A stretch of DNA of 64,000 nucleotides, from the NCBI RefSeq assembly GCF_005952805.1, contig NZ_CP040709.1:1488001-1552000 (forward strand). The letters are read 5' to 3'. Below are positions 1 through 64,000 of the stretch, piece after piece. Origin of the DNA: Inhella inkyongensis (GTDB lineage Bacteria > Pseudomonadota > Gammaproteobacteria > Burkholderiales > Burkholderiaceae_C). The notes under the pieces were generated by a model. The model made no database searches, was not told the DNA's origin, and saw only the letters and a program-made list of their open reading frames with translations. A program made the position numbers and the translations under genes. How positions within the stretch are numbered: position 1 is the first letter of the stretch; every line of letters starts with the position of its first letter.

Positions 1-657
1 CAGGCTCAAGCACAGCGAAATCAGACTGAGTACGCGGCCCTGCAGGCCGATGTGGCCGGCGTGATCACAGCCGTGGATGCCGAGCCTGGCACGGTGGTGG
101 GAACCGGTACACCCGTGTTGCGGCTGGCGCAAAAAGGCGCGCGCGATGTGGTGTTCCATGTCCCCGAGCACCAGGTACAGGCTTTCCGCGCCCTGTCCGC
201 CACGCCGGGGGCCTTAATGGTGCGTGTGTGGGGCCGTGATGAGTTGGTTCCCGCCAAGCTGCGTGAGTTGGCCGAGGCGGCGGACCCCGCCACGCGAACC
301 TTTGTGGCCAAGGCGGACATTGGTGAGCCCGAGGGCCTAAAGCTTGGGCAAACCGCAACTGTGGTGTTCAGCTCACCCAAACGCAGCGGAGTGGTCAAGC
401 TGCCCATGGCGGCACTGTTCGAGTCCAAAGGTCAGCCCCATGTCTGGGTGCTGGAACCAGCCAGCATGGCGGTGCGTCAGCAGGCTGTGACGGTGGGCGG
501 TGCCGATGGCAATGCGGTCGTGGTGACGGCTGGTTTGAGCCCCGCCCAAGAAGTTGTGGTGGCCGGCGTGCATACCCTCAGCCCCGGGCAAAAGGTGCGC
601 CGATACGGCGCGGCTCCGGTCGCCGCGGCCGCGTCCGCTGGCACTTCAACGCGCTAA
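1..657 (+). CDS. RND efflux periplasmic adaptor subunit (3' part)
   Basis: The frame is open from the first base and ends with TAA at 655-657, so the N-terminus lies outside the window. The visible 218 residues start in the coiled-coil/lipoyl region: AGVITAV and a following EPGTVV match the second half of the lipoyl-like hairpin of MexA/AcrA-type membrane fusion proteins. A beta-barrel and membrane-proximal domain follow and end in an Ala-rich tail. In this family the adaptor bridges the inner-membrane pump and an outer-membrane channel. The pump gene starts 29 bp downstream, so the two are very likely one operon. The substrate cannot be read from sequence. No outer-membrane factor gene follows the pump; one could lie upstream of the window. 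Confidence 0.9.
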   Translation, partial: QAQAQRNQTEYAALQADVAGVITAVDAEPGTVVGTGTPVLRLAQKGARDVVFHVPEHQVQAFRALSATPGALMVRVWGRDELVPAKLRELAEAADPATRTFVAKADIGEPEGLKLGQTATVVFSSPKRSGVVKLPMAALFESKGQPHVWVLEPASMAVRQQAVTVGGADGNAVVVTAGLSPAQEVVVAGVHTLSPGQKVRRYGAAPVAAAASAGTSTR

Positions 658-686
658 GCCCTCCAGACAGCCGCCAAGGTCACTCA

Positions 687-3600
687 ATGAGCAGCAGCCA
701 AGCGTCCGGCAGCGGACGATTCAATATCTCGCGTTGGGCCCTGGAGCACCCGGCGCTGACCCGCTACCTGATGGCGGTTCTCCTGCTGGTGGGTGTCGCA
801 GCCTATTTCCAGCTGGGTCAGGATGAGGATCCGCCCTTCACCTTCCGCGCCATGGTGGTGCAGTCCTTCTGGCCCGGCGCTACCGCGCAGCAGATGGCCG
901 AGCAGGTCACCGACAAGGTGGAGCGCACCCTGCAAGAGGTGCCCTATGCGGACAAGATTCGATCCTTCACCAAGCCGGGCGAGTCACTGACCATCTTCCA
1001 GCTCAAGGACAGTGTGTCCGGCAAGGACGTGGCCGGCACCTGGTATCAGGTGCGTAAGAAGATCGCCGACATGCGTCACACCCTGCCGCAAGGGGTGATC
1101 GGGCCGGTCTTCAACGACGACTTCGGCGATGTCTTCGGCACCATCTACGCACTCTCAGGTGATGGCTATAGCGCAGAGGAATTGCGTCAGTACGCCGAGA
1201 TCGTGCGCAGCAAACTGCTGCGGGTCCCCGATGTGGCAAAGGTCGAGCTGTTTGGGGTGCAGCCCGAAAAGGTTTTCGTCGAGATTTCGCACAAGACTCT
1301 CGCCCAGATGGGGGTCGACGTCAGCCAGTTGATTGGCCAACTCAACGCGCAGAACGCGGTCGAAGGGGCGGGCCTGCTGAATTCCGCCGAGGGCAATGTC
1401 GGGATCCGGGTTCAGGGCCAGTTTGAGTCGCTGGACACGCTCAAGAACCTACCCATTCGGGTACTCAACCCGCAAACCGGCCAGGTCGGTAACTTGCGCC
1501 TGGGTGACATTGCCAGCGTGACGCGAGGCTATGCCGAACCCCGGGGCGTGACCGTGCGTCATCAGGGGCGGGAGGTGGTGGCGCTGGGCGTGGCCATGGC
1601 CAAGGGTGGCGACATCATTCGGCTGGGCAAGGCGCTGCGTGTCGTTGCTGACCAAGCTGCTGCGGATCTGCCGGCGGGTGTGGAATTGGGGCAGATCCAG
1701 GATCAACCCCGCGCTGTGAGCCGCTCGGTGGGCGAGTTCGTGCAGGTGCTGATCGAGGCGGTGGTGGTGGTGCTGGCGGTGAGCTTCATCTCACTCGGCC
1801 TGCACACCAAGCCCTTGCGTATCGACATCTGGCCGGGGCTGGTGGTGGGCATCACCATTCCCCTGGTGCTGGCCATCACTTTTGTGACCATGTTTTATTG
1901 GGGCGTGGGCCTGCACAAGATTTCGCTGGGCGCCCTCATCATCGCGCTGGGCTTGTTGGTGGACGACGCCATCATTGCCGTCGAAATGATGGTTCGCAAG
2001 CTGGAGGAAGGGCATGACAAGCTGCATGCCGCGACCTATGCCTATGAGGTCACCTCCATGCCCATGCTGACCGGCACATTGATCACTGCAGTGGGCTTCT
2101 TGCCGATTGCGCTGGCCCGGTCCTCCGTGGGCGAGTACACGTTTGCCATCTTTGCAGTGACGGCCGCCGCCTTGGTGATCTCCTGGTTCGTCTCGGTCTA
2201 CTTCGTGCCCTACCTTGGTGCGCTACTGCTGCGCACTCGCCCGGCGTTGCCGGGAGAGGCCCACGAGCTGTTTGACTCCCCCTTTTACTCTCGCTTTCGC
2301 ATCCTGGTGCGTTGGTGTGTCGTGCACCGCTGGATCACCATCGGAGCGACTATCGGAGTCTTTGCCGTAGGCATCGTCGGCATGGGCAAGGTGCAGCAGC
2401 AGTTTTTTCCAGACTCCAACCGCCCCGAGATCCTGGTGGATCTGTGGTTGCCTGAGGGTTCCCCCATCCAACTTACCGAAGCGGTTGCTCAGCGCTTTGA
2501 AAAGCGCTTGTTGAAGGAACCCGAACTGGAGTCGGTGTCCATTTGGGTGGGCAGTGGTGTTCCCCGCTTTTACTTGCCGCTGGATAACGTCTTTCCGCAG
2601 AGCAATGTGGCGCAGGCCATCTTGTTGCCGAAGTCCTTGAAAGAGCGGGAAGCATTGCGCAAGCGCCTGCCGGAGTTGATGGCTTCCGAGTTTCCTGAGG
2701 CGCGGGCGCGCGTCAAGCTTTTGCCCAATGGGCCGCCGGTGCCCTATCCGGTGCAGTTCCGCGTGGTGGGGCCTGATCCTGCGCAGCTTCGCCATTGGGC
2801 CGATGAGGTCAAGACCCAGGTGCGCGCCAATCCGCATATGCGCGGTGTGAACGACAACTGGAATGAGTCCATCAAGGTGTTGCGCCTGCATGTGGATCAG
2901 GACAAGGCGCGTGCGCTGGGCGTTAGCAGTCAGAGCCTTGCGCAAGCCTCGCGAACCATTCTTTCGGGCGTGCCGGTGGGCCAGTTCCGTGAAGGCGACC
3001 GCCTGATCGACATCGTTCTGCGCCAGCCCTTGGAGGAGCGCCGAGTCATCACGGACTTGGCCAGTGCCTATGTGCCGACGGCCAGTGGGCGATCCATTCC
3101 GCTTTCGCAGGTCGCTCGACATGAGTTCAGCTTCGAGCCTGGGGTGATGTGGCGCGAGGGGCGTCAGTTCGCCATCACGGTCCAGGGCGATGTGGTGGAC
3201 GGCATGCAAGGGGCCACGGTGTCCGGCCAAATTTGGCCGCAGCTAAAAGCCATTCAGGCACGCATGCCCGTGGGCTATGAGATTCAGATCGCCGGCGCAG
3301 TGGAAGAAAGCAGCAAGGGTCAGGGTTCTATCGTGGCGGGTGTGCCGCTGATGCTCTTCATCACTTTTACCTTGCTGATGCTGCAGTTGCAGAGCTTCTC
3401 GCGCGCCATGCTGGTGTTCCTGACGGGTCCGTTGGGGATCGCGGGTGTGGCCATGGCTTTGATCCTGCTGGGGCGCCCCTTCGGTTTTGTGGCCATGCTG
3501 GGTGTGATTGCGCTGATGGGCATGATCATTCGCAACTCCGTGATCCTGATCGATCAGATCGAACAGGATCGTGAGCGGGGCGTGCCAGCCTGGTCGGCCA

Positions 3601-3815
3601 TCGTCGAATCGGCAGTGCGGCGCTTCCGTCCGATCGTATTGACGGCGGCAGCGGCGGTGTTGGCCATGATTCCGCTGTCGCGCTCGGTGTTCTGGGGGCC
3701 GATGGCGGTGGCCATCATGGGCGGCCTGATCGTGGCTACGGCCTTGACTTTGCTGGCGCTTCCGGCCATGTATGCGGCCTGGTTCCGTGTCCGTGTGCCT
3801 GCCAACCCGAGCTGA
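687..3815 (+). CDS. RND efflux transporter, inner-membrane permease (AcrB/HAE1-like)
   Basis: 1042 residues, the usual size for a hydrophobe/amphiphile efflux RND pump. Visible features are TM1 near residues 25-45, a large periplasmic loop, a TM2-6 block from about residue 345, and a second periplasmic loop followed by TM8-12 at the C-terminus. The proton-relay pair is present as GLLVDDAIIAVEMM in the TM4 region. The duplicated RND architecture is intact and there is no frameshift. The gene follows the adaptor by 29 bp and should form a tripartite pump with it. The class (drug, solvent or other) cannot be assigned. TGA is at 3813-3815; no convincing terminator precedes the tRNA that follows. 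Confidence 0.93.
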   Translation: MSSSQASGSGRFNISRWALEHPALTRYLMAVLLLVGVAAYFQLGQDEDPPFTFRAMVVQSFWPGATAQQMAEQVTDKVERTLQEVPYADKIRSFTKPGESLTIFQLKDSVSGKDVAGTWYQVRKKIADMRHTLPQGVIGPVFNDDFGDVFGTIYALSGDGYSAEELRQYAEIVRSKLLRVPDVAKVELFGVQPEKVFVEISHKTLAQMGVDVSQLIGQLNAQNAVEGAGLLNSAEGNVGIRVQGQFESLDTLKNLPIRVLNPQTGQVGNLRLGDIASVTRGYAEPRGVTVRHQGREVVALGVAMAKGGDIIRLGKALRVVADQAAADLPAGVELGQIQDQPRAVSRSVGEFVQVLIEAVVVVLAVSFISLGLHTKPLRIDIWPGLVVGITIPLVLAITFVTMFYWGVGLHKISLGALIIALGLLVDDAIIAVEMMVRKLEEGHDKLHAATYAYEVTSMPMLTGTLITAVGFLPIALARSSVGEYTFAIFAVTAAALVISWFVSVYFVPYLGALLLRTRPALPGEAHELFDSPFYSRFRILVRWCVVHRWITIGATIGVFAVGIVGMGKVQQQFFPDSNRPEILVDLWLPEGSPIQLTEAVAQRFEKRLLKEPELESVSIWVGSGVPRFYLPLDNVFPQSNVAQAILLPKSLKEREALRKRLPELMASEFPEARARVKLLPNGPPVPYPVQFRVVGPDPAQLRHWADEVKTQVRANPHMRGVNDNWNESIKVLRLHVDQDKARALGVSSQSLAQASRTILSGVPVGQFREGDRLIDIVLRQPLEERRVITDLASAYVPTASGRSIPLSQVARHEFSFEPGVMWREGRQFAITVQGDVVDGMQGATVSGQIWPQLKAIQARMPVGYEIQIAGAVEESSKGQGSIVAGVPLMLFITFTLLMLQLQSFSRAMLVFLTGPLGIAGVAMALILLGRPFGFVAMLGVIALMGMIIRNSVILIDQIEQDRERGVPAWSAIVESAVRRFRPIVLTAAAAVLAMIPLSRSVFWGPMAVAIMGGLIVATALTLLALPAMYAAWFRVRVPANPS

Positions 3816-3905
3816 GGGTCTGGAGAGATTCAAAACCCACAGTAGAATCGCCGGTTCGCCGAATCCAGGTTGTTTGCGCATCGTTGTGCAAGCAACCGAC
3901 CCACC

Positions 3906-3992
3906 GCGCGGGTGGCGAAATTGGTAGACGCACCAGGTTTAGGTCCTGACGCCTTCACCGGCGTGCCGGTTCGAGTCCGGCCCCGCGCACCA
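3906..3992 (+). tRNA. tRNA-Leu (anticodon UAG)
   Basis: An 87-base class II tRNA with a 7-bp acceptor stem (GCGCGGG paired with CCCGCGC), discriminator A and encoded CCA. The D-arm reads TGGCGAAATTGGTAGACGC, the anticodon loop reads TTTAGGT (anticodon TAG), and there is a long variable arm and the T-loop GGTTCGAGTCC. It closely matches the E. coli Leu(UAG) layout. A TAGAAT box at 3843-3848 may be the -10 element, but no good -35 is seen. It lies 24 bp upstream of tig. Confidence 0.97.
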
Positions 3993-4016
3993 CCCAGTTA
4001 CTTTGAGACTTTGGCT

Positions 4017-5333
4017 ATGGCTGTCACCGTTGAAACCCTTGAGAAGCTTGAGCGCCGCATCACCCTGACCCTGCCGGCAGCGGCGGTCAGCAGCGAGGTC
4101 GAGCAGCGTTTGAAGAAACTGTCGCGCACTGTGAAGGCCGACGGTTTCCGCCCCGGCAAGGTGCCCCTGAGCTTTGTGGCTCAGCGCTATGGCTCGTCGG
4201 TTCAGTACGAAGTGGTCACCGACCAACTCGGCCAGGCCTTTGCCAAGGCAGCCAGCGAGGCGCAATTGCGCGTGGCCGGCATGCCCAAGCTGGCCCAGAA
4301 GGACGGCGCCGCTGAAGGTGAAATCGCCTTCGATGCGACCTTTGAGGTCTACCCCGAGATCAAGATGGGCGACCTGAGCGCTGTCGAAGTCGAGCGCGTC
4401 AGCAGCGAAGTGACCGAAGAGGCCGTGGACCGCACGGTCGAGATCCTGCGCAAGCAGCGCCGTACCTTTGCCCAGCGCGCTGCGGCCGAAGGCGCGATGG
4501 ACGATGACCGCGTCACCATCGACTTCGAGGGCAAGATCGACGGCGAGCCCTTCGCCGGCGGCAAGGCCGAGGCCTTCCAGTTCATCATCGGCGAAGGCCA
4601 GATGCTGGAAGCCTTTGAGAAGGCCGTGCGTGGCATGAAGTCGGGCGAGAGCAAGACCTTCCCGCTGGCATTCCCCGAGGACTATCACGGCAAGGACGTG
4701 GCCGGCAAGGAAGCCGACTTCCTGGTGACCGTGAAGAAGATCGAGCAGCAAAACCTGCCCGAGGTGAACGAGGCCTTTGCCAAGGCCCTGGGCATCAAGG
4801 AAGGCACGGTCGAGGGTCTGCGCGCCGATGTGCGCAAGAACCTTGAGCGTGAGGTCAAGTTCCGCGTGCTGGCCAAGAACAAGGCCGCCGCCATGGACGC
4901 CCTGGTGCAAGTGGCGGAACTGGATCTGCCTAAGGCGCTGATCGAGGAAGAGTCGCAGCGTCTGGCCGAGCAGTTCCGTGAGCGCCTGAAGGCCCAAGGC
5001 CTGAAGGACACCGACAAGGTGCCGCTGCAGAGCGAAATGTTCGCGCCGCAAGCGGAGCGCCGCGTGCGCCTGGGCCTAGTGGTGGGCGAGTTGGTTCGCA
5101 CCGAAAAGCTGCAGGCCCAGCCGGAGCAACTGCAGGCTCATATCGAAGAGCTGAGCCAGAGCTACGAGAAGCCCGCCGACGTGATGCGTTGGTATCTGGG
5201 CGACCGTCAGCGCATGCAGGAAGTCGAGGCCGTTGTGGTCGAGAACAACGTCACCGGCTATGTGCTGAACAAGGCCAAGGTGGTCGACAAGGCACTGCCT
5301 TTCGACGAGCTGATGGCCCAGGCGCAGGGCTGA
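4017..5333 (+). CDS. tig: Trigger factor, ribosome-associated chaperone / prolyl isomerase
   Basis: 438 residues from the ATG at 4017. The reading frame is open further upstream through the tRNA, so this start is chosen because it gives the canonical N-terminus [14 protein letters not shown]. The ribosome-docking motif GFRPGKVP lies near residue 45. A central FKBP-type PPIase domain (about residues 160-245, with [14 protein letters not shown]) is followed by the helical C-terminal arm domain. The family binds nascent chains at ribosomal protein L23. Gene order tig-clpP-clpX-lon is conserved in proteobacteria, and the gene is complete. Confidence 0.97.
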
Positions 5334-5350
5334 TCCCTCGCCAGTGCCCA

Positions 5351-5394
5351 GCGCAGGGCGCCGCGCCTTTCAGGGGCCGGCGCCCTGCGCGTTT
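5351..5394 (+). terminator. Hairpin in the tig-clpP gap, probable terminator or attenuator
   Basis: A perfect 12-bp stem: GCGCAGGGCGCC at 5351-5362 pairs with GGCGCCCTGCGC at 5379-5390, with a 16-base loop and a short GTTTCT tail. The T-run is weak, so it may be only a partial terminator separating tig from clpP. Confidence 0.6.
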
Positions 5395-5436
5395 CTGAGC
5401 CCCCATAATCATTCGCTTCGAACAGCAGGAAATCGC

Positions 5437-6045
5437 ATGAGCGCGTTGGAAACGAGCAATCTGGGCATGGTGCCCATCGTCATCGAGCAGTCGGGCCGTG
5501 GTGAGCGCGCCTATGACATTTACAGCCGCTTGCTGCGCGAGCGCATCGTCTTCTTGGTTGGGCCGGTGAACGATGCGACGGCCAATCTGGTGGTGGCGCA
5601 GTTGCTGTTCCTGGAGAGCGAGAACCCCGACAAGGACATCTCGCTCTACATCAACAGCCCGGGCGGTTCTGTGAGCGCGGGTCTGTCCATCTTTGACACC
5701 ATGCAGTTCATCAAGCCCCAGGTCAGTACCCTGTGCCTGGGCATGGCGGCCAGCATGGGGGCTTTTCTGCTGACCGCGGGCGAGAAGGGCAAGCGTTTTG
5801 CGTTGCCGAACTCCAAGATCATGATTCATCAGCCGCTGGGTGGTGCGCAGGGCCAGGCGACGGATATTGAGATCCACGCCCGCGAGATCTTGAAGACCCG
5901 CGAGCAGCTCAATCGTCTGATGGCCGAGCGCACCGGTCAGCCGCTGGAGCGCATCCAGAACGACACCGAGCGCGATTACTTCATGTCCGCCGCCGAGGCC
6001 ACCGAGTACGGACTGATCGACAAAGTGGTTGATCGCCGCGCCTGA
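5437..6045 (+). CDS. clpP: ATP-dependent Clp protease, proteolytic subunit
   Basis: 202 residues from the ATG at 5437. All parts of the serine protease triad are visible: Ser in [11 protein letters not shown] (about residue 108), His in [10 protein letters not shown] (about 133) and Asp in QNDTERDYF (about 182). ClpP forms the tetradecameric cytoplasmic barrel fed by ClpX or ClpA. The N-terminus is short, as in self-processed ClpP proteins. clpX follows after 70 bp, so co-transcription is likely. The length and sequence are ordinary. Confidence 0.98.
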
Positions 6046-6115
6046 TTTCCCTTGATAACGGCAGCGGGGCGCTGGTCTATCATGGCCCGCACCCCAGCCG
6101 CCGAGAGACGACCCC

Positions 6116-7390
<1,275 letters not shown>

Positions 7391-7406
7391 GTCCAATCCT
7401 CACACC

Positions 7407-7467
7407 GGCCCTTGTGCTTGCAAGGGCCATCCCCACATGGGTAAGACCGAGGCCCGGCGTTGCCGGG
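7407..7467 (+). other. Two small hairpins in the clpX-lon gap
   Basis: GGCCCTTG at 7407-7414 pairs perfectly with CAAGGGCC at 7421-7428. A second CCCGGC/GCCGGG hairpin follows at about 7453-7467. No T-tract follows either, so they may be an mRNA processing or attenuation element between clpX and lon rather than true terminators. Confidence 0.4.
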
Positions 7468-7494
7468 TCTCACTTCCACAAGGAATTGCCCCCA

Positions 7495-9903
7495 ATGTCT
7501 GGTCAAACCCCATTGCCGCCCGAGTTGCTGACGCTGCCGCTATTGCCGCTGCGTGATGTGGTGGTCTTCCCGCACATGGTGATCCCGCTGTTCGTGGGTC
7601 GCCCCAAGTCCATCAAGGCGCTGGAAGCCGCGATGGAGTCTGGCCGGCAGATCATGTTGGTGGCTCAGAAGACGGCCGCCAAAGATGAGCCCAAGGCCGA
7701 GGACCTGTTTGAGATCGGCTGCGTTTCCAGCATCCTGCAAATGCTCAAGCTGCCCGACGGCACGGTTAAGGTGCTGGTCGAGGGCCTGCAGCGCGCTACT
7801 ACCCAGTCGGTCAGCGAAGCCGGCGAGCACTTCACCGCCGAAGTGATGCCGGTGGCGCCCGATGTGGCGCAGGCGCCGGAGATTGAGGCCCTGCGGCGCG
7901 CCGTGGTTCAGCATTTCGACCAGTACGTCAAGCTGAACCGCAAGATTCCGCCTGAGATCCTGACCTCGATCGCCGGCATCGACGATCCCGGTCGCCTGGC
8001 CGACACCATGGCCGCGCACCTGCAGCTCAAGCTGGAGGCCAAGCAAGCCGTGCTGGACTTGGCCGATGTGGCTAAGCGTCTGGAAAAGTTGCTCGAGCTG
8101 CTGGAGCACGAGGTCGACATCCTGCAGGTGGAAAAGCGCATCCGTGGCCGTGTCAAACGCCAGATGGAAAAGAGCCAGCGCGAGTACTACCTGAACGAGC
8201 AGGTCAAGGCCATCCAGAAGGAACTCGGCGACGGCGAAGAGGGTGCCGACATCGAGGAACTGGAAAAGCGCATCCTGGCGGCCAAGATGCCCAAGGAGGC
8301 GCGCCAGAAGGCCGAGGCCGAGCTCAAGAAGCTCAAGCTGATGTCGCCCATGAGCGCCGAGGCGACCGTGGTACGCAACTACCTTGACACCTTGATCGGC
8401 CTGCCCTGGAGCAAGAAGACCAAGATCAAGCACGACCTACCTTTGGCGGAAGAGGTGTTGAACGAGGACCACTTTGGCCTGGACAAGGTCAAGGAACGCA
8501 TCCTGGAGTACCTCGCGGTGCAGCAGCGCGTTGACAAAGTCAAGGCGCCCATCCTGTGCCTGGTGGGCCCACCGGGCGTGGGCAAGACCTCGCTGGGTCA
8601 AAGCATTGCGCGCGCCACCGGGCGCAAGTTCGTTCGCATGGCCTTAGGGGGCGTACGCGACGAGGCCGAGATTCGCGGTCATCGCCGCACCTATATCGGC
8701 GCAATGCCGGGCAAGGTGCTGCAGTCGCTGACCAAGGTGGGCACACGCAACCCGCTGTTCCTGCTCGATGAGATCGACAAGCTGGGCCAGGATTTCCGCG
8801 GCGACCCCAGCAGCGCCTTGCTGGAAGTGCTGGACCCCGAGCAGAACCATACCTTCAGCGATCATTACGTCGAGGTGGATTACGACCTCAGCGACGTGAT
8901 GTTCGTGGCCACGGCCAACTCGCTGAATATCCCGCCGGCCCTGCTGGACCGTTTGGAAGTCATTCGTCTCTCGGGCTATACCGAAGATGAAAAGGTCCAT
9001 ATCGCGCAGAACTATCTGACGCCTAAGCAGCGCAAGAACAACGGCGTGAAGGATGAAGAGTTGGTGATTGAGGAGTCCGCCATTCGGGGTGTGATCCGCT
9101 ACTACACCCGTGAGGCCGGCGTGCGCTCTCTGGAGCGCGAAATCGGCAAGATCAACCGCAAGGTCGTCAAGGGCTTGCAGTTGAAGAAGATGACGGCGCC
9201 CGTGGTGGTGAACGAGGACAACCTCAACGAGTTTCTCGGTGTCCGCAAGTACGACTTCGGGCGTGCTGAGAAGAAGAACCAAGTGGGTCAAGTGGTGGGT
9301 CTGGCCTGGACCGAAGTGGGCGGGGACTTGCTGACCATCGAGGCGGCCGTCATGCCCGGCAAGGGCAACACCATTCGTACTGGCTCGCTGGGCGATGTGA
9401 TGAAGGAATCGGTCGAAGCCGCTCGCTCGGTGGTCCGCTCGCGCTCGGCAGGCCTCGGCATCAAGGACGAGCTCTTTGAGAAGCGCGATATCCACATCCA
9501 TGTGCCCGACGGGGCGACGCCCAAAGACGGTCCGAGCGCCGGCGCGGCGATGACCACCGCCATCGTGTCGGCCCTCACGGGCATTCCTGTGCGGGCTGAC
9601 GTGGCCATGACGGGCGAGATCACCTTGCGCGGTGAGGTCACCGCCATTGGGGGCCTGAAAGAAAAACTGTTGGCGGCGCACCGGGGCGGCATCAAGACCG
9701 TGCTGATCCCGGAGGAGAACGTCAAAGACCTTCAAGATATTCCGGATAACGTCAAGGCTCAGCTTGAGATCTTGCCGGTGCGCTGGGTGGAGAAAGTTTT
9801 GGAACTGGCCCTGGAACGTCAGCCGGTGGCCCTGACCGAAGAGGAGTTGGCCGCCAAGCCGGCCGAAGCCAAGCCGGTTTCCGAAGAGACCATTAAGCAC
9901 TGA
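7495..9903 (+). CDS. lon: ATP-dependent protease Lon (LonA type)
   Basis: 802 residues from the ATG at 7495, preceded by an AAGGA ribosome-binding site; the frame is open upstream but has no family homology there. Domains are the N-terminal substrate-binding LON domain (about 10-205), a coiled-coil linker, an AAA+ module with Walker [10 protein letters not shown] and Walker [10 protein letters not shown], and the C-terminal S16 protease domain. The catalytic Ser is in [10 protein letters not shown] and the Lys in [10 protein letters not shown]. Lon degrades misfolded and regulatory proteins in the cytoplasm. Heat-shock control is usual for the family, but I did not identify a sigma-32 promoter. 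Confidence 0.98.
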
Positions 9904-9925
9904 TTGCGAATTTGCGTTCTGGCAC

Positions 9926-9955
9926 TTGCCAGGGCGTAAATTCTTCGCATAGAAT
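9926..9955 (+). promoter_or_regulatory. Candidate sigma-70 promoter of the tRNA cluster
   Basis: TTGCCA (9926-9931) and TAGAAT (9950-9955) are separated by 18 bp, placing the start of transcription about 50 bp before the first tRNA-Gly. The -35 box overlaps a CTGGCA-CT-TGCCAG palindrome at 9919-9932 just downstream of the lon stop. This is assigned from consensus only. Confidence 0.55.
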
Positions 9956-10010
9956 GTGCGACTTCGCTGATCACAGCAATGCGGTCGACGAAGCCCTGAA
10001 AAGGGTCGGT

Positions 10011-10086
10011 GCGGGAATAGCTCAGTTGGTAGAGCGCAACCTTGCCAAGGTTGAGGTCGCGAGTTCGAGCCTCGTTTCCCGCTCCA
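10011..10086 (+). tRNA. tRNA-Gly (anticodon GCC), copy 1
   Basis: A 76-base cloverleaf: acceptor GCGGGAA paired with TTCCCGC, D-arm TAGCTCAGTTGGTAGAGC, anticodon loop TTGCCAA, T-arm GGTTCGAGCCTC-like, and encoded CCA. It is identical to the copies at 10238 and 10374. It is followed by a strong intrinsic terminator at 10097-10120. Confidence 0.97.
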
Positions 10087-10096
10087 AGTAATTTCG

Positions 10097-10120
10097 AAAG
10101 AGAGCTTCGGCTCTCTTTTT
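10097..10120 (+). terminator. Intrinsic terminator after the first tRNA-Gly
   Basis: AAAGAGAGC pairs with GCTCTCTTT around a stable TTCG tetraloop (10106-10109) and runs into a T-tract. This is a textbook Rho-independent terminator, yet it sits inside the tRNA cluster, so the downstream tRNAs need read-through or a second promoter. Confidence 0.85.
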
Positions 10121-10152
10121 CATCCCGGCACCAACCGGGAGCTGGTCACAGC

Positions 10153-10226
10153 GGCGCGGTAGCAAAGCGGTTATGCCCCGGATTGCAAATCCGGTCAGTC
10201 CGGTTCGACTCCGGACCGCGCCTCCA
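10153..10226 (+). tRNA. tRNA-Cys (anticodon GCA)
   Basis: 74 bases with acceptor GGCGCGG paired with CCGCGCC, discriminator T, encoded CCA, anticodon loop ATTGCAAAT containing GCA, and a T-arm with GGTTCGACTCC. It lies between two tRNA-Gly copies, as in the glyW-cysT-leuZ type arrangement. Confidence 0.97.
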
Positions 10227-10237
10227 GGAACAGTTTT

Positions 10238-10313
10238 GCGGGAATAGCTCAGTTGGTAGAGCGCAACCTTGCCAAGGTTGAGGTCGCGAGTTCGAGCCTC
10301 GTTTCCCGCTCCA
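10238..10313 (+). tRNA. tRNA-Gly (anticodon GCC), copy 2
   Basis: Identical in sequence to the copies at 10011 and 10374, with CCA encoded. It lies 11 bp after tRNA-Cys, so joint transcription and processing are likely. Confidence 0.97.
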
Positions 10314-10373
10314 ACACGCTGTGCCGTGCGCAATGCGCGGTGCAACAGCAAAACGCCCCGACCAGGGCGTTAT

Positions 10374-10449
10374 GCGGGAATAGCTCAGTTGGTAGAGCGC
10401 AACCTTGCCAAGGTTGAGGTCGCGAGTTCGAGCCTCGTTTCCCGCTCCA
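10374..10449 (+). tRNA. tRNA-Gly (anticodon GCC), copy 3
   Basis: The third identical copy, with CCA encoded. The 60-bp spacer before it contains a short inverted repeat (AACGCCC/GGGCGTT, 10351-10370) without a T-tract. Confidence 0.97.
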
Positions 10450-10471
10450 GCACAATGCCCGCTACCCAGCC

Positions 10472-10562
10472 GCCCGGGTGGCGAAATGGTAGACGCAGCG
10501 GACTTAAACTCCGCCGGTTCCTGAAAAGGGCCGTACGGGTTCGAGTCCCGTCCCGGGCACCA
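10472..10562 (+). tRNA. tRNA-Leu (anticodon UAA)
   Basis: A 91-base class II tRNA: acceptor GCCCGGG paired with CCCGGGC, discriminator A, encoded CCA, anticodon stem GCGGA/TCCGC with loop CTTAAAC (TAA), long variable arm and T-loop GGTTCGAGTCC. It is the last gene of the cluster and lies 23 bp from the 3' end of the convergent murI gene. Confidence 0.97.
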
Positions 10563-10585
10563 TGCAAGACGTTAGCGGTGCGGTC

Positions 10586-11377
10586 TCAGACCGTGCAGCG
10601 TTGCAGGGTGAAGCCCTCCCAACCCAGGCCCTTGCGGGCAAGCATGGCCAGCACCTCCGGGTCGCCGGTCGTTGCCAGCGTGATCGCCCCTTTGGGCGTG
10701 CCCGTTATCTGCGATTCCAGCGGCCACAGTCGTACCGCCTGCTGGGCCACCGCACCCTCCACTTGCAAGAGCTGTACGCCAGGCCCCAACTCCGCCTGCC
10801 AAAGCGGGCGGATGAGCGGGTAATGGGTGCAGCCAAGCAAAGCAGTGTCCACCCCTGCCGCCTTGAGAGGCGCGCAATAACGAGCCACCAATTCGCGCAG
10901 GGCAGGGCTGTCCAGATCGCCCTCTTCGATGTGTTTGACCACACCTGAACAGGCCACTGCGGTGACTTGTGCGCCGGCCGCGTGGCGTTCGATCAAGGCT
11001 GCAAAGCGCGGACTGTTCACCGTGGCAGTGGTGGCTAAAACGCCGACACGGCCATTGCGGCTCGCGCTGGCGGCGGGCTTCACCCCAGGTTCTATGCCCA
11101 CGATGGGCAGCCCGGGAAAGGCCTCGCGCACCCTTTGCGCGGCCACGGCGGTCGCCGTGTTGCAGGCGATAACAACCAATCGAGCGCCTTTGTCCACCAG
11201 ATGCTGGGTCAGGGCAAGGCTGCGCTCGATGATGAAGTCATGGCTACGTTCGCCAATGGGCGCGTGGGCGCTGTCGGCCACATAGTTCAGGCCCACCCAT
11301 GGCAGGGCCTCACGCAAAGCGGCCAACACGGTCAACCCGCCCACGCCGGAATCCCAGACCCCCACTGATGCTTGCAC
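10586..11377 (-). CDS. murI: Glutamate racemase
   Basis: About 263 residues from GTG at 11377, which has GAAGG six bases upstream; a TTG at 11392 is an alternative giving five more residues. The enzyme makes D-glutamate for peptidoglycan. The two catalytic cysteines are seen in ACNTATA and GCTHYP, and the N-terminal substrate motif is GVWDSGVGGL, with Trp where Phe is common. The gene is divergent from etfBA and convergent with the tRNA cluster. Length is ordinary and the gene is complete. Confidence 0.95.
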   Translation of the reverse strand: MQASVGVWDSGVGGLTVLAALREALPWVGLNYVADSAHAPIGERSHDFIIERSLALTQHLVDKGARLVVIACNTATAVAAQRVREAFPGLPIVGIEPGVKPAASASRNGRVGVLATTATVNSPRFAALIERHAAGAQVTAVACSGVVKHIEEGDLDSPALRELVARYCAPLKAAGVDTALLGCTHYPLIRPLWQAELGPGVQLLQVEGAVAQQAVRLWPLESQITGTPKGAITLATTGDPEVLAMLARKGLGWEGFTLQRCTV

Positions 11378-11393
11378 CTTGAGCCTTCGCAAA

Positions 11394-11417
11394 AAAATAG
11401 AACGATCGTTCTATTTT
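11394..11417. promoter_or_regulatory. Perfect 24-bp palindrome, probable TetR-family operator
   Basis: The palindrome is perfectly symmetric around 11405/11406 with core TAGAACGATCGTTCTA, flanked by AAAA and TTTT. It lies between the divergent murI and etfB genes, 81 bp before the etfB start. Symmetric GAACGNNCGTTC-type sites are typical of TetR-family regulators of acyl-CoA catabolism, which fits etfBA. No regulator gene is adjacent, so the protein is unidentified. Confidence 0.75.
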
Positions 11418-11498
11418 GACTGCTGGTTTGCCCCGAAACCGTCCGTACCACCTGGGGGCGACCCCTAGAATGCCGCGAGTTTCAGTTAGGAGACCGGG

Positions 11499-12248
11499 AT
11501 GAAAGTACTGGTGCCCGTCAAGCGGGTGGTGGACTACAACGTCAAAGTGCGCGTCAAGGCCGATGGCTCGGGCGTGGACATTGCCAACGTCAAGATGTCG
11601 ATGAACCCCTTCGACGAAATTGCCGTCGAAGAGGCCGTGCGCCTGAAGGAAAAGGGCGTCGTGACCGAGATCGTCGCGGTGTCCTGCGGCGTCACGCAGT
11701 GCCAGGAAACCCTGCGCACCGCGATGGCCATTGGGGCTGATCGCGCCATCCTGGTCGAGACCGATGCCGAATTGCAGCCCCTGGCCGTGGCCAAGCTGCT
11801 CAAGGCTTTGGTGGACAAGGAAGCACCGCAGCTCGTTATCCTGGGCAAGCAAGCCATCGACGACGATTGCAACCAGACCGGCCAGATGCTGGCCGCGCTG
11901 ACCGGCATGCCGCAGGGCACCTTCGCCTCCAAGGTCGAAGCGGTGGACGGCGGCGTGAACGTGACCCGCGAAGTGGACGGTGGACTGGAGACGGTGAAGC
12001 TGGCCCTGCCGGCCGTGATCACCACCGACCTGCGCCTGAATGAGCCGCGCTATGTGACGCTGCCCAACATCATGAAGGCCAAGAAGAAGCCGCTGGACAT
12101 CGTCAAGCCGGCCGATCTGGGCGTGGATGTGACGCCGCGCATCAAGACCCTCAAGGTGGCCGAGCCCGCCAAGCGCAGCGCTGGCATCAAGGTGCCCGAT
12201 GTGGCCACGCTGGTGAGCAAGCTCAAGAACGAAGCCAAGGTGATCTGA
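11499..12248 (+). CDS. etfB: Electron transfer flavoprotein, beta subunit
   Basis: 249 residues. The N-terminus [14 protein letters not shown] and the segment [20 protein letters not shown] are characteristic of the AMP-binding beta subunit. With EtfA it forms the soluble heterodimer that carries electrons from acyl-CoA dehydrogenases to ETF-ubiquinone oxidoreductase. AGGAGA precedes the ATG. etfA follows after 2 bp, and an acyl-CoA dehydrogenase lies directly downstream, matching the expected electron donor. A palindromic operator upstream suggests control by fatty or branched-chain acyl-CoA status (inference). Confidence 0.97.
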
Positions 12249-12250
12249 AG

Positions 12251-13180
12251 ATGTCTGTCCTCGTCATTGCCGAACACGACCATGGCAGCCTGAAGGGTGC
12301 CACCCTCAACACCGTGACCGCCGCCGCAGCCTGCGGCGGTGATGTGCATGTGCTGGTGGCCGGCCACAACGCCGCCGCCGCCGCCCAGGCCGCTGCCAGC
12401 ATTGCTGGTGTGGCCAAGGTGCTGCACGCCGATGGTGCTTCGCTGGCCGAAGGCCTGGCGGAGAACCTGGCGGCCCAGGTGTTGGCCATTGCCCAGGGCT
12501 ACAGCCACATCCTGTTCCCGGCCACCGCCAGCGGCAAGAACGTCGCCCCGCGCGTCGCCGCCCTGCTGGATGTGGCTCAGATCACCGACATCACCAAGGT
12601 GATCGCCGCCGACACCTTCGAGCGCCCGATCTACGCGGGTAACGCGATTGCCACCGTGCAGTCGGCCGATGCCGTCAAGGTCATCACCGTGCGCACCACC
12701 GGCTTTGATGCCGCCGCAACCGGTGGCAACGCAGCGGTCGAGTCGATCGCCGCTGTGGCCGATTCGGGCAAGAGCAGCTTTGTCGGTCGCGAACAGACCA
12801 AGAGCGACCGCCCCGAGCTGACCGCCGCCAAGATCATCGTCTCCGGTGGCCGCGCCATGGGCTCGAGCGACCAGTTCAATGCCGTGCTGACCCCGCTGGC
12901 CGACAAACTGAACGCCGCCCTGGGTGCCAGCCGCGCCGCAGTGGACGCCGGCTATGCGCCGAACGACTGGCAGGTGGGCCAGACCGGAAAGATCGTCGCG
13001 CCCCAGCTCTATATCGCCTGCGGCATCAGCGGCGCGATCCAGCACCTGGCCGGCATGAAGGACTCCAAGGTGATCGTGGCGATCAACAAGGATCCTGAGG
13101 CGCCGATCTTCAGCGTGGCGGATTACGGTCTGGAGGCCGATCTGTTCGCGGCCGTGCCCGAGCTGGTCAACAGCCTGTAA
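12251..13180 (+). CDS. etfA: Electron transfer flavoprotein, alpha subunit (FAD-binding)
   Basis: 309 residues. The N-terminal ETF domain is Ala-rich. The C-terminal FAD domain shows [21 protein letters not shown] and [13 protein letters not shown], the conserved FAD-binding block. It starts 2 bp after the etfB stop, so the two genes should be co-translated. A strong terminator follows at 13202, which may make etfBA a separate unit from the dehydrogenase. Confidence 0.97.
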
Positions 13181-13201
13181 GCACACCGTTTCGCTTTATC
13201 G

Positions 13202-13238
13202 GGCGCCGCCACCCCTGGGTGCCGGCGCCTTTTTCTTT
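13202..13238 (+). terminator. Intrinsic terminator after etfA
   Basis: GGCGCCG...CACC pairs with GGTG...CGGCGCC and is followed by TTTTTCTTTT. This is a strong G+C stem and T-tract between etfA and the acyl-CoA dehydrogenase gene. Confidence 0.88.
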
Positions 13239-13263
13239 TCCGAGTTCCCCTCGAGAGGCCCTC

Positions 13264-15039
13264 ATGAGCTACACCGCCCCCGTCAAGGACATGCTGTTCA
13301 ACATGGCCCACCTGGCCGAGTTCGATCGCCTGCGCCAGCTCCCCCCCTTTGCCGATTTGGATCTGGACACGGCCCAGGCCGTGTTGGAGGAGTGCGCCAA
13401 GCTGTGCGAAAACGTCATCGCGCCGCTGAACCATGAGGGCGACAAAAACCCCAGCACTTGGGCGGACGGCAAGGTCACGACCACGCCGGGCTTCAAGGAG
13501 GCCTTCCGTCAGTATGTGGAAGGCGGCTGGCAGGGCCTGGTGCACCCCACCGACTTCGGCGGCCAGGGCCTGCCCAAGACCATTGCCGCAGCGTGCCAAG
13601 AGCTGGTGAATAGCGCCAACTTGAGCTTCGCGCTGTGCCCGCTGCTCACCGACGGCGCCATCGAGGCCCTGCTCACGGCCGGCAGCGAGGAGCTGAAGAC
13701 CCGCTACATCCCGAAGATGATCGACGGCAGCTGGACGGGTTCCATGAACCTGACCGAACCCCAGGCGGGCTCTGACCTCAGCCTGGTGCGCACCCGCGCC
13801 GAGCCGCAGGGCGATGGGACCTACAAGGTCTTCGGCACCAAGATCTTCATCACCTATGGCGAGCACGACATGGCCGAGAACATCGTCCATCTGGTGCTGG
13901 CCCGCGTGCCGGGCGCACCGGCCGGGGTGAAGGGCATCAGCCTTTTCGTCGTGCCCAAGTTCCTGGTGAATGCCGATGGAAGCTTGGGCGCGCGCAACGA
14001 CGCGCACTGCGTGTCCATCGAGCACAAGCTGGGCATCAAGGCCAGTCCCACGGCGGTGCTGCAGTTCGGTGACCATGGCGGTGCCGTGGGCTATCTGGTG
14101 GGCGAGGAAAACCGCGGCCTCGAATACATGTTCATCATGATGAACGCGGCCCGCTACGGCGTGGGCGTGCAGGGCCTGGCCCTGAGTGAGCGTGCCTACC
14201 AGCAGGCGGTGGGCTATGCGCGCGACCGCGTGCAAAGCCGCCCCGTGGACGGTTCGCTGCCGGCCGCCGCCCCCATCATTCACCACCCCGATGTGCGCCG
14301 CATGCTGATGACCATGCGTGCGCTCACCGAGGCCTGCCGCGCCATGGCCACCACGGCCGCAGCCGCCTACGACCACGCCCACCACAGCGCCGACAAGGGC
14401 GCCCAGGCCTTCTACGAGTTCCTGGTGCCCCTGGTGAAGGGCTACAGCACCGAGATCAGCCACGAGGTCACGTCCCTGGGCGTGCAGATCCACGGGGGCA
14501 TGGGCTTCATCGAAGAAACTGGCGCGGCCCAGCATTACCGCGACGCCAAGATCCTGACCATTTACGAGGGCACCACGGCCATCCAGGCCAATGATCTCGT
14601 GGGCCGCAAGACCCTGCGCGATGGCGGCGCCTATGCCCGCTCGATCGCGGCGCTGGTCGAGGCCACCGAGCAGCAGTTGGCGGGCGGTGGCGAGGCCGCG
14701 CACGCCATGCGCGCCAATCTGAGCCATGCGCGCCAGGCCTATCTGGCCGTGGTGGACTTCATGGCCGAGCAAGGCAAGGCCAATCCGAACGCGGTGTTCG
14801 CCGGCTCCGTGCCCTACCTGATGCTGGCCGGCAATTTGGTGGCCGGCTGGCAGATGGCGCGTGGTCTGCTGGTGGCCGAACGTGAACTGGCCGCCGGCAA
14901 GGACGCCGCCTTCATGCAGGCCAAGATCACCACGGCGCGCTTCTATGCCGAGCACATCCTGCCGCGCACCGCCGCGCTGCGTGATGCGGTGCTGAACGGC
15001 GCCGGTTCGGCGCTGGCTCTGCCCTTGGAGGCTTTCTGA
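13264..15039 (+). CDS. Acyl-CoA dehydrogenase, about 590-residue (DmdC/FadE-like) class
   Basis: 591 residues from ATG 13264, with GAGAGG upstream. It has the N-terminal helical, middle beta and C-terminal helical acyl-CoA dehydrogenase domains. MNLTEPQAGSDL marks the FAD/substrate region and IYEGTTAIQANDL the C-terminal FAD contact. An extra C-terminal helical domain (about residues 480-590) marks the long class that includes 3-methylmercaptopropionyl-CoA dehydrogenase; true substrates cannot be told from sequence. It would pass electrons to the adjacent EtfAB. The nitronate monooxygenase gene starts 2 bp downstream. Confidence 0.92.
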   Translation: MSYTAPVKDMLFNMAHLAEFDRLRQLPPFADLDLDTAQAVLEECAKLCENVIAPLNHEGDKNPSTWADGKVTTTPGFKEAFRQYVEGGWQGLVHPTDFGGQGLPKTIAAACQELVNSANLSFALCPLLTDGAIEALLTAGSEELKTRYIPKMIDGSWTGSMNLTEPQAGSDLSLVRTRAEPQGDGTYKVFGTKIFITYGEHDMAENIVHLVLARVPGAPAGVKGISLFVVPKFLVNADGSLGARNDAHCVSIEHKLGIKASPTAVLQFGDHGGAVGYLVGEENRGLEYMFIMMNAARYGVGVQGLALSERAYQQAVGYARDRVQSRPVDGSLPAAAPIIHHPDVRRMLMTMRALTEACRAMATTAAAAYDHAHHSADKGAQAFYEFLVPLVKGYSTEISHEVTSLGVQIHGGMGFIEETGAAQHYRDAKILTIYEGTTAIQANDLVGRKTLRDGGAYARSIAALVEATEQQLAGGGEAAHAMRANLSHARQAYLAVVDFMAEQGKANPNAVFAGSVPYLMLAGNLVAGWQMARGLLVAERELAAGKDAAFMQAKITTARFYAEHILPRTAALRDAVLNGAGSALALPLEAF

Positions 15040-15041
15040 GC

Positions 15042-15995
15042 ATGGCTTTGCCGAAGATTTTGCAAGGCCTGCGCCTGCCGGTGGTGGCCTCGCCGATGTT
15101 CATCGTCTCGGTGCCGGCTCTGGTGATCGCCCAGTGCAAGGCCGGCATCGTCGGCTCCATGCCGGCGCTCAATGCCCGCCCGGCCGAACTGCTGGACGAC
15201 TGGCTGGCCGAGATCACCGAGGCCTTGGCGGCGCATGACCGGGCGCACCCGGAATCGCCCGCCGCACCCTTTGCCATCAACCAGATCGTGCACAAGAGCA
15301 ATGACCGGCTTGAGCACGATATGGCGGTGTGCGCCAAGTACAAGGTGCCCATCGTCATCACCTCCTTGGGCGCGCGCGAGGACGTGAATGCGGCGGTGCA
15401 TGCCTGGGGCGGCATCGTGCTGCACGACGTCATCAACAACAAGTTCGCCAAGAAGGCCATCGAGAAGGGCGCCGACGGCCTGATCGCCGTGGCCACTGGG
15501 GCGGGCGGGCATGCCGGGGTGAAGAACCCCATCCCGCTGATCCAGGAGATCCGTGAGTGGTTCGACGGCCCGCTGCTGCTCAGCGGTGCCATCGCCACCG
15601 GCGACGGCATCCTGGCCGCCCAGGCCATGGGGGCAGACCTGGCTTACATCGGCTCGGCCTTCATCGCCACCGAAGAGGCGCGCGCCACGGCCGAGTACAA
15701 GTCCGAGATCGTTGGCGGCAACAGCGACGACATCGTCTACACCAACCTCTTCACCGGCGTGCACGGTAACTACCTGCGCGGCTCCATCGAGCGCGCCGGC
15801 CTGGACCCCGAGAACCTGCCCGAGAGCGACCCCAGCAAGATGAATTTCGGGGGCGGCGCGGCGGCCAAGGCCTGGAAGGACATCTGGGGCTGCGGGCAGG
15901 GCATCAACCCGGTGAAGGACGTGCTGCCCACAGCGGCCCTGGTGGATCGCCTGGGGCGCGAATACCGGGCGGCGCGTCAGCGACTGGCGCTCTGA
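15042..15995 (+). CDS. Nitronate monooxygenase / NPD-family FMN enzyme
   Basis: 317 residues of a TIM-barrel FMN protein. Visible motifs are an N-terminal VVASPMF, the catalytic/FMN motif GAGGHAG near residue 150, and GADLAYIGSAF in the FMN phosphate-binding region. Nitronate monooxygenases oxidise alkyl nitronates; many family members next to acyl-CoA genes have no proven substrate, and an enoyl-reductase role is possible. It is coupled to the acyl-CoA dehydrogenase by a 2-bp gap. Its last 19 bases overlap the 3' end of the convergent gene at 15977. Confidence 0.9.
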   Translation: MALPKILQGLRLPVVASPMFIVSVPALVIAQCKAGIVGSMPALNARPAELLDDWLAEITEALAAHDRAHPESPAAPFAINQIVHKSNDRLEHDMAVCAKYKVPIVITSLGAREDVNAAVHAWGGIVLHDVINNKFAKKAIEKGADGLIAVATGAGGHAGVKNPIPLIQEIREWFDGPLLLSGAIATGDGILAAQAMGADLAYIGSAFIATEEARATAEYKSEIVGGNSDDIVYTNLFTGVHGNYLRGSIERAGLDPENLPESDPSKMNFGGGAAAKAWKDIWGCGQGINPVKDVLPTAALVDRLGREYRAARQRLAL

Positions 15996-17275
15996 GTCTG
16001 CGGCGCCGGATCCGAATCCAGCATGCCGCGTCGATTCTGTTGACGATAGCGCTGGCTCAGTGCCTTCAGCTCTTGCGGCTCAGTCGGCATTCGTGCCTGG
16101 GCGGCTGCAATCTCTCCTTGATGGAAGACTGCAGCCACCCAGTCCCGTAGCTCGCTGTTTTGGGCGCACGAGATTTCCGCGAGCTCGGGTTGAGGGCCGA
16201 CGGGAGGGTGCTCCTGCAACCATTGCCTGCGCGCTTCGCTGGCTTGGACGCGATCAGTCCAGTGCGAGGGCAAGGGCTGCGAATGCTTTGCCAGGCCAAA
16301 GATCAGCACTTCGTCGACGATGTGCCGGTTGCCGACTTGCCAATACTTCTCCGCAACCGCCAGGCAGAGCTCCGTGCTGTGGCCGGTTGCCAACAGCTCC
16401 TTGCAGTGCCGCCGAAGCTGGCTGGGAAAACGAAACAGAGAGGCTGCCCAGGTTCCCATCAGCATCGTTGGGATGACCGCGCGCCGCAGCCCAGGGCGGT
16501 CGAGTGGCTCCATCCGCCAAAGACGGCGCATCAACTCCTCCGTGGGGTCGGCGTGATGCCGCGCAGCCAGGAGGCGGCGCATATAGGTCGCCAATGCTTC
16601 GGGGCTGCTGTCTCCGCGTGGCAGAGGTAGCAACAGCGCCGCCAAGTTGTGCGGTTCCGCCTCAGCCCACAGTCGCGCCAGCGTAAGACAACTCGAGTCT
16701 CCACGGTCGCAACTCGCCTGCGTGGCCAAGCCCAGGATCCAGGGTGAACGGCTGACCTCGGCCAATCGGCGCAGGCGCTCCAGCCCCGCCAGTGCGGCCT
16801 GTACGTCTTGTGTCTTGCGTTCCTGCAGCCACATCATTTCGGCCATCGCTTGGGACTCCGGGTCAGGCCGGGCACGCAGACGCAATTCCCATGATCGCCA
16901 CAACTCGGGCCAGACCGCTTCGTACTCCGCTGCCAGGTGCTGGGCCGGCGCGTGGGTTTCCAATGCCTCGATGCCCTTGGTTTGGATCAGCGGGAGCAGC
17001 GCTCGGGTTTTTTCACACCAGGCGGCATCGCGGGCTTGCCAGCGGCGCTCGGTGGCGTCTATCGCGCGCTCGGGGAGCGAGGCTGAGGATGCCGTGGGGG
17101 CCGGGTTTGTGGTCCCGCTGAGATTGGGAGGCTGTAGCTCGCTTTGAGGGGGCGCTTCTGCCTCGGCGACGCGCTTGGACGCGTCACCTGATCTCCACCA
17201 AAAACCTGTGCCCAGCCCTAGCCCCAGCGCAAGCGCCAGGGTTGGCAGCGCCAGTCGCCACCGTCTCGTTCTCAT
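15977..17275 (-). CDS. Membrane-anchored six-cysteine protein of unknown function (paralog A)
   Basis: 432 residues from ATG 17275. I do not recognise the family. Arg-rich residues precede one hydrophobic segment (about 8-26), then a Pro/Ser/Ala-rich linker to about residue 75, then a mainly helical Trp- and Leu-rich domain that should be periplasmic. It has exactly six cysteines, in the order C, CX6C, CX12C, C. The gene at 21908 has the same six in the same order and spacing, and shares segments such as ALSQ-YR near the C-terminus. It is divergent from the subtilase gene at 17664. The topology hints at a chaperone, receptor or inhibitor for the neighbouring exported peptidases, but nothing proves this. 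Confidence 0.8.
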   Translation of the reverse strand: MRTRRWRLALPTLALALGLGLGTGFWWRSGDASKRVAEAEAPPQSELQPPNLSGTTNPAPTASSASLPERAIDATERRWQARDAAWCEKTRALLPLIQTKGIEALETHAPAQHLAAEYEAVWPELWRSWELRLRARPDPESQAMAEMMWLQERKTQDVQAALAGLERLRRLAEVSRSPWILGLATQASCDRGDSSCLTLARLWAEAEPHNLAALLLPLPRGDSSPEALATYMRRLLAARHHADPTEELMRRLWRMEPLDRPGLRRAVIPTMLMGTWAASLFRFPSQLRRHCKELLATGHSTELCLAVAEKYWQVGNRHIVDEVLIFGLAKHSQPLPSHWTDRVQASEARRQWLQEHPPVGPQPELAEISCAQNSELRDWVAAVFHQGEIAAAQARMPTEPQELKALSQRYRQQNRRGMLDSDPAPQTQSASR

Positions 17276-17663
17276 TGCTCGCTCCCTTTTGGGGCGCGAG
17301 TATCTCTGTCCCTGAGGGCACCATTGGGGGCGCCGCAGCAGGCACAAACTCCGCTGACCGGCCCGCCTTGGAAAGGGCGCCGAGTATCCCGAGATTCACT
17401 CGGCAACATCCCCGGGCAAGCCCTGACCCTTTTGCAGGGCCTTGGTAACACCTGGCCGGGGATTGAACTTCTAGACTGGCCCCGCCGCCCCTGACCGAGC
17501 CGTACAGGGCCGCGGTGGCCCGGCGCCTGACGCAACTGTTGTCAGCTCCACCGGGGCCTCGGCGCCGCAGTCTGCGCCTGGGCTGTGCACGCAGTTGCTT
17601 AACGATTCCACGCAGTAGCGCGCTCCCCGCCTTGGGAGCTGACCGACTGAAATGGAGAGTTGC
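17276..17663. other. 388-bp divergent gap without a gene
   Basis: This gap separates paralog A (minus) from the S8 peptidase (plus) and must hold promoters for both. I see no convincing -35/-10 pair, no long inverted repeat and no RNA gene. A TTGAAC box near 17464 has no matching -10. GGAGAG at 17654-17659 is the ribosome-binding site of the peptidase. Confidence 0.5.
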
Positions 17664-19415
17664 ATGGCAGTGTTCTCAAGGGTCCCACGTCGGACCTTGT
17701 TGGCCACCCTGGTGGCCTTGGCCGGCCCCGCGCTGGCCGGTGGCGGGTCCCCGCCTTCCATGGCACCAGGGCTGACCGATCGGCTCATCATCAAGTACCG
17801 CGAGGGGGCTCCCGTGAGCGGCGCGGCCTTGCTGACCCGTGCGGCTCAGGCCCAGGGCCTGAGCATGGCGGCACTCAAGTCCAATGCGCTGGGGGCTCAG
17901 ATCTTCCGGCTCAATCAGCCCGCCGACGAGGCGGCGCTGCGCCGCATGGCCGCCGAGCTGATGGCCGATGACCCCAATATCGAGTACGCGGAGCCTGACC
18001 GCATCCTCTACCCGCTGCTGACGCCCAACGACACCAGCTACTCCAGCCTCTGGGGCATGCAGGGTGGGGCCGGCGGTATCCGGGCCAACACGGCCTGGGA
18101 CACGCACAACGGGGCGGGTGTGGTGGTGGCGGTGATCGACACCGGCATCCGCCCGCATGCCGACCTGGCCGCCAACATCGTGCCCGGCTACGACATGATC
18201 GTCGACACCACGGTCTCCAACGACGGCAATGGGCGCGACAGCGACCCCTCGGACCCCGGCGACTGGAGCACGGGCACGGGCTGCAGCGCCAGCAACTCCA
18301 GCTGGCACGGCACCCATGTCGCCGGTACGGTGGCTGCGGTGGGCAACAACAGCCTGGGCGTGATCGGCGTGGCCTGGGGCGCCAAGGTGCAGGCCATCCG
18401 GGTGCTGGGCCGCTGCGGTGGTTACACCTCGGACATCGCCGACGGCATGATCTGGGCCTCCGGCGGATCGGTCGCGGGGCTGCCGGCCAACCCCACGCCG
18501 GCCAAGGTGCTCAACCTCAGCTTGGGCGGCAGCGGCAGCTGCGACAGCACCAGTCTGGCGGCCATCAACAGCGCCCGCTCGCGCGGCACCACGGTGGTGG
18601 TGGCGGCCGGCAATTCGAATGCCAATGCGGCCAACTTCTCACCGGCCAGTTGCGCCGGCGTGATCAGCGTGGCGGCCGTCGGCCCCACCGGCGGCAAGGC
18701 CTCCTACTCCAACTACGGCGCCGTGGTGGATGTGGCAGCGCCTGGGGGCAACGGCGGTGGCACCAGCGGCATCTACTCGACGCTGAACTCGGGAACCACC
18801 AGCCCGGGGTCTGACAACTACGCCTACTACCAGGGCACGTCGATGGCCTCGCCGCACGTGGCGGGCGTGGCGGCCTTGCTTTACCAGGCCAAGCCCACGG
18901 CCACGCCGGATCAGATCGAGGCGGCCATCAAGGGCAGCGCGCGCGCCTTCCCGGCCACCTGCAGCCAGTGCGGCACCGGCATCGTCGATGCGCCGGCGGC
19001 CATCGCGGCCATTACGGGCACACCCCCGCCGCCGCCTCCCCCTCCGCCGCCCCCACCCCCGCCTCCGGGGTTCACCGAGACCGAGCCCAATGACGCGCGC
19101 ACTTCGGCCAATTTGGTCAGCACCTCGGGCACCCAGGTGGCCGGTGCGCTCTCGTCCACCACCGACACCGACTACTTCCGTGTGGAGCTGCCGGCAGGCA
19201 AGACCCTGACCGCCACGCTGAACCCGGGCACCCGCGATTTCGATCTGTACATCTACAACGCCAGTGGCACGCAGCTCGCGTCCAGCATCAAGGGCGCGGG
19301 GCAGATCGACACCGCATCGGTGACCAACACGGGCACGACGTCGGTCACCCGCTATGTGCGGGTGCGCTACTACAGCGGCGGCTCCGGCCCCTATACCTTG
19401 GGCTTGAGCTGGTAA
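17664..19415 (+). CDS. Secreted subtilisin-like serine peptidase (S8) with C-terminal PPC domain
   Basis: 583 residues from ATG 17664, which has GGAGAG four bases upstream; an ATG at 17652 is in frame but poorly spaced. The signal peptide is about residues 1-26 (Arg-Arg, then a hydrophobic core, ending ALA). A propeptide follows to about 115. The catalytic domain has Asp159 in VIDTGI, His215 in WHGTHVAG and Ser393 in GTSMASPHVAG. A run of 15 prolines links it to a bacterial pre-peptidase C-terminal (PPC) domain (about 475-583) starting ETEPNDART. The product is probably exported, perhaps by type II secretion, and self-processed. The M14 peptidase 110 bp downstream carries a closely similar PPC domain. 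Confidence 0.95.
   Translation: MAVFSRVPRRTLLATLVALAGPALAGGGSPPSMAPGLTDRLIIKYREGAPVSGAALLTRAAQAQGLSMAALKSNALGAQIFRLNQPADEAALRRMAAELMADDPNIEYAEPDRILYPLLTPNDTSYSSLWGMQGGAGGIRANTAWDTHNGAGVVVAVIDTGIRPHADLAANIVPGYDMIVDTTVSNDGNGRDSDPSDPGDWSTGTGCSASNSSWHGTHVAGTVAAVGNNSLGVIGVAWGAKVQAIRVLGRCGGYTSDIADGMIWASGGSVAGLPANPTPAKVLNLSLGGSGSCDSTSLAAINSARSRGTTVVVAAGNSNANAANFSPASCAGVISVAAVGPTGGKASYSNYGAVVDVAAPGGNGGGTSGIYSTLNSGTTSPGSDNYAYYQGTSMASPHVAGVAALLYQAKPTATPDQIEAAIKGSARAFPATCSQCGTGIVDAPAAIAAITGTPPPPPPPPPPPPPPPGFTETEPNDARTSANLVSTSGTQVAGALSSTTDTDYFRVELPAGKTLTATLNPGTRDFDLYIYNASGTQLASSIKGAGQIDTASVTNTGTTSVTRYVRVRYYSGGSGPYTLGLSW
19023..19067 (+). repeat. Poly-proline coding tract in the S8 peptidase linker
   Basis: Fifteen consecutive proline codons (mixed CCC, CCG, CCT and CCA) join the catalytic and PPC domains. 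Such a run needs EF-P for efficient translation and, being cytosine-rich, may be length-variable. Confidence 0.9.
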
Positions 19416-19432
19416 GACCAGTCCGCTGACCC

Positions 19433-19453
19433 CCCGCCCAGACCCTGGGCGGG
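19433..19453 (+). terminator. Hairpin between the two peptidase genes
   Basis: CCCGCCCA (19433-19440) pairs with TGGGCGGG (19446-19453) around a five-base loop. The tail is only CTTCCT, so termination may be partial and the M14 gene may be co-transcribed. Confidence 0.5.
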
Positions 19454-19525
19454 CTTCCTGAACTTCCACGGCAGTCTGCGCCCGCCTGGGGCGGGCTGCC
19501 GCTTGCCTGCTCCTGCGAGGACACC

Positions 19526-21859
19526 ATGAAAAAGCTCCCCCTCAGCCCTCTGATGGCCGCCCTGGCGGCGGTCTTTCTCAGCCCCACCGCCTGGTCCGGC
19601 CCCGGCCATCAGCACGCCAGCAGCCCCGAGATGACCCAATTGCGTGCCCAGGAACTGGCGCGCAAGCCGCAGATCTTCGAGCTGCATCACCCAGACGCCT
19701 CCATGCGCCGCAAGGCCGCCATCACCTACCACCACGCGGTGCTGGAGAACCCCGGCCCCTATCTGGTGCTGGAGTTGGACGCGGCGGAACAGGCCGATCT
19801 GCGCCGCTTCGGCTTCACGCTCAAGCCAGCCCAGGATTTCATAGCCCGGCGTGACGGCTTGCTGCAAGACCTGCAGCGTCGCGCCGCTTCGGGCGGTCGG
19901 GCAACGGTTCAGTCCATTCCCAGCTACAGCTGCTACGAGACGGTGGAAGAAACCTTTGCCGCCGCGGAAGGCTTTGTCAGCGCCAAGCCCGGGCTGGCCA
20001 GCTGGATCGACATCGGCGACTCCTGGGAGAAGACCACCGGCTCGGGCGGCTACGACCTCAAGGTGCTCAAGCTCACCAACAGCGCCGTGCCCGCGCCCGT
20101 GGGCGGCAAGCCCAAGCTCTTCATCAACAGCGCCATCCACGCGCGGGAATACACCACCGCGCCTCTGGTGCTGGAGTTCGCTCGCTGGCTGGTCAACGGC
20201 CATGGCGTTGACGCCGATGCCAGCTGGATCCTCGACCACCACGAGGTCCACCTGCTGCTGCACACCAACCCCGACGGGCGCAAGCGCGCGGAAGGGGGGC
20301 TGTCCTGGCGCAAGAACACCAACAACAACTACTGCGCCAATACCAATACCCGGGGCGCCGATCTGAACCGGAATTTCAGCTTCGGCTGGAACAGCACCGG
20401 CGGCACCGGCTCCAGTGGCACGGCCTGCAATGAGACCTACCGCGGCCCCAGTGCCGGCAGCGAGCCCGAGATCCAATCGCTGCAGGCCTATGTGCGCTCC
20501 ATCTTCCCGGACCGCCGCGGCCCCAACAAGACCGATGCCGCGCCGGCCGACACCAGCGGCATCCACCTCGACATCCACAGCTACAGCCGCCTGGTGCTCT
20601 GGCCCTGGGGCGACACCAGCACCCCGGCGCCCAATGGCACGGCGCTGCAGACCCTGGGCCGCAAATTCGCTTTCCACAACGGCTACACGCCACAGCAGTC
20701 CATTGGCCTCTACGCCACCGATGGCACCAGCGACGGCATCAGCTATGGCGAGCTGGGCGTGGCGGCCTACACGTTTGAACTGGGCACCAGCTTCTTCGAG
20801 AGTTGCACCAACTACAACAACACCATCAAGCCCGGCAACATGCCCGCGCTCATTTATGCCGCCAAGGTGGTGCGCACGCCCTACATCACACCGGCCGGGC
20901 CGGACATCACCAGCCTGGCCCTGGGGCAGGGGGCCTCAGGTGGCGGCGTCACGGCCGGCACGGCGGTGAGCCTGACGGCCGCCGCCAGCGATGCCCGGTT
21001 CAGCAGCGCCAACGGCACCGAGGCCACCCAGGCCATCGCGGCGGCTGAGTACTACATCGACACGCCGCCCTGGCTGCCCGGCGCGGTGGCCGTGCCCGTG
21101 GCGGCGGCCGACGGCAGCTTCAATGCGGTGACGGAGAACCTCACGGCCACCATTCCCACGGCGGGGCTGGCGGTGGGCAAGCACACGGTGTACCTGCGGG
21201 CGCGCGATGCCGGCGGGGCCTGGGGGGCCTTCAGCGCGGCCTTCCTCAACATCACCAATGGCACGCCGGTGCTGGACGCCAACTTCACGGCCAGCTGCAA
21301 TGGGCTGAGCTGCAGTTTCAACGGCAGTGCTTCGGGTGGCAGCCCCAGCAGCTATGCCTGGAACTTTGGCGACGGCGGCACGGCCAGCGGCGTCACCGCC
21401 GCCCGCACCTATGCGGCGGCGGGCAGCTACAACGTCTCGCTCACCGTGGGCAACGGCAGTGCCACCAACACCGAAACCCAAACCGTGGTGATCACGGACG
21501 CCAGCACCATCGTGAACGAGGTGGAGAGCAACAACACCCGCGCCAGCGCCACACCGGTGACGCCGCCCAAGGCCATCGTGCCGGGTAGCTTGTCCACCAC
21601 GACCGACACCGACTACTTCTCGGTGCAACTGCCCGCCGGAGCCACGCTGACCGCGACGCTGAGCGCCGCGGCCGGTGTGGACTATGACCTCTACATCTAC
21701 AACAGCAGCGGCAGCACCCTGGCCAGCAGCACCCTGGGTGCAGGCCAGGTCGACACGGCCAGCAGCACCAACACGGGCAGCAGCACGGCGCTGCGCTATG
21801 TGCGGGTGCGCTATTACAGCGGGGGGGCGGGGAGTTATTCGCTGAAGCTGGAGCGCTGA
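19526..21859 (+). CDS. Secreted M14 zinc carboxypeptidase with PKD and PPC domains
   Basis: 777 residues. The signal peptide is about residues 1-24 (ending AWSG). Zinc ligands are His205 and Glu208 in HAREYTT and His351 in DIHSYSRL; the catalytic Glu is 418 in YTFELGTS. The family's DLNRNF motif is present near residue 280. A PKD domain (about 590-665, with WNFGDGG) and a PPC domain (about 670-777) follow. The enzyme should trim C-terminal residues from peptides outside the cell, complementing the upstream endopeptidase. GAGGA precedes the start. The PPC domain strongly resembles that of the S8 enzyme, sharing strings such as TDTDYF and RYVRVRYYSGG. Confidence 0.95.
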   Translation: MKKLPLSPLMAALAAVFLSPTAWSGPGHQHASSPEMTQLRAQELARKPQIFELHHPDASMRRKAAITYHHAVLENPGPYLVLELDAAEQADLRRFGFTLKPAQDFIARRDGLLQDLQRRAASGGRATVQSIPSYSCYETVEETFAAAEGFVSAKPGLASWIDIGDSWEKTTGSGGYDLKVLKLTNSAVPAPVGGKPKLFINSAIHAREYTTAPLVLEFARWLVNGHGVDADASWILDHHEVHLLLHTNPDGRKRAEGGLSWRKNTNNNYCANTNTRGADLNRNFSFGWNSTGGTGSSGTACNETYRGPSAGSEPEIQSLQAYVRSIFPDRRGPNKTDAAPADTSGIHLDIHSYSRLVLWPWGDTSTPAPNGTALQTLGRKFAFHNGYTPQQSIGLYATDGTSDGISYGELGVAAYTFELGTSFFESCTNYNNTIKPGNMPALIYAAKVVRTPYITPAGPDITSLALGQGASGGGVTAGTAVSLTAAASDARFSSANGTEATQAIAAAEYYIDTPPWLPGAVAVPVAAADGSFNAVTENLTATIPTAGLAVGKHTVYLRARDAGGAWGAFSAAFLNITNGTPVLDANFTASCNGLSCSFNGSASGGSPSSYAWNFGDGGTASGVTAARTYAAAGSYNVSLTVGNGSATNTETQTVVITDASTIVNEVESNNTRASATPVTPPKAIVPGSLSTTTDTDYFSVQLPAGATLTATLSAAAGVDYDLYIYNSSGSTLASSTLGAGQVDTASSTNTGSSTALRYVRVRYYSGGAGSYSLKLER

Positions 21860-21907
21860 AGTTCCGGCCCCTTTAGCGCGGGACTTCCTGGTTGGGCGCT
21901 GAGGGGG

Positions 21908-23239
21908 CTAGTTTTGCGGCTTGGGCGCGGGCATTTCGTCCAGAAAGCCGCGCCCTTTTCTTGACCGATATTCCTGGCTCAGCGCCAAGATCCCGTCTCG
22001 ATTCGATGGCATATGGGGTTTGACCCAGCTGATATCGCCCTCTGAGATTCGTTTGCGGATCCGCTCCAGAGAGGGACCTTTGGCTTCGCAAGTTGCTGCC
22101 CATAGATTGAAGGCGACCTTCAAATCAAAGTTGCTCTCGATCATTTCGGCGCGCGCCTGCGCTTCGTGCGCTCGGTCCTTCCAAACCGGAGCCCGTGTCG
22201 GATTCGAGCTGACCATGCGCAGCAGCAGTCGTTCCGTGACATGCGCCTCCCTGCCATGCCGCCAAAGGTGTTCGGCCAAGGCCTCACAGCGGGCGCCCGT
22301 CGGTCCATGCTGCGAACTGCGCTGGCAGCGCTTGAGGAGTCCCCTCCATGCGGGCATCGGTTGCACCAGGAAGAGCTCGTCCACCGTGCTATAGGCCAAG
22401 GTGCGGCGCAGCCCCGGGCCTGATTCGGCTTCGAACGCCAAGAGTTGCTGTAAGAACCAAGGCTCGGGTGCGAAACCCCCTAGGCTGGCGAGAAGTCGCC
22501 GCGCAAAGTCTTCAAATTCAGCTTCGGGTGCGTCTTCGCTCGGAAGTCGGACCAAGTGGGCGTTCAGATTGGTGGGCTCCAGGCGTTGCCACAGCGCAGC
22601 CGCTTGGGCGCAATCGCCGCGCAGGCGCGAGCAGCTCCAACTGGCCCACAGGCCGGCGATGCGCGGGTCTTCGCTGCGTTCCGCCAGCGACTGCAAGCGC
22701 TGTCGCCCAGCGCCGTCGTCTCCCTCGCCCTGGCGATGAAGCCAAACTCGTTCCGCCAGGGCCTGGTGGAGGGCATCGGGCCGGGCGCGCAGCCGGCGCT
22801 CCCAGTCGGCCAGCAGCTCCTCGCGAATCGGGCTGCGCTGTAAGGGCAGCAGACCGATGTGCAGCGCCACGACTTTTTCCTCGCGCACAGACTCGTTGGG
22901 CTCGGCATGGGCTTGGTCGATTTGCCCGCACCAGACCCGATCCCGTTGAGCCCAGGGTCCCTTGAACTCGCTGGCTGAGGACGGTAGACGCTCAGCGGTC
23001 GGCGGCGGGCTGGAGGCGGTAGCGGCCTGCGTCGGAGCGGCCGTGGACGCAGAGCGATGGATTTGCGCCTCGGCGCTGCGCGAGGCGGCGGCCGGCTCGA
23101 AAGTCTGTGCGGGTGGCCAGAGCCAGGTGGCCAAACCAACGGCCAAAAAAATGACCAACCCGATCCGCAGGATTGACCTGAGGCGCCACCGGGCAGCAGC
23201 GCGGTTGGATGGGCGAGGCGGCGACGGGATCAAGGGCAA
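21908..23239 (-). CDS. Membrane-anchored six-cysteine protein of unknown function (paralog B)
   Basis: About 443 residues if translation starts at TTG 23239; no ribosome-binding site marks this start, so it is uncertain by some residues. A single hydrophobic segment lies at about 24-43 after a basic stretch, then an Ala/Ser/Pro-rich linker, then a helical domain. It has six cysteines in the order C, CX6C, CX12C, C, matching the gene at 15977, and shares WERRLRARPD-like and ALSQEYR-like segments with it. It is convergent with the M14 peptidase gene, 48 bp away. The family is unknown to me. Disulfide bonding in the periplasm is likely from the paired cysteines. Confidence 0.78.
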   Translation of the reverse strand: MPLIPSPPRPSNRAAARWRLRSILRIGLVIFLAVGLATWLWPPAQTFEPAAASRSAEAQIHRSASTAAPTQAATASSPPPTAERLPSSASEFKGPWAQRDRVWCGQIDQAHAEPNESVREEKVVALHIGLLPLQRSPIREELLADWERRLRARPDALHQALAERVWLHRQGEGDDGAGRQRLQSLAERSEDPRIAGLWASWSCSRLRGDCAQAAALWQRLEPTNLNAHLVRLPSEDAPEAEFEDFARRLLASLGGFAPEPWFLQQLLAFEAESGPGLRRTLAYSTVDELFLVQPMPAWRGLLKRCQRSSQHGPTGARCEALAEHLWRHGREAHVTERLLLRMVSSNPTRAPVWKDRAHEAQARAEMIESNFDLKVAFNLWAATCEAKGPSLERIRKRISEGDISWVKPHMPSNRDGILALSQEYRSRKGRGFLDEMPAPKPQN

Positions 23240-23337
23240 TGCGGTGGATAAACGGGGCGCGCAGTATGCGAGATGCGCGACGCGCCATTCGGGGAAGCCG
23301 TAGCTTTGCGCCCGGCAGGCCCAGCGATCATGGTCCG

Positions 23338-24366
23338 ATGGCCTTCACCCCCGCCCAAATCATCGTCCTCGCCACCCCGGTTTTCCTGGGCCTGATCGCC
23401 CTGGAGGCCTGGGTGGCTTGGCGGCGCCAGCGCCATCTCTACGACTGGTCGGATGCCATGAGCAGCATCGGCCTGGGCATGCTGAGCCAGGTCGTTGGGC
23501 TGTTCACGCGCTTCTTCAATATCGGGATCTATGCCTGGGTGGCGGACCGCTGGGCGCTGGGGTCATGGGATGCTGGCTCGCCCTGGGTCTGGCTGCTGGG
23601 CTTGATCGCCTACGACTTCTGTTACTACTGGCTGCACCGGGCCGGGCACCGGGTGGCGCTGCTCTGGGCCGCGCATGGGGTGCATCACCAAAGCGAACAC
23701 TACAACCTCAGCACGGCCCTGCGCCAAACCGGCAGCAACTTCTTGCTCGGCTGGTTGTTTTATCTGCCCTTGGCAGTGGCGGGGCTGCCGGTCGAGGTGT
23801 TCGCGGGCGTGGCCCTGATCGACCTGCTCTACCAGTTCTGGGTGCACACCGAGCAGATCGGCAAGCTGGGATGGTTCGACCGCTGGTTCTGTTCCCCCAG
23901 CAATCACCGCGTCCATCACGCGGTGAACCCGCGCTACCTGGACAAGAACTACGGCGGCATCCTGGTCGTCTGGGACCGCCTGTTCGGCAGCTTCCAGGAA
24001 GAGGACGAACCTTGTGTCTATGGCACGGTCAAGCCGCTGCGCAGTTGGGATCCCCTGTGGGCCAATGTCGTGGGCTATGGCGAGTGCCTGCGATCGCTGC
24101 GGCGGATCGGCCTGTGGCGCGCGCTGCTGGCGCCGCCGGGGTGGGAACCGGGTGGTGGCTTGCCCCAGGTCGATTTGTCGCGACCGCGCTTTGCACCGCT
24201 CCTCTCGACGAGCCGGCAACTGGCGGCGGGAACACTGTTTTTCCTTGCCCTGTTTGCCACCCTGGGCTTGCTGTGGTGGGCGGGGGCGATGCCCTTCGCG
24301 ATGCTCTCAGGGGCCGGCGCGGGCGTGGTGGGTTTGCTGTGGCTCAGCGGCCGGTTGGCTCAGTAG
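23338..24366 (+). CDS. Sterol desaturase-family (fatty acid hydroxylase superfamily) membrane enzyme
   Basis: 342 residues from ATG 23338. Several transmembrane helices surround the di-iron histidine clusters HRAGH, HGVHHQSEHYN and HRVHHAVN, the defining signature of the superfamily. The members oxidise (hydroxylate or desaturate) membrane lipids with O2. Two further hydrophobic helices at the C-terminus (about 285-340) are typical of the bacterial long form. The substrate is unknown; bacterial members act on fatty acids, carotenoids, hopanoids or alkylglycerols. It lies alone, 190 bp before an oxygenase gene. Confidence 0.9.
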   Translation: MAFTPAQIIVLATPVFLGLIALEAWVAWRRQRHLYDWSDAMSSIGLGMLSQVVGLFTRFFNIGIYAWVADRWALGSWDAGSPWVWLLGLIAYDFCYYWLHRAGHRVALLWAAHGVHHQSEHYNLSTALRQTGSNFLLGWLFYLPLAVAGLPVEVFAGVALIDLLYQFWVHTEQIGKLGWFDRWFCSPSNHRVHHAVNPRYLDKNYGGILVVWDRLFGSFQEEDEPCVYGTVKPLRSWDPLWANVVGYGECLRSLRRIGLWRALLAPPGWEPGGGLPQVDLSRPRFAPLLSTSRQLAAGTLFFLALFATLGLLWWAGAMPFAMLSGAGAGVVGLLWLSGRLAQ

Positions 24367-24556
24367 GGAGCGCGTGGGCACATGAATGAATCGGCACGTC
24401 GCCTGGAAGTCTTGATCAGCAACGACTCCCGAGGCGGCCTGCCGCTTGGGATGGGCGTCCTTTGACTCGGGGCAAACCCGATGCGGGGCATCGGTATCGA
24501 AAGGTGTCCGCCCCACATAATTCCGGCCCTTCTGCACTCATGGCTGGCGTGTTTTG

Positions 24557-25984
24557 ATGAACCCGACCCTGCTGGATGACGCTGCGCACTGGGATGCCAT
24601 GCGCTTGCGCGCCGACCCCTTGGCTGATGCCTGCGTGGCGGCCATTCTGGGTGAGTGGGATCCGGACCCAGACGATGCGGATGCCGAGGCCCTGGGTACC
24701 TTGCACGCCAGTCAGTGGCAGCGCCTCAAGGCCTTCAACGAGGCGCTGACGCAGTGGCAGCGCAACGCCGATTTGTCGAGTTGGCAGGGCGAAGGCCTGC
24801 CGGCCGAGGTGGTGGCGCCGCTGCGTGCCTATTTGGATCAGGCGGCGCGCCTGCCGGGCTGGGCCGATGGCGAGAAGCTGCGCCGGGCGGAGCAAATATT
24901 TTTTGAGCAGGGCCCGTTGTCTTGCTTGTTGCTGTTCTGCGCCAGCCTGCCCGAGTGCTATGTGGTGCCCGATCTGGCCGAGGTGCTGCATAGCACTGGC
25001 CAACTGGAAAAGCGCACGGAGCATCGCATCCGCTCCACGGCCGCGATGATTTTCCCGGTGATGCAGCGCGGCGGCCTGACGGATCCGCAGTGCAGCGGCT
25101 TGGCCCAGGTGCTCAAGGTGCGGTTGATCCACGCCGTGGTGCGCAATCTCTTGTTGCGCGGTGTGCCCATCGACGGCGGCCCCGAGGCGGCGCGCCAGGG
25201 TTGCGCGCCCATTGGTGCCCCGGGTGCTTGCACGCAGATGCACCAGGCGCTCTATGCCCATGGTTGGCCGGTGGAGCGGGCCGGCCAACCTTGCAATCAG
25301 GAAGAGCTGGCTTACACCCTTCTGACCTTTGGCTACGTCTATGTGCGTGGCATGCGCCGCCTGGGCTTGGGGCTGCCCGCCGAGGATGAAGTGGCCATGA
25401 TGCATGCCTGGAACATCGTGGCTCACGCAGTGGGCGTGCGCGACGAGTTGATGACAGAAACCTACTCCGAGGCCGAACGCCTGTTTGCGTTCTTGCAGGC
25501 ACGGGGGCGGGCACGACCGGTGGATGTCGACCCACGCGCCGATCTGGGCCAAACCTTGATGGCGGCGATGGCCACTCGCATTCCCTGGGCTGGCGCGCGC
25601 CAGTTTCCGGTGCTGCTGACGCGCCGCCTGTGCGGGACGCGGTCCGCCACCGACATCGGTCTGGGCCCGGACTATGCGGTCCGCTGGGTGGTGCGGGCGC
25701 GCTTTGTGCTGCTCAGCGGCCTGGTGTTGGGCCTGGATCATTTGGTGCGTCTGGTGGCGCCGCGCTTCACGCTCTCGCGTTTTTTCAGCCGCCTGCTCGG
25801 TGTGCAGCTGGTGACTCAGTTCCTGCTCGATCAAAGCCGGCCGCTGCGCCTGCCCGAGCCCGTGCAGGCTGATCTGGCGCAGCAAGTTCAGCAGTGGGCC
25901 CCCAAACGGGCACTGCCGGCCTGGCTGCAGGGCCTTGGGGTGAGTGTGCTGGGGCGTCGGGGGCCGCGTGCTGAGGGTGCTTAA
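24557..25984 (+). CDS. Oxygenase of the MpaB / latex-clearing protein family (DUF2236)
   Basis: 475 residues from ATG 24557. The central region (about 125-400) matches the DUF2236 heme-dependent oxygenase fold: the motif RLIHAVVR carries the family's conserved heme-region His and Arg. Lcp relatives cleave poly(cis-1,4-isoprene); MpaB relatives cleave prenyl chains, so an isoprenoid or lipid substrate is possible, but none can be named. No signal peptide is visible. The 190-bp gap upstream holds a CCGATGC/GCATCGG hairpin at 24478-24494. The stop overlaps the start of the following diguanylate cyclase gene, which suggests coupling. Confidence 0.85.
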   Translation: MNPTLLDDAAHWDAMRLRADPLADACVAAILGEWDPDPDDADAEALGTLHASQWQRLKAFNEALTQWQRNADLSSWQGEGLPAEVVAPLRAYLDQAARLPGWADGEKLRRAEQIFFEQGPLSCLLLFCASLPECYVVPDLAEVLHSTGQLEKRTEHRIRSTAAMIFPVMQRGGLTDPQCSGLAQVLKVRLIHAVVRNLLLRGVPIDGGPEAARQGCAPIGAPGACTQMHQALYAHGWPVERAGQPCNQEELAYTLLTFGYVYVRGMRRLGLGLPAEDEVAMMHAWNIVAHAVGVRDELMTETYSEAERLFAFLQARGRARPVDVDPRADLGQTLMAAMATRIPWAGARQFPVLLTRRLCGTRSATDIGLGPDYAVRWVVRARFVLLSGLVLGLDHLVRLVAPRFTLSRFFSRLLGVQLVTQFLLDQSRPLRLPEPVQADLAQQVQQWAPKRALPAWLQGLGVSVLGRRGPRAEGA

Positions 25985-27689
25985 GCGCCTGCTGCTGGCC
26001 TGGGTTCTAGGCCTGCTGCTGCCGCAGGGGGCGGCGGCCTTGGTGTTGCACGATGGGCAGGGCACGGTGCCGGCCTGGCCGTCCATCACCGTGTTGAGCG
26101 ACCCGAGCCGCAGCTTGGATCTGGCGGGCGCGCGTGCCCAGAAGGCGCAGATGACGCGCCCCACCACGGCCAGCGCCACCCTGGGGCATCGGCGTGACGC
26201 CGTGTGGCTGCACATCCCCTTTGAACTGGCGGCCGGATCTACCGCACGCTGGGTGCTGGAGGTCGATTACGCGGTGCTCAACCGGCTGGATGTGCATCTG
26301 CTGGACGCGCAAGGGCAGCTGATCCAGCAGGCCAGCCTGGGCAATCTGCAGCCGGCTGCCTGGCAGGAACTGCCCGGTCGCGCCCCGGCGCTTTTGCTGC
26401 AGCTGCAGCCCGGACAGCGGCACGAGCTGTGGGTGCGGGTGGAGACCTTGGGCGCCATGATCCTGCCGGTCTTCCTGCACCAGGAGGCGGCCTATCTGGA
26501 CCGCGCGCTGGACGAGCAGATGCTGCAGGGCGTGTTGGTGGGGCTGGGCCTGTGCCTGCTGGTCTATGCCTTGACGCAATGGCTGACCTTGCGGGAGTCC
26601 TTGCTGATCAAGTACGCCTTGCTCATCGGCGGCGGCATTTTGTTTTCGGTCGTCCAGTGGGGCATCGGCCGCCAATACCTCTGGGGCGATCTGCAGTGGT
26701 TTGAGTTGCATCTGGCGGGCATCGGGGCCCTGATGGCCTCGGCCGGCACCTTCTTGTTCGTGGAAGAGGTGCTGGCCCCGCATGCGCAGAGCCGGTTCTT
26801 CAGCCCGGTGATGAAGGCCGGCGCTGTGGTGCTCGGGGCCGTGGCCTGGGCCTATGCGCTCGATTTGATCGATGTGCACACCGTCAGTGCCGTCATCGGC
26901 ACCCTGGGGCTGGCGCCGGCGCTCATGGGCCTCCCCGGCGCGCTGCGTCTGGGGCGCCGCGGTGACTCGGTGGGGTGGTACTTCATCGCGGCCTGGCTGG
27001 GCTACTTCGTCACCACCGCCATCATGGTGCTGGTCATTCGCGGGGTGATGCCGGCCAATTTCTGGACCCTGCACGCCTTCCAGTTCGGCGCCACGCTGGA
27101 CATGATCCTGTTCCTGCGCGTGCTGGCGCTGCGCCTGCATGCGGTGCACGCCGAGGCCCTGCGCGTGACCAGCGAGCGCGACCGGGCTTTATCCATGGCG
27201 GCCACCGATGCCTTGACCGGCCTGCCCAACCGCCGCGGGCTGCAGTTGGCGTTGGAGCAAGCCATCCCTCGGGCCAGCCCGAGCCGCCTGCTGGCGGTCT
27301 ACATGATGGATCTGGATGGCTTCAAGGAGGTCAATGACCAGCACGGGCACAAGGTGGGGGACCAGCTGCTGGTGGCGGTCGCGGAGCGCATGCGCCATAG
27401 CCTGCGCGCCGTCAATCTGGTGGTGCGCTTGGGTGGCGATGAGTTCGTGGTGCTGGCCGAAGGCCTGTCGCAACCCGAGCAGGCCGTGCGGCTGGGCGAC
27501 GAGCTGCTGGCCATATTTTCCCAGCCCTTCCGCCTGGAGGGCCTGACCCTGCAGTTGGGCACCTCGGTGGGCTACACCTTGGCGCCGGCGGATGGCGAGG
27601 ACGCCATGAGCCTGCTGCAGCGCGCCGATGCAGCCATGTACAAGGCCAAGCGCTCCGGCAAGGGCAGGATGCAGCGCGCCAGCGACTGA
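25968..27689 (+). CDS. 7TM sensor diguanylate cyclase (7TMR-DISM + GGDEF)
   Basis: About 573 residues from GTG 25968; GTG at 25944 or 25977 are alternatives. A signal peptide (ends GAAA) is followed by a periplasmic beta-rich 7TMR-DISM extracellular domain (about 25-165), seven membrane helices (about 175-385) and a GGDEF domain with an intact RLGGDEF active site. It should make c-di-GMP in response to a periplasmic ligand. The position of the inhibitory RxxD site reads RAVN, so product feedback is probably lost. It overlaps the upstream oxygenase gene by 17 bp. The stop abuts the 3' end of the convergent Lrp-type gene. Confidence 0.92.
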   Translation: MLRVLKRLLLAWVLGLLLPQGAAALVLHDGQGTVPAWPSITVLSDPSRSLDLAGARAQKAQMTRPTTASATLGHRRDAVWLHIPFELAAGSTARWVLEVDYAVLNRLDVHLLDAQGQLIQQASLGNLQPAAWQELPGRAPALLLQLQPGQRHELWVRVETLGAMILPVFLHQEAAYLDRALDEQMLQGVLVGLGLCLLVYALTQWLTLRESLLIKYALLIGGGILFSVVQWGIGRQYLWGDLQWFELHLAGIGALMASAGTFLFVEEVLAPHAQSRFFSPVMKAGAVVLGAVAWAYALDLIDVHTVSAVIGTLGLAPALMGLPGALRLGRRGDSVGWYFIAAWLGYFVTTAIMVLVIRGVMPANFWTLHAFQFGATLDMILFLRVLALRLHAVHAEALRVTSERDRALSMAATDALTGLPNRRGLQLALEQAIPRASPSRLLAVYMMDLDGFKEVNDQHGHKVGDQLLVAVAERMRHSLRAVNLVVRLGGDEFVVLAEGLSQPEQAVRLGDELLAIFSQPFRLEGLTLQLGTSVGYTLAPADGEDAMSLLQRADAAMYKAKRSGKGRMQRASD

Positions 27690-28163
27690 TCAGAGTGGCA
27701 AAGGGCTGTTTTTCAGCCCGCGCAGCACAAAACTGCTCTTGCTGTGGCGGATGCCCGGGATCTTGTAGAGCCGCTCGCGCAGCAGGCGTTCGTAGTCGCG
27801 CGTGTCGGCCACCGCGATGCGGATGATGTAGTCGTAGTCGCCTGAAACGAGATAGGCGTCCAGCACCTCGGGAATGTCGGCCAAGGCGCGGCCAAAGGCG
27901 AACAGGGCCTCGTCCGAATGGCTGTCCAGGGTCAGTTGCACGATCACCGTGTCGCCCAGGCCCAGCGCAGCGGCATTCAGGCGCACCGTATAGCCCTCGA
28001 TGACGCCGGCCTCCTCCATGCGCTTGATGCGCGCCCAGCAGGGCGAGCTGCTCAGGCCCACGGCCTTGCCCAGCTCGGCCAGGCTGATGCGGGCGTCGCG
28101 CTGCAGCTGGGCCAGGATGGCCCGGTCCAGTCGATCCAAGGTGTGCTTTTCGCCGGATTTCAT
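27690..28163 (-). CDS. Lrp/AsnC-family transcriptional regulator
   Basis: 157 residues from ATG 28163. An N-terminal winged helix-turn-helix ([19 protein letters not shown], then [18 protein letters not shown]) is followed by an AsnC/RAM ligand-binding domain. Proteins of this family form octamers that sense amino acids. It is divergent from an acetolactate synthase gene across an 84-bp gap, so it probably controls that gene and itself in response to a branched-chain or other amino acid (inference). Confidence 0.93.
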
Positions 28164-28247
28164 ATTTGCAGGAGGATTTGCTGTGTAGCGCTGGATTCTG
28201 CGCAAATACGGCAGCCTTTTCCGCGAAGGCCTGGGCACAGTGCCGCC

Positions 28248-30002
28248 ATGCGCAGCGAATTTGAAAGCCTTCTTCCTTCCCAATCCTTGGCACGAAGCTG
28301 GAGCGGTGCCGACCAGCTGATCCGCGGTCTGATCGAGGCCGGGGTGGATACCGTGTTCGGCTATCCCGGCGGCGCCGTGCTGCCGCTCTATGACGCCTTG
28401 CATGCCGAGCCGCGTCTGCGCCATGTGCTGGTCCGCCACGAACAGGCGGCGGTGCATGCGGCCGAAGGCTATGCGCGCAGCACCGGGCGCCTGGGTGTAG
28501 TGCTGGTCACCTCGGGGCCGGGGGTGGCCAACACCATCTCGGGTCTGCTCGATGCCCAATCGGACTCGGTGCCCTTGCTTTGCATCAGCGGCCAGGTGGC
28601 GCGGTCGGCCATCGGCACCCAGGCCTTTCAGGAGTGCGATGCGCTGGGCATCGCCGCGCCAGTCACCAAGTGGCGGGCCCAGGTGCGCGAGGCCGCGCAG
28701 ATCGACGCCTTGTTGCGCGAAGCGGTGCGCCAGGCTCGCCGCGGACGGCCGGGGCCGGTGCTGCTGGACATCCCCAAGGACGTGCAGGCCGAGCCCTGCG
28801 AGCCGGTGGCGGGGTGCGGCGAACCTACAGTCGTCGCCGCGCTCACCGAGGCCGAGCGCGCCCGCGTTCAGCTGGCGGCCCTGGCCCTGGTGGCGGCCCA
28901 GCGCCCGGTGCTTTACGGCGGCGGGGGGCTGGCGGCTTCCGGGACAGCGGCCTGTGAGGCCTTCACGGCCCTGGTGCGCGAGCTCGACGCCCCCTGCACC
29001 CTGACCCTGATGGGCCTGGGCGCCTGCCCGGCCAGCGCGCCGCAGTGGCTGGGCATGTTGGGCATGCACGGCACTTGGGAGGCCAACCAGGCCATGCATG
29101 CGGCCGATCTGGTGTTTGCCGTGGGCAGCCGCTTCGATGACCGGGTGACCGGCCGGCTGGCGGACTTTTGCCCCGAGGCCAGTTTCATCCACCTGAACAT
29201 CGACGCGGCGGCGATCGGCAAGGTGGTGCCCACCCGCCTGGCCCTGGTGGGGGACGCCGCACGCCTGCTGCGCGAACTCTTGCACGCGGTGCGCGCGCAG
29301 CGCCCTGTGGCCGAGCGCTTGCGCCCATGGTGGCGGCGCATCGAAGCCTGGCGAGCCCAGCGCTGCCTGGGTTACCAGGAGGAAGCGGGGCAACTGCTGC
29401 CTCAAGCCTTGTTGAGCGCGCTCAATCAGGCCCTGCGGGGTCGAGACGCCATCGTCACCACCGATGTCGGCCAGCATCAGATGTGGGCAGCGCAGTATCT
29501 GGACTTCGAGGCGCCGCGCCGCTTCATCAGTTCGGGTGGGGCCGGCACCATGGGCTTTGGCCTGCCCGCGGCCATCGGGGCACAGATCGCTTGGCCCGAG
29601 CGCCTGGTGGTCTGCGTGAGCGGCGACGCCTCGCTCTTGATGAATGTGCAGGAGCTGTCCACGGCGCGGCAGCACGGCTGCCCCATCAAGCTGCTGGTGG
29701 TGAACAACGGTCGCATGGGCATGGTGCGCCAGTGGCAGCAACTGCACCATGGGGCGCGCTACAGCCACAGCTATACCGAGGCCCTGCCGGATTTCGTGGC
29801 CCTGGCGCGCTCCTTCGGCTGGCAGGGCGAATGCGTGCAAGATCCGGCCGACTTGGAGGCGGCATTGCGGCGCTGGCTGCAGGCCCCGGGGCCGGCCCTG
29901 TTGGACGCCCAGGTGCAGGCCGAGGAGAACTGCTACCCCATGATCCCGGCTGGCGCCGGCCACCATCAGATGTTGTTGGGCCTCGGATCCAGTCCCAACT
30001 GA
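28248..30002 (+). CDS. Acetolactate synthase large subunit-like TPP enzyme
   Basis: 584 residues from ATG 28248. The domain order is that of IlvB/IlvI: an N-terminal TPP domain with [12 protein letters not shown] and the catalytic Glu in [16 protein letters not shown], a middle FAD domain, and a C-terminal TPP/Mg domain with [15 protein letters not shown]. It should condense pyruvate or 2-oxobutyrate in valine/isoleucine synthesis. No small regulatory subunit (ilvN/ilvH) or ilvC follows, which is unusual for the anabolic enzyme, so it may be a second isozyme under Lrp-type control. Its last 37 bases overlap the convergent gene. Confidence 0.9.
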
Positions 30003-30610
30003 CGATCCTGCCAGCGGCCCAGTATGCCCACCGTGCACAGGGCGCCCAGCAGGGCCATGGCCATATCGGACTGGGTGTCCCAGCTGTCCCCCTGGGTGCC
30101 CAGAAATTCGTCGGCCCCTTGGCCCAGGGCCAGCGCTGCGGCCCATTCGATCAACTCGTAGCAAGCACTGATGGCCAGGGCGATGCAGACCACGACAAAG
30201 GCCAGCATGCGGCGACCGCGCACATAGGTGCCGCGCTGCAACAGTTCGCGGGCCAGCAGGGCCGGCACCAGGCCTTGAAAAAAGTGACCGATGCGGTCAT
30301 AGGGGTTGCGCGCCAAATCCAGCCAATCCTGCAGCGCAAAGCCCAGGGGCACGCGGGCATAGCTATAGGCCCCACCCAGGATCAGAACCGCCATATGCAG
30401 GGCCAACAGCGCATAGAGCAGGCTGCTCAGCGGGTAGCGCGACCAAGTGGCGATCAGCAGCGGCAGGCCGATCAGGACCGGGATCACCTCCAACCACCAG
30501 GTGGTGCGGTCGAAGGGCTGCCAGGCCGACCAGGCCAGCAGGGACAGGATCAGGCCCAGGCCGGCGGCGAGGGCGGGGCGAGTGGGGGTGTGGAGGGGAG
30601 GCCGATGCAT
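29966..30610 (-). CDS. DUF2238 (YjdF-like) integral membrane protein
   Basis: 214 residues from ATG 30610; a longer frame upstream lacks homology-like sequence. About six hydrophobic helices are visible. The motifs [14 protein letters not shown] and ACYELIEW, and a C-terminal [10 protein letters not shown], are typical of the DUF2238/YjdF family. The function of the family is unknown. It is convergent with the acetolactate synthase gene, with a 37-bp antisense overlap at the 3' ends, and divergent from the mtfA-like gene. Confidence 0.88.
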
Positions 30611-30692
30611 GGCCGAAGTGTCCCTGCCCGCATGGCTTGCATTCCTCGCCACCAACCCCAAGTGAGGGAGCCCTGAACTGCGGCTGCTCGCC

Positions 30693-31529
30693 ATGGCCTT
30701 CTTCTTAGTCCTGCTGTTGGCCCTGGCATTTTTGCTTTGGCAGATCGCCCATCCTCTGTTGCGCTCGATGCGCCGAGCCCGGCTGCGGCGTCAGCCCTTT
30801 CCGCAGGCCTGGCGGCGCATCCTGCGGCGCCGGGTGCCGCTGGTGGCGCGGCTGCCGGCCGATCAGCAGCTCCGGCTCAAGGGCCTGATCCAGGTCTTTC
30901 TGGCCGAAAAGCCCATCATTGGCTGCGGCGGCCTGCGGGTCACGGACGAGATGCGCGTCAGCATCGCGGCCCAGGCCTGCCTGCCTTTGCTGGGCGCCAC
31001 GCGCGATTACTACCCGGGCCTGCGCCAGGTCTTGCTCTATCCCGGCGCCTTTGTGGTGGATCGCCCCTTCAATGCCGCCGGGGGCGTGGTGCAGGAGCAG
31101 CGCCGCGCGCTGGCGGGCGAGAGCTGGGCCCAGGGCCAGGTGATCCTCTCTTGGAACGATGTGCTCCAGGGCGGTGCCGTGGCCGACGACGGCCGCAATG
31201 TGGTGGTGCATGAGTTCGCACACCAGCTGGATCAGGTCAAGGGCCAGGCCAATGGGGCGCCGCCCCAGCCCAGTCGGCAGGATCAGGCGCGCTGGACGAC
31301 GGTGCTGCAGGCGGCGTTTGAACGCCTGCAAGCGCAATTGGCGGCCGGACAGCCGACCCTGTTGGACCCCTACGGGGCCACCGACCCCGCCGAGTTCTTT
31401 GCCGTGGCCAGCGAGCATTTCTTCGAGCAGGGTGCTGCCTTGCAGGATGCCGAGCCCGCTCTGTACGCCGAGCTGGCGCGCTACTACCGCGTGGACACCG
31501 CGGCCTGGAGCAGTTCGGCCAAGCGCTGA
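30693..31529 (+). CDS. mtfA: MtfA-like M90 zinc metallopeptidase
   Basis: 278 residues. An N-terminal hydrophobic segment (about 2-19) is followed by the M90 domain with the zinc motif HEFAHQLD and a downstream Glu in DPAEFFAVASEHFFE. E. coli MtfA binds the glucose regulator Mlc and has aminopeptidase activity; here an N-terminal anchor would tether it to the membrane. The partner in this organism is unknown. The 3' end overlaps the convergent LysR gene by 46 bp. Confidence 0.9.
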   Translation: MAFFLVLLLALAFLLWQIAHPLLRSMRRARLRRQPFPQAWRRILRRRVPLVARLPADQQLRLKGLIQVFLAEKPIIGCGGLRVTDEMRVSIAAQACLPLLGATRDYYPGLRQVLLYPGAFVVDRPFNAAGGVVQEQRRALAGESWAQGQVILSWNDVLQGGAVADDGRNVVVHEFAHQLDQVKGQANGAPPQPSRQDQARWTTVLQAAFERLQAQLAAGQPTLLDPYGATDPAEFFAVASEHFFEQGAALQDAEPALYAELARYYRVDTAAWSSSAKR

Positions 31530-32380
31530 CCTGCGCGTCCCAGCGGTCGATCCAGGCGCTGCACCAACCAGGGCGTGAAGCGAAAGCGCGAGCCACCCTC
31601 GAAGTCCAGCTCACGCAGCTCGCCGCTGGCCAGTGGCTCTTCCACCAGATAGCGCGGCATCCAGCCAAAGCCCATGCCCATCTGCAGGGCCTGGCGTTTG
31701 GCCACGAAGCCGGACAAAAAGAACACCCGCTCGCCGCCAAACAGATGGCTCTCGTTGGGGCGCTGTTGACGCGTGTCGCCCGAGTCGCGCACGGCCAGCT
31801 CCACATGGGCGTGCAGATCCGCCAGCCGGGCCGCCCGCCCCAAATGGGCCAGCGGATGGCCTGCGGCCACGCACAGCAGGCACTCCAGCTCGGGCAGGGC
31901 CAGCGCGCGGTCCCCGGCCTGGGGCTGGTAGTCCTTCACCAGCATCAGATCGGCCTCGTCGCGTTCAAAACGCTGCTGCACCCCGCTGAGGAATTCAATG
32001 GTGAGTTGAACCCGGGTGGGCACACCCTCGTCGGCCAGGGTTTTGAGCGCCTTGAGGCTGTCCTCCAAGGGCAGGATGCCGTCCACCACCAGCAGCAGGC
32101 GGGCTTCCCAGCCGCTGGCCAGCTGCTGGGCCAGGCTTTCCAGCTGATGGGCTTGCTGCAGCAGGCGCCGCCCTTCGTTCAGCACGGCCTCGCCCTCGGG
32201 GGTCAGGCGCAGGCGATAGCCGCTACGGTCCAGCAGGGGCAGGCGCAATTGATCTTCCAGCTTCTTCACCTGGTAGCTCACCGCCGAACCGACCTTGTGC
32301 AGGGCCTGGGCGGCGCCGGCCACACTGCCGGTGCGCACCAGCGCGTCCAGTGCTGCCAGGGCCTCGAGATCGAATTTCAT
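31484..32380 (-). CDS. LysR-family transcriptional regulator
   Basis: 298 residues. The N-terminal helix-turn-helix (about 4-62; TGSVAGAAQALHKVGSAVSYQVKKLE) and the C-terminal periplasmic-binding-like effector domain are intact. It is divergent from hppD across a 101-bp gap that contains two inverted repeats, so it is the likely regulator of tyrosine degradation here. The effector would be an aromatic acid, but this is inference. Its 3' end overlaps the mtfA-like gene. Confidence 0.92.
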   Translation of the reverse strand: MKFDLEALAALDALVRTGSVAGAAQALHKVGSAVSYQVKKLEDQLRLPLLDRSGYRLRLTPEGEAVLNEGRRLLQQAHQLESLAQQLASGWEARLLLVVDGILPLEDSLKALKTLADEGVPTRVQLTIEFLSGVQQRFERDEADLMLVKDYQPQAGDRALALPELECLLCVAAGHPLAHLGRAARLADLHAHVELAVRDSGDTRQQRPNESHLFGGERVFFLSGFVAKRQALQMGMGFGWMPRYLVEEPLASGELRELDFEGGSRFRFTPWLVQRLDRPLGRAGQRLAELLQAAVSTR

Positions 32381-32389
32381 GCGAAATAT

Positions 32390-32416
32390 CTGAATATGTT
32401 CAGCGAAGAAATTCGC
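32390..32416. promoter_or_regulatory. Paired inverted repeats in the LysR-hppD gap, probable LysR binding region
   Basis: CTGAATATGTTCAG (32390-32403) and GCGAAGAAATTCGC (32403-32416) are adjacent 5-bp inverted repeats with 4-base centres. Their position, 10 bp from the LysR start and upstream of hppD, fits a LysR activation site. The assignment rests on position and symmetry only. Confidence 0.6.
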
Positions 32417-32481
32417 TTTTCATGAATTTAAGCCCTGAGAAGAATCCGGGCCATTCGCGGCTTCCCTCTCTTTCTACGGCG

Positions 32482-33528
32482 ATGAGCATCTCCAACCCCT
32501 GCGGCCTGCGCGGCATCGAGTTCACCGAGTTCTGTGGCCCCGACCAGGACTACCTGGAGTCCCTGTTCTGGGCCTTCGGCTTCTCCAAGCTGCGTCGTCA
32601 CCCGGAAAAGGCGATTCACTATTTCCGCCAGAACGACATCCATTTCCTGCTGAACCACGAGCGGGGCGGCCACTCGGCCGAGTTCGCCAAGCGACACGGC
32701 CCGTCGATCAGCGCCATGGGCTGGCGAGTGGACGATGCACAGGCCGCCCTGGCTGCGGCCGTGGCGCGCGGTGCGGTGGAGGTGCCGGCGTCGATGAAGG
32801 ACCACCCCTATCCCGCGATCTGGGGTATTGGCGAGAGCCTGATCTACTTCATCGATGTGCCGCGGGCTGGGCAGCCCTCGCTCTACGAGCGCGACTTTGT
32901 GGCCCTGGAGCAGCCGTTGATCCAGGCTCACAAGGGCTTCACCGTGGTGGACCACCTGACCAACAACGTGCCCCCGGGCGAGCAGGACAAGTGGGCGCGC
33001 TTCTACAAGCACATCTTCGGTTTCACCGAAGTGCGCTACTTCGACATCCAGGGCGTCAAGACCGGGCTGACCAGCTTTGCACTGCGCTCGCCCGATGGCA
33101 GCTTCTGCATCCCTATCAATCAGCCCAAGGATGACAAGGACCAGATCGCCGAGTACTTGCGCGAGTACAAGGGGCCGGGCGTTCAGCACCTGGCCTTCCT
33201 GACGGATGACATCCTGGCCTCGCTCGATGCGCTCAAGGGCCCGACCGCCAGTCCGATCGAAACCTTGGACATCGATGCCGACTACTACCGCGAGGTGTTC
33301 GAGCGCGTGCCCGGCGTGCGCGAGGACCACGCACGCATTGAGCAGCACCAGGTGCTGGTGGACGGCGACGAGAGCGGCTATCTGCTGCAGATCTTCACCA
33401 AGAACCTGATCGGGCCGATCTTCATCGAGATCATCCAGCGCCAAAACAACCTGGGCTTTGGCGAAGGCAACTTCGGCGCCTTGTTCCGCTCGCTGGAAAA
33501 GGATCAAGAGAAGCGAGGGGTTCTGTGA
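32482..33528 (+). CDS. hppD: 4-hydroxyphenylpyruvate dioxygenase
   Basis: 348 residues from ATG 32482, chosen because MSISNPCGLRGIEF aligns with the usual HPPD N-terminus; ATG 32422 would add 20 residues. It consists of two vicinal-oxygen-chelate modules. Iron ligands are His158 (VVDHLTNN), His236 (VQHLAFLTDD) and Glu316 (FIEIIQRQ). The enzyme converts 4-hydroxyphenylpyruvate to homogentisate in tyrosine catabolism. It is divergent from a LysR regulator. The next gene (VOC) overlaps its stop by 1 base. No homogentisate dioxygenase or fumarylacetoacetase gene is in the window. Confidence 0.96.
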   Translation: MSISNPCGLRGIEFTEFCGPDQDYLESLFWAFGFSKLRRHPEKAIHYFRQNDIHFLLNHERGGHSAEFAKRHGPSISAMGWRVDDAQAALAAAVARGAVEVPASMKDHPYPAIWGIGESLIYFIDVPRAGQPSLYERDFVALEQPLIQAHKGFTVVDHLTNNVPPGEQDKWARFYKHIFGFTEVRYFDIQGVKTGLTSFALRSPDGSFCIPINQPKDDKDQIAEYLREYKGPGVQHLAFLTDDILASLDALKGPTASPIETLDIDADYYREVFERVPGVREDHARIEQHQVLVDGDESGYLLQIFTKNLIGPIFIEIIQRQNNLGFGEGNFGALFRSLEKDQEKRGVL

Positions 33529-34064
33529 TGTTGCAAGGCATTCACCACGCGGCCTACCGCTGCCGCGACGCGCAGGAAACTGTGGCTTTCTACAAGCAGG
33601 CCCTGGACATGGATCTGCTGCTGGCCATCTCCGAAGACCGGGTGCCCAGCACCAAGGAGCCGGACCCCTATATGCACATCTTCCTGGACGCCGGTCGGGG
33701 CAATGTGCTGGCTTTCTTCGAGCTACCCAACAGCCCCGCCATGGGGCGCGATGAGGCCACGCCGGCCTGGGTGCAGCACATCGCCTTCCAGGTGGCGGAC
33801 CTGGACACCTTGGCCCAGGCCAAGGCGAAGCTGGAGGCGCTGGGCCTGGACGTGGTGGGCCCGACCAATCACGCGATCTTCCAGTCGATTTACTTTCACG
33901 ACCCCAACGGCCACCGCATTGAACTGGCGGCCAATACCGTCAAGCCCGGTGACCTGGAGCGTCTGCGCGAGGTGGCGCCGGCCATGATGGAGGAGTGGGG
34001 CCAAACCCGCCGTACCGTGAAGCAGGCGGCCTGGTTGCACGAGGCGGAGTTCTCGGCCTCCTAG
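33528..34064 (+). CDS. VOC (glyoxalase/dioxygenase superfamily) protein
   Basis: 178 residues from ATG 33528, which shares its A with the hppD stop (TGATG), so translation is coupled. One VOC module of paired beta-alpha-beta-beta-beta units has candidate metal ligands in GIHHAAYRC, VQHIAFQV and HRIELAAN. The C-terminal 40 residues are helical. The coupling suggests a role in tyrosine/homogentisate catabolism, for example a glyoxalase or isomerase step, but the reaction is unknown. It overlaps the convergent response-regulator gene by 4 bp. Confidence 0.88.
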   Translation: MLQGIHHAAYRCRDAQETVAFYKQALDMDLLLAISEDRVPSTKEPDPYMHIFLDAGRGNVLAFFELPNSPAMGRDEATPAWVQHIAFQVADLDTLAQAKAKLEALGLDVVGPTNHAIFQSIYFHDPNGHRIELAANTVKPGDLERLREVAPAMMEEWGQTRRTVKQAAWLHEAEFSAS

Positions 34065-34756
34065 AGCCGCTCCAGTGCGGCCCGGTAGGCGCGCGAGGCG
34101 CGCAGCTCCGTGCCGCTGCGCATGCGCAGCAGCGCGTCACCGCTGGGCAGGGATTGCCACGCCAGCACGTGGCGGGGGTTCACGGCATGACAGCGGTGCA
34201 CGCGCAGAAACAGGGCCTGGAAGCTCGGCTGGGCCAACAGCTGGGTGAGGGTGCTCCGCTCCAGATAGCTTTCCGGCGGGTGGTGCAGGCTGACGTAGTT
34301 GTCGGCCGCGGCCAGCCACTCGAGTTCGTCCAGCAAGATGCGGAGCCGCCCCCTGCGTGTCTCCACCCACCAGTGCGGTGGAGCCGCCGCTTGTGCAGGC
34401 CGGGCCAGCCGCTCCCGCACCCGGGCGAGGCAGAGATTCAGTCGCTCGGCTGAGAAAGGCTTGTGTAGATAGTCCAGCGCGCCCAGTTCAAAGGCTTGCA
34501 GTGCGTGTGCGTCATAGGCGGTGGTGAAGACGTGCAAGGTGCCTGCAGGGAGCTGTGCCGCCAGCTGCAGCCCGCTGCCGCCGGGCATTTCAATGTCGAG
34601 CAGGGCCAGATCGACACCAGGGTCCTGACTCAACAGGGCAAGTGCCTGCGGCGCATCTCCCGCCTCCAGCACTTGCTGCACATCGGCATGCGCACTCAGC
34701 AGCCGGCGCAAGCGAGCGCGCGCCGCCGGTTCATCGTCAACGATCAAGACCTTCAT
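34061..34756 (-). CDS. LytTR-family response regulator
   Basis: 231 residues. The receiver domain (1-118) has the acidic pair in VDDEP, the phospho-acceptor Asp in LLDIEMPGGSG and the conserved Lys in LHKPF. The C-terminal LytTR DNA-binding domain (about 130-230) has DNYVSLH. It overlaps the upstream kinase gene by 4 bp (ATGA), so the two form a cognate AlgZ/AlgR- or LytS/LytR-type pair. Targets are unknown; LytTR regulators often control exopolysaccharide, motility or virulence genes. Confidence 0.94.
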   Translation of the reverse strand: MKVLIVDDEPAARARLRRLLSAHADVQQVLEAGDAPQALALLSQDPGVDLALLDIEMPGGSGLQLAAQLPAGTLHVFTTAYDAHALQAFELGALDYLHKPFSAERLNLCLARVRERLARPAQAAAPPHWWVETRRGRLRILLDELEWLAAADNYVSLHHPPESYLERSTLTQLLAQPSFQALFLRVHRCHAVNPRHVLAWQSLPSGDALLRMRSGTELRASRAYRAALERL

Positions 34757-35817
34757 GCGAGGTCTCGGCTGGCAGGCAGCTCAAGCCTCAGGCGCATGCC
34801 GCGATCGGCCGGACCGAAGTCCACGCGCGCCAGATCGCCATAGTGGGCCGCGAGGCGTTCGCGCAGATTGCGCAAGCCCAGGCCGCCGTCCACCGGAGGG
34901 GGCTGATCCACGCCGTCGTTGTCCAGTTGGATGTGCAGACGGTCGAGCACCCGGCGAGCGCTGAGCTGCACCTGGACGCGCCCCTGATGCCGGGCTACAT
35001 CGTGCTTGATGACGTTTTCCACCGGCGCAAGCAGCAGCAACGCCGGCAGCATGCAGGCGCGCGCCTCCGGGCTGACGTCAATCTGCACCTGCAGGCGCTC
35101 GGCTCCAAAGCGCGTCTGCATCAAATGCAGAAAGGGCGTGACAAGCGCCAACTCATCCTCTAGGCGGTGCAGGCCGCGTTCCTGCGCCGCCAGGCTCTGG
35201 CGCAACAGCTGCGCGAGGTCGCACAGCAGCCGGTCAGCGCGCTCCACATCCTGGTGCATCACCTCCGCAATCAGGTTCAGGCTGTTGAACAGGAAGTGCG
35301 GTTGCACCTGCTCGCTCAAGCGCGCCAGCTTGGCTTCGGCCAACTCGCGACGGGTGCGCTCCAGTTCCTGGGCCTGCAGATTGGCCTGCTGCACCGCCCA
35401 GATCCCGCGCGAGATGCCCACGATCAAGCCAAAGCTGACCAAGTCTTTGGCGCCCTCATACAGCAAGAGGTCGGGCAGGGGATCGGGCTGGTAGGGTTGG
35501 TCCAGCAGGCTGTAGACCGCAAAGCGCAGGGCAAACATGCCGCTCACATGGAGCAGGTTGAAGCCGAGCGCCCCCAGCAATAGCCAGGGCCAGGCGAGGT
35601 CGCGCATGCGCCCGATGGTCAAGTGAATCAGCAACGCCAACGGGCCGACCCAGGCGACCGAGCTGAACTCCCACAGAAAGGGCTCCCAGTGCTGCTGGCC
35701 ACCGGCCTGGCGGTAGTCCTGCCAGGCCGCAAGGCTGAGCAGCAGGCCCAGGCCAAGCAGCAAACCCAGGTAGTGGGGCAGCCAGCGGCGCAGAGGGGGC
35801 AGGGTGGGGCGATGCAT
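34753..35817 (-). CDS. LytS/AlgZ-type sensor histidine kinase
   Basis: 354 residues from ATG 35817; GTG 35835 is an alternative. Four hydrophobic helices (about 15-140) are followed by a coiled linker, the His_kinase box QVQPHFLFNSLN (phospho-His in QPHF) and an ATPase domain with ENVIKHD as N-box and GLGLRNLRERL as G-box. No extracellular sensor domain is visible, so the signal is probably sensed in the membrane. It is coupled to the LytTR regulator and divergent from an acyltransferase gene that may be a target (inference). Confidence 0.93.
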   Translation of the reverse strand: MHRPTLPPLRRWLPHYLGLLLGLGLLLSLAAWQDYRQAGGQQHWEPFLWEFSSVAWVGPLALLIHLTIGRMRDLAWPWLLLGALGFNLLHVSGMFALRFAVYSLLDQPYQPDPLPDLLLYEGAKDLVSFGLIVGISRGIWAVQQANLQAQELERTRRELAEAKLARLSEQVQPHFLFNSLNLIAEVMHQDVERADRLLCDLAQLLRQSLAAQERGLHRLEDELALVTPFLHLMQTRFGAERLQVQIDVSPEARACMLPALLLLAPVENVIKHDVARHQGRVQVQLSARRVLDRLHIQLDNDGVDQPPPVDGGLGLRNLRERLAAHYGDLARVDFGPADRGMRLRLELPASRDLA

Positions 35818-35930
35818 GGGCCGGGAAGGTAGCACCGCCGCCTAAGCCCAGAACCACCATCCGCCCCGGCCCGTGCACCGTTCGCCCCTTCGGGCCCTGA
35901 AGGTTTGGCCTGGGCCTGCAAGCTGGCGCC

Positions 35931-37160
35931 ATGACCTCATCATTCCCTCCACCGGCCGCAAGGCTGGCGTACTTGGACGGCTTGCGCGTGGTCGCGCTGC
36001 TGCTCTTGATCCCCTATCACGTGGGCATGTACTACGTGAGCTGGGACTGGCATGTGAAGAGCCCGCTGAGCGCCGTTGTGGCGCCCCTGGTGGAGCCCTT
36101 CATGTTGCTGTCCAGTCCCTGGCGACTGGGCCTGCTGTTTCTGGTGGCGGGCGCTGCCAGCCAGATCCTGCATGCACGGCGCGGCGGCTGGGGGCTGGTG
36201 CGCGAGCGCAGCCAGCGCCTGTTGCTGCCGTTGGTGTTCGGCATGCTGGTGATCGTGCCGCCGCAGGCCTACTTCGAGCTGCGTACCCAGGCCCCTCAGT
36301 TGCTACCCAGTGGCGGCGATTACTTCGCCTTCTGGGCCGCCTACCTCAGGGGCGGGCCGTTCTGCCAGGCGCAAGAGTGCCTGACGGTGCCGACCTGGAA
36401 CCATCTTTGGTTCTTGCCCTATCTGTGGCTCTATGCGGTGCTGGCCGCCGCGTTCAGTGCTGTGGCGGCCTGTCGTGCGGCCGGTTCTGAGGGGCCTCAG
36501 CGCGGGGCGCGCTTGCCGGCTTGGGCCTGGCTGCTGTTGCCCGCACTGCCGCTGATGCTGTTTCGCTGGGTGCTGCTACCCAGCTTCCCCAGTACGCACG
36601 ATCTGGTGAGCGATTTCTACAACCATGCGCAATACGGGTATTTGTTTGCACTCGGGTGGTTGAGCCGGGGTGTCGCTGCGGGGCTTTGGGAGGCAGCCCT
36701 GCGTTGGCGCTGGCAATGCCTGGGCTTGGCGGTGCTGGCCTGGGGCTTGCTGGTGCACTACTTCCAGGCTTATGAGGCGCTGGAGCCCCCTGCTGCATTG
36801 CGCCAGCTGATGCGAGGGGTTTGGTGCCTTATGGCGTGGTGGGCCATCCTGGCCGCCTGCGGTTGGGCCCAGCGATTCTTTTGGCGCGACGGCCCCGTAA
36901 TGCGTGCCCTCGCAGGGGCGGTTTTCTGCGTCTATGTGTTTCACCAAACGGTGATCGTGGGGCTGACCCAGGTGTTGGCGCCGGCGCAGCTGGGTGCAGC
37001 CCAGGAAGCCCTGCTGTTGATCGCCTTGACCTTTGTGGTCAGTGGGCTGGCCTACCTGCTGCTGCGCGGCATTCCTGGCCTGCGTGCCTGCGTGGGCATT
37101 CAGCCAAAGGCTCCGGGCCGGATGAAGTCTTCTGTCCCGGAGGGCGTGCTGCGCAAATGA
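35931..37160 (+). CDS. Acyltransferase family 3 integral membrane protein
   Basis: 409 residues, about ten membrane helices. The N-terminal RLAYLDGLRVVALLLLIPYHVGMYY carries the family's His and Arg-rich first helix, followed by RRGGWGLVRERSQRLLLPL. AT3 proteins move acyl groups (often acetyl or succinyl) onto extracytoplasmic glycans or lipids. The substrate is unknown. It lies 113 bp from the divergent kinase gene with no shared operon partner downstream. Confidence 0.9.
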   Translation: MTSSFPPPAARLAYLDGLRVVALLLLIPYHVGMYYVSWDWHVKSPLSAVVAPLVEPFMLLSSPWRLGLLFLVAGAASQILHARRGGWGLVRERSQRLLLPLVFGMLVIVPPQAYFELRTQAPQLLPSGGDYFAFWAAYLRGGPFCQAQECLTVPTWNHLWFLPYLWLYAVLAAAFSAVAACRAAGSEGPQRGARLPAWAWLLLPALPLMLFRWVLLPSFPSTHDLVSDFYNHAQYGYLFALGWLSRGVAAGLWEAALRWRWQCLGLAVLAWGLLVHYFQAYEALEPPAALRQLMRGVWCLMAWWAILAACGWAQRFFWRDGPVMRALAGAVFCVYVFHQTVIVGLTQVLAPAQLGAAQEALLLIALTFVVSGLAYLLLRGIPGLRACVGIQPKAPGRMKSSVPEGVLRK

Positions 37161-37243
37161 CTTGCTAGCAAAAGGGGGAAGACAACCGGCAAGCCCCTTA
37201 GCGCGTTGGCCTAGCATCGCGCTTTTATAGAAGGAGCCTTGCC

Positions 37244-38212
37244 GTGCCCCATCCAGCTACATCCCGCCGTTTTTTGTTGATGGGCCTGGGTTTGGCCTGT
37301 GCGCCCGCACTGTGGGCGCGCCGGCGCGACGATGGGGACCTGCAAATCGTGCAGGCGCTGTATGGCACGCAGGATCGCCATGCGGACGTCACAGACCGAC
37401 TGCGCGAGCTGGCGCGCCAGGACTACCGCTTCCGTTTGAGTAACGAGGCGCTGGGCGTGGACCCCGATCCTGGGCGGCTCAAGACCCTGCGCATATATGC
37501 ACGTGGCCGTGACGGCCAGGAGCGTGTGCTGGAGTACCGCGAGGGCAGCACCCTGGATGGTTCGCTCTTCACCGGCTGGGGACGCGGCAATTGGGGCGAG
37601 GGTGATGGACGCGGACGGGGTGGTTGGGACCGCGGCGATGATGGGCAGTACCTGATCCTCGAAGCCCGCTACGGCACGGCGGATCGCAACGTCGATGTGA
37701 CGGCACGCTTGCGCGATCTGGCCGCCCAGGACTACCGCTTCCGCATGGGCAATGACAGCTTTGGTGTGGACCCCCACCCCGGGCGGCGCAAGACCTTGCG
37801 CATTTACGCCGAGGACCGCCAAGGCCAGCAGCGGGTGCTCGAATTCGCCGAAGGGTCGGTGGTTGATGGCACGCAGTTCCGCGGTTGGAATTCGGGACAT
37901 TGGGGCCAGGGTGGCTGGCGCGGTGGCTGGTCCGGGGACCAGGGCTCGATGGGGCCGCGCCGGCCCGATGGCCGGGGTGGTCTGCAGATTCTGGAAGCCC
38001 GCTATGGTCAGGGGCGGCGCGAGGTCAACATCACGGCACGTTTGCAGTCGCGCGTTTATGGTGGGCGGCTCGATGTGGAGGTCAACAACGAGCTGGCGGG
38101 GGTGGACCCGGCACGCGGGCGACCCAAGGCCCTGAGCCTGCGCTATCGCCTGGGCAATGGCCAGGTCGAGCAGATTGAGGTGCGCGAGGGCGAGCGGCTG
38201 GTGTTGCCCTGA
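37244..38212 (+). CDS. Tat-exported protein with three DUF3395-like repeats
   Basis: 322 residues from GTG 37244, with AAGGAG seven bases upstream. The N-terminus has a twin-arginine motif (SRRFLLMGLG) and an Ala-rich cleavage region near residue 26. Three tandem repeats of about 80 residues (about 30-115, 135-215 and 245-322) each contain YG, DVT/NIT, a short strand-rich stretch, and GVDP-PGR-KTL- or GVDPARGRPKAL-like segments. The pattern resembles DUF3395, found at the C-terminus of some DnaJ-family proteins. Gly/Trp/Arg-rich linkers separate repeats. The function is unknown; a periplasmic carbohydrate- or protein-binding role is a guess. Confidence 0.8.
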   Translation: MPHPATSRRFLLMGLGLACAPALWARRRDDGDLQIVQALYGTQDRHADVTDRLRELARQDYRFRLSNEALGVDPDPGRLKTLRIYARGRDGQERVLEYREGSTLDGSLFTGWGRGNWGEGDGRGRGGWDRGDDGQYLILEARYGTADRNVDVTARLRDLAAQDYRFRMGNDSFGVDPHPGRRKTLRIYAEDRQGQQRVLEFAEGSVVDGTQFRGWNSGHWGQGGWRGGWSGDQGSMGPRRPDGRGGLQILEARYGQGRREVNITARLQSRVYGGRLDVEVNNELAGVDPARGRPKALSLRYRLGNGQVEQIEVREGERLVLP

Positions 38213-38221
38213 AGGGGGCGC

Positions 38222-38926
38222 TCAGTGCCGCAGCGCCGCCAGCACGTCGCTGTGGAATTCGCGCCGGTAGAGCACCCAGACCACCAGGGCCGAGGCGGCC
38301 ATGAAGGCCCAGGGTGAAAAGAACCAGGCGACGGCGGCAAACGAGAGGTAGTAAGCGCGCAAGCCGTCGTTAAAGGTCTCGGCCGCCAAACCCATCACCT
38401 GGCCTGCGCGGTCGGCAAAGGCGGCACGCGCGGCCTCGTCGTACTGGTCGGCTTCCGGTGCGGCGCCCACCAGGATGGCGCCAAAGCTGTACTGGCGAAT
38501 GCTCCAGGTAAAGCGGAAGAAGGCAAACACAAAGATGGCCGACAGCAAGGCCAGCTTGAGGTCGAAGACCAGCAGGCTGGTGCGCGCTGCAAAAGGGATT
38601 TCGCGCACCAATTCGCTGGCCTGTTCCGACGAGGCCAGAGCCGCCAGCAAGCCGCCGATGATCAGGATGCTGGTGGAGGCGAAGAAGGACGGGCTGGCGG
38701 CCAGGGTTTGCGCAATCGCCGCGTCCACGATCCGGTTATCGCGCCGCGTGGCTTGCAGCATCCATTGCCGGCGCCAGCGGTTGGTGGTGGCCAGGATGGA
38801 GGGCTGGGTCAAGGCCCTGCGCTTGGCCCACAGGGCATAGCCGATCCAACTGGCGAAGAACAGGGCCAGAGCCAGCCAATCGGGCGTGGGCAGGGTGGTC
38901 CAGAGGGCTTGGAGGGCGGGAGGCAT
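38222..38926 (-). CDS. DUF599 family membrane protein
   Basis: 234 residues from ATG 38926. Four hydrophobic helices (about 15-35, 80-100, 120-140 and 195-220) and the segments FFASTSILIIGGLLAALA and FFRFTWSIRQYSF are typical of DUF599 proteins, whose function is unknown. It is convergent with the repeat protein, 9 bp apart. Confidence 0.87.
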   Translation of the reverse strand: MPPALQALWTTLPTPDWLALALFFASWIGYALWAKRRALTQPSILATTNRWRRQWMLQATRRDNRIVDAAIAQTLAASPSFFASTSILIIGGLLAALASSEQASELVREIPFAARTSLLVFDLKLALLSAIFVFAFFRFTWSIRQYSFGAILVGAAPEADQYDEAARAAFADRAGQVMGLAAETFNDGLRAYYLSFAAVAWFFSPWAFMAASALVVWVLYRREFHSDVLAALRH

Positions 38927-38971
38927 GGGGGGAATGTAGCGGCGGGACTGGTGCCTCTGGTGCGGGGCTCG

Positions 38972-39129
38972 TGTTCGCTTGGGGCGAACACATTGCCTTT
39001 GCAATTGAGCTTCACTTCCGCCGCTGTAGATGGGAATGCTCGGAATCGCTTGGGGCGATTCCTCGGCCTTCGCTGGCGCTCAGGCCCGGCGCTGCGCGCC
39101 GTCCAAGGACAGGCCACCGGCCTGTCCTT
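38972..39129. repeat. Three stem-loops in the DUF599-tRNA gap
   Basis: GTTCGC-TTGGG-GCGAAC (38972-38988) and GAATCGC-TTGGG-GCGATTC (39042-39060) share the same five-base loop. A third, perfect 11-bp hairpin, AAGGACAGGCC-ACC-GGCCTGTCCTT, lies at 39105-39129. The 276-bp gap has no gene that I can support. Confidence 0.6.
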
Positions 39130-39173
39130 GAGCGAACCGGTGGATCTCATCCCAAATACCCCATCCAAATGCG

Positions 39174-39197
39174 AAAGGGCCCCAGCGGGGCCCCTTT
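39174..39197 (-). terminator. Terminator of tRNA-Gly(CCC)
   Basis: Read on the minus strand, AAAGGGGCCCC-GCT-GGGGCCCTTT followed by CGCATTT lies 6 bases beyond the tRNA end. It is a G+C hairpin flanked by A and T runs, as in intrinsic terminators. Confidence 0.7.
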
Positions 39198-39202
39198 GCA
39201 TT

Positions 39203-39276
39203 TGGAGCGGGCGATGGGAATCGAACCCACGTCTTGAGCTTGGGAAGCTCAGGTCCTGCCATTGAACGACGCCCGC
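39203..39276 (-). tRNA. tRNA-Gly (anticodon CCC)
   Basis: 74 bases on the minus strand: acceptor GCGGGCG paired with CGCCCGC, D-arm TCGTTCAATGGCAGGAC, anticodon loop CTTCCCAAG (CCC), T-arm GGGTTCGATTCCC and encoded CCA. A terminator follows on the same strand. Confidence 0.95.
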
Positions 39277-39362
39277 AGGAACGGCCGCGATTATGGCTGC
39301 AGTTTTGGGGACTCTTGGCAGACCGTGTTTGAGGCCCGCAGGGTCTGGCCAACAATGGCGGC

Positions 39363-41900
39363 ATGAACCCTTCGCCTGCTTCGTCCTCGGTCTCTTTGTC
39401 GCGCCTGGCTGCCCAGCGCCTGTGGCGCGACGCGCGCGCCGGAGAGTTGCGCCTGTTGGTGATCGGCATGAGCCTGGCCGTCGCGGCGGTCTGTGCGGTG
39501 GCGCTGCTGGTGAATCGGCTGGAGCAGGGCCTGGCGCGCGACGCGGCGCAGTTGATCGGCGGCGATGTGGTGTTGGCCAGTGATCAGCCGGCCTCGGCTC
39601 CCTGGCGCGCCGAGGTGGATGAAGCCGGCTGGAAGAGTGCCGAGTCCAGCAGCTTTGCCAGCATGGCGCGCGCGGACGATGCGCAGGGCGGGGCCAGTCG
39701 CTTGGTGGCGGTGAAGGCGGTGCCGCCCAATTACCCGCTGCGCGGGCGCGTGATGCTGAGCGATGGCCGGGCGGTGGGGGCGCCGGCCGCGGGTCAGGTG
39801 TGGGTCGATCAGGCGGTGCTCGACGCGCTGGAACTGGCGGTGGGCGACCGCCTGTGGCTGGGCGAGGCGCAACTCCGGGTGGGCGGTGTCATTGCCACTG
39901 AGCCGGATCGGGGTGCGGGCTTTCTGGCCTTTGCGCCGCGTTTGATGCTGGCCAGCGCCGATCTGCCGGCAACGGGGCTGGTGCAGCCGGGCAGCCGCAT
40001 CGGCTACCGCTTGGCAGTCGTGGCCGAAGCCCATCAACAGCCCGCATTGCGGGAATGGCGGGAGCGCATGCGCGAACGCCTGGCCAGGGGGGAATGGCGC
40101 GGGGCACGCATCGAGTCACTGGAGAGCGGGCGCCCGGAGCTGCGGCAGACCTTGGATCGTGGCTTGATCTTCCTGCGTCTGGTGGCCTTGCTGGCGGCCT
40201 TGCTGGCGGCCGTGGGGGTGGCCTTGGCCGCGCGCGACTTTGCGCAGCGTCATCTGGACGAGAGCGCCATGCTCCGGGTGCTGGGGCTGGCCAGTTGGCG
40301 CATTGCCTGCATCTACGGGCTTGAGTTGCTGGCGGTCGGTGTGTTGGCCGGCTTGTTGGGCCTGGCCTTGGGTGGAGGCGTGCAGGCCTTGCTGATTGGT
40401 TTGTTGCAGGGGCTGCTACCGGTTGATCTGCCCTTGCCCAACTGGCAGCCCTGGGCGCTGGCATTTGGGTTGGGAATGAGCTTGCTGCTGGCCTTTGGGC
40501 TGCCGCCGGTGCTGAACCTGGCGCGCATCGCGCCCTTGCGCGTGTTGCGGCGCGACCTGGGCGCCCGGCAGTCGGCCTTGGCCTTGGGGGTGGGGGTGTT
40601 GGGCTTGGCGCTGTGGTTGGGCTTGTTGGCCCTGTCGGCCGGGGATGCGCAACTGGCCGGCGTTACCTTGGGGGGATTTGTCGCGGCGGCCTTCTTGTTG
40701 GCGGCGTTGGCCTGGGCCTTGTTATGGGGCTTACGGCGCGCGATCCGCGCTCCGGGCTTGCCGGCCTGGCTGCGGCTGGCCACGCGCCAGGTGGCGGCTC
40801 GGCCGGGGCTGGCGGTGGTGCAGGTGGTGGCGCTGGGTCTGGGGCTGTTGGCGTTGGCGGTGCTCATCTTGCTGCGCACTGATCTGCTGGAGAGCTGGCG
40901 CCTGGCGACACCGACCCGGGGCCCGGATCGCTTCGTCATCAACATCCAACCCGAGCAAGCCCCTGACTTGCTGGCGGCGCTGGCCGAGGCAGGCGTCAAG
41001 CCCCTGGACTGGTATCCGATGTTCCGGGGCCGGCTGGTGGCCATCAATGAGCAGCCGATTCCTCAGCGCAAGTTCGACAACGAGCGCGCGCAGCGTTTGG
41101 TCGAGCGCGAGTTCAACCTCAGCCAGGCGGTGCAGATGCCATCACACAACCGCAGCGTCTCCGGTCAGTGGGGCGGGGGCCTGAGTGTGGAGGCGGGCCT
41201 GGCGCGCGACTTGGGCCTGGCGCTGGGGGATCGCCTGGCGTTTGAGGTGGCCGGCGAGCGCCACGTGGCGCCCATCACGCAGGTGCGCTCCGTGGAGTGG
41301 TCCTCCATGCGGGTGAACTTCTTCGTGATGTTCGCGCGCGAGTCGGTCGATGGGCTGCCGCATACCTGGATTGCGACCTTGCGTGCGCCAGTCGATCCGG
41401 CCGCGGCGCGGCGGCTGGACAAGCGCTTGGCGGCTCAGTTTCCCAACATCACGGTGGTGGATGTCTCGGCCCAATTGGCCCAGGTGCAGAGGGTGCTGGA
41501 ACAGGTGGCCGATGCAGTGCAACTGCTCTTCGGCCTGACCTTGGCCGTTGGCGTGGTGGTGCTCTTGGGGGCTCTCACGGCATCGCGCGAGGCGCGGCTG
41601 CGCGATGTTGCCTTGATGCGCGCGTTGGGGGCCTCGGCCCGGCTGCTGGCGCGCGTTCAGCGGGCGGAGTTGCTCGGCCTGGGGGCGCTGGCCGGCGTCT
41701 TGGCGGCGGGTCTGGCCCTCGGCCTGGGGGCGCTATTGGCCCTGAAAGTATTCGGCTTTGCCTGGCAGCCGCGCCCCTGGGTCCCCTTGGGCGTGGTGCT
41801 GGGGGGCGCCGCGCTGGCTTGGGGCGCTGGTTACTGGGGGCTGCGCGGTGTGCTGCTGCGGGCCCCCTTGCTCAGCCTGCGCAACGCCAGCGGGGACTAG
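39363..41900 (+). CDS. FtsX-like ABC transporter permease (YbbP-like)
   Basis: 845 residues with the duplicated layout of YbbP-type permeases: an N-terminal TM, a periplasmic domain, three central TMs (about 260-385), a further TM pair, a second periplasmic domain and a C-terminal TM block (about 715-835). E. coli YbbP pairs with the ATPase YbbA next to the thioesterase TesA; no ATPase gene lies beside this one, so the partner must be elsewhere. It may act in lipid or lipoprotein handling, but this is uncertain. It abuts the convergent chemoreceptor gene with one base between stops. Confidence 0.88.
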   Translation: MNPSPASSSVSLSRLAAQRLWRDARAGELRLLVIGMSLAVAAVCAVALLVNRLEQGLARDAAQLIGGDVVLASDQPASAPWRAEVDEAGWKSAESSSFASMARADDAQGGASRLVAVKAVPPNYPLRGRVMLSDGRAVGAPAAGQVWVDQAVLDALELAVGDRLWLGEAQLRVGGVIATEPDRGAGFLAFAPRLMLASADLPATGLVQPGSRIGYRLAVVAEAHQQPALREWRERMRERLARGEWRGARIESLESGRPELRQTLDRGLIFLRLVALLAALLAAVGVALAARDFAQRHLDESAMLRVLGLASWRIACIYGLELLAVGVLAGLLGLALGGGVQALLIGLLQGLLPVDLPLPNWQPWALAFGLGMSLLLAFGLPPVLNLARIAPLRVLRRDLGARQSALALGVGVLGLALWLGLLALSAGDAQLAGVTLGGFVAAAFLLAALAWALLWGLRRAIRAPGLPAWLRLATRQVAARPGLAVVQVVALGLGLLALAVLILLRTDLLESWRLATPTRGPDRFVINIQPEQAPDLLAALAEAGVKPLDWYPMFRGRLVAINEQPIPQRKFDNERAQRLVEREFNLSQAVQMPSHNRSVSGQWGGGLSVEAGLARDLGLALGDRLAFEVAGERHVAPITQVRSVEWSSMRVNFFVMFARESVDGLPHTWIATLRAPVDPAAARRLDKRLAAQFPNITVVDVSAQLAQVQRVLEQVADAVQLLFGLTLAVGVVVLLGALTASREARLRDVALMRALGASARLLARVQRAELLGLGALAGVLAAGLALGLGALLALKVFGFAWQPRPWVPLGVVLGGAALAWGAGYWGLRGVLLRAPLLSLRNASGD

Positions 41901-41901
41901 C

Positions 41902-43881
41902 TCAAAAAGTCTCCCAGGCGTCGTCACTGGCCGGCGCAGGGCTTGGCGAGGGCGCCGGTGCGCGCGCCTTGAGCGGGGCAGGGGTCTGCTGCGCGGGCCG
42001 AGCCGAGGCCGGCGCCGCCGAGGAGGGTGCCGGGCGGGGGGCAGGGCGGGCTGACTTCGGCGCTGGCGGCGTGGCGACCTGCCCCACCTGGAACACCGAG
42101 ATGATTTGCGACAGCCGGGCCGCCTGTTCTTTCAGGCTCTCGGCCGCCGCAGCGGACTCCTCGACCAGTGCGGCGTTCTGTTGCGTGGCTTGGTCCAGCT
42201 GACCCATGGTGACGTTGACGCCGCCGATGCCCTGGCTTTGTTCGGCGGCAGCGGCAGAGATCTCGCCAATGATGTCGGACACACGCTGCACCCCGCCGAC
42301 GATTTCACCCATGGCCGTGCCGGCCTCCTGGACCAGGCGGGAACCGGCCTCTACGCGCTCCACACTGGCACCGATCAGGGTTTTGATCTCCTTGGCGGCT
42401 TCCGCCGAGCGGCCGGCCAACAATCGCACCTCGCCGGCCACCACGGCAAAGCCACGGCCTTGCTCGCCGGCACGGGCGGCTTCCACTGCCGCGTTGAGCG
42501 CCAAGATATTGGTCTGAAAGGCGATGCCGTCGATCACGCTGATGATGTCGGCGATCTTGCGCGAACTGGTGTGGATGTCGTCCATGGTGGCCACCACCTG
42601 GCCGACCACCGCGCCGCCCTTTTGCGCCGCGCCAGAGGCTGCAGCGGCCAGTTGATTCGCCGTGGTCGCCGCATCGGCGGTTTGCCGCACGGCAGCGGTC
42701 AGACTGTCCATCGAGGACGTGGCTTGCTGCAGATTGGAAGCCGTCTGCTCGGTGCGGTGCGAGAGGTCTTGGGCACCGACGGCGATCTCGCTGGACGCGA
42801 TGCCCATGGATCCGGTGGCTGAGTGCACGTCCTTCAGGATGCCTTGCAGCTTTTCCGCGAAGTTGTTGAAGGCGCGCGCGATGGCGGCCACTTCGTCCTG
42901 CCCCTGGGCGGGAAGGCGGCGGGTCAGGTCGCCGCCCCCTTCGCCGATTTCGCTCATCGCATCGGCCACTTGGCGCAGGCCGCCCAGCAAGGCGGTCACC
43001 ATGCCCGTCATCAGCGCAGCGGCCAGGGCCAACATGATGATGGTCACGCCGACGGCCTTGATCAGCAACGACCGCAAGCCGGCCAGGGCCTCACCAGCAT
43101 CACTGGCGACCACCAGGGTCCAATCACTGCCCGCCACGGCTGCACCGCGCAGCAGCAGTGCCTGCTCGCCGGCCTGGGCCTGTAGCCATTCGCCCCCCGG
43201 CTGGGCCAAGGCGGTCAGGGCCGCCACCGTCAGTTCCGGGGCCAGCGCGGTGGCGGGTTTGAGGATGAGCTTGGGGTCGGCGTGGGCCATCACCCTGCCA
43301 TCCTTGGCCACCAAGAAAGCAAAACCCGAGGGCGTGGGCTTGATGGCCTTGAGGATGCCGACGATGCCCGTCATGAAGACGTCGCTGGCGACCACCGCCT
43401 TGGTTTGGCCCCCCTCCTTGACCGCCAATGCAAAGGTCACCACCGGTTGCTGGGTGGCGGTGTCCAGATAGGGCTCGGTCAGCACCACGTCATTGGCTGC
43501 CGCAGCTTGCCGGTACCAGGGGCGTGCGGTGGGATCGAAGTCGGGCGGCAGGTTCTCGTCTTTGTGCATCAGCATGCGCTTATCCGCATGGCCGATGTAG
43601 GCGAAGTCCAGTCCGCCGGAGATCGCCGCCTGGATCAGCGGGGGGCGGGGCTGCTCCAGTTGAACCGCTGGTACCAGCGATTTGAGGATGCTGGCCTGAA
43701 AACTTGTCCAGTTGCCGATGGCTTGAGCTTGCCCGCGTGCCACCTCATTGAGCTGAGCCAGGGTCTGGGCCCGCAAGTGTCCGCGCGCATCCAGATAACT
43801 GGCCATGGTGGCCAGCAACAAGGCGATCAGCAGCACACCGACAGACAGACCGACCAATCGGGCCTTCAGGCTCTTGAACAT
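41902..43881 (-). CDS. Methyl-accepting chemotaxis protein with dCache sensor
   Basis: 659 residues. TM1 is about 11-33. The periplasmic region (40-270) has dCache-like features: the segment [12 protein letters not shown], then [11 protein letters not shown]2 (about 273-297), HAMP and the signalling hairpin with tip [29 protein letters not shown] follow. After a Pro/Ala-rich tail it ends AWETF, like the NWETF tether that binds CheR/CheB in enterics. It is the last gene of the che operon, 60 bp after the second receptor gene. The ligand is unknown; dCache receptors often bind amino or organic acids. Confidence 0.95.
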
Positions 43882-43941
43882 CGCAGACTCCGCTTAGAAA
43901 AGGGGATGGCCGGCACTCAAACAGCGCAGACCCTCAGTGCG

Positions 43942-46032
43942 TCAGAACGATTCCCAGTCGTCGCTGGCCGCCGAGCTGGGGGCGGGGCGTGCAGGGGGTT
44001 GGGGCGGCGCTGGTTTGGGCGTTGCCGCGGCTTTGGGGGGAGTGACCGGCGAGCGCTGGACCGGCCTCTGGGCTTGGGGGGCCTTGGGGATCTGCGCAGT
44101 CGGTGGGGTGTCCGCGGTGCGGAACACCGCCACAGCTTCTACCAGGCGCTGAGCTTGATCGCGCAGACTCTCGGCGGCCGCAGCGGATTGCTCCACCAGC
44201 GCGGCGTTTTGCTGGGTCATCTGGTCGAGTTGGACGACCGAATCATTGACTTGCGAGATGCCATCGCTCTGCTCTGCCGCAGCCGCAGCGATCTCGGCCA
44301 TGATGTCGGCCACACGCTGCACGCCGGAGACGATCTCGGTCATCGAGCTGCCAGCCTCCTGCACCAGACGCGATCCGACTTCGACGCGTTCGACACTGGC
44401 ACCGATCAGGGTCTTGATCTCTTTCGCCGCTTCGGCCGAGCGACCGGCCAGGGAGCGCACTTCAGAGGCTACGACCGCAAATCCGCGTCCCTGTTCGCCT
44501 GCGCGGGCGGCCTCCACGGCCGCATTCAGGGCCAGGATATTGGTCTGGAAGGCGATGCCGTCGATGACGCCGATGATGTCGGCGATCTTGCGTGAGCTCT
44601 GGCTGATGTCCTCCATGGTGCTCACCACCTGGGCTACCACTTGCCCGCCCTTGGCGGCGGCGCTGGCGGTGGAGGCGACCAGCTGATTGGCGGTGCGCGC
44701 CGAGTCGGCCGTCTGACGCACCGTGCCGGTGAACTCCTCCATCGAGGAGGCGGCGATCTGCAGATTGGAGGCGGTCTGCTCGGTGCGTTGGCTCAGATCC
44801 TGATTGCCGGTGGCGATCTCGCGGCTGGCGGTGCCAATGGAGTCCACCGAGTGCCGCACCGTCGAGATGGTGTCGGACAAGCGTGCGCGCATGGTCTCGG
44901 TGTCGCGGATCAGCTGGCCGATCTCATCCTGGCGGGCGCTGGTGACCGATTGGGACAGGTCGCCGCTGGCCACCGCTTGCACGGCGGTTGACAGCTTGGC
45001 CATGGGACGGGCCACCCACTGGCGCATCAGATAGAAAAGTCCGAATCCCAGGGCCACGGTCGCCGCCGCCAGCAATGCCCAGAAGGGCAGCAGCGTGGCC
45101 CATTGCTGGGCGCGCGCCTCGCTGGTCTTGACCTGACCGAGCACCATCAAGCCTGACGCCGGGTTGCCATGGGCGATGCCGAAGAAGCCCGTGCCACCGC
45201 GGCCCAGCACATCGGGCATGTCCTCAAGTCGTTCCCCATGTGCGTCGGCCGGCAGTTGGGCCAGGGTCTTGGCCAGCTCCGGTGCCACCTCGGACAGCTT
45301 CTTGCCCTTGGCGCTGGGATGGGCGGTGAAGCTGGCTTCGTCAGGGTTGCTGAAGTTGTTGATGACGACAACGCCGCCGCTATCGAAAAAGTGGATGTCC
45401 TTGACCATGCGGTCCAGGGCGGCGGTGAACACATCCAGGTCATAGCCCACGAACAAGATGCCGATGATCTTGCCGTCCTCGGACTTCACCGGCTCGTAAT
45501 GCGCCATGTAGGCACGGCCAAACAGGTTGGCGCGCCCGGTGAAGCTCTTGCCTGCGCTTAAGTCCGCGTAGCCAGGGTGGGTTTTGCCGAGGGGGGTGCC
45601 CAGGGCCCGGCTGCCGTCCGGCTTCTTGACGGAGGTGGTGATGCGGATGAAGTCATCGCCCTGACGGGCAAACACCGTGGCCACACCGCCCGTGGAGGCC
45701 GCGAATTTGTCGACGGCGGTGTAGTTCTCGTTCAGTTTTGGGCCCCAGTCGCGTAGCTCGCCCGTCGCCTCGTCGAGACTGAACTGAGGTCCAAATTCCT
45801 GCCGAAAGGCGCCGAAGCTGCGCCGCACCAGGGTGCGGGCGGTGTCGTCCATGGCCGTGATGGAGTCTTCGACGGCCTGGGTCCGGTCCGAGGCCCAGGT
45901 CTCAATGGACTGACTGGCGCTGCGCAGCAACATCACGCTGAGCAGCAAACTGGTCAGGAATAGCACGGCGGCGATGGCGCCGACGCCAATCAAAGAAACC
46001 CGCCGCGCCAGCGAGGCTTGCCCTGTGCTCAT
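43942..46032 (-). CDS. Methyl-accepting chemotaxis protein with Cache3-Cache2-like sensor
   Basis: 696 residues from ATG 46032, which has GGGAG upstream; ATG 46050 would add six residues. TM1 is about 14-38. The periplasmic domain (about 45-320) resembles a Cache_3-Cache_2 fusion, with GVATVFARQGDDFIRITTS followed by YEPVKSEDGKIIGILFVGYD. TM2, HAMP (two-helix region about 345-400) and the signalling hairpin follow. The Pro/Ala-rich tail ends DWESF, a tether-like pentapeptide. The cytoplasmic halves of the two receptors are very similar, suggesting duplication with sensor swapping. Confidence 0.95.
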   Translation of the reverse strand: MSTGQASLARRVSLIGVGAIAAVLFLTSLLLSVMLLRSASQSIETWASDRTQAVEDSITAMDDTARTLVRRSFGAFRQEFGPQFSLDEATGELRDWGPKLNENYTAVDKFAASTGGVATVFARQGDDFIRITTSVKKPDGSRALGTPLGKTHPGYADLSAGKSFTGRANLFGRAYMAHYEPVKSEDGKIIGILFVGYDLDVFTAALDRMVKDIHFFDSGGVVVINNFSNPDEASFTAHPSAKGKKLSEVAPELAKTLAQLPADAHGERLEDMPDVLGRGGTGFFGIAHGNPASGLMVLGQVKTSEARAQQWATLLPFWALLAAATVALGFGLFYLMRQWVARPMAKLSTAVQAVASGDLSQSVTSARQDEIGQLIRDTETMRARLSDTISTVRHSVDSIGTASREIATGNQDLSQRTEQTASNLQIAASSMEEFTGTVRQTADSARTANQLVASTASAAAKGGQVVAQVVSTMEDISQSSRKIADIIGVIDGIAFQTNILALNAAVEAARAGEQGRGFAVVASEVRSLAGRSAEAAKEIKTLIGASVERVEVGSRLVQEAGSSMTEIVSGVQRVADIMAEIAAAAAEQSDGISQVNDSVVQLDQMTQQNAALVEQSAAAAESLRDQAQRLVEAVAVFRTADTPPTAQIPKAPQAQRPVQRSPVTPPKAAATPKPAPPQPPARPAPSSAASDDWESF

Positions 46033-46095
46033 GCGCTCTCCCTGGAGCATTTCACCGTGGCAGAAATCAAGGTCGCCCAGGCGACCTTGCTGGGT

Positions 46096-46608
46096 TCAGA
46101 CCAGGGACTCCATCAGGCCCATGTCGGAACTGCTCATCAGGCCTTCGATGTCCATCAGGATCAGCATGCGCTCCGCCACGGTGGCAATGCCGGTGATGTA
46201 GCTGGTGTTCACGGCCGCCGCCGTCATCTCCGGGGCGGGTCGGATCTGGTCGCGGCTGAGTTCGAGCACATCCGAAACCGAATCCACCACGGCCCCTACC
46301 ACCCGATTGCGCACATTGAGCACGATCACCACGGTGAAGGTATTGACCTCGGCGCTGGGGCAGCCGAGCTTCACGCGCAGATCGACGATGGGCACGATCA
46401 CGCCGCGCAAATTGACGACGCCCTTGATGAACTCCGGAGCGTTGGCGATGCGCGTCGGTGCCTCGTAGGAGCGGATCTCCTGCACCTTGAGGATGTCGAT
46501 GCCGTATTCCTCGCTGCCCAGGCGAAAGGTCAGGTACTCGCCAGTGGCGGCGAGGCGGGCGGCCGCCGAAGGGGCCAGGGCATTGGACGAGGCTTGAACG
46601 AGTTCCAT
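46096..46608 (-). CDS. cheW: Chemotaxis coupling protein CheW
   Basis: 170 residues from ATG 46608 behind AGGAGG. The CheW fold shows [20 protein letters not shown] and [16 protein letters not shown], the receptor/CheA contact motif. It links the two downstream-encoded receptors to CheA. It is separated from cheA by a 145-bp gap holding an interspersed repeat, and lies 63 bp before the receptor gene. Confidence 0.96.
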
Positions 46609-46663
46609 GTTTCCTCCTAAATCTGGGTAGCCGATAAGCAGAAATGCGACGCGGAACACCGAC

Positions 46664-46749
46664 CCATCAAGCGGTCACCGTGGAACCGGCTTTGCCGGTC
46701 CACTGGTGACGCCCCCTTGAGGGGGAGGCGCGAAGCGCTTCGGGGGAGG
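46664..46749. repeat. Interspersed intergenic repeat, copy in the cheA-cheW gap
   Basis: The order is CCATCAAGCGG, a hairpin ACCGGC-TTT-GCCGGT inside GTGG...CCAC, then GACGCCCCCTTGAGGGGG, then GCGCGAAGCGC and TTCGGGGG. The same order recurs at 57776 and 59340. Confidence 0.8.
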
Positions 46750-46753
46750 GCCA

Positions 46754-48871
46754 TCAGTGGCGAGACTTGCGAACGAGGCTGCCGATGTCCAGGATCAGTG
46801 CGACTCGGCCGTCGCCCATGATGGTGGCGCCGGACACATCGTGCACCTTGCGATAGTTGGCTTCCAGGTTCTTGACCACGACCTGCTGCTGCCCCAGGAG
46901 CTCATCGACCAGCAGGGCCACACGCCCGCCCTCGGCTTCGACCACCACCATGATGGTGGAGACATGCTCGAAATCGAAGCGAGGCACCTCGAAGACTTTT
47001 TCCAGTTCGATCACGGGCATGAACTCGTCCCGGACCTCGACCACCCGTCCGGAGCCGGCCACCGTCTTGACGGTGTCTTCCTTGACCTGGAAGCTCTCCA
47101 CCACCGAGGACAGCGGCAAGATGTAGACCTCCTCGCCCACGCCCACGCTCATTCCGTCCATGATGGCCAGGGTGAGCGGCAGGCGCACCGAGACTTTCAT
47201 GCCATAGCCCTCGGCGGAGTCGATTTCGACATGACCGCCCAGGGAGGTGATGTTCTTCTTCACCACGTCCATGCCCACGCCGCGCCCTGATACGTCGGTG
47301 ACTTGGTCGGCGGTGGAGAAGCCGGGCGCAAAGATCAGGTTCCAGACCTCGGAATCGCTCATGCCCTCATGGGCCTCGATGCCTTTCTCCTGGGCCTTGC
47401 TGATGAGCTTCTGGCGATTCAGGCCGCGCCCGTCGTCGCGCACTTCAATGACGATGCTGCCGCCCTGATGGCTGGCCACCAAGGTGATGGTGCCTTGCTC
47501 GGGCTTGCCCTTGGCCAGTCGGTCGGCCGGCATTTCGATGCCGTGGTCACAGCTGTTGCGAACCAAGTGCGTCAGCGGGTCGGTGATCTTCTCCACCAGG
47601 CTCTTGTCGAGTTCGGTGGCCTCACCTTGTGTGACCAGCTCAACCTTCTTGCCCAGCTTGGCAGCCAGGTCGCGCAGCATGCGCGGGAAGCGGTTGAACA
47701 CCACCGACATCGGAATCATGCGGATCGACATCACCGCTTCCTGCAGGTCGCGGGTGTTGCGTTCCAGATCCGCCAGGCCACTGGTCAGTTGCTGATAAAG
47801 CCCCGGGTCCACATTGCGGCTGTTTTGCGCCAGCATGGCCTGGGTGATCACCAATTCGCCCACCAAATTGATGAGCTGATCGACTTTCTCGATCGACACG
47901 CGCAGCGTGCTCTGGTCGGCCGCAGCCGCCGCCGGCTTGGGCGCGGCAGCGCTGGGTTTGGCCGTCGGCACCACGGCAGTGGTGGGCTGTGCGGGCGCGG
48001 CGGCGGCAGGGGTCGGCGCTGCAGCCTGCGGAGCGCCGGGGGCGTCGTCGAAGAAGCCATAGCCGGCCTCGGCCTTGGGCTCTTCTTTGGGCGCCCCGGG
48101 TGATCCTTCGTAGAAACCGTAGCCGGCGCCCAGGGGGTTGAGCTTGACCTGTTCACGCGCGACATGGAAGGTGAACAGATCCAGCAGGTCGTTGTCGCTG
48201 CTGGCCGTGGTGATCTTGAAGCGCCGCATCCCATCGGCGGCCTGGCCGCCGTCCAGGCTTTCGATGGTGCCCAGGTCGGTGATTTCCTTGAACAGATCGA
48301 CCAGGTTGTCGGCTTGGCCAGGATCGCTCAGTGGACCGACGATCAGCTCCAGTTGCCGGGTGCCACTGGGCAGGGGCGCAGGGGCCGAGGCGGCCGGGGC
48401 TGGTGCGGCCGCCTTCGGGGCAGGGGCTGGGGCCGCGCCGGCCAGCGTGCCGCCATCGACCAGGGTCTTGATGCTGGCCACCAGGCCTTCGCTCTCCACC
48501 TGATCGGTGCTGGTGCCGGCGTGGCGTGCGAGCAAACCGCGTAGCGCGTCACCCGACTGCAGCAGGATGTCCACCATCTGCGTGGTGGGTTGCAACTCAT
48601 GGCGGCGCAGCTTGTCGAGCAGCGTCTCCATGATGTGGGTGAGCTCCGCCACATCGGCAAAGCCAAAAGTGGCGGCGCCGCCTTTGATGGAGTGGGCGCA
48701 GCGGAAGATGGCGTTGAGCTCTTCGTCGTCTGCCGCTTCGACATTGACGTTCAGGAGCAACTGCTCCATGTTGTCCAGGTTCTCGCCCGCTTCTTCAAAG
48801 AAGACTTGGTAGAACTGACTGAGGTCAATGCCGGCGCCGAGGTTGGCGCCTTCGTTGGTCATCTCACCCAT
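46754..48871 (-). CDS. cheA: Chemotaxis histidine kinase CheA
   Basis: 705 residues from ATG 48871, with AGGAG eight bases upstream. P1 carries His60 in CAHSIKGGAATFG. A Pro/Ala-rich linker, a P2-like region (about 175-245), a second low-complexity linker and the P3 dimerisation helices follow. P4 has the N-box LVRNSCDHGIE and the G-box GRGVGMDVV. The C-terminal P5/CheW-like domain ends the protein. It phosphorylates the CheY encoded 12 bp upstream. A repeat element separates it from cheW. Confidence 0.97.
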   Translation of the reverse strand: MGEMTNEGANLGAGIDLSQFYQVFFEEAGENLDNMEQLLLNVNVEAADDEELNAIFRCAHSIKGGAATFGFADVAELTHIMETLLDKLRRHELQPTTQMVDILLQSGDALRGLLARHAGTSTDQVESEGLVASIKTLVDGGTLAGAAPAPAPKAAAPAPAASAPAPLPSGTRQLELIVGPLSDPGQADNLVDLFKEITDLGTIESLDGGQAADGMRRFKITTASSDNDLLDLFTFHVAREQVKLNPLGAGYGFYEGSPGAPKEEPKAEAGYGFFDDAPGAPQAAAPTPAAAAPAQPTTAVVPTAKPSAAAPKPAAAAADQSTLRVSIEKVDQLINLVGELVITQAMLAQNSRNVDPGLYQQLTSGLADLERNTRDLQEAVMSIRMIPMSVVFNRFPRMLRDLAAKLGKKVELVTQGEATELDKSLVEKITDPLTHLVRNSCDHGIEMPADRLAKGKPEQGTITLVASHQGGSIVIEVRDDGRGLNRQKLISKAQEKGIEAHEGMSDSEVWNLIFAPGFSTADQVTDVSGRGVGMDVVKKNITSLGGHVEIDSAEGYGMKVSVRLPLTLAIMDGMSVGVGEEVYILPLSSVVESFQVKEDTVKTVAGSGRVVEVRDEFMPVIELEKVFEVPRFDFEHVSTIMVVVEAEGGRVALLVDELLGQQQVVVKNLEANYRKVHDVSGATIMGDGRVALILDIGSLVRKSRH

Positions 48872-48883
48872 GGAATGCGCTCC

Positions 48884-49246
48884 TTAGCGAATGACTTTGC
48901 CGATGACCTCGATCAGCTTGGCAGGGTCAAAAGGCTTGACCAGCCAGCCCGTGGCCCCCGCCGCGCGTCCGGCCTGCTTCATCGCATCGCTGGACTCGGT
49001 GGTCAGGATCAGGATGGGCGTGGCCTTGAATTTAGGGTTCTCGCGCAGCTTCTTGGTCAGGCTGATGCCATCCATGCGCGGCATGTTCTGGTCGGTGAGC
49101 ACCAGGTCGAAGTCGCGCTGAGTCGCCTTCTCCCAGGCGTCCTGTCCGTCGACCGCCTCCACCACATTGAAGCCAGCGTTTTTGAGGGTGAAGGCCACCA
49201 TCTGGCGCATCGAGGCGGAATCGTCCACTGCGAGGATCGAATGCAT
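48884..49246 (-). CDS. cheY: Chemotaxis response regulator CheY
   Basis: 120 residues, a single receiver domain: acidic pocket VDDSASMR, phospho-acceptor Asp in LTDQNMPRMDG, Thr in LTTESS and Lys in LVKPFDP. It should bind FliM when phosphorylated. It lies between the CheZ-like gene and cheA, as in many proteobacterial che operons. Confidence 0.95.
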   Translation of the reverse strand: MHSILAVDDSASMRQMVAFTLKNAGFNVVEAVDGQDAWEKATQRDFDLVLTDQNMPRMDGISLTKKLRENPKFKATPILILTTESSDAMKQAGRAAGATGWLVKPFDPAKLIEVIGKVIR

Positions 49247-49279
49247 CGTCGTCTCTCCGAGTCGCGAAGTTCTGAATCG

Positions 49280-49774
49280 TTAAAAAAGTTCGACGGAGCC
49301 GGCATCGACTTCGTCTTGCGTAACGGGATTGGGGCGCTGCGGCGCTTCGATGACAGCGGCTTCGCCATCCTCGTCGTCGCTGCCGAAGGCCTCGCGGGCC
49401 AGTTTGTCGGCGCAGGCGCGCAAGCGTTGGCTGGTGTGGGCGATCAGCTGGGTCGACATGTCCTGAAACTGCAGCGCCGTGATGGCGCCGGCAATGTCTT
49501 GCAGCACATCGACGAAGGCGCCGGGTTGCAGGACCTGGCCGCCGTTGACCTGTTGCGCCAAGTCTTGCAACTTGCCGGAGGCGCCGTAGAAGTGCGTCGA
49601 GAGGGCCTCGCCGGCATCGTCCAGCAAGCGCTGCAAACGCTCCAGGTCGTTGGTGACCGACATCAAGTGATCCTGGATTTCGGCCGCAGCGAGCAGGGTG
49701 AAGCGGGGCTCGAAATCGGCAGGTTCCTGCACATCCAGATTGGATGCTTCGTCGGGCGGTGCTTGTCCCTGCAT
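49280..49774 (-). CDS. cheZ: CheZ-like protein, putative CheY-P phosphatase
   Basis: 164 residues, shorter than E. coli CheZ (214). It is predicted long-helical. The segment FQDMSTQLI aligns with FQDLTGQVI of CheZ, keeping the catalytic DxxxQ (Asp and Gln four apart). The C-terminal tail TQDEVDAGSVELF is linked by an acidic stretch and resembles the CheY-binding tail of CheZ; it shares QDEVDA with the N-terminus of FliM in this window. First gene of the che operon, immediately before cheY. The overall similarity is low, so the symbol is tentative. Confidence 0.7.
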   Translation of the reverse strand: MQGQAPPDEASNLDVQEPADFEPRFTLLAAAEIQDHLMSVTNDLERLQRLLDDAGEALSTHFYGASGKLQDLAQQVNGGQVLQPGAFVDVLQDIAGAITALQFQDMSTQLIAHTSQRLRACADKLAREAFGSDDEDGEAAVIEAPQRPNPVTQDEVDAGSVELF

Positions 49775-49953
49775 GGATCCTCCAAGGGCTCGTCCGAATG
49801 AGTCGGGCGGGCATTGCGGCGATGACGATTAGCCTAATCGAAGCCGGGCTCTTGATTGGGGCTGCGCGCCTAGGGTAATCCCTTTTGCAGCGTGCAAAGC
49901 ACAACAGGCTTTCCCGGCTTGGCGGGCCAAGGCTGCGCGGCATACTCAGCCGC

Positions 49954-51063
49954 ATGTTTGCCATCGATCCGACGCGTCCCTTGCGCGTATTGCATGTCGA
50001 GGATTCCGAGCTCGATCACGAACTGATGCAGGCGCTGGTGCGCCAGGCGGGTCTGCAGGTCGAGTGGTTGCGCGTCGAGTCGCTTGAAGAGTTTCAGAAG
50101 GCGCTGGCCCAGGACTGGGATGCCGTGGTGTGCGACTACCAGTTGCCTGCGCACTCCGGCCTGGACATGCTGCGCCATCTGCGCACGACCGATCGGGTGC
50201 TGCCCTTCATCCTGGTGTCCGGAGAGATTGGCGAGGATGTGGCCGTGGCGGCCATGCGCGAAGGGGCTGCGGACTACCTGCTGAAAGGGCGCCTGGCCCG
50301 TTTGGCGCCGGCCTTGCAGCAGGCCATCAAAGGGGCTGAGGCGGAGCGGGCGCAGCGCGCAGCGGATCAGGCCTTGCTGGAGAGTCAGCAGCGCCTGCGC
50401 GAGCTCACGGCCCATCTGCAACAGCACATCGAGGCGGAGCGTGCGGCGCTGGCGCGTGAACTGCATGACGATGTGGGCAGTTCGCTCACGGCGCTGAAAT
50501 ACGAGCTGGGTTGGTTGCAACGCCATCTGGCCGATGGGCCAGCGGCGGCGCGGGTGGTGCAGGCCACGCAGACCCTGGATTTGGCCATGGCCGCCAGCCG
50601 CCGGCTGATGCAGAACCTGCGCCCGCCCATCTTGCAAGAGGGCTTGGCCGCTGCGCTCACCTGGCAAGCGCAGGGCTTCGAGCGGCACCAGGGCCTCAAG
50701 GTGCATCGGCATGGATTGGATGAGGAGCTTGATTTGCCCGAGGGCCTGGCGCTGGCCGCTTATCGATTTGTGCAAGAAGCCTTGAACAACGTGGCCAAGC
50801 ACGCGCAGGCCAGCCAGGTATGGGTTGAGTTGCATTGCGCCAGCGGCGTGCTGGGGGTCGAGGTGGCGGACGATGGATGTGGCATGGACCCAATGGCCCA
50901 GCACCGGCCCGGCAGCTTTGGTCTGCAGGGTCTGCAGGAGCGCGCCGCGGCCCTGGGCGGGTGGATCGATGTGGGCTCGCGGCCCGGTCAGGGCACGCGC
51001 CTGACCCTGTCCATTCCCTTGGCCCACGCAGAACCGGCCTGGTCGGCCCAGGAGTGCGCATGA
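49954..51063 (+). CDS. Receiver-histidine kinase (HisKA_3 type)
   Basis: 369 residues from ATG 49954. An N-terminal receiver domain (about 8-125) has HVEDSE, phospho-acceptor Asp in VVCDYQLPAHSG and Lys in YLLKGRL. A coiled coil leads into the NarX-type kinase core with ARELHDDVGSSLTALK (phospho-His) and an ATPase with EALNNVAKHA and GSFGLQGLQERAAALGG. No transmembrane segment, so it is cytoplasmic and probably driven by another kinase. It overlaps the following regulator gene by 4 bp and heads a five-gene operon. Confidence 0.94.
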   Translation: MFAIDPTRPLRVLHVEDSELDHELMQALVRQAGLQVEWLRVESLEEFQKALAQDWDAVVCDYQLPAHSGLDMLRHLRTTDRVLPFILVSGEIGEDVAVAAMREGAADYLLKGRLARLAPALQQAIKGAEAERAQRAADQALLESQQRLRELTAHLQQHIEAERAALARELHDDVGSSLTALKYELGWLQRHLADGPAAARVVQATQTLDLAMAASRRLMQNLRPPILQEGLAAALTWQAQGFERHQGLKVHRHGLDEELDLPEGLALAAYRFVQEALNNVAKHAQASQVWVELHCASGVLGVEVADDGCGMDPMAQHRPGSFGLQGLQERAAALGGWIDVGSRPGQGTRLTLSIPLAHAEPAWSAQECA

Positions 51064-51698
51064 TTCGCGTGCTGCTTTGCGACGATCACGCGCTGATCCG
51101 GCGCGGTGTGCGCGACACCCTCGTCGACGCCGGCGACATCGAAGTGGTGGGTGAGGTGGGCGACTACGGCGGCCTGCGCGAGTGGCAGCGCGGCGGGCAG
51201 GCCGTCGATGTGCTGTTGCTCGACATCAATCTGCCGGGCCGCAGCGGCCTGGATGTGTTGCATGTTCTCAAGGAGCAAGGCGGCGGGCCGCGCTGCTTGG
51301 TGGTCTCCATGTATCCCGAGGAGCAGTACGCAATTCGCTGCCTGCGCGCTGGTGCCTTCGGCTATGTGAACAAGGGCGGCGATCCGCAGGAGTTGGTGAC
51401 GGCTGTGCGCATGGTGGCGCAGGGCCGCAAATACGTGACGCCGCAGATCGCCCAGATGCTGGTCGAGAACCTCAGTACCCCAGAGCCCGAGCAGGCCCAT
51501 CAAAAGCTCAGTGACCGGGAGCTGCAGACCCTGGTGTTGATTGCCTCAGGGCGGCGACTCTCTGACATTGCCGAGGAGCTGCTGCTCAGTCCCAAGACGG
51601 TCAGCGTCTATCGGGCGCGCGTGCTGGAAAAGTTGGGTCTGAGCAATAACTCGGAACTGACCGTGTATGCCATTCGGCAGGGCCTGGTGGACGGATGA
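51060..51698 (+). CDS. NarL/LuxR-type response regulator
   Basis: 212 residues from ATG 51060 (ATGA overlap with the kinase). The receiver has CDDH, phospho-acceptor Asp in LLDINLPGRSG and YVNKGG. The C-terminal LuxR helix-turn-helix shows LSDRELQTLVLIASG and SPKTVSVYRARVLEKLG. It is the cognate partner of the upstream kinase and may control this operon or distant attachment/motility genes (inference). It overlaps the diguanylate cyclase gene by 4 bp. Confidence 0.95.
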   Translation: MIRVLLCDDHALIRRGVRDTLVDAGDIEVVGEVGDYGGLREWQRGGQAVDVLLLDINLPGRSGLDVLHVLKEQGGGPRCLVVSMYPEEQYAIRCLRAGAFGYVNKGGDPQELVTAVRMVAQGRKYVTPQIAQMLVENLSTPEPEQAHQKLSDRELQTLVLIASGRRLSDIAEELLLSPKTVSVYRARVLEKLGLSNNSELTVYAIRQGLVDG

Positions 51699-52939
51699 GA
51701 GGCCCGTCGCGCCCGATGTCGCTGGTTCGGCGGCTTACGCACCTGAATGTGCTGGTGCTGGCCGTGGCCATGTTGCTGAGTTTTGCCATGATTTTGGGCA
51801 TGGCGTATTGGACGGCGCGGCAGCTTCAGCGGCAGGCGGCAGAGGCGGCTGCTGCCGTGTTGGCGCAGAACGTGGCACCGATGGTGGCGTTCCAGGACCG
51901 CGCCAGCGCCAAGTCCATGTTGACCGATGTGGCACGGCGTACCGATCTGCTGGAAGTGAACATCGTCGATGCCCAGGGGCGCTTGTTCGCTGCGTGGACC
52001 AGCAAGATTCCTCAGCAGGGTTGGCTGCCTTGGGTACAGCGCGAATTCACGGTGGAGCTGGCCCTGCAATTGCCGGAGGAAAAGGTCGGTCGCATGCGCT
52101 GGCGCGAGTCGCATGCAACGCTGGAGAACACTTTGCTGCGCATCGGCCTGATCGCCTTTGCCATGTTGCTCGGCATCCTGATCGTGGCTGCGAACGTGTT
52201 GAGCTGGGTGCAGCGCCGGGCCTTGGCGCCCCTGGTGGCACTGTCCGACCTGACCGAGCGGGTGGCGCAGCAGCAGGACTACACCCTGCGGGCGCGCGCA
52301 CTTCGCAATGACGAGGTAGGACGGCTGGCCGAGCGTGTCAATGAAATGCTGCGCCGCATCCAGGTTTGGCATGAGGATCTGCATGCGCAGTTGCGCGATC
52401 AGCGCGATGTGGGCCAGCGCATGAAGGCGCTGGCGCACCGGGATCACCTCACGGGTCTTCCCAACCGCCTGTCCTTTGACCTGGAGTTGGAGCGCCAGCT
52501 GGTGGAAGCCCAGCGACAGCGCCACGGCGTGGGCCTGCTGTTTGTCGACCTTGACCAGTTCAAGCCCGTCAACGATCGGCTGGGCCATGAGGCCGGCGAT
52601 GCCGTGCTGATTGAAGTGGGGCGGCGCATGTCGGGTGCGCTGCGTGCGGGCCAAGACAATTTGTTCCGACTTGGTGGCGATGAATTCGCGCTGCTGGTGG
52701 CACCCTTGGCCGACGCCCACGCGCTGGAGCACCTGGCGCAGCGCCTGTTGCAGGCCTTGCTGCCGCCGATGAATCTGTTGGGTGAATCGATTCAGCTGGG
52801 AGCCAGTATTGGCGCGGCCATCAGCCCAGAGCATGGGCGGGACGCCGCGCTGTTGTTGCGGCGCGCCGATGCCGCCATGTATGCGGCCAAGTCGGCCGGG
52901 AAAAATTGCTATCGTCTGGCCGATGCCGCGTCCGCCTAA
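51695..52939 (+). CDS. YfiN-like membrane diguanylate cyclase (CHASE8-HAMP-GGDEF)
   Basis: 414 residues from ATG 51695 (ATGA overlap); ATG 51716 is an alternative. TM1 is about 18-40, a periplasmic CHASE8-type domain (about 45-145), TM2 (about 150-172), HAMP (about 172-225) and a GGDEF domain with FRLGGDEF. This is the YfiN/TpbB layout, and a YfiR-like gene is in the same operon, which fits repression of the cyclase by periplasmic YfiR. The usual inhibitory RxxD is shifted (RAGQD), so product inhibition is probably weak. Confidence 0.92.
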   Translation: MRGPSRPMSLVRRLTHLNVLVLAVAMLLSFAMILGMAYWTARQLQRQAAEAAAAVLAQNVAPMVAFQDRASAKSMLTDVARRTDLLEVNIVDAQGRLFAAWTSKIPQQGWLPWVQREFTVELALQLPEEKVGRMRWRESHATLENTLLRIGLIAFAMLLGILIVAANVLSWVQRRALAPLVALSDLTERVAQQQDYTLRARALRNDEVGRLAERVNEMLRRIQVWHEDLHAQLRDQRDVGQRMKALAHRDHLTGLPNRLSFDLELERQLVEAQRQRHGVGLLFVDLDQFKPVNDRLGHEAGDAVLIEVGRRMSGALRAGQDNLFRLGGDEFALLVAPLADAHALEHLAQRLLQALLPPMNLLGESIQLGASIGAAISPEHGRDAALLLRRADAAMYAAKSAGKNCYRLADAASA

Positions 52940-54908
52940 ACGATGTTGGATTGGCCTGAGCGCCCTGCTGTGTGCAGCTTGGGGCGCGCCGGCACAGGCC
53001 AGCACGGCGGCGGATGAACCGGGAGATCTGGCCGATCTGCTGCGCCAGTCGTTGAGCCAACCCAGTGCGGAGCTCGCCGTCAGCACGGCCTCGCGCATGG
53101 CGCAATCGGCGGCCCAAGCGCCTGGCGTCACCCATGTGGTGACCCAGCTGGACATCCAACGGCTGGGCCTGCGCAGCCTGGCCGACATCCTGCAACTCTT
53201 CCCAGGCGTCTATTTGCGGGAGGACAGCCTGTTCACCAAGCTGGGCGTGCGCGGCGTCGGGCGCCCGGGCGACCTCAACAGCCGGGTGTTGTTCCTGCTG
53301 GATGGCATGCGCCTGAACGAGAACATCTTCGAGGCCGGGCAGATCGATCAGGACTTCTTGGTCGATGTCAGCCTGATCGAGCGGGTCGAGTTCAGTCCGG
53401 GTCCGGGCTCTTCGCTGTATGGCACCAATGCCCTGCTGGGGGTGGTGCAGGTGGTCACCAAGCGGGCGGATCAGCTGCATGGTGCCCAGATCGGCTCCAG
53501 TTGGAGTGGCCGTGGCAGCTGGCGCAGCCACGCGGCCTATGGCTTGCGGCACGAGTCCGGCGCCGAGTGGTGGTTGGCGGCCAGCGCGCTGGAGTTTCCC
53601 GAGCAGCGCTATCCCGCTGACTTGTCCGAGCGCCTGCAAACACTGTTGCGGCGCTTCAACTGGGACCGCAGCAAACGTTTGAATGGGCACTGGCAGCAGG
53701 GCGGACTGTCGCTGGCCGCCGGCGTGGTGGATCGGACCCATGGCTTGCCGGAACCGGTGGAGAACGCTGCGGGCAATTTCGTGCTGATGCAGAAGTTCGA
53801 TCGCACCACCATCCGTTACGGGCAGTTGCGCTGGGAGCAGGCGCTGAACGCCGATTGGCAGATGGAGCTGGGCTGGTCGACGCAGAGCTTGCGCTACCGC
53901 CTGGATGAGCCCTTCCTGACCTCGCGCGATCAGCCACGCATGTACCGCTTCGAAACGCTGGGCCATTGGTCCAACGGCGAAGCGCGGCTGTTGGGCAATT
54001 GGGCGCAGGACCATGAGCTGATGCTGGGCCTGGAAACCCAGCGCGACCACCGGCAGCGCATTCGCTTTGAGGTGCTGGGTTTGCCCCCCGATGACCTCGA
54101 GCGGCGTTCGGAACGCTGGGGCTTGTTTGCCCAGGACAGTTGGCGGATCAGTGCCGGGCATCGCCTCACGCTCGGTTTGCGGCATGACCGCGCGGCGGGG
54201 GATGTGGCCGCGCGCACCAGCCCGCGCGTCGCCTATGTCTGGCACGACGAACAGGGCCGCAGCCTCAAGCTCAGTGTCGGCAATGCCTTTCGTGCTGCCA
54301 ATTTCAATGAAAGCCTGAACAACGAGATCCAGGACGTGGCGGCGCCGCCCCCCGAGCGCCTGCGCAGCCATGAGCTGCTGTGGGAGGCCCGACTCACGCA
54401 GGGCTGGCGTTACCGCGCCGGCCTGTTTGACACCCGCATCCGCAATCTGATCGATCAGGATCCGGACTCCGGTCTGTACCAGGCCAGCGCGCCGGTGCGC
54501 AGCCGTGGCGCCGAGCTGGAGCTGGATGGCCGCTGGGGCCAAGGCGGCTCGGCCTTGCTGAGCCTGGCCTGGCAGCAAAGCCGCTATGCCGATGGGCAGG
54601 CGCTGTCCAACAGCCCCGCGCGCATGCTCAAGCTGCGTCTGACCCATCCGGTGGCCGAGTCCTTGCGCGTGTCGCTGCACGGCCGGGCGCTCAGCCGCCG
54701 TGTGGTGGCGGGCCGCGAGTTGGCGGGCTATGGCCTGCTCAATCTGCAACTGCTCTACCAGCCAACGCGCCAGCTCGACATCAGCCTGGGCGTTAACAAC
54801 CTGCTCAATCGGCGCTATTTCGACGCCCCAGGCAGTAGCGGCGGCAACCCGGTTCCGCATGAAGGCGGACAGGCCCATCTGGGCTTTCAATGGCGCCTCG
54901 ACCCATGA
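52923..54908 (+). CDS. TonB-dependent outer-membrane receptor
   Basis: 661 residues from ATG 52923, which overlaps the cyclase gene by 17 bp. The signal peptide is about residues 1-26 (ends AQAS). An N-terminal stretch with a TonB-box-like ELAVSTASR is followed by the plug domain (SLADILQLFPGVYLR, then VRGVGRPGDLNSRVLFLLDGM and SSLYGTNALLGVVQVVTKR) and the beta-barrel to the C-terminus. The ligand is unknown. Its position inside a YfiN/YfiR operon suggests a signal receptor for c-di-GMP rather than plain nutrient uptake (inference). Confidence 0.93.
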   Translation: MPRPPKRCWIGLSALLCAAWGAPAQASTAADEPGDLADLLRQSLSQPSAELAVSTASRMAQSAAQAPGVTHVVTQLDIQRLGLRSLADILQLFPGVYLREDSLFTKLGVRGVGRPGDLNSRVLFLLDGMRLNENIFEAGQIDQDFLVDVSLIERVEFSPGPGSSLYGTNALLGVVQVVTKRADQLHGAQIGSSWSGRGSWRSHAAYGLRHESGAEWWLAASALEFPEQRYPADLSERLQTLLRRFNWDRSKRLNGHWQQGGLSLAAGVVDRTHGLPEPVENAAGNFVLMQKFDRTTIRYGQLRWEQALNADWQMELGWSTQSLRYRLDEPFLTSRDQPRMYRFETLGHWSNGEARLLGNWAQDHELMLGLETQRDHRQRIRFEVLGLPPDDLERRSERWGLFAQDSWRISAGHRLTLGLRHDRAAGDVAARTSPRVAYVWHDEQGRSLKLSVGNAFRAANFNESLNNEIQDVAAPPPERLRSHELLWEARLTQGWRYRAGLFDTRIRNLIDQDPDSGLYQASAPVRSRGAELELDGRWGQGGSALLSLAWQQSRYADGQALSNSPARMLKLRLTHPVAESLRVSLHGRALSRRVVAGRELAGYGLLNLQLLYQPTRQLDISLGVNNLLNRRYFDAPGSSGGNPVPHEGGQAHLGFQWRLDP

Positions 54909-55420
54909 AGGCCCGCGCCGCGCTCTGTCTGGCAGCCGCCCTGGCCACCAGCCCGCTGTGTCAGGCGCAACTCGGTGTGGATGCCGATGCCCAGCTGCGT
55001 GCGGCCTTTATCTATCGCTTCGCCCAGTTCACTCAGTGGCCGGCTGATTCGTCCGGCATGAACCTGTGCATGGCCGGGCCGGGGGGCATGGAGGAGGCGC
55101 TGCGCCAGCTCGGCGGCCGCTTGGTGGCCGGGCAGCCACTAAACTTCCGCGTGGTGGACTCGCCGCGGGAAGCGGCCAGCTGTCAGGTGCTGGTGCTGGG
55201 GCAGAGCGACCCCGCCACGCTGCGGCGCTGGTTGCAGGGCCTGGGCGATGCGCCGGTGCTGGTGGTGGGTCTGGTGCCCGAGGCGCTGCGTGCTGGGGTC
55301 AGCATCGCGCTGCTGGCCGAGCCTCAGGGCCTGGCCTTCAGCATCAACCACAGCGAGGCCAAGCGGCGCGGATTGGCCCTGTCTGGACAGATGCTGAAGT
55401 TGGCGCGCGAAGTCAGGTGA
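54905..55420 (+). CDS. YfiR family (DUF4154) periplasmic protein
   Basis: 171 residues from ATG 54905 (ATGA overlap). The signal peptide is about 1-21 (ends CQAQ). The mature start DAQLRAAFIYRFAQFTQWPAD is the hallmark of the YfiR family, which forms redox-sensitive dimers that inhibit the cyclase YfiN. Two cysteines are visible in the mature protein (NLCMAGP and ASCQVLV). It is the last gene of the operon and abuts the convergent fliR gene with no gap. Confidence 0.93.
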   Translation: MKARAALCLAAALATSPLCQAQLGVDADAQLRAAFIYRFAQFTQWPADSSGMNLCMAGPGGMEEALRQLGGRLVAGQPLNFRVVDSPREAASCQVLVLGQSDPATLRRWLQGLGDAPVLVVGLVPEALRAGVSIALLAEPQGLAFSINHSEAKRRGLALSGQMLKLAREVR

Positions 55421-56185
55421 TCAACTAAAGGCCCCCAGCAGGCGCGCCAATGTCTGCTCCAGCGGCACCTGCATCAAGGGCAGGGTGGCCACCAGGCCTA
55501 GAAGGCCCAGGCTCACCGTGATCGGAAAGCCGACCGCAAACACATGAATCTGCGGCGCCACCCGCGACACCACGCCCAGCGCCAGGTTGACGAACAGCAA
55601 CAAGGCCACCACCGGCATCGCAATCCATAGCCCCGCGCGGAAGATCTCGGCGCCCCAGGTCTGCGCCTGGGCTGTGCGCAAGAAGGCGAAGGGCTCGGGC
55701 CCCACCGGGAATGCATGAAAGCTCTGGGCCAGGGCCTGGATGAGCATCAGATGACCATTGCCCACCACGAACAGGAAGGCCACCAGGGTGCCGAAGAAGC
55801 GCGCCGTCGCAGTGCCTTGCATGCCGGTGCCGGGATCAAAGAAGCCGGCGAAGTTCAGGCCCATCTGCAAGCCCACCAATTCGCCGGCGAACTCCAGCGC
55901 GGCGAAGACCACGCGCACCGCAAAGCCCATCGTCAGGCCGATCACCAGTTGTTGGCCGATCAGCAAAAGCAGCAGCGGCAGGCTGTCCAGTGGCAGCACC
56001 GGCATCGGCGGCAGGCTGGGCTGGGCCGCCACGGCGAAGAACAGGGCCAGCCCGATGCGCACCCGCATCGGCACATTGCGCTGACTGAACAGCGGCATGC
56101 CGGTCAGCAGGGCCAGACAGCGCAGAAAGGGCCAGAGCAACGGCGCGAGCCAGGCCAGGATCTGTGCTTCAGTAAAGCCGATCAT
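55421..56185 (-). CDS. fliR: Flagellar export apparatus protein FliR
   Basis: 254 residues from ATG 56185. Six membrane helices are visible. FliR is part of the FliPQR core export gate in the inner membrane. It is the last gene of the fliH-fliR operon; a 162-bp gap with two strong hairpins separates it from fliQ. Its stop abuts the YfiR gene stop on the other strand. Confidence 0.95.
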   Translation of the reverse strand: MIGFTEAQILAWLAPLLWPFLRCLALLTGMPLFSQRNVPMRVRIGLALFFAVAAQPSLPPMPVLPLDSLPLLLLLIGQQLVIGLTMGFAVRVVFAALEFAGELVGLQMGLNFAGFFDPGTGMQGTATARFFGTLVAFLFVVGNGHLMLIQALAQSFHAFPVGPEPFAFLRTAQAQTWGAEIFRAGLWIAMPVVALLLFVNLALGVVSRVAPQIHVFAVGFPITVSLGLLGLVATLPLMQVPLEQTLARLLGAFS

Positions 56186-56227
56186 GGTGGGGGTGCGGGC
56201 GCCGGGCCGCTCCCAAGCCCGCACGTG

Positions 56228-56288
56228 CCAAGGCCCCCAAGATGGGCCTTGGCCCTCGCTGCGGGTCGAAGCTGCCTCAGGCAGCTTC
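56228..56288. repeat. Two perfect stem-loops in the fliQ-fliR gap
   Basis: CCAAGGCCC/GGGCCTTGG (56228-56252) and GAAGCTGCCT/AGGCAGCTTC (56268-56288) are perfect stems of 9 and 10 bp. A TTGGAGGGGGCGACCGCAGG stretch follows and recalls the repeat seen elsewhere in the motility cluster. Neither stem has a T-tract. Confidence 0.65.
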
Positions 56289-56347
56289 TCGCTCGCAGCT
56301 CAGCCGCCTTGGAGGGGGCGACCGCAGGGAGACTGGGGGCCATAGGC

Positions 56348-56617
56348 TCAGCCCACCGCGCTCGGAATGGCCTGCAGCATGCGCTGGATGTACTCCACCA
56401 GGGTGGTGATCATCCAAGGCCCGGCAATGGCCAGGGTGGCCATGGCGGCCAGCATCTTGGGCACGAAGGACAGCGTCGCCTCGTTGATCTGGGTGGCGGC
56501 CTGCAACACGGAGATCGCCACCCCCACCACCAGCACCACGATCAGAATCGGCGCGGCCACGATCATCAGCATCCACAGCGCCTGTTGACCGAAAGTGAAG
56601 ACCTGTTGAGCATCCAT
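56348..56617 (-). CDS. fliQ: Flagellar export apparatus protein FliQ
   Basis: 89 residues from ATG 56617 (MDAQQVFTFGQQAL). Two long hydrophobic helices form the hairpin typical of FliQ, part of the FliPQR export gate. It lies 8 bp after fliP. Confidence 0.95.
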   Translation of the reverse strand: MDAQQVFTFGQQALWMLMIVAAPILIVVLVVGVAISVLQAATQINEATLSFVPKMLAAMATLAIAGPWMITTLVEYIQRMLQAIPSAVG

Positions 56618-56625
56618 CGGGGGCC

Positions 56626-57366
56626 TTAAACAGAGAAGGACGCGGCGAGTGAGCCGATCAGCAAATTCCAGCCATCGGCTAACACGAACAGCATCAGCTT
56701 GAAGGGCAGGGCCACCAGCACGGGCGAGAGCATCATCATGCCCAGGCTCATCAGCACGCTGGCCACGATCATGTCGATCACCAGGAAGGGGATGAAGATC
56801 AGGAAGCCGATCTGAAACGCCGTCTTCAGCTCGCTGGTGACAAAGGCCGGCACCAGCACCTTGAAGGGCACCTGCTCGGGCTTGAGCGCGGGGTCCACCT
56901 TGCCCAGGCGGGCGAAGAGCGCCAGATCGCTCTGGCGCGTCTGTTTGAGCATGAAGGCGCGCATCGGCACCTGGGCCTTGTCCAGCGCCTGCTCGAAGGA
57001 CATCTGACCGGTGGTGTAGGGCTGCCAGGCCTCGGCATACACGCGATCCAAGGTCGGGCTCATGACAAAGAAGGTCAGGAACAGAGAGAGCCCGATGATG
57101 ACTTGATTGGGTGGCGCGGCCTGGGTGCCCAAGGCCTGGCGCATCAGCGAGAGCACGATCACGATGCGGGTAAAGCCCGTCATCATCAGCACTACAGCAG
57201 GCAAGAAGCCCAGCGCGGTGAAGAACAGCAGGGTCTGGATGGGCACCGAGTAGCTGTTGCCACTGGCGCCCTGGCCGATCAGCAGCGGCAGATTGCCGCC
57301 GCTCTGGGCCCAGGCGGAGCCGCTCAGCAGCAGAGCGACAACACAAGCGATTGGCCGAGCTCTCAT
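56626..57366 (-). CDS. fliP: Flagellar export apparatus protein FliP
   Basis: 246 residues with a cleavable signal peptide (about 1-20, ends AWAQ), as known for FliP. The segments [18 protein letters not shown] and [17 protein letters not shown] are family signatures, and four membrane helices are seen. It overlaps fliO by 4 bp. Confidence 0.97.
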
Positions 57367-57695
57367 GGCGTTTTCTTGGCCTTGGCCAGCAGAGCCGAAA
57401 AGCTGGGCGCGGCCAAGGGGGTCGGGCTGGGGCAGTGCGCCGGGTCCAGCTCGGTCAGCAACTGGATTTGCTGGCCGCTGACGCCAATCAGCAGGCAGCG
57501 GCGCTCTTCACCTTGCCCGGTCTCCACCGTCAGCAGCTTCTGGCCTGGGCCGATGAAGGTGCTGCCAATCACCCGCACCCCGGACTGCAGTCCGGCCACT
57601 GGCGTGCGCTTGAGCAGCCACAGCGCCAGGGGAATCAGTGCCAGGATGGCCAGGAACCAAAGGGCGGGTGCCAGAGAAGGGCTCATGTCGGCCAT
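57363..57695 (-). CDS. fliO: Flagellar biosynthesis protein FliO
   Basis: 110 residues. One N-terminal membrane helix (about 8-28) is followed by a small cytoplasmic domain with [21 protein letters not shown]. FliO helps assemble FliP. It overlaps fliP (ATGA) and follows fliN after a 160-bp gap holding a repeat copy. Confidence 0.9.
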
Positions 57696-57775
57696 TCTCG
57701 AAACTGCTTGAGCCCCCCGATCCGCAAGTAAGCCAGGCTAAAGCAGCGCAATTCCGGGCAGTCAAAGAAGATACG

Positions 57776-57855
57776 GGGCCACCGTGGAACTGGCTTCGCC
57801 AGGCCACTGGTGGCGCCCCCTGGGGGGAGGCGGCCTCTTGGGCCGCTTCGGGGGG
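57776..57855. repeat. Interspersed intergenic repeat, copy in the fliN-fliO gap
   Basis: ACCGTGGAACTGGC-TTC-GCCAGGCCACTGG, then GGCGCCCCCTGGGGGGAGGC, then GGGCCGCTTCGGGGG: the same order as the copies at 46664 and 59340, with compensating changes in the stems. Confidence 0.75.
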
Positions 57856-58320
57856 TCAACCTTTGGACAGTCTGCGCATGCGTTCTGACGGCGTCACGAT
57901 GTCGGTCAGGCGGATGCCGAATTTGTCGTTCACCACCACCACCTCGCCCTGGGCGATCAGGTAGCCGTTGACCAGCACATCCATTGGCTCACCGGCCAGC
58001 GCGTCGAGTTCCACCACCGAGCCCTGCGCCAACTGCAGGATGTTCTTGATCGGGATGCGGGTGCGGCCCAATTCAACTGTCAGCTGGACGGGGATGTCCA
58101 GGATCATGTTGATGTCGTTGCCGCCGCTGGGCAGGGTGGTCGGGGCAAAGCTGGCGAAGCTGGCCGGCGCGACCTGCTCGGGCTTGACCTCGGTGGCTGC
58201 CGAGTCAAAGACATCGTCGGCCGCGTTGCCAGACGGGCTGCTCTCCGCCAGCGCGGCGGCCCATTCGGCCGCCAGGGCGTCTTGGTCGTCGCCGCCCGTG
58301 TTGGGTTCGTCAGGCGTCAT
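57856..58320 (-). CDS. fliN: Flagellar motor switch protein FliN
   Basis: 154 residues: an acidic N-terminal region of about 65 residues and a C-terminal SpoA domain (IPVQLTVELGRTRIPIKNIL, then GEVVVVNDKFGIRLTDIV). FliN forms the C-ring base with FliM. It overlaps fliM by 11 bp. Confidence 0.95.
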   Translation of the reverse strand: MTPDEPNTGGDDQDALAAEWAAALAESSPSGNAADDVFDSAATEVKPEQVAPASFASFAPTTLPSGGNDINMILDIPVQLTVELGRTRIPIKNILQLAQGSVVELDALAGEPMDVLVNGYLIAQGEVVVVNDKFGIRLTDIVTPSERMRRLSKG

Positions 58321-59314
58321 GGCGCGCTCCCAGCCAGGTATCGGTGGCCCCGGTCAGCATCTCGTTGATCTTGATGGCGTATTTGTTGTTGCTGGTGCCG
58401 TAGTGGCAATCGAACACCGGCACGCCGTCCACCTTGGCCTTGATCATGGGATCGAGGTCCAGCTCGATGAAATCGCCGGGTTTGAAGGCCAGCAACTGCT
58501 CGATGGTGGCGGGCGCGGTGCCCAATTCGGCCACCAGCTCCACCTCGGCGGCTTGGATCTGCGTCTTGAGCAGATTGATCCAGCGTCGGTCGGGCTCGGT
58601 GCTGTCGCCCTGCGTGGTGCTGTAGAGCACGTCGCGGATGGGTTCGAGCGTGGAGTAGGGGATGCAGAAGTAGATCGTGCCGCTGGTCTCACCCACTTCC
58701 AGTGTGAAGCTGGTGGAGACCACGATTTCGCTGGGTGTGGCGATGGTGGCGAACTGCGGCTGCATCTCGCTGCGCTGGTAGTCCAGCTCCAGCGGATAGA
58801 TGCCGCGCCAGGCCTTTTGGTACTCGGCGCAGATCACTTCGACCAGGCGCAGGATCACCCGCTGTTCGGTGGGCGAGAAGTCGCGGCCTTCGATGCGCGC
58901 GTGGAACTTGCCGACGCCACCGAACAGCGAATCAATGACGGCAAACACCAGGGTGGGGTCACAGACGATCAGCCCGCTGCCGCGCAGTGGCTTGACCGAC
59001 ATCACATTGAAGTTCGTGGGCACCACGATTTCGCGCAGAAAGTGGCTGTATTTCTGCACCTTGATGCCGCCGATGGCCACTTCAGGGCTCTTGCGGATGA
59101 AATTGAACAGGCCGACGCGGATGTTGCGGGCGAAGCGCTCGTTGATGATTTCCATCGTGGGCATGCGCCCACGCACGATGCGTTCCTGGCTCGCAAGGTT
59201 GTACTCGCGTATGCCACCTTCAGGAACCTCTTCCTCTTCGAGCTTCTGACTCTCACCGGTGATGCCCTGCAGCAGCGCATCAACTTCGTCTTGCGACAGG
59301 ATTTGCTGGTTCAT
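58310..59314 (-). CDS. fliM: Flagellar motor switch protein FliM
   Basis: 334 residues. The N-terminal CheY-P-binding peptide ILSQDEVDALLQG is intact, followed by the middle domain and the C-terminal SpoA domain. FliM receives CheY-P and reverses rotation. The hexapeptide QDEVDA recurs in the C-terminal tail of the CheZ-like protein at 49280. A repeat copy separates it from fliL. Confidence 0.97.
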   Translation of the reverse strand: MNQQILSQDEVDALLQGITGESQKLEEEEVPEGGIREYNLASQERIVRGRMPTMEIINERFARNIRVGLFNFIRKSPEVAIGGIKVQKYSHFLREIVVPTNFNVMSVKPLRGSGLIVCDPTLVFAVIDSLFGGVGKFHARIEGRDFSPTEQRVILRLVEVICAEYQKAWRGIYPLELDYQRSEMQPQFATIATPSEIVVSTSFTLEVGETSGTIYFCIPYSTLEPIRDVLYSTTQGDSTEPDRRWINLLKTQIQAAEVELVAELGTAPATIEQLLAFKPGDFIELDLDPMIKAKVDGVPVFDCHYGTSNNKYAIKINEMLTGATDTWLGARHDA

Positions 59315-59339
59315 GCGGAGTCTCCGGCAGCGCGCCTTT

Positions 59340-59423
59340 CCATCAAGCGGCCACGAGGGAACCGGCTTTGCCGGGCCCTAGGTGGCGCCCCCTTGAGGGG
59401 GGGGCGCGAAGCGCAACGGGGGT
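59340..59423. repeat. Interspersed intergenic repeat, copy in the fliL-fliM gap
   Basis: CATCAAGCGG, then ACCGGC-TTT-GCCGG, then GGCGCCCCCTTGAGGGG and GCGCGAAGCGC: this is the same element as at 46664 and 57776. It lies between the fliL stop and the fliM start. Confidence 0.78.
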
Positions 59424-59426
59424 GGG

Positions 59427-60029
59427 TCACTGGACGATGAATTGAGAGAAAAGGACGTTGGAAACCGGCAAGACAGGCGGCGCGGCCTTCTTCTTTTTCT
59501 TCTTCTTTTTCTTCGGCGGCGGGTCTTCTTCTTCGGGTTCTTCTTCGTCGATCTCGATTTCAAAGCCCAAGGGGCGCACGGCCTCGCGCAGGATTTCCTT
59601 TTGCAGCCGCTCCTTGCCTTCCTTGGTCAGCAGCTCGGTGGCGCTCTTGTGCGAGAGCACCATCAACACGCCCGAGCGAATCGAGGGCATGTAGTTCTTC
59701 AGCATGTCGGCCGTCTTCTGATCGACCACCTCCAGGGTGATGCCGATCTGGGCGTAGCGATCAACCTCCTTATCCGTCAGGTTGACGGTGAAGGGGTCGA
59801 CCGGCAGGAAGACCGGGGGCGTGCCCGGCTTGGGTTTGGCCACCTCCACATGGGCGGCGGGCGCCTCGGCCTCCTCGCCCTCTTCGTCGGCAGGCGGCTT
59901 TTTCTTCATCAGCAACAGGGCCGCGGCGCCGCCGGCAACGACCAGCACCAGCACGATCACGATGATCATGATGAGCTTCTTCTTGCCGCCTCCGGCGGCA
60001 GCGGCGTCAGCTTCTGGGGCGGTGGCCAT
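59427..60029 (-). CDS. fliL: Flagellar basal body protein FliL with a low-complexity insertion
   Basis: 200 residues, longer than the usual 155-180. A Lys-rich start leads to one membrane helix (about 18-41), an acidic linker, then the stomatin-like periplasmic domain (FTVNLTDKEVDRYAQIGITLEV). Just before the conserved C-terminal SNVLFSQFIVQ there is an inserted acidic run (EEEPEEED), three prolines and nine consecutive lysines. FliL supports stator function. fliM follows beyond a repeat element. Confidence 0.92.
   Translation of the reverse strand: MATAPEADAAAAGGGKKKLIMIIVIVLVLVVAGGAAALLLMKKKPPADEEGEEAEAPAAHVEVAKPKPGTPPVFLPVDPFTVNLTDKEVDRYAQIGITLEVVDQKTADMLKNYMPSIRSGVLMVLSHKSATELLTKEGKERLQKEILREAVRPLGFEIEIDEEEPEEEDPPPKKKKKKKKKAAPPVLPVSNVLFSQFIVQ
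59488..59514 (-). repeat. AAG/AAA microsatellite encoding nine lysines in FliL
   Basis: On the coding strand nine successive Lys codons (mostly AAG, two AAA) form a purine-rich tract that could slip in replication or stall ribosomes. Confidence 0.85.
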
Positions 60030-60121
60030 GCAAACTCCTGGAATAGGGGGCGCACACAGAGCGCGCCACCTTCATTATTGGCAGCTCGCCGGCCCGGCAA
60101 TCGTTGGATCTGGACGGGTTT

Positions 60122-61567
60122 TCAAGCATAGAGATCGAGCAGCCCGCGCCGCTGGCTGGCGCGGGGCGTTTCGCCGCTCAGTAAGTGACCCTCGCCGGCA
60201 CCCTGTAGGGCCGTGCGGCGGCCTGTTCCAGGGCTGGCTCGCTCATCGGAGCGGGGGCCGTCGCGACCGTTCGCGTGATCCTGGATGTCGCTACGCCCCA
60301 GGCTCAGGCCTTCTTGCTGCAGGGCGGCCACCAGGTCCGAGAGGCTGTTCTGCAAGGCCTCGCGGGTTTGCGGGTGCTCGGCCACGAACTGCAGCTGCGC
60401 TTCCTGCCCTTGCATCTGGATATGAACCTGGATGGGGCCGAGCTCGGAGGGGTGAAGTTGCAATTGGGCCTGTTGCAGGCCCTCGCGGGCCCAAACCGAC
60501 ACCTGGGCGCCCAGTTCGCGACCGAACTCGGCTTGACCCGGGCGGCTGGCCATCAGGGCGCTCGCGGTCGGCGCGGAGGGGATCGGGGTCTGGCCTAGAG
60601 CGTTGATGGAAGGCGATGGGGCGGCAAGCGGGACCGCGCTCCCTGGGCTCGGTGTCGCCAAGTTCGAAGGCGACGGCCCGAGGGTTTCGGTCTTCGCGGA
60701 TGCTGTGTCGGGCAGGGGCTGCGCCTTCGCTGTCGGCAGGGGCGTGAGGGTTGCCGTGGGCTCTGACTGCGTCTCTAGCGTTGTCGCTAGGGTGGGTTTG
60801 GCCTCGCGAGTCTGGCCCTCCAGGTTGGCGCCGCGATTCTTGATGGCGGGCGCCCCTTCGTTGGGGTCGACTGTCTCGGCCAATGCGGCTGACGAAGTCG
60901 AAGCGAGCCGGGCCGGCGTCGACTGAGTTGTTGTCGGGCTCGCTGGCGAAGGTGTTCCGGCTACCGGGCCACGCCCCACTGAAAGGGCGGCCTGCAGGCG
61001 CTGAGCGCTTGGGGAAAGCTCAGCGGCGGTGGACTGATCCTGCGCGTGGGCGCTGGCCTTCGCCAGGAGCTGGGTGCTCTGTGCCGCGACTTGTTCAGTG
61101 TGGGAGCCATCCGCAGCGGTCTCAGTGGCTGGCACCGGGACCAGCGCAACGGCCATATCGGGCTGCTCTGGGATGGAGTCGGTCTCCTTCGAAGCCTTGG
61201 CTTTGATCTTGCCTTCAGATTCAGCCACCTCTGCTGTGTTCAGCGCGGTCGGGCTTTGATCCTTCCCGTCCTTCACCGGACCCCGTTCATCCGCGGTCTG
61301 CGCCTTGGGCGCGGCGGGTGGCTGGGGGTTCGGGCGTCGCTGCGCCACAAGGGGGCGCTGCGGCGTCGGGGCAGCAGAGGGCTCTTGCCTGGTCGACTCG
61401 GGCGACGCCGCGGGTTCGGGTCGTGCCGGGGCGATCTCGCGGGCCAAGAGGGCGGCAAAACCTGCGCCGGGCTCGGCTGATGCGCGCTCGCTGCGCGGCG
61501 GCATGATTGGGGTGGGCGCAGCGGTGGTACGCGCCGGACCGTTGGCGTGGGTGGCGTTGGGCGTCAT
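60122..61567 (-). CDS. fliK: Flagellar hook-length control protein FliK
   Basis: 481 residues from ATG 61567 (ATGA overlap with fliJ). The long N-terminal region is Pro/Ala/Thr-rich and poorly ordered, as expected for a molecular ruler. The C-terminal Flg_hook domain (about 370-445) shows QLQLHPSELGPIQVHIQMQG. FliK sets hook length and switches export specificity through FlhB. Confidence 0.92.
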   Translation of the reverse strand: MTPNATHANGPARTTAAPTPIMPPRSERASAEPGAGFAALLAREIAPARPEPAASPESTRQEPSAAPTPQRPLVAQRRPNPQPPAAPKAQTADERGPVKDGKDQSPTALNTAEVAESEGKIKAKASKETDSIPEQPDMAVALVPVPATETAADGSHTEQVAAQSTQLLAKASAHAQDQSTAAELSPSAQRLQAALSVGRGPVAGTPSPASPTTTQSTPARLASTSSAALAETVDPNEGAPAIKNRGANLEGQTREAKPTLATTLETQSEPTATLTPLPTAKAQPLPDTASAKTETLGPSPSNLATPSPGSAVPLAAPSPSINALGQTPIPSAPTASALMASRPGQAEFGRELGAQVSVWAREGLQQAQLQLHPSELGPIQVHIQMQGQEAQLQFVAEHPQTREALQNSLSDLVAALQQEGLSLGRSDIQDHANGRDGPRSDERASPGTGRRTALQGAGEGHLLSGETPRASQRRGLLDLYA

Positions 61568-62028
61568 GGATGTCCTGCACTGTGCGGACCGCGTGCGCCC
61601 AAGGCGCTGCGGGCGGCCCATTCGTCGGTGATCTTCTGGTCTTGGCGCTCCTGCTTTTGCAGCAGCTCTTGCTGGCGCCGCTCGATGAGCTTGCGCAGGG
61701 AGGCCAGGCGCAGTTCGCGCGCCTGCAGTTCCGCGCGGCAGGTTTGCAGGCGTTGATCCAAGTGCTGGATCAGCTGGCCTTGCTGACCGATGGCTTCCAA
61801 CAGACGCTGGCCATAGCTCTGGTAGCAGCGCAGGGTCTCGATGCCCAGGCCGCTTTGCCCCTCGTTGTGCCAGCGCTGGTGGTACTGCCCGTCGAAGCGG
61901 CGCAGGTCGTCGATTTGCGCCTGTGCCCGGCCCAGCCGGGTCTGGGCCTCAGTGCACTGTGCCAGCGCGGCGTCGCGCTCGCGTTCGGCCTGCTCCAGCA
62001 GCAACATCAGGGTGCGCAGCTCGGCCAC
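61564..62028 (-). CDS. fliJ: Flagellar export chaperone FliJ
   Basis: 154 residues of almost continuous coiled coil, the usual FliJ architecture. FliJ acts as the central stalk of the FliI ATPase and as an escort for export chaperones. It overlaps fliK by 4 bp and follows fliI. Confidence 0.9.
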   Translation of the reverse strand: MAELRTLMLLLEQAERERDAALAQCTEAQTRLGRAQAQIDDLRRFDGQYHQRWHNEGQSGLGIETLRCYQSYGQRLLEAIGQQGQLIQHLDQRLQTCRAELQARELRLASLRKLIERRQQELLQKQERQDQKITDEWAARSALGARGPHSAGHP

Positions 62029-62029
62029 T

Positions 62030-63463
62030 TCAAGTCCCTTGGTTCAGCACCGCGCTGAGCTGGGCCACGGCCTGGCTCAGCGTGGCCGGGCTGTGCATGT
62101 CTTGTTGCAGCAGGCGGTTCATGTCGCCGTGCAGGCGCACGGCGGCGTCCAGGTCGGGGTCATGGCCCGGGGCGTAGGCGCCCAGCTGGATCAGGTCGCG
62201 CGCCTTGTTGTACTTGGCCAGCAGCTGGCGGAAGCGCCGTGCCTGGTCGATGTGCTGGCTGGGAGCCACGGCCGGCATCACGCGGCTGATGGAGCGCTCC
62301 ACATCGATGGCCGGATAGTGACCGGCCTCGGCCAGCTCGCGACTGAGCACGATGTGGCCGTCCAGGATGCCGCGGGCGGCATCGGCAATCGGGTCCTGCT
62401 GGTCGTCGCCCTCGCTCAGCACGGTGTAGAAGGCCGTGATGGAGCCGCCGCCTGCCAGCCCGTTGCCACTGCGCTCCACCAGCATCGGCAGCTTGGCAAA
62501 GCAGGAGGGCGGGTAGCCCTTGGTGGCCGGGGGCTCGCCAATCGCCAGTGCGATCTCGCGTTGTGCCTGGGCATAGCGGGTCAGGCTGTCCATTAGCAGC
62601 AACACATGCTGGCCCTGATCGCGGAAGTGTTCGGCAATGGCGGTGGCGTAAGCCGCGCCCTGCATCCGCACCAGGGGAGGGGCGTCGGCCGGCGCGGCCA
62701 CCACCACCGAGCGGGCCAGGCCCTCTTCCTCCAGGATGTCCTCAATGAATTCCTTGACCTCCCGGCCGCGCTCGCCGATCAGGCCGACGACGATGACATC
62801 GGCGGCGGTGTAGCGCGCCATCATGCCCAGCAGCACCGACTTGCCCACGCCGGTGCCGGCAAACAAGCCGATGCGCTGGCCACGCCCGACGGTCAGCAGG
62901 GCATTGATGGCGCGCACGCCGGTGTCCAGCGGTTTGCGCACCGGGTCGCGATCCATGGCGTTGATGGGCCGTCGCAGCATCGGGCCCCGGCCGACATCCT
63001 GCAGCGGGCCCTGCCGATCCAAGGGGTGGCCGTGGGCGTCGACCACGCGGCCCAGCAGGCCAGCGCCCATGGGCAAATGCAGGCCGCGGTCGGCGTCGCG
63101 GCGCCAGGGATGGCGGGCCTCGCCCAGACGCGGCGGGCGCGGCGGCGTGTTGCGCGGCTTGACGCGGGCGCCGCTGGCCAGGCCGTGCAGCTCGTCGGTG
63201 GGCATCAAGAAGGCGCGGTCGCCCGAGAAGCCCACCACTTCGGCGCGTGCCGGTCGGTCGCCCGGCCGGGCATCGGGCATCTGGATCTCGCACATCGAAC
63301 CCACCGGCACCTGAATGCCGCTGGCCTCCAGCACCAGACCGGCCACGCGGGTGAGCTTGCCGGCCGGCTCGAAGGGCAGGGGCTCGCGGGCGTGGCTGTG
63401 CAGGTCGGCCAGAAACTGGCCCCAGCGCGCGGTGCGGGCCTTGGGGTCCATCTGTCCGTCCAT
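62030..63463 (-). CDS. fliI: Flagellum-specific ATPase FliI
   Basis: 477 residues. It is a beta-F1-like ATPase with Walker [18 protein letters not shown] and Walker [14 protein letters not shown], and the family segment [15 protein letters not shown] ([11 protein letters not shown]). FliI energises flagellar export with FliH and FliJ. The start shares one base with the fliH stop (TGATG). Confidence 0.97.
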
Positions 63464-64000
63464 CAGTTTTCTTCCACCAGCCCGTCGCCGGCTTCGGGTT
63501 CATGCCAGGCGGAGTGGGTGCCCAGTTGCTGGGCGGCCAGCTGCCAGCGCTTGGCAATCAGGGCGTCGACACTGGCAATGTCGGACTCAATCTGGCAGCC
63601 GCCGCGTTCAATGCTGGGTTCGCCCACCAATTGCGCGCCGCGGCTGCGCAGCGCGTCGGCGGCGCCGGCCTCGACCAGAGGCAGATCGGCAGGATTGACA
63701 TAGACCCGCACATGACGGGCACTGAGCATCAGGGCCTCGACGGCGTCGTGGGCGATGCGGGCTATGTGCTCCGGGTGAATTCGCAACTCTTCGCGCACCA
63801 CTTGCTTGGCCAGCTCGACGGCGCTGTGCGTCAGCGCTTCGGCCATGCGCGCTTCGAGCTCGCCAAACGCGGCATCAAAGCTCTGCACCAGGGCGCCGAG
63901 CTGAACGGCGACCTGGCGCGCGTGCTGGGCCTTGAAGGCCTCGGCAGCCGCATTGCCATCTCGATAGCCGTCCTGGTAGCCGGCCTGGCGGGCGGCGGCC
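63463..64000 (-). CDS. fliH: Flagellar assembly protein FliH (5' end outside window)
   Basis: The frame is open to the window edge on the minus strand, giving at least 178 residues. The visible N-terminal part has [17 protein letters not shown], the Gly-spaced helix of FliH, followed by the C-terminal domain that binds FliI ([13 protein letters not shown] region). FliH inhibits FliI and docks it to the C-ring. It is the first visible gene of the fli operon. Confidence 0.9.

Follow-up and report, generated by a model that had tools for sequence, protein, structure and literature searches.

In Inhella inkyongensis, five consecutive genes encode a receiver-kinase, a NarL-type response regulator, a diguanylate cyclase with a CHASE8 domain, a TonB-dependent receptor and a YfiR-like periplasmic protein. 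Where a c-di-GMP switch of this kind usually has an envelope-stress sensor, there appears to be a surface receptor here, and this pairing is found again in many relatives. As judged from sequence comparison, the operon is a cyclase-output member of a wide class of systems that combine TonB receptor, YfiR-like protein and CHASE8 protein; its receptor gene overlaps the DUF4154 (YfiR-like) gene by 4 bp, which, with its position on the trees, places it in that class.

Layout, control region and conservation of the operon

ORF calling in the window (the whole 64-kb stretch of I. inkyongensis DNA that was analysed) gives five plus-strand reading frames at 49954-55420, all overlapping (Table 1). The successive overlaps are 4, 4, 17 and 4 bp, the last one being 19 bp if the YfiR-like protein starts at 54890. 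The initial annotation had described five overlapping genes in this order, between chemotaxis and flagellar genes: the ORF calls and the Pfam matches confirm the former, and cheAYZ on the left and fliR to fliM on the right agree with the latter. These flanking genes, named by reading, served as profile seeds in the survey of related loci.

Table 1. Features of the operon and of its flanks (positions in the window)
Feature	Position	Strand	Basis or remark
Left flank: cheZ, then cheY, cheA	cheZ 49280-49774	-	names are our reading of the sequences
Dyad AGGGT-WWW-CCCT	49872-49883		5' of the first gene; candidate site for the NarL-type regulator encoded in the operon
-10-like box CATACT	49941-49946	+	7 nt 5' of the ATG; looks like a leaderless start
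Receiver-HisKA_3-HATPase kinase (REC-HK)	49954-51063	+	Pfam Response_reg, HisKA_3, HATPase_c above cut-off
NarL/UvrY-type response regulator (REC-GerE)	51060-51698	+	Pfam Response_reg, GerE above cut-off; NCBIfam
CHASE8-HAMP-GGDEF diguanylate cyclase, YfiN-like	51695-52939	+	Pfam above cut-off
TonB-dependent receptor, plug and barrel	52923-54908	+	Pfam Plug, TonB_dep_Rec above cut-off
N-terminal periplasmic segment LADLLRQSL...LAVSTASR, before the plug	53028-53096	+	candidate contact element
YfiR-like periplasmic protein (DUF4154)	54905-55420, possible earlier start 54890	+	Pfam DUF4154, 117.5 bits
Right flank: fliR, then fliP, fliN, fliM	fliR 55421-56224	-	names are our reading of the sequences

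No sensor domain is found among the Pfam matches of the REC-HK. The CHASE8 match of the cyclase (43.6 bits for a cut-off of 27) covers profile positions 3-67 of 102, and the protein scores 257.9 bits with the NCBIfam DgcN/YfiN model, below the equivalog cut-off of 325; its best solved relative is the diguanylate cyclase TpbB (P. aeruginosa YfiN), and it is presumably located in the inner membrane. Its GGDEF motif is intact, and the RxxD of its I-site is broken by one extra residue (RAGQD); it is the sole row without RxxD in its 21-row group of the GGDEF tree. A signal peptide was recognised by eye in the YfiR-like protein.

A search with the YfiR protein gave 22 related loci, of which 16 contain the five-gene set in the same order, with the REC-HK as the first gene, beside cheZ, and fliR is directly adjacent in four of these (L034, L048, L050 and L051). 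The recurrence of the set beside cheZ indicates that the arrangement is more than chance, and the co-occurrence of the five genes in related genomes, on which the reading in the initial annotation depended, thus holds. As for the others, L053 has a receptor-YfiR-CHASE8-GGDEF-EAL form, L054 has a YfiR and a CHASE8-kinase with no receptor, L037 and L045 end at contig edges, and L035 and L041 have the receptor and YfiR alone. For these two pairs (L035:5806-8459 and L041:5764-8447), the stretch contains no CHASE8 partner; a five-gene operon (L047) is present as well in the strain of L041, so that two receptors may feed one cyclase. The five-gene set is also present in genome G021 and, with no cheZ in view, in G007 and G013, the latter being probably the genome of L055, whose YfiR domain is identical. 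The genome of I. inkyongensis itself contains a second locus of the class, beside mutS (G000:C1:2506451-2514709, or L005:1452-9710), with a receptor, YfiR, a CHASE8 hybrid kinase, a response regulator and a GGDEF-EAL protein. With 20 Plug-domain matches in the 4.08 Mb of this genome, chance would not be expected to put a receptor next to each of its two DUF4154 genes.

Of 18 orthologous regions between cheZ and the kinase gene, 14 have the core AGGGTWWWCCC of the upstream dyad, for a mean of 0.03 in 300 mononucleotide shuffles; in the window alone, the dyad is not significant (10 of 100 shuffles score as high, one mismatch being allowed). The genome contains two matches to AGGGTWWWCCCT, and the reversed-pattern control matched once too, so the genome-wide rarity of the dyad adds no support. 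For the same reason, the second match (G000:C1:607101-607112) was not retained as a hint of a regulon; within the surrounding 3 kb, the ORFs have no evident tie to motility or c-di-GMP. From its conservation, the dyad is a putative binding site of the operon's NarL-type regulator. All 18 orthologous regions have GCATACT followed by an ATG 6-8 nt on, which suggests that the CATACT box is a promoter giving a leaderless transcript.

Two kinds of outer-membrane partners

DUF4154 is present in 94 of the 398 genomes of a sample of the phylum. We surveyed the neighbourhoods of the DUF4154 genes for receptors and CHASE8 genes, the comparison to which the initial annotation had pointed. The 119 neighbourhoods considered come from 123 DUF4154 rows outside the genome of the window, of which 120 were retrieved, one (L229) having no profile match; several genomes contribute more than one row (G161 gives seven). 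Gene classes were assigned with profiles built from the proteins of the window and of the loci, and seven proteins from other loci were checked against Pfam. Another 20 stretches from the family, outside the 119, were read at length to settle unclear cases.

A TonB receptor is a same-strand neighbour in 72 of the 119 neighbourhoods and an OmpA-domain gene is present in 16, and none has both; four have a receptor elsewhere in the stretch, and 27 have neither partner in it. When the count is restricted to the 98 loci with enough contig (at least 2.5 kb upstream and at least 3.5 kb downstream, which leaves out 21), there are 59 receptor neighbours, 4 receptors elsewhere, 15 OmpA, 20 with neither and again none with both. 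The probability of this absence of overlap is 1.8e-8 if the 98 loci are treated as independent, which is optimistic given their relatedness: the mutual exclusion of receptor and OmpA is essentially one evolutionary split rather than 98 independent observations. The receptor gene is directly upstream of yfiR in 46 of the 59 loci with a same-strand receptor neighbour. The output varies: at the 72 receptor-neighbour loci, a CHASE8 histidine kinase is the commonest (47), and the remaining ones have GGDEF-EAL, GGDEF, a fused kinase, a cut CHASE8 or none that was found. In locus L121, the receptor and YfiR lie beside receiver-GGDEF and receiver-GGDEF-EAL genes and there is no CHASE8 match, so that YfiR may have another target there. 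When phylum and family picks are taken together, receptor neighbours span 21 family codes and OmpA neighbours 5. Both system types occur, unmixed, in genomes G007 and G013, and the two locus tables combined add G004 and G058.

The same division is seen in phylogenetic trees. The DUF4154 tree was computed with a quick method from 162 rows and 146 columns, domain sequences of 100 residues or fewer being left out, and in all the trees a row was labelled receptor-linked if a receptor occurs anywhere in the locus stretch. The 25 rows labelled OmpA (24 loci and P. aeruginosa YfiR, which we took to be of this type) fall in one 27-row group with an SH-aLRT of 99, which holds no receptor-linked row. 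In the CHASE8 tree, the 24 OmpA rows group with one other (SH-aLRT 100), and in the GGDEF tree they group with a support of only 79. The partner type amounts to one change on each of the three trees, and the window is among the receptor-linked rows on all of them. Its own 25-row YfiR group (support 99) includes L196, a locus with a cyclase, a receptor and YfiR in a genome from another family of the same class.

The residues point in the same direction. The site of YfiN that is proposed to bind YfiR and the roles of the contact residues are taken from the available portions of PMC3375315, PMC4655355 and PMC4887326. The equivalent of Phe70 of YfiN is a phenylalanine in all CHASE8 domains, whether receptor-linked (92/92) or OmpA-linked (24/24), and Phe162 of YfiR is kept in 91 of 109 receptor-linked and 23 of 24 OmpA-linked sequences. 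By contrast, Cys145 and Cys152, found in all 24 OmpA-linked YfiR, are nearly absent from the receptor-linked ones (1/109 and 0/109, respectively), and Pro178, near the pocket that takes Phe57 of YfiB, is a proline in 22/24 of the former and 1/109 of the latter. Cys71 and Cys110 are present in 24/24 OmpA-linked and, each, in 77/109 receptor-linked sequences. The YfiR-like protein of the window keeps the equivalents of Cys71 and Cys110 and the residues in contact with CHASE8, and has lost Cys145/Cys152, which form the second disulfide, and Pro178. These counts suggest conservation of the interface between YfiR and CHASE8, but not of the stabilising disulfide nor of all the side that faces YfiB.

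The possibility that a separate yfiB gene encodes the real partner of YfiR was ruled out: Pfam finds no YfiB in the operon, and genome-wide, none of the four OmpA-domain proteins reaches the cut-off of the YfiB model (best score 100.3 bits for a cut-off of 128), each of them passing instead the cut-off of another family (OmpA, Pal, PRK09040 and MotB). The initial annotation was therefore right that a TonB receptor occupies here the place held by YfiB in YfiBNR, since the receptor is in the operon and the genome is without YfiB. It had also supposed that the receptor replaced YfiB within a YfiBNR operon, which the DUF4154, CHASE8 and GGDEF trees rule out, with one change per tree and the window on the receptor side. 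Since the three trees separate the partner types and some genomes hold both, one cannot regard the operon as YfiBNR with one part exchanged.

The receptor and the possible routes of the signal

The structure model of the receptor has a pLDDT of 92.4. The best match by sequence in the PDB, with the family profile, is the colicin I receptor, and the best Foldseek match is BtuB, with several siderophore receptors also among the best fold matches; these matches do not single out a ligand. In the linked receptors, the plug is preceded by a segment of approximate consensus LEDLL.MSLEEL...EVTTASR; in the window receptor we take the end of this segment, by eye, to be a TonB-box-like stretch. A hand-made regular expression for this segment was useless (it matched 37 of 107 linked receptors and not that of the window), and profiles were used instead.

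A profile built from the N-terminal and plug regions of 24 linked receptors was searched in 60 genomes of the family. Of the 23 listed matches that score over 130 bits, 22 have a DUF4154 gene at no more than 3 kb; among the 63 listed matches of at least 95.8 bits, the match starts at model position 8 or before in 24/24 linked receptors and in 4/39 unlinked ones. There is some circularity in this test, since six of the 24 profile rows come from genomes coded to the same family and another four from close relatives known by name. The 60 genomes have 33 DUF4154 places, of which nine are without such a receptor; eight of the nine are OmpA-type loci, and at the ninth, L246, the receptor is of a different type. 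A model built from 65 receptors from outside the family was also tried on 50 loci (17 linked, 33 unlinked, L101 and L254 being one gene): 13 linked loci rank on top, and the four that fall below the best unlinked one (14.5 bits) are all five-gene operons, that of the window scoring 11.3 bits. As far as profile matches can tell, the segment is a good mark of the receptor-YfiR class and a weak one for the window operon.

We lean slightly towards the proposal that the operon encodes a TonB-receptor-gated c-di-GMP switch, in which the ligand-loaded receptor would relieve the repression of the cyclase by YfiR. The periplasmic YfiR-like protein would keep the inner-membrane cyclase inactive by binding to its CHASE8 domain. 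The binding of an external ligand to the outer-membrane receptor would make the latter act on YfiR, either by direct contact or via its N-terminal periplasmic segment, and the cyclase would then be released, which would raise c-di-GMP and favour the sessile state. The REC-kinase and the NarL-type regulator most likely serve the transcriptional control of their own operon, an autoregulation in which the conserved dyad upstream may take part. The gene order and its conservation, the domain content, the kept YfiR-CHASE8 contact residues, the absence of YfiB and the co-inheritance of receptor and YfiR are the observations behind this proposal. Concerning the last, the distances between receptors correlate with those between YfiR sequences (r 0.67 over 89 loci, permutation maximum 0.08), which counts for the switch, as do the mutual exclusion of the two partner types, the single change on each tree, the genomes with both types unmixed, the position of the receptor gene directly upstream of yfiR and the profile matches near DUF4154 genes. 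Against it, the YfiR distances correlate better with those of CHASE8 (r 0.77), Pro178 is nearly absent from receptor-linked YfiR, DUF4154 is fused to a histidine kinase at six loci, the N-terminal segment of the window receptor is weakly supported, and 27 of 119 DUF4154 loci have neither partner in the stretch.

It may also be that the receptor imports a signal molecule which YfiR itself binds, as a small sensor of the ligand, in which case no contact between YfiR and the receptor is needed. This relay is kept alive by the substrate-binding-protein-like fold of YfiR and by the six fusions of DUF4154 to a histidine kinase (L204, L217, L222, L224, L225 and L226), three of which (L204, L222 and L224) adjoin a TonB receptor; those of L204 and L224 were checked with Pfam. 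A kinase-fused YfiR cannot be carried to the outer membrane, and a sequestration in the manner of YfiB is thus not general in the class. However, the measured affinities of YfiR are very weak and the recurrent N-terminal segment of the linked receptors suggests more than transport, so that we consider the relay a plausible but rather unlikely alternative. A variant with the opposite sign, which partly overlaps with the relay (the odds of these readings need not sum to one), is that the ligand-bound receptor strengthens the repression by YfiR, lowers c-di-GMP and favours swimming. The sequence does not fix the sign, and the position between chemotaxis and flagellar genes fits either, but in YfiBNR the outer-membrane partner counteracts YfiR, according to the available part of PMC2837407, which makes relief the simpler default and this variant improbable.

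In a last hypothesis, the receptor is merely a co-regulated uptake gene, and YfiR and the cyclase sense, for example, the redox state or envelope stress. The YfiR of a YfiBNR-type system, HmsC, does respond to redox via its cysteines, as stated in the portion of PMC5550408 that was available, and the YfiR of the window keeps one pair, Cys71/Cys110; the loci with neither partner in view fit this hypothesis as well. Against it, the linkage to a receptor extends over 21 family codes with several output types, the linked receptors are a recognisable subgroup, and the second cysteine pair is nearly absent from receptor-linked YfiR. We therefore find it very unlikely.

Comparison with known systems

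The YfiBNR/HmsCDE systems of P. aeruginosa, E. coli and Y. pestis, like the operon described here, combine a protein of the YfiR fold with a CHASE8-HAMP-GGDEF cyclase having the conserved phenylalanine. They have an OmpA/Pal-like YfiB where the window has a TonB receptor, and their YfiR has two conserved cysteine pairs, whereas that of the window is without the Cys145-Cys152 pair; the window also differs from them by its separate lineage in three trees and by its own two-component pair in the operon.

YfiNR pairs without YfiB have been known since 2012: in the available text of Malone et al. 2012 (PMC3375315), YfiB-less systems with kinase or GGDEF-EAL outputs are described, their input is left open, and it is suggested that YfiR may itself take input. 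The operon shares with them YfiR, a CHASE8/PAS-domain protein, a variable output and the absence of YfiB. The main text of that paper, as available to us, nowhere mentions TonB; we propose the TonB receptor as a candidate for the missing input partner. NCBIfam has models for a TOL_0244 TonB receptor (NF053590), a TOL_0243 YfiR-like protein (NF053591) and a YfiR-associated histidine kinase (NF053592). The tags TOL_0243/TOL_0244 suggest that the curators, too, knew the receptor as a neighbour of the YfiR-like protein, and the name of the kinase model links it to YfiR. The set thus defined has a CHASE8-type kinase as its output, unlike the window, whose output is a cyclase and whose proteins remain below the three cut-offs (98.8 of 645, 83.2 of 125 and 95 of 194 bits, respectively). 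Locus L139 passes NF053590 (710.3 of 645) and NF053591 (138.4 of 125), and its kinase fails NF053592 (96 of 194).

We found no paper in the open-licence literature that links TonB receptors and YfiR. The accessible parts of a paper on Ralstonia PrhA (PMC11925246) and of one on single-domain substrate-binding proteins (PMC10805632) make no such link, and in the latter the terms YfiR, TonB and DUF4154 do not occur. What is new here is the measured split between partners, the five-gene form with a cyclase output beside chemotaxis genes, the contrast in residues and the receptor segment. More generally, we give about even chances to the idea that the TonB receptor is the commonest outer-membrane partner of YfiR in Pseudomonadota and that YfiBNR belongs, as one branch, to a broader class of ligand-sensing systems, where receptors with a dedicated N-terminal segment would report external molecules to YfiR and, via CHASE8, to kinases or cyclases, the window operon writing c-di-GMP directly beside motility genes. 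If the TonB receptor is indeed the input, the output, be it c-di-GMP or a phosphorelay, would be set by molecules from outside the cell by way of YfiR.

Signalling from an outer-membrane TonB receptor to a periplasmic partner is established for systems of the FecA-FecR-FecI type, which the operon resembles in the proposed route from receptor to periplasm. The window receptor consists of a plug and a barrel with no STN domain found; among the five proteins, Pfam has no match above cut-off to the STN, FecR or sigma-factor families, that of Sigma70_r4_2 to the HTH of the regulator being below cut-off. If the proposal is right, the operon would add to the FecA type a way for TonB receptors to signal without sigma or anti-sigma factors.
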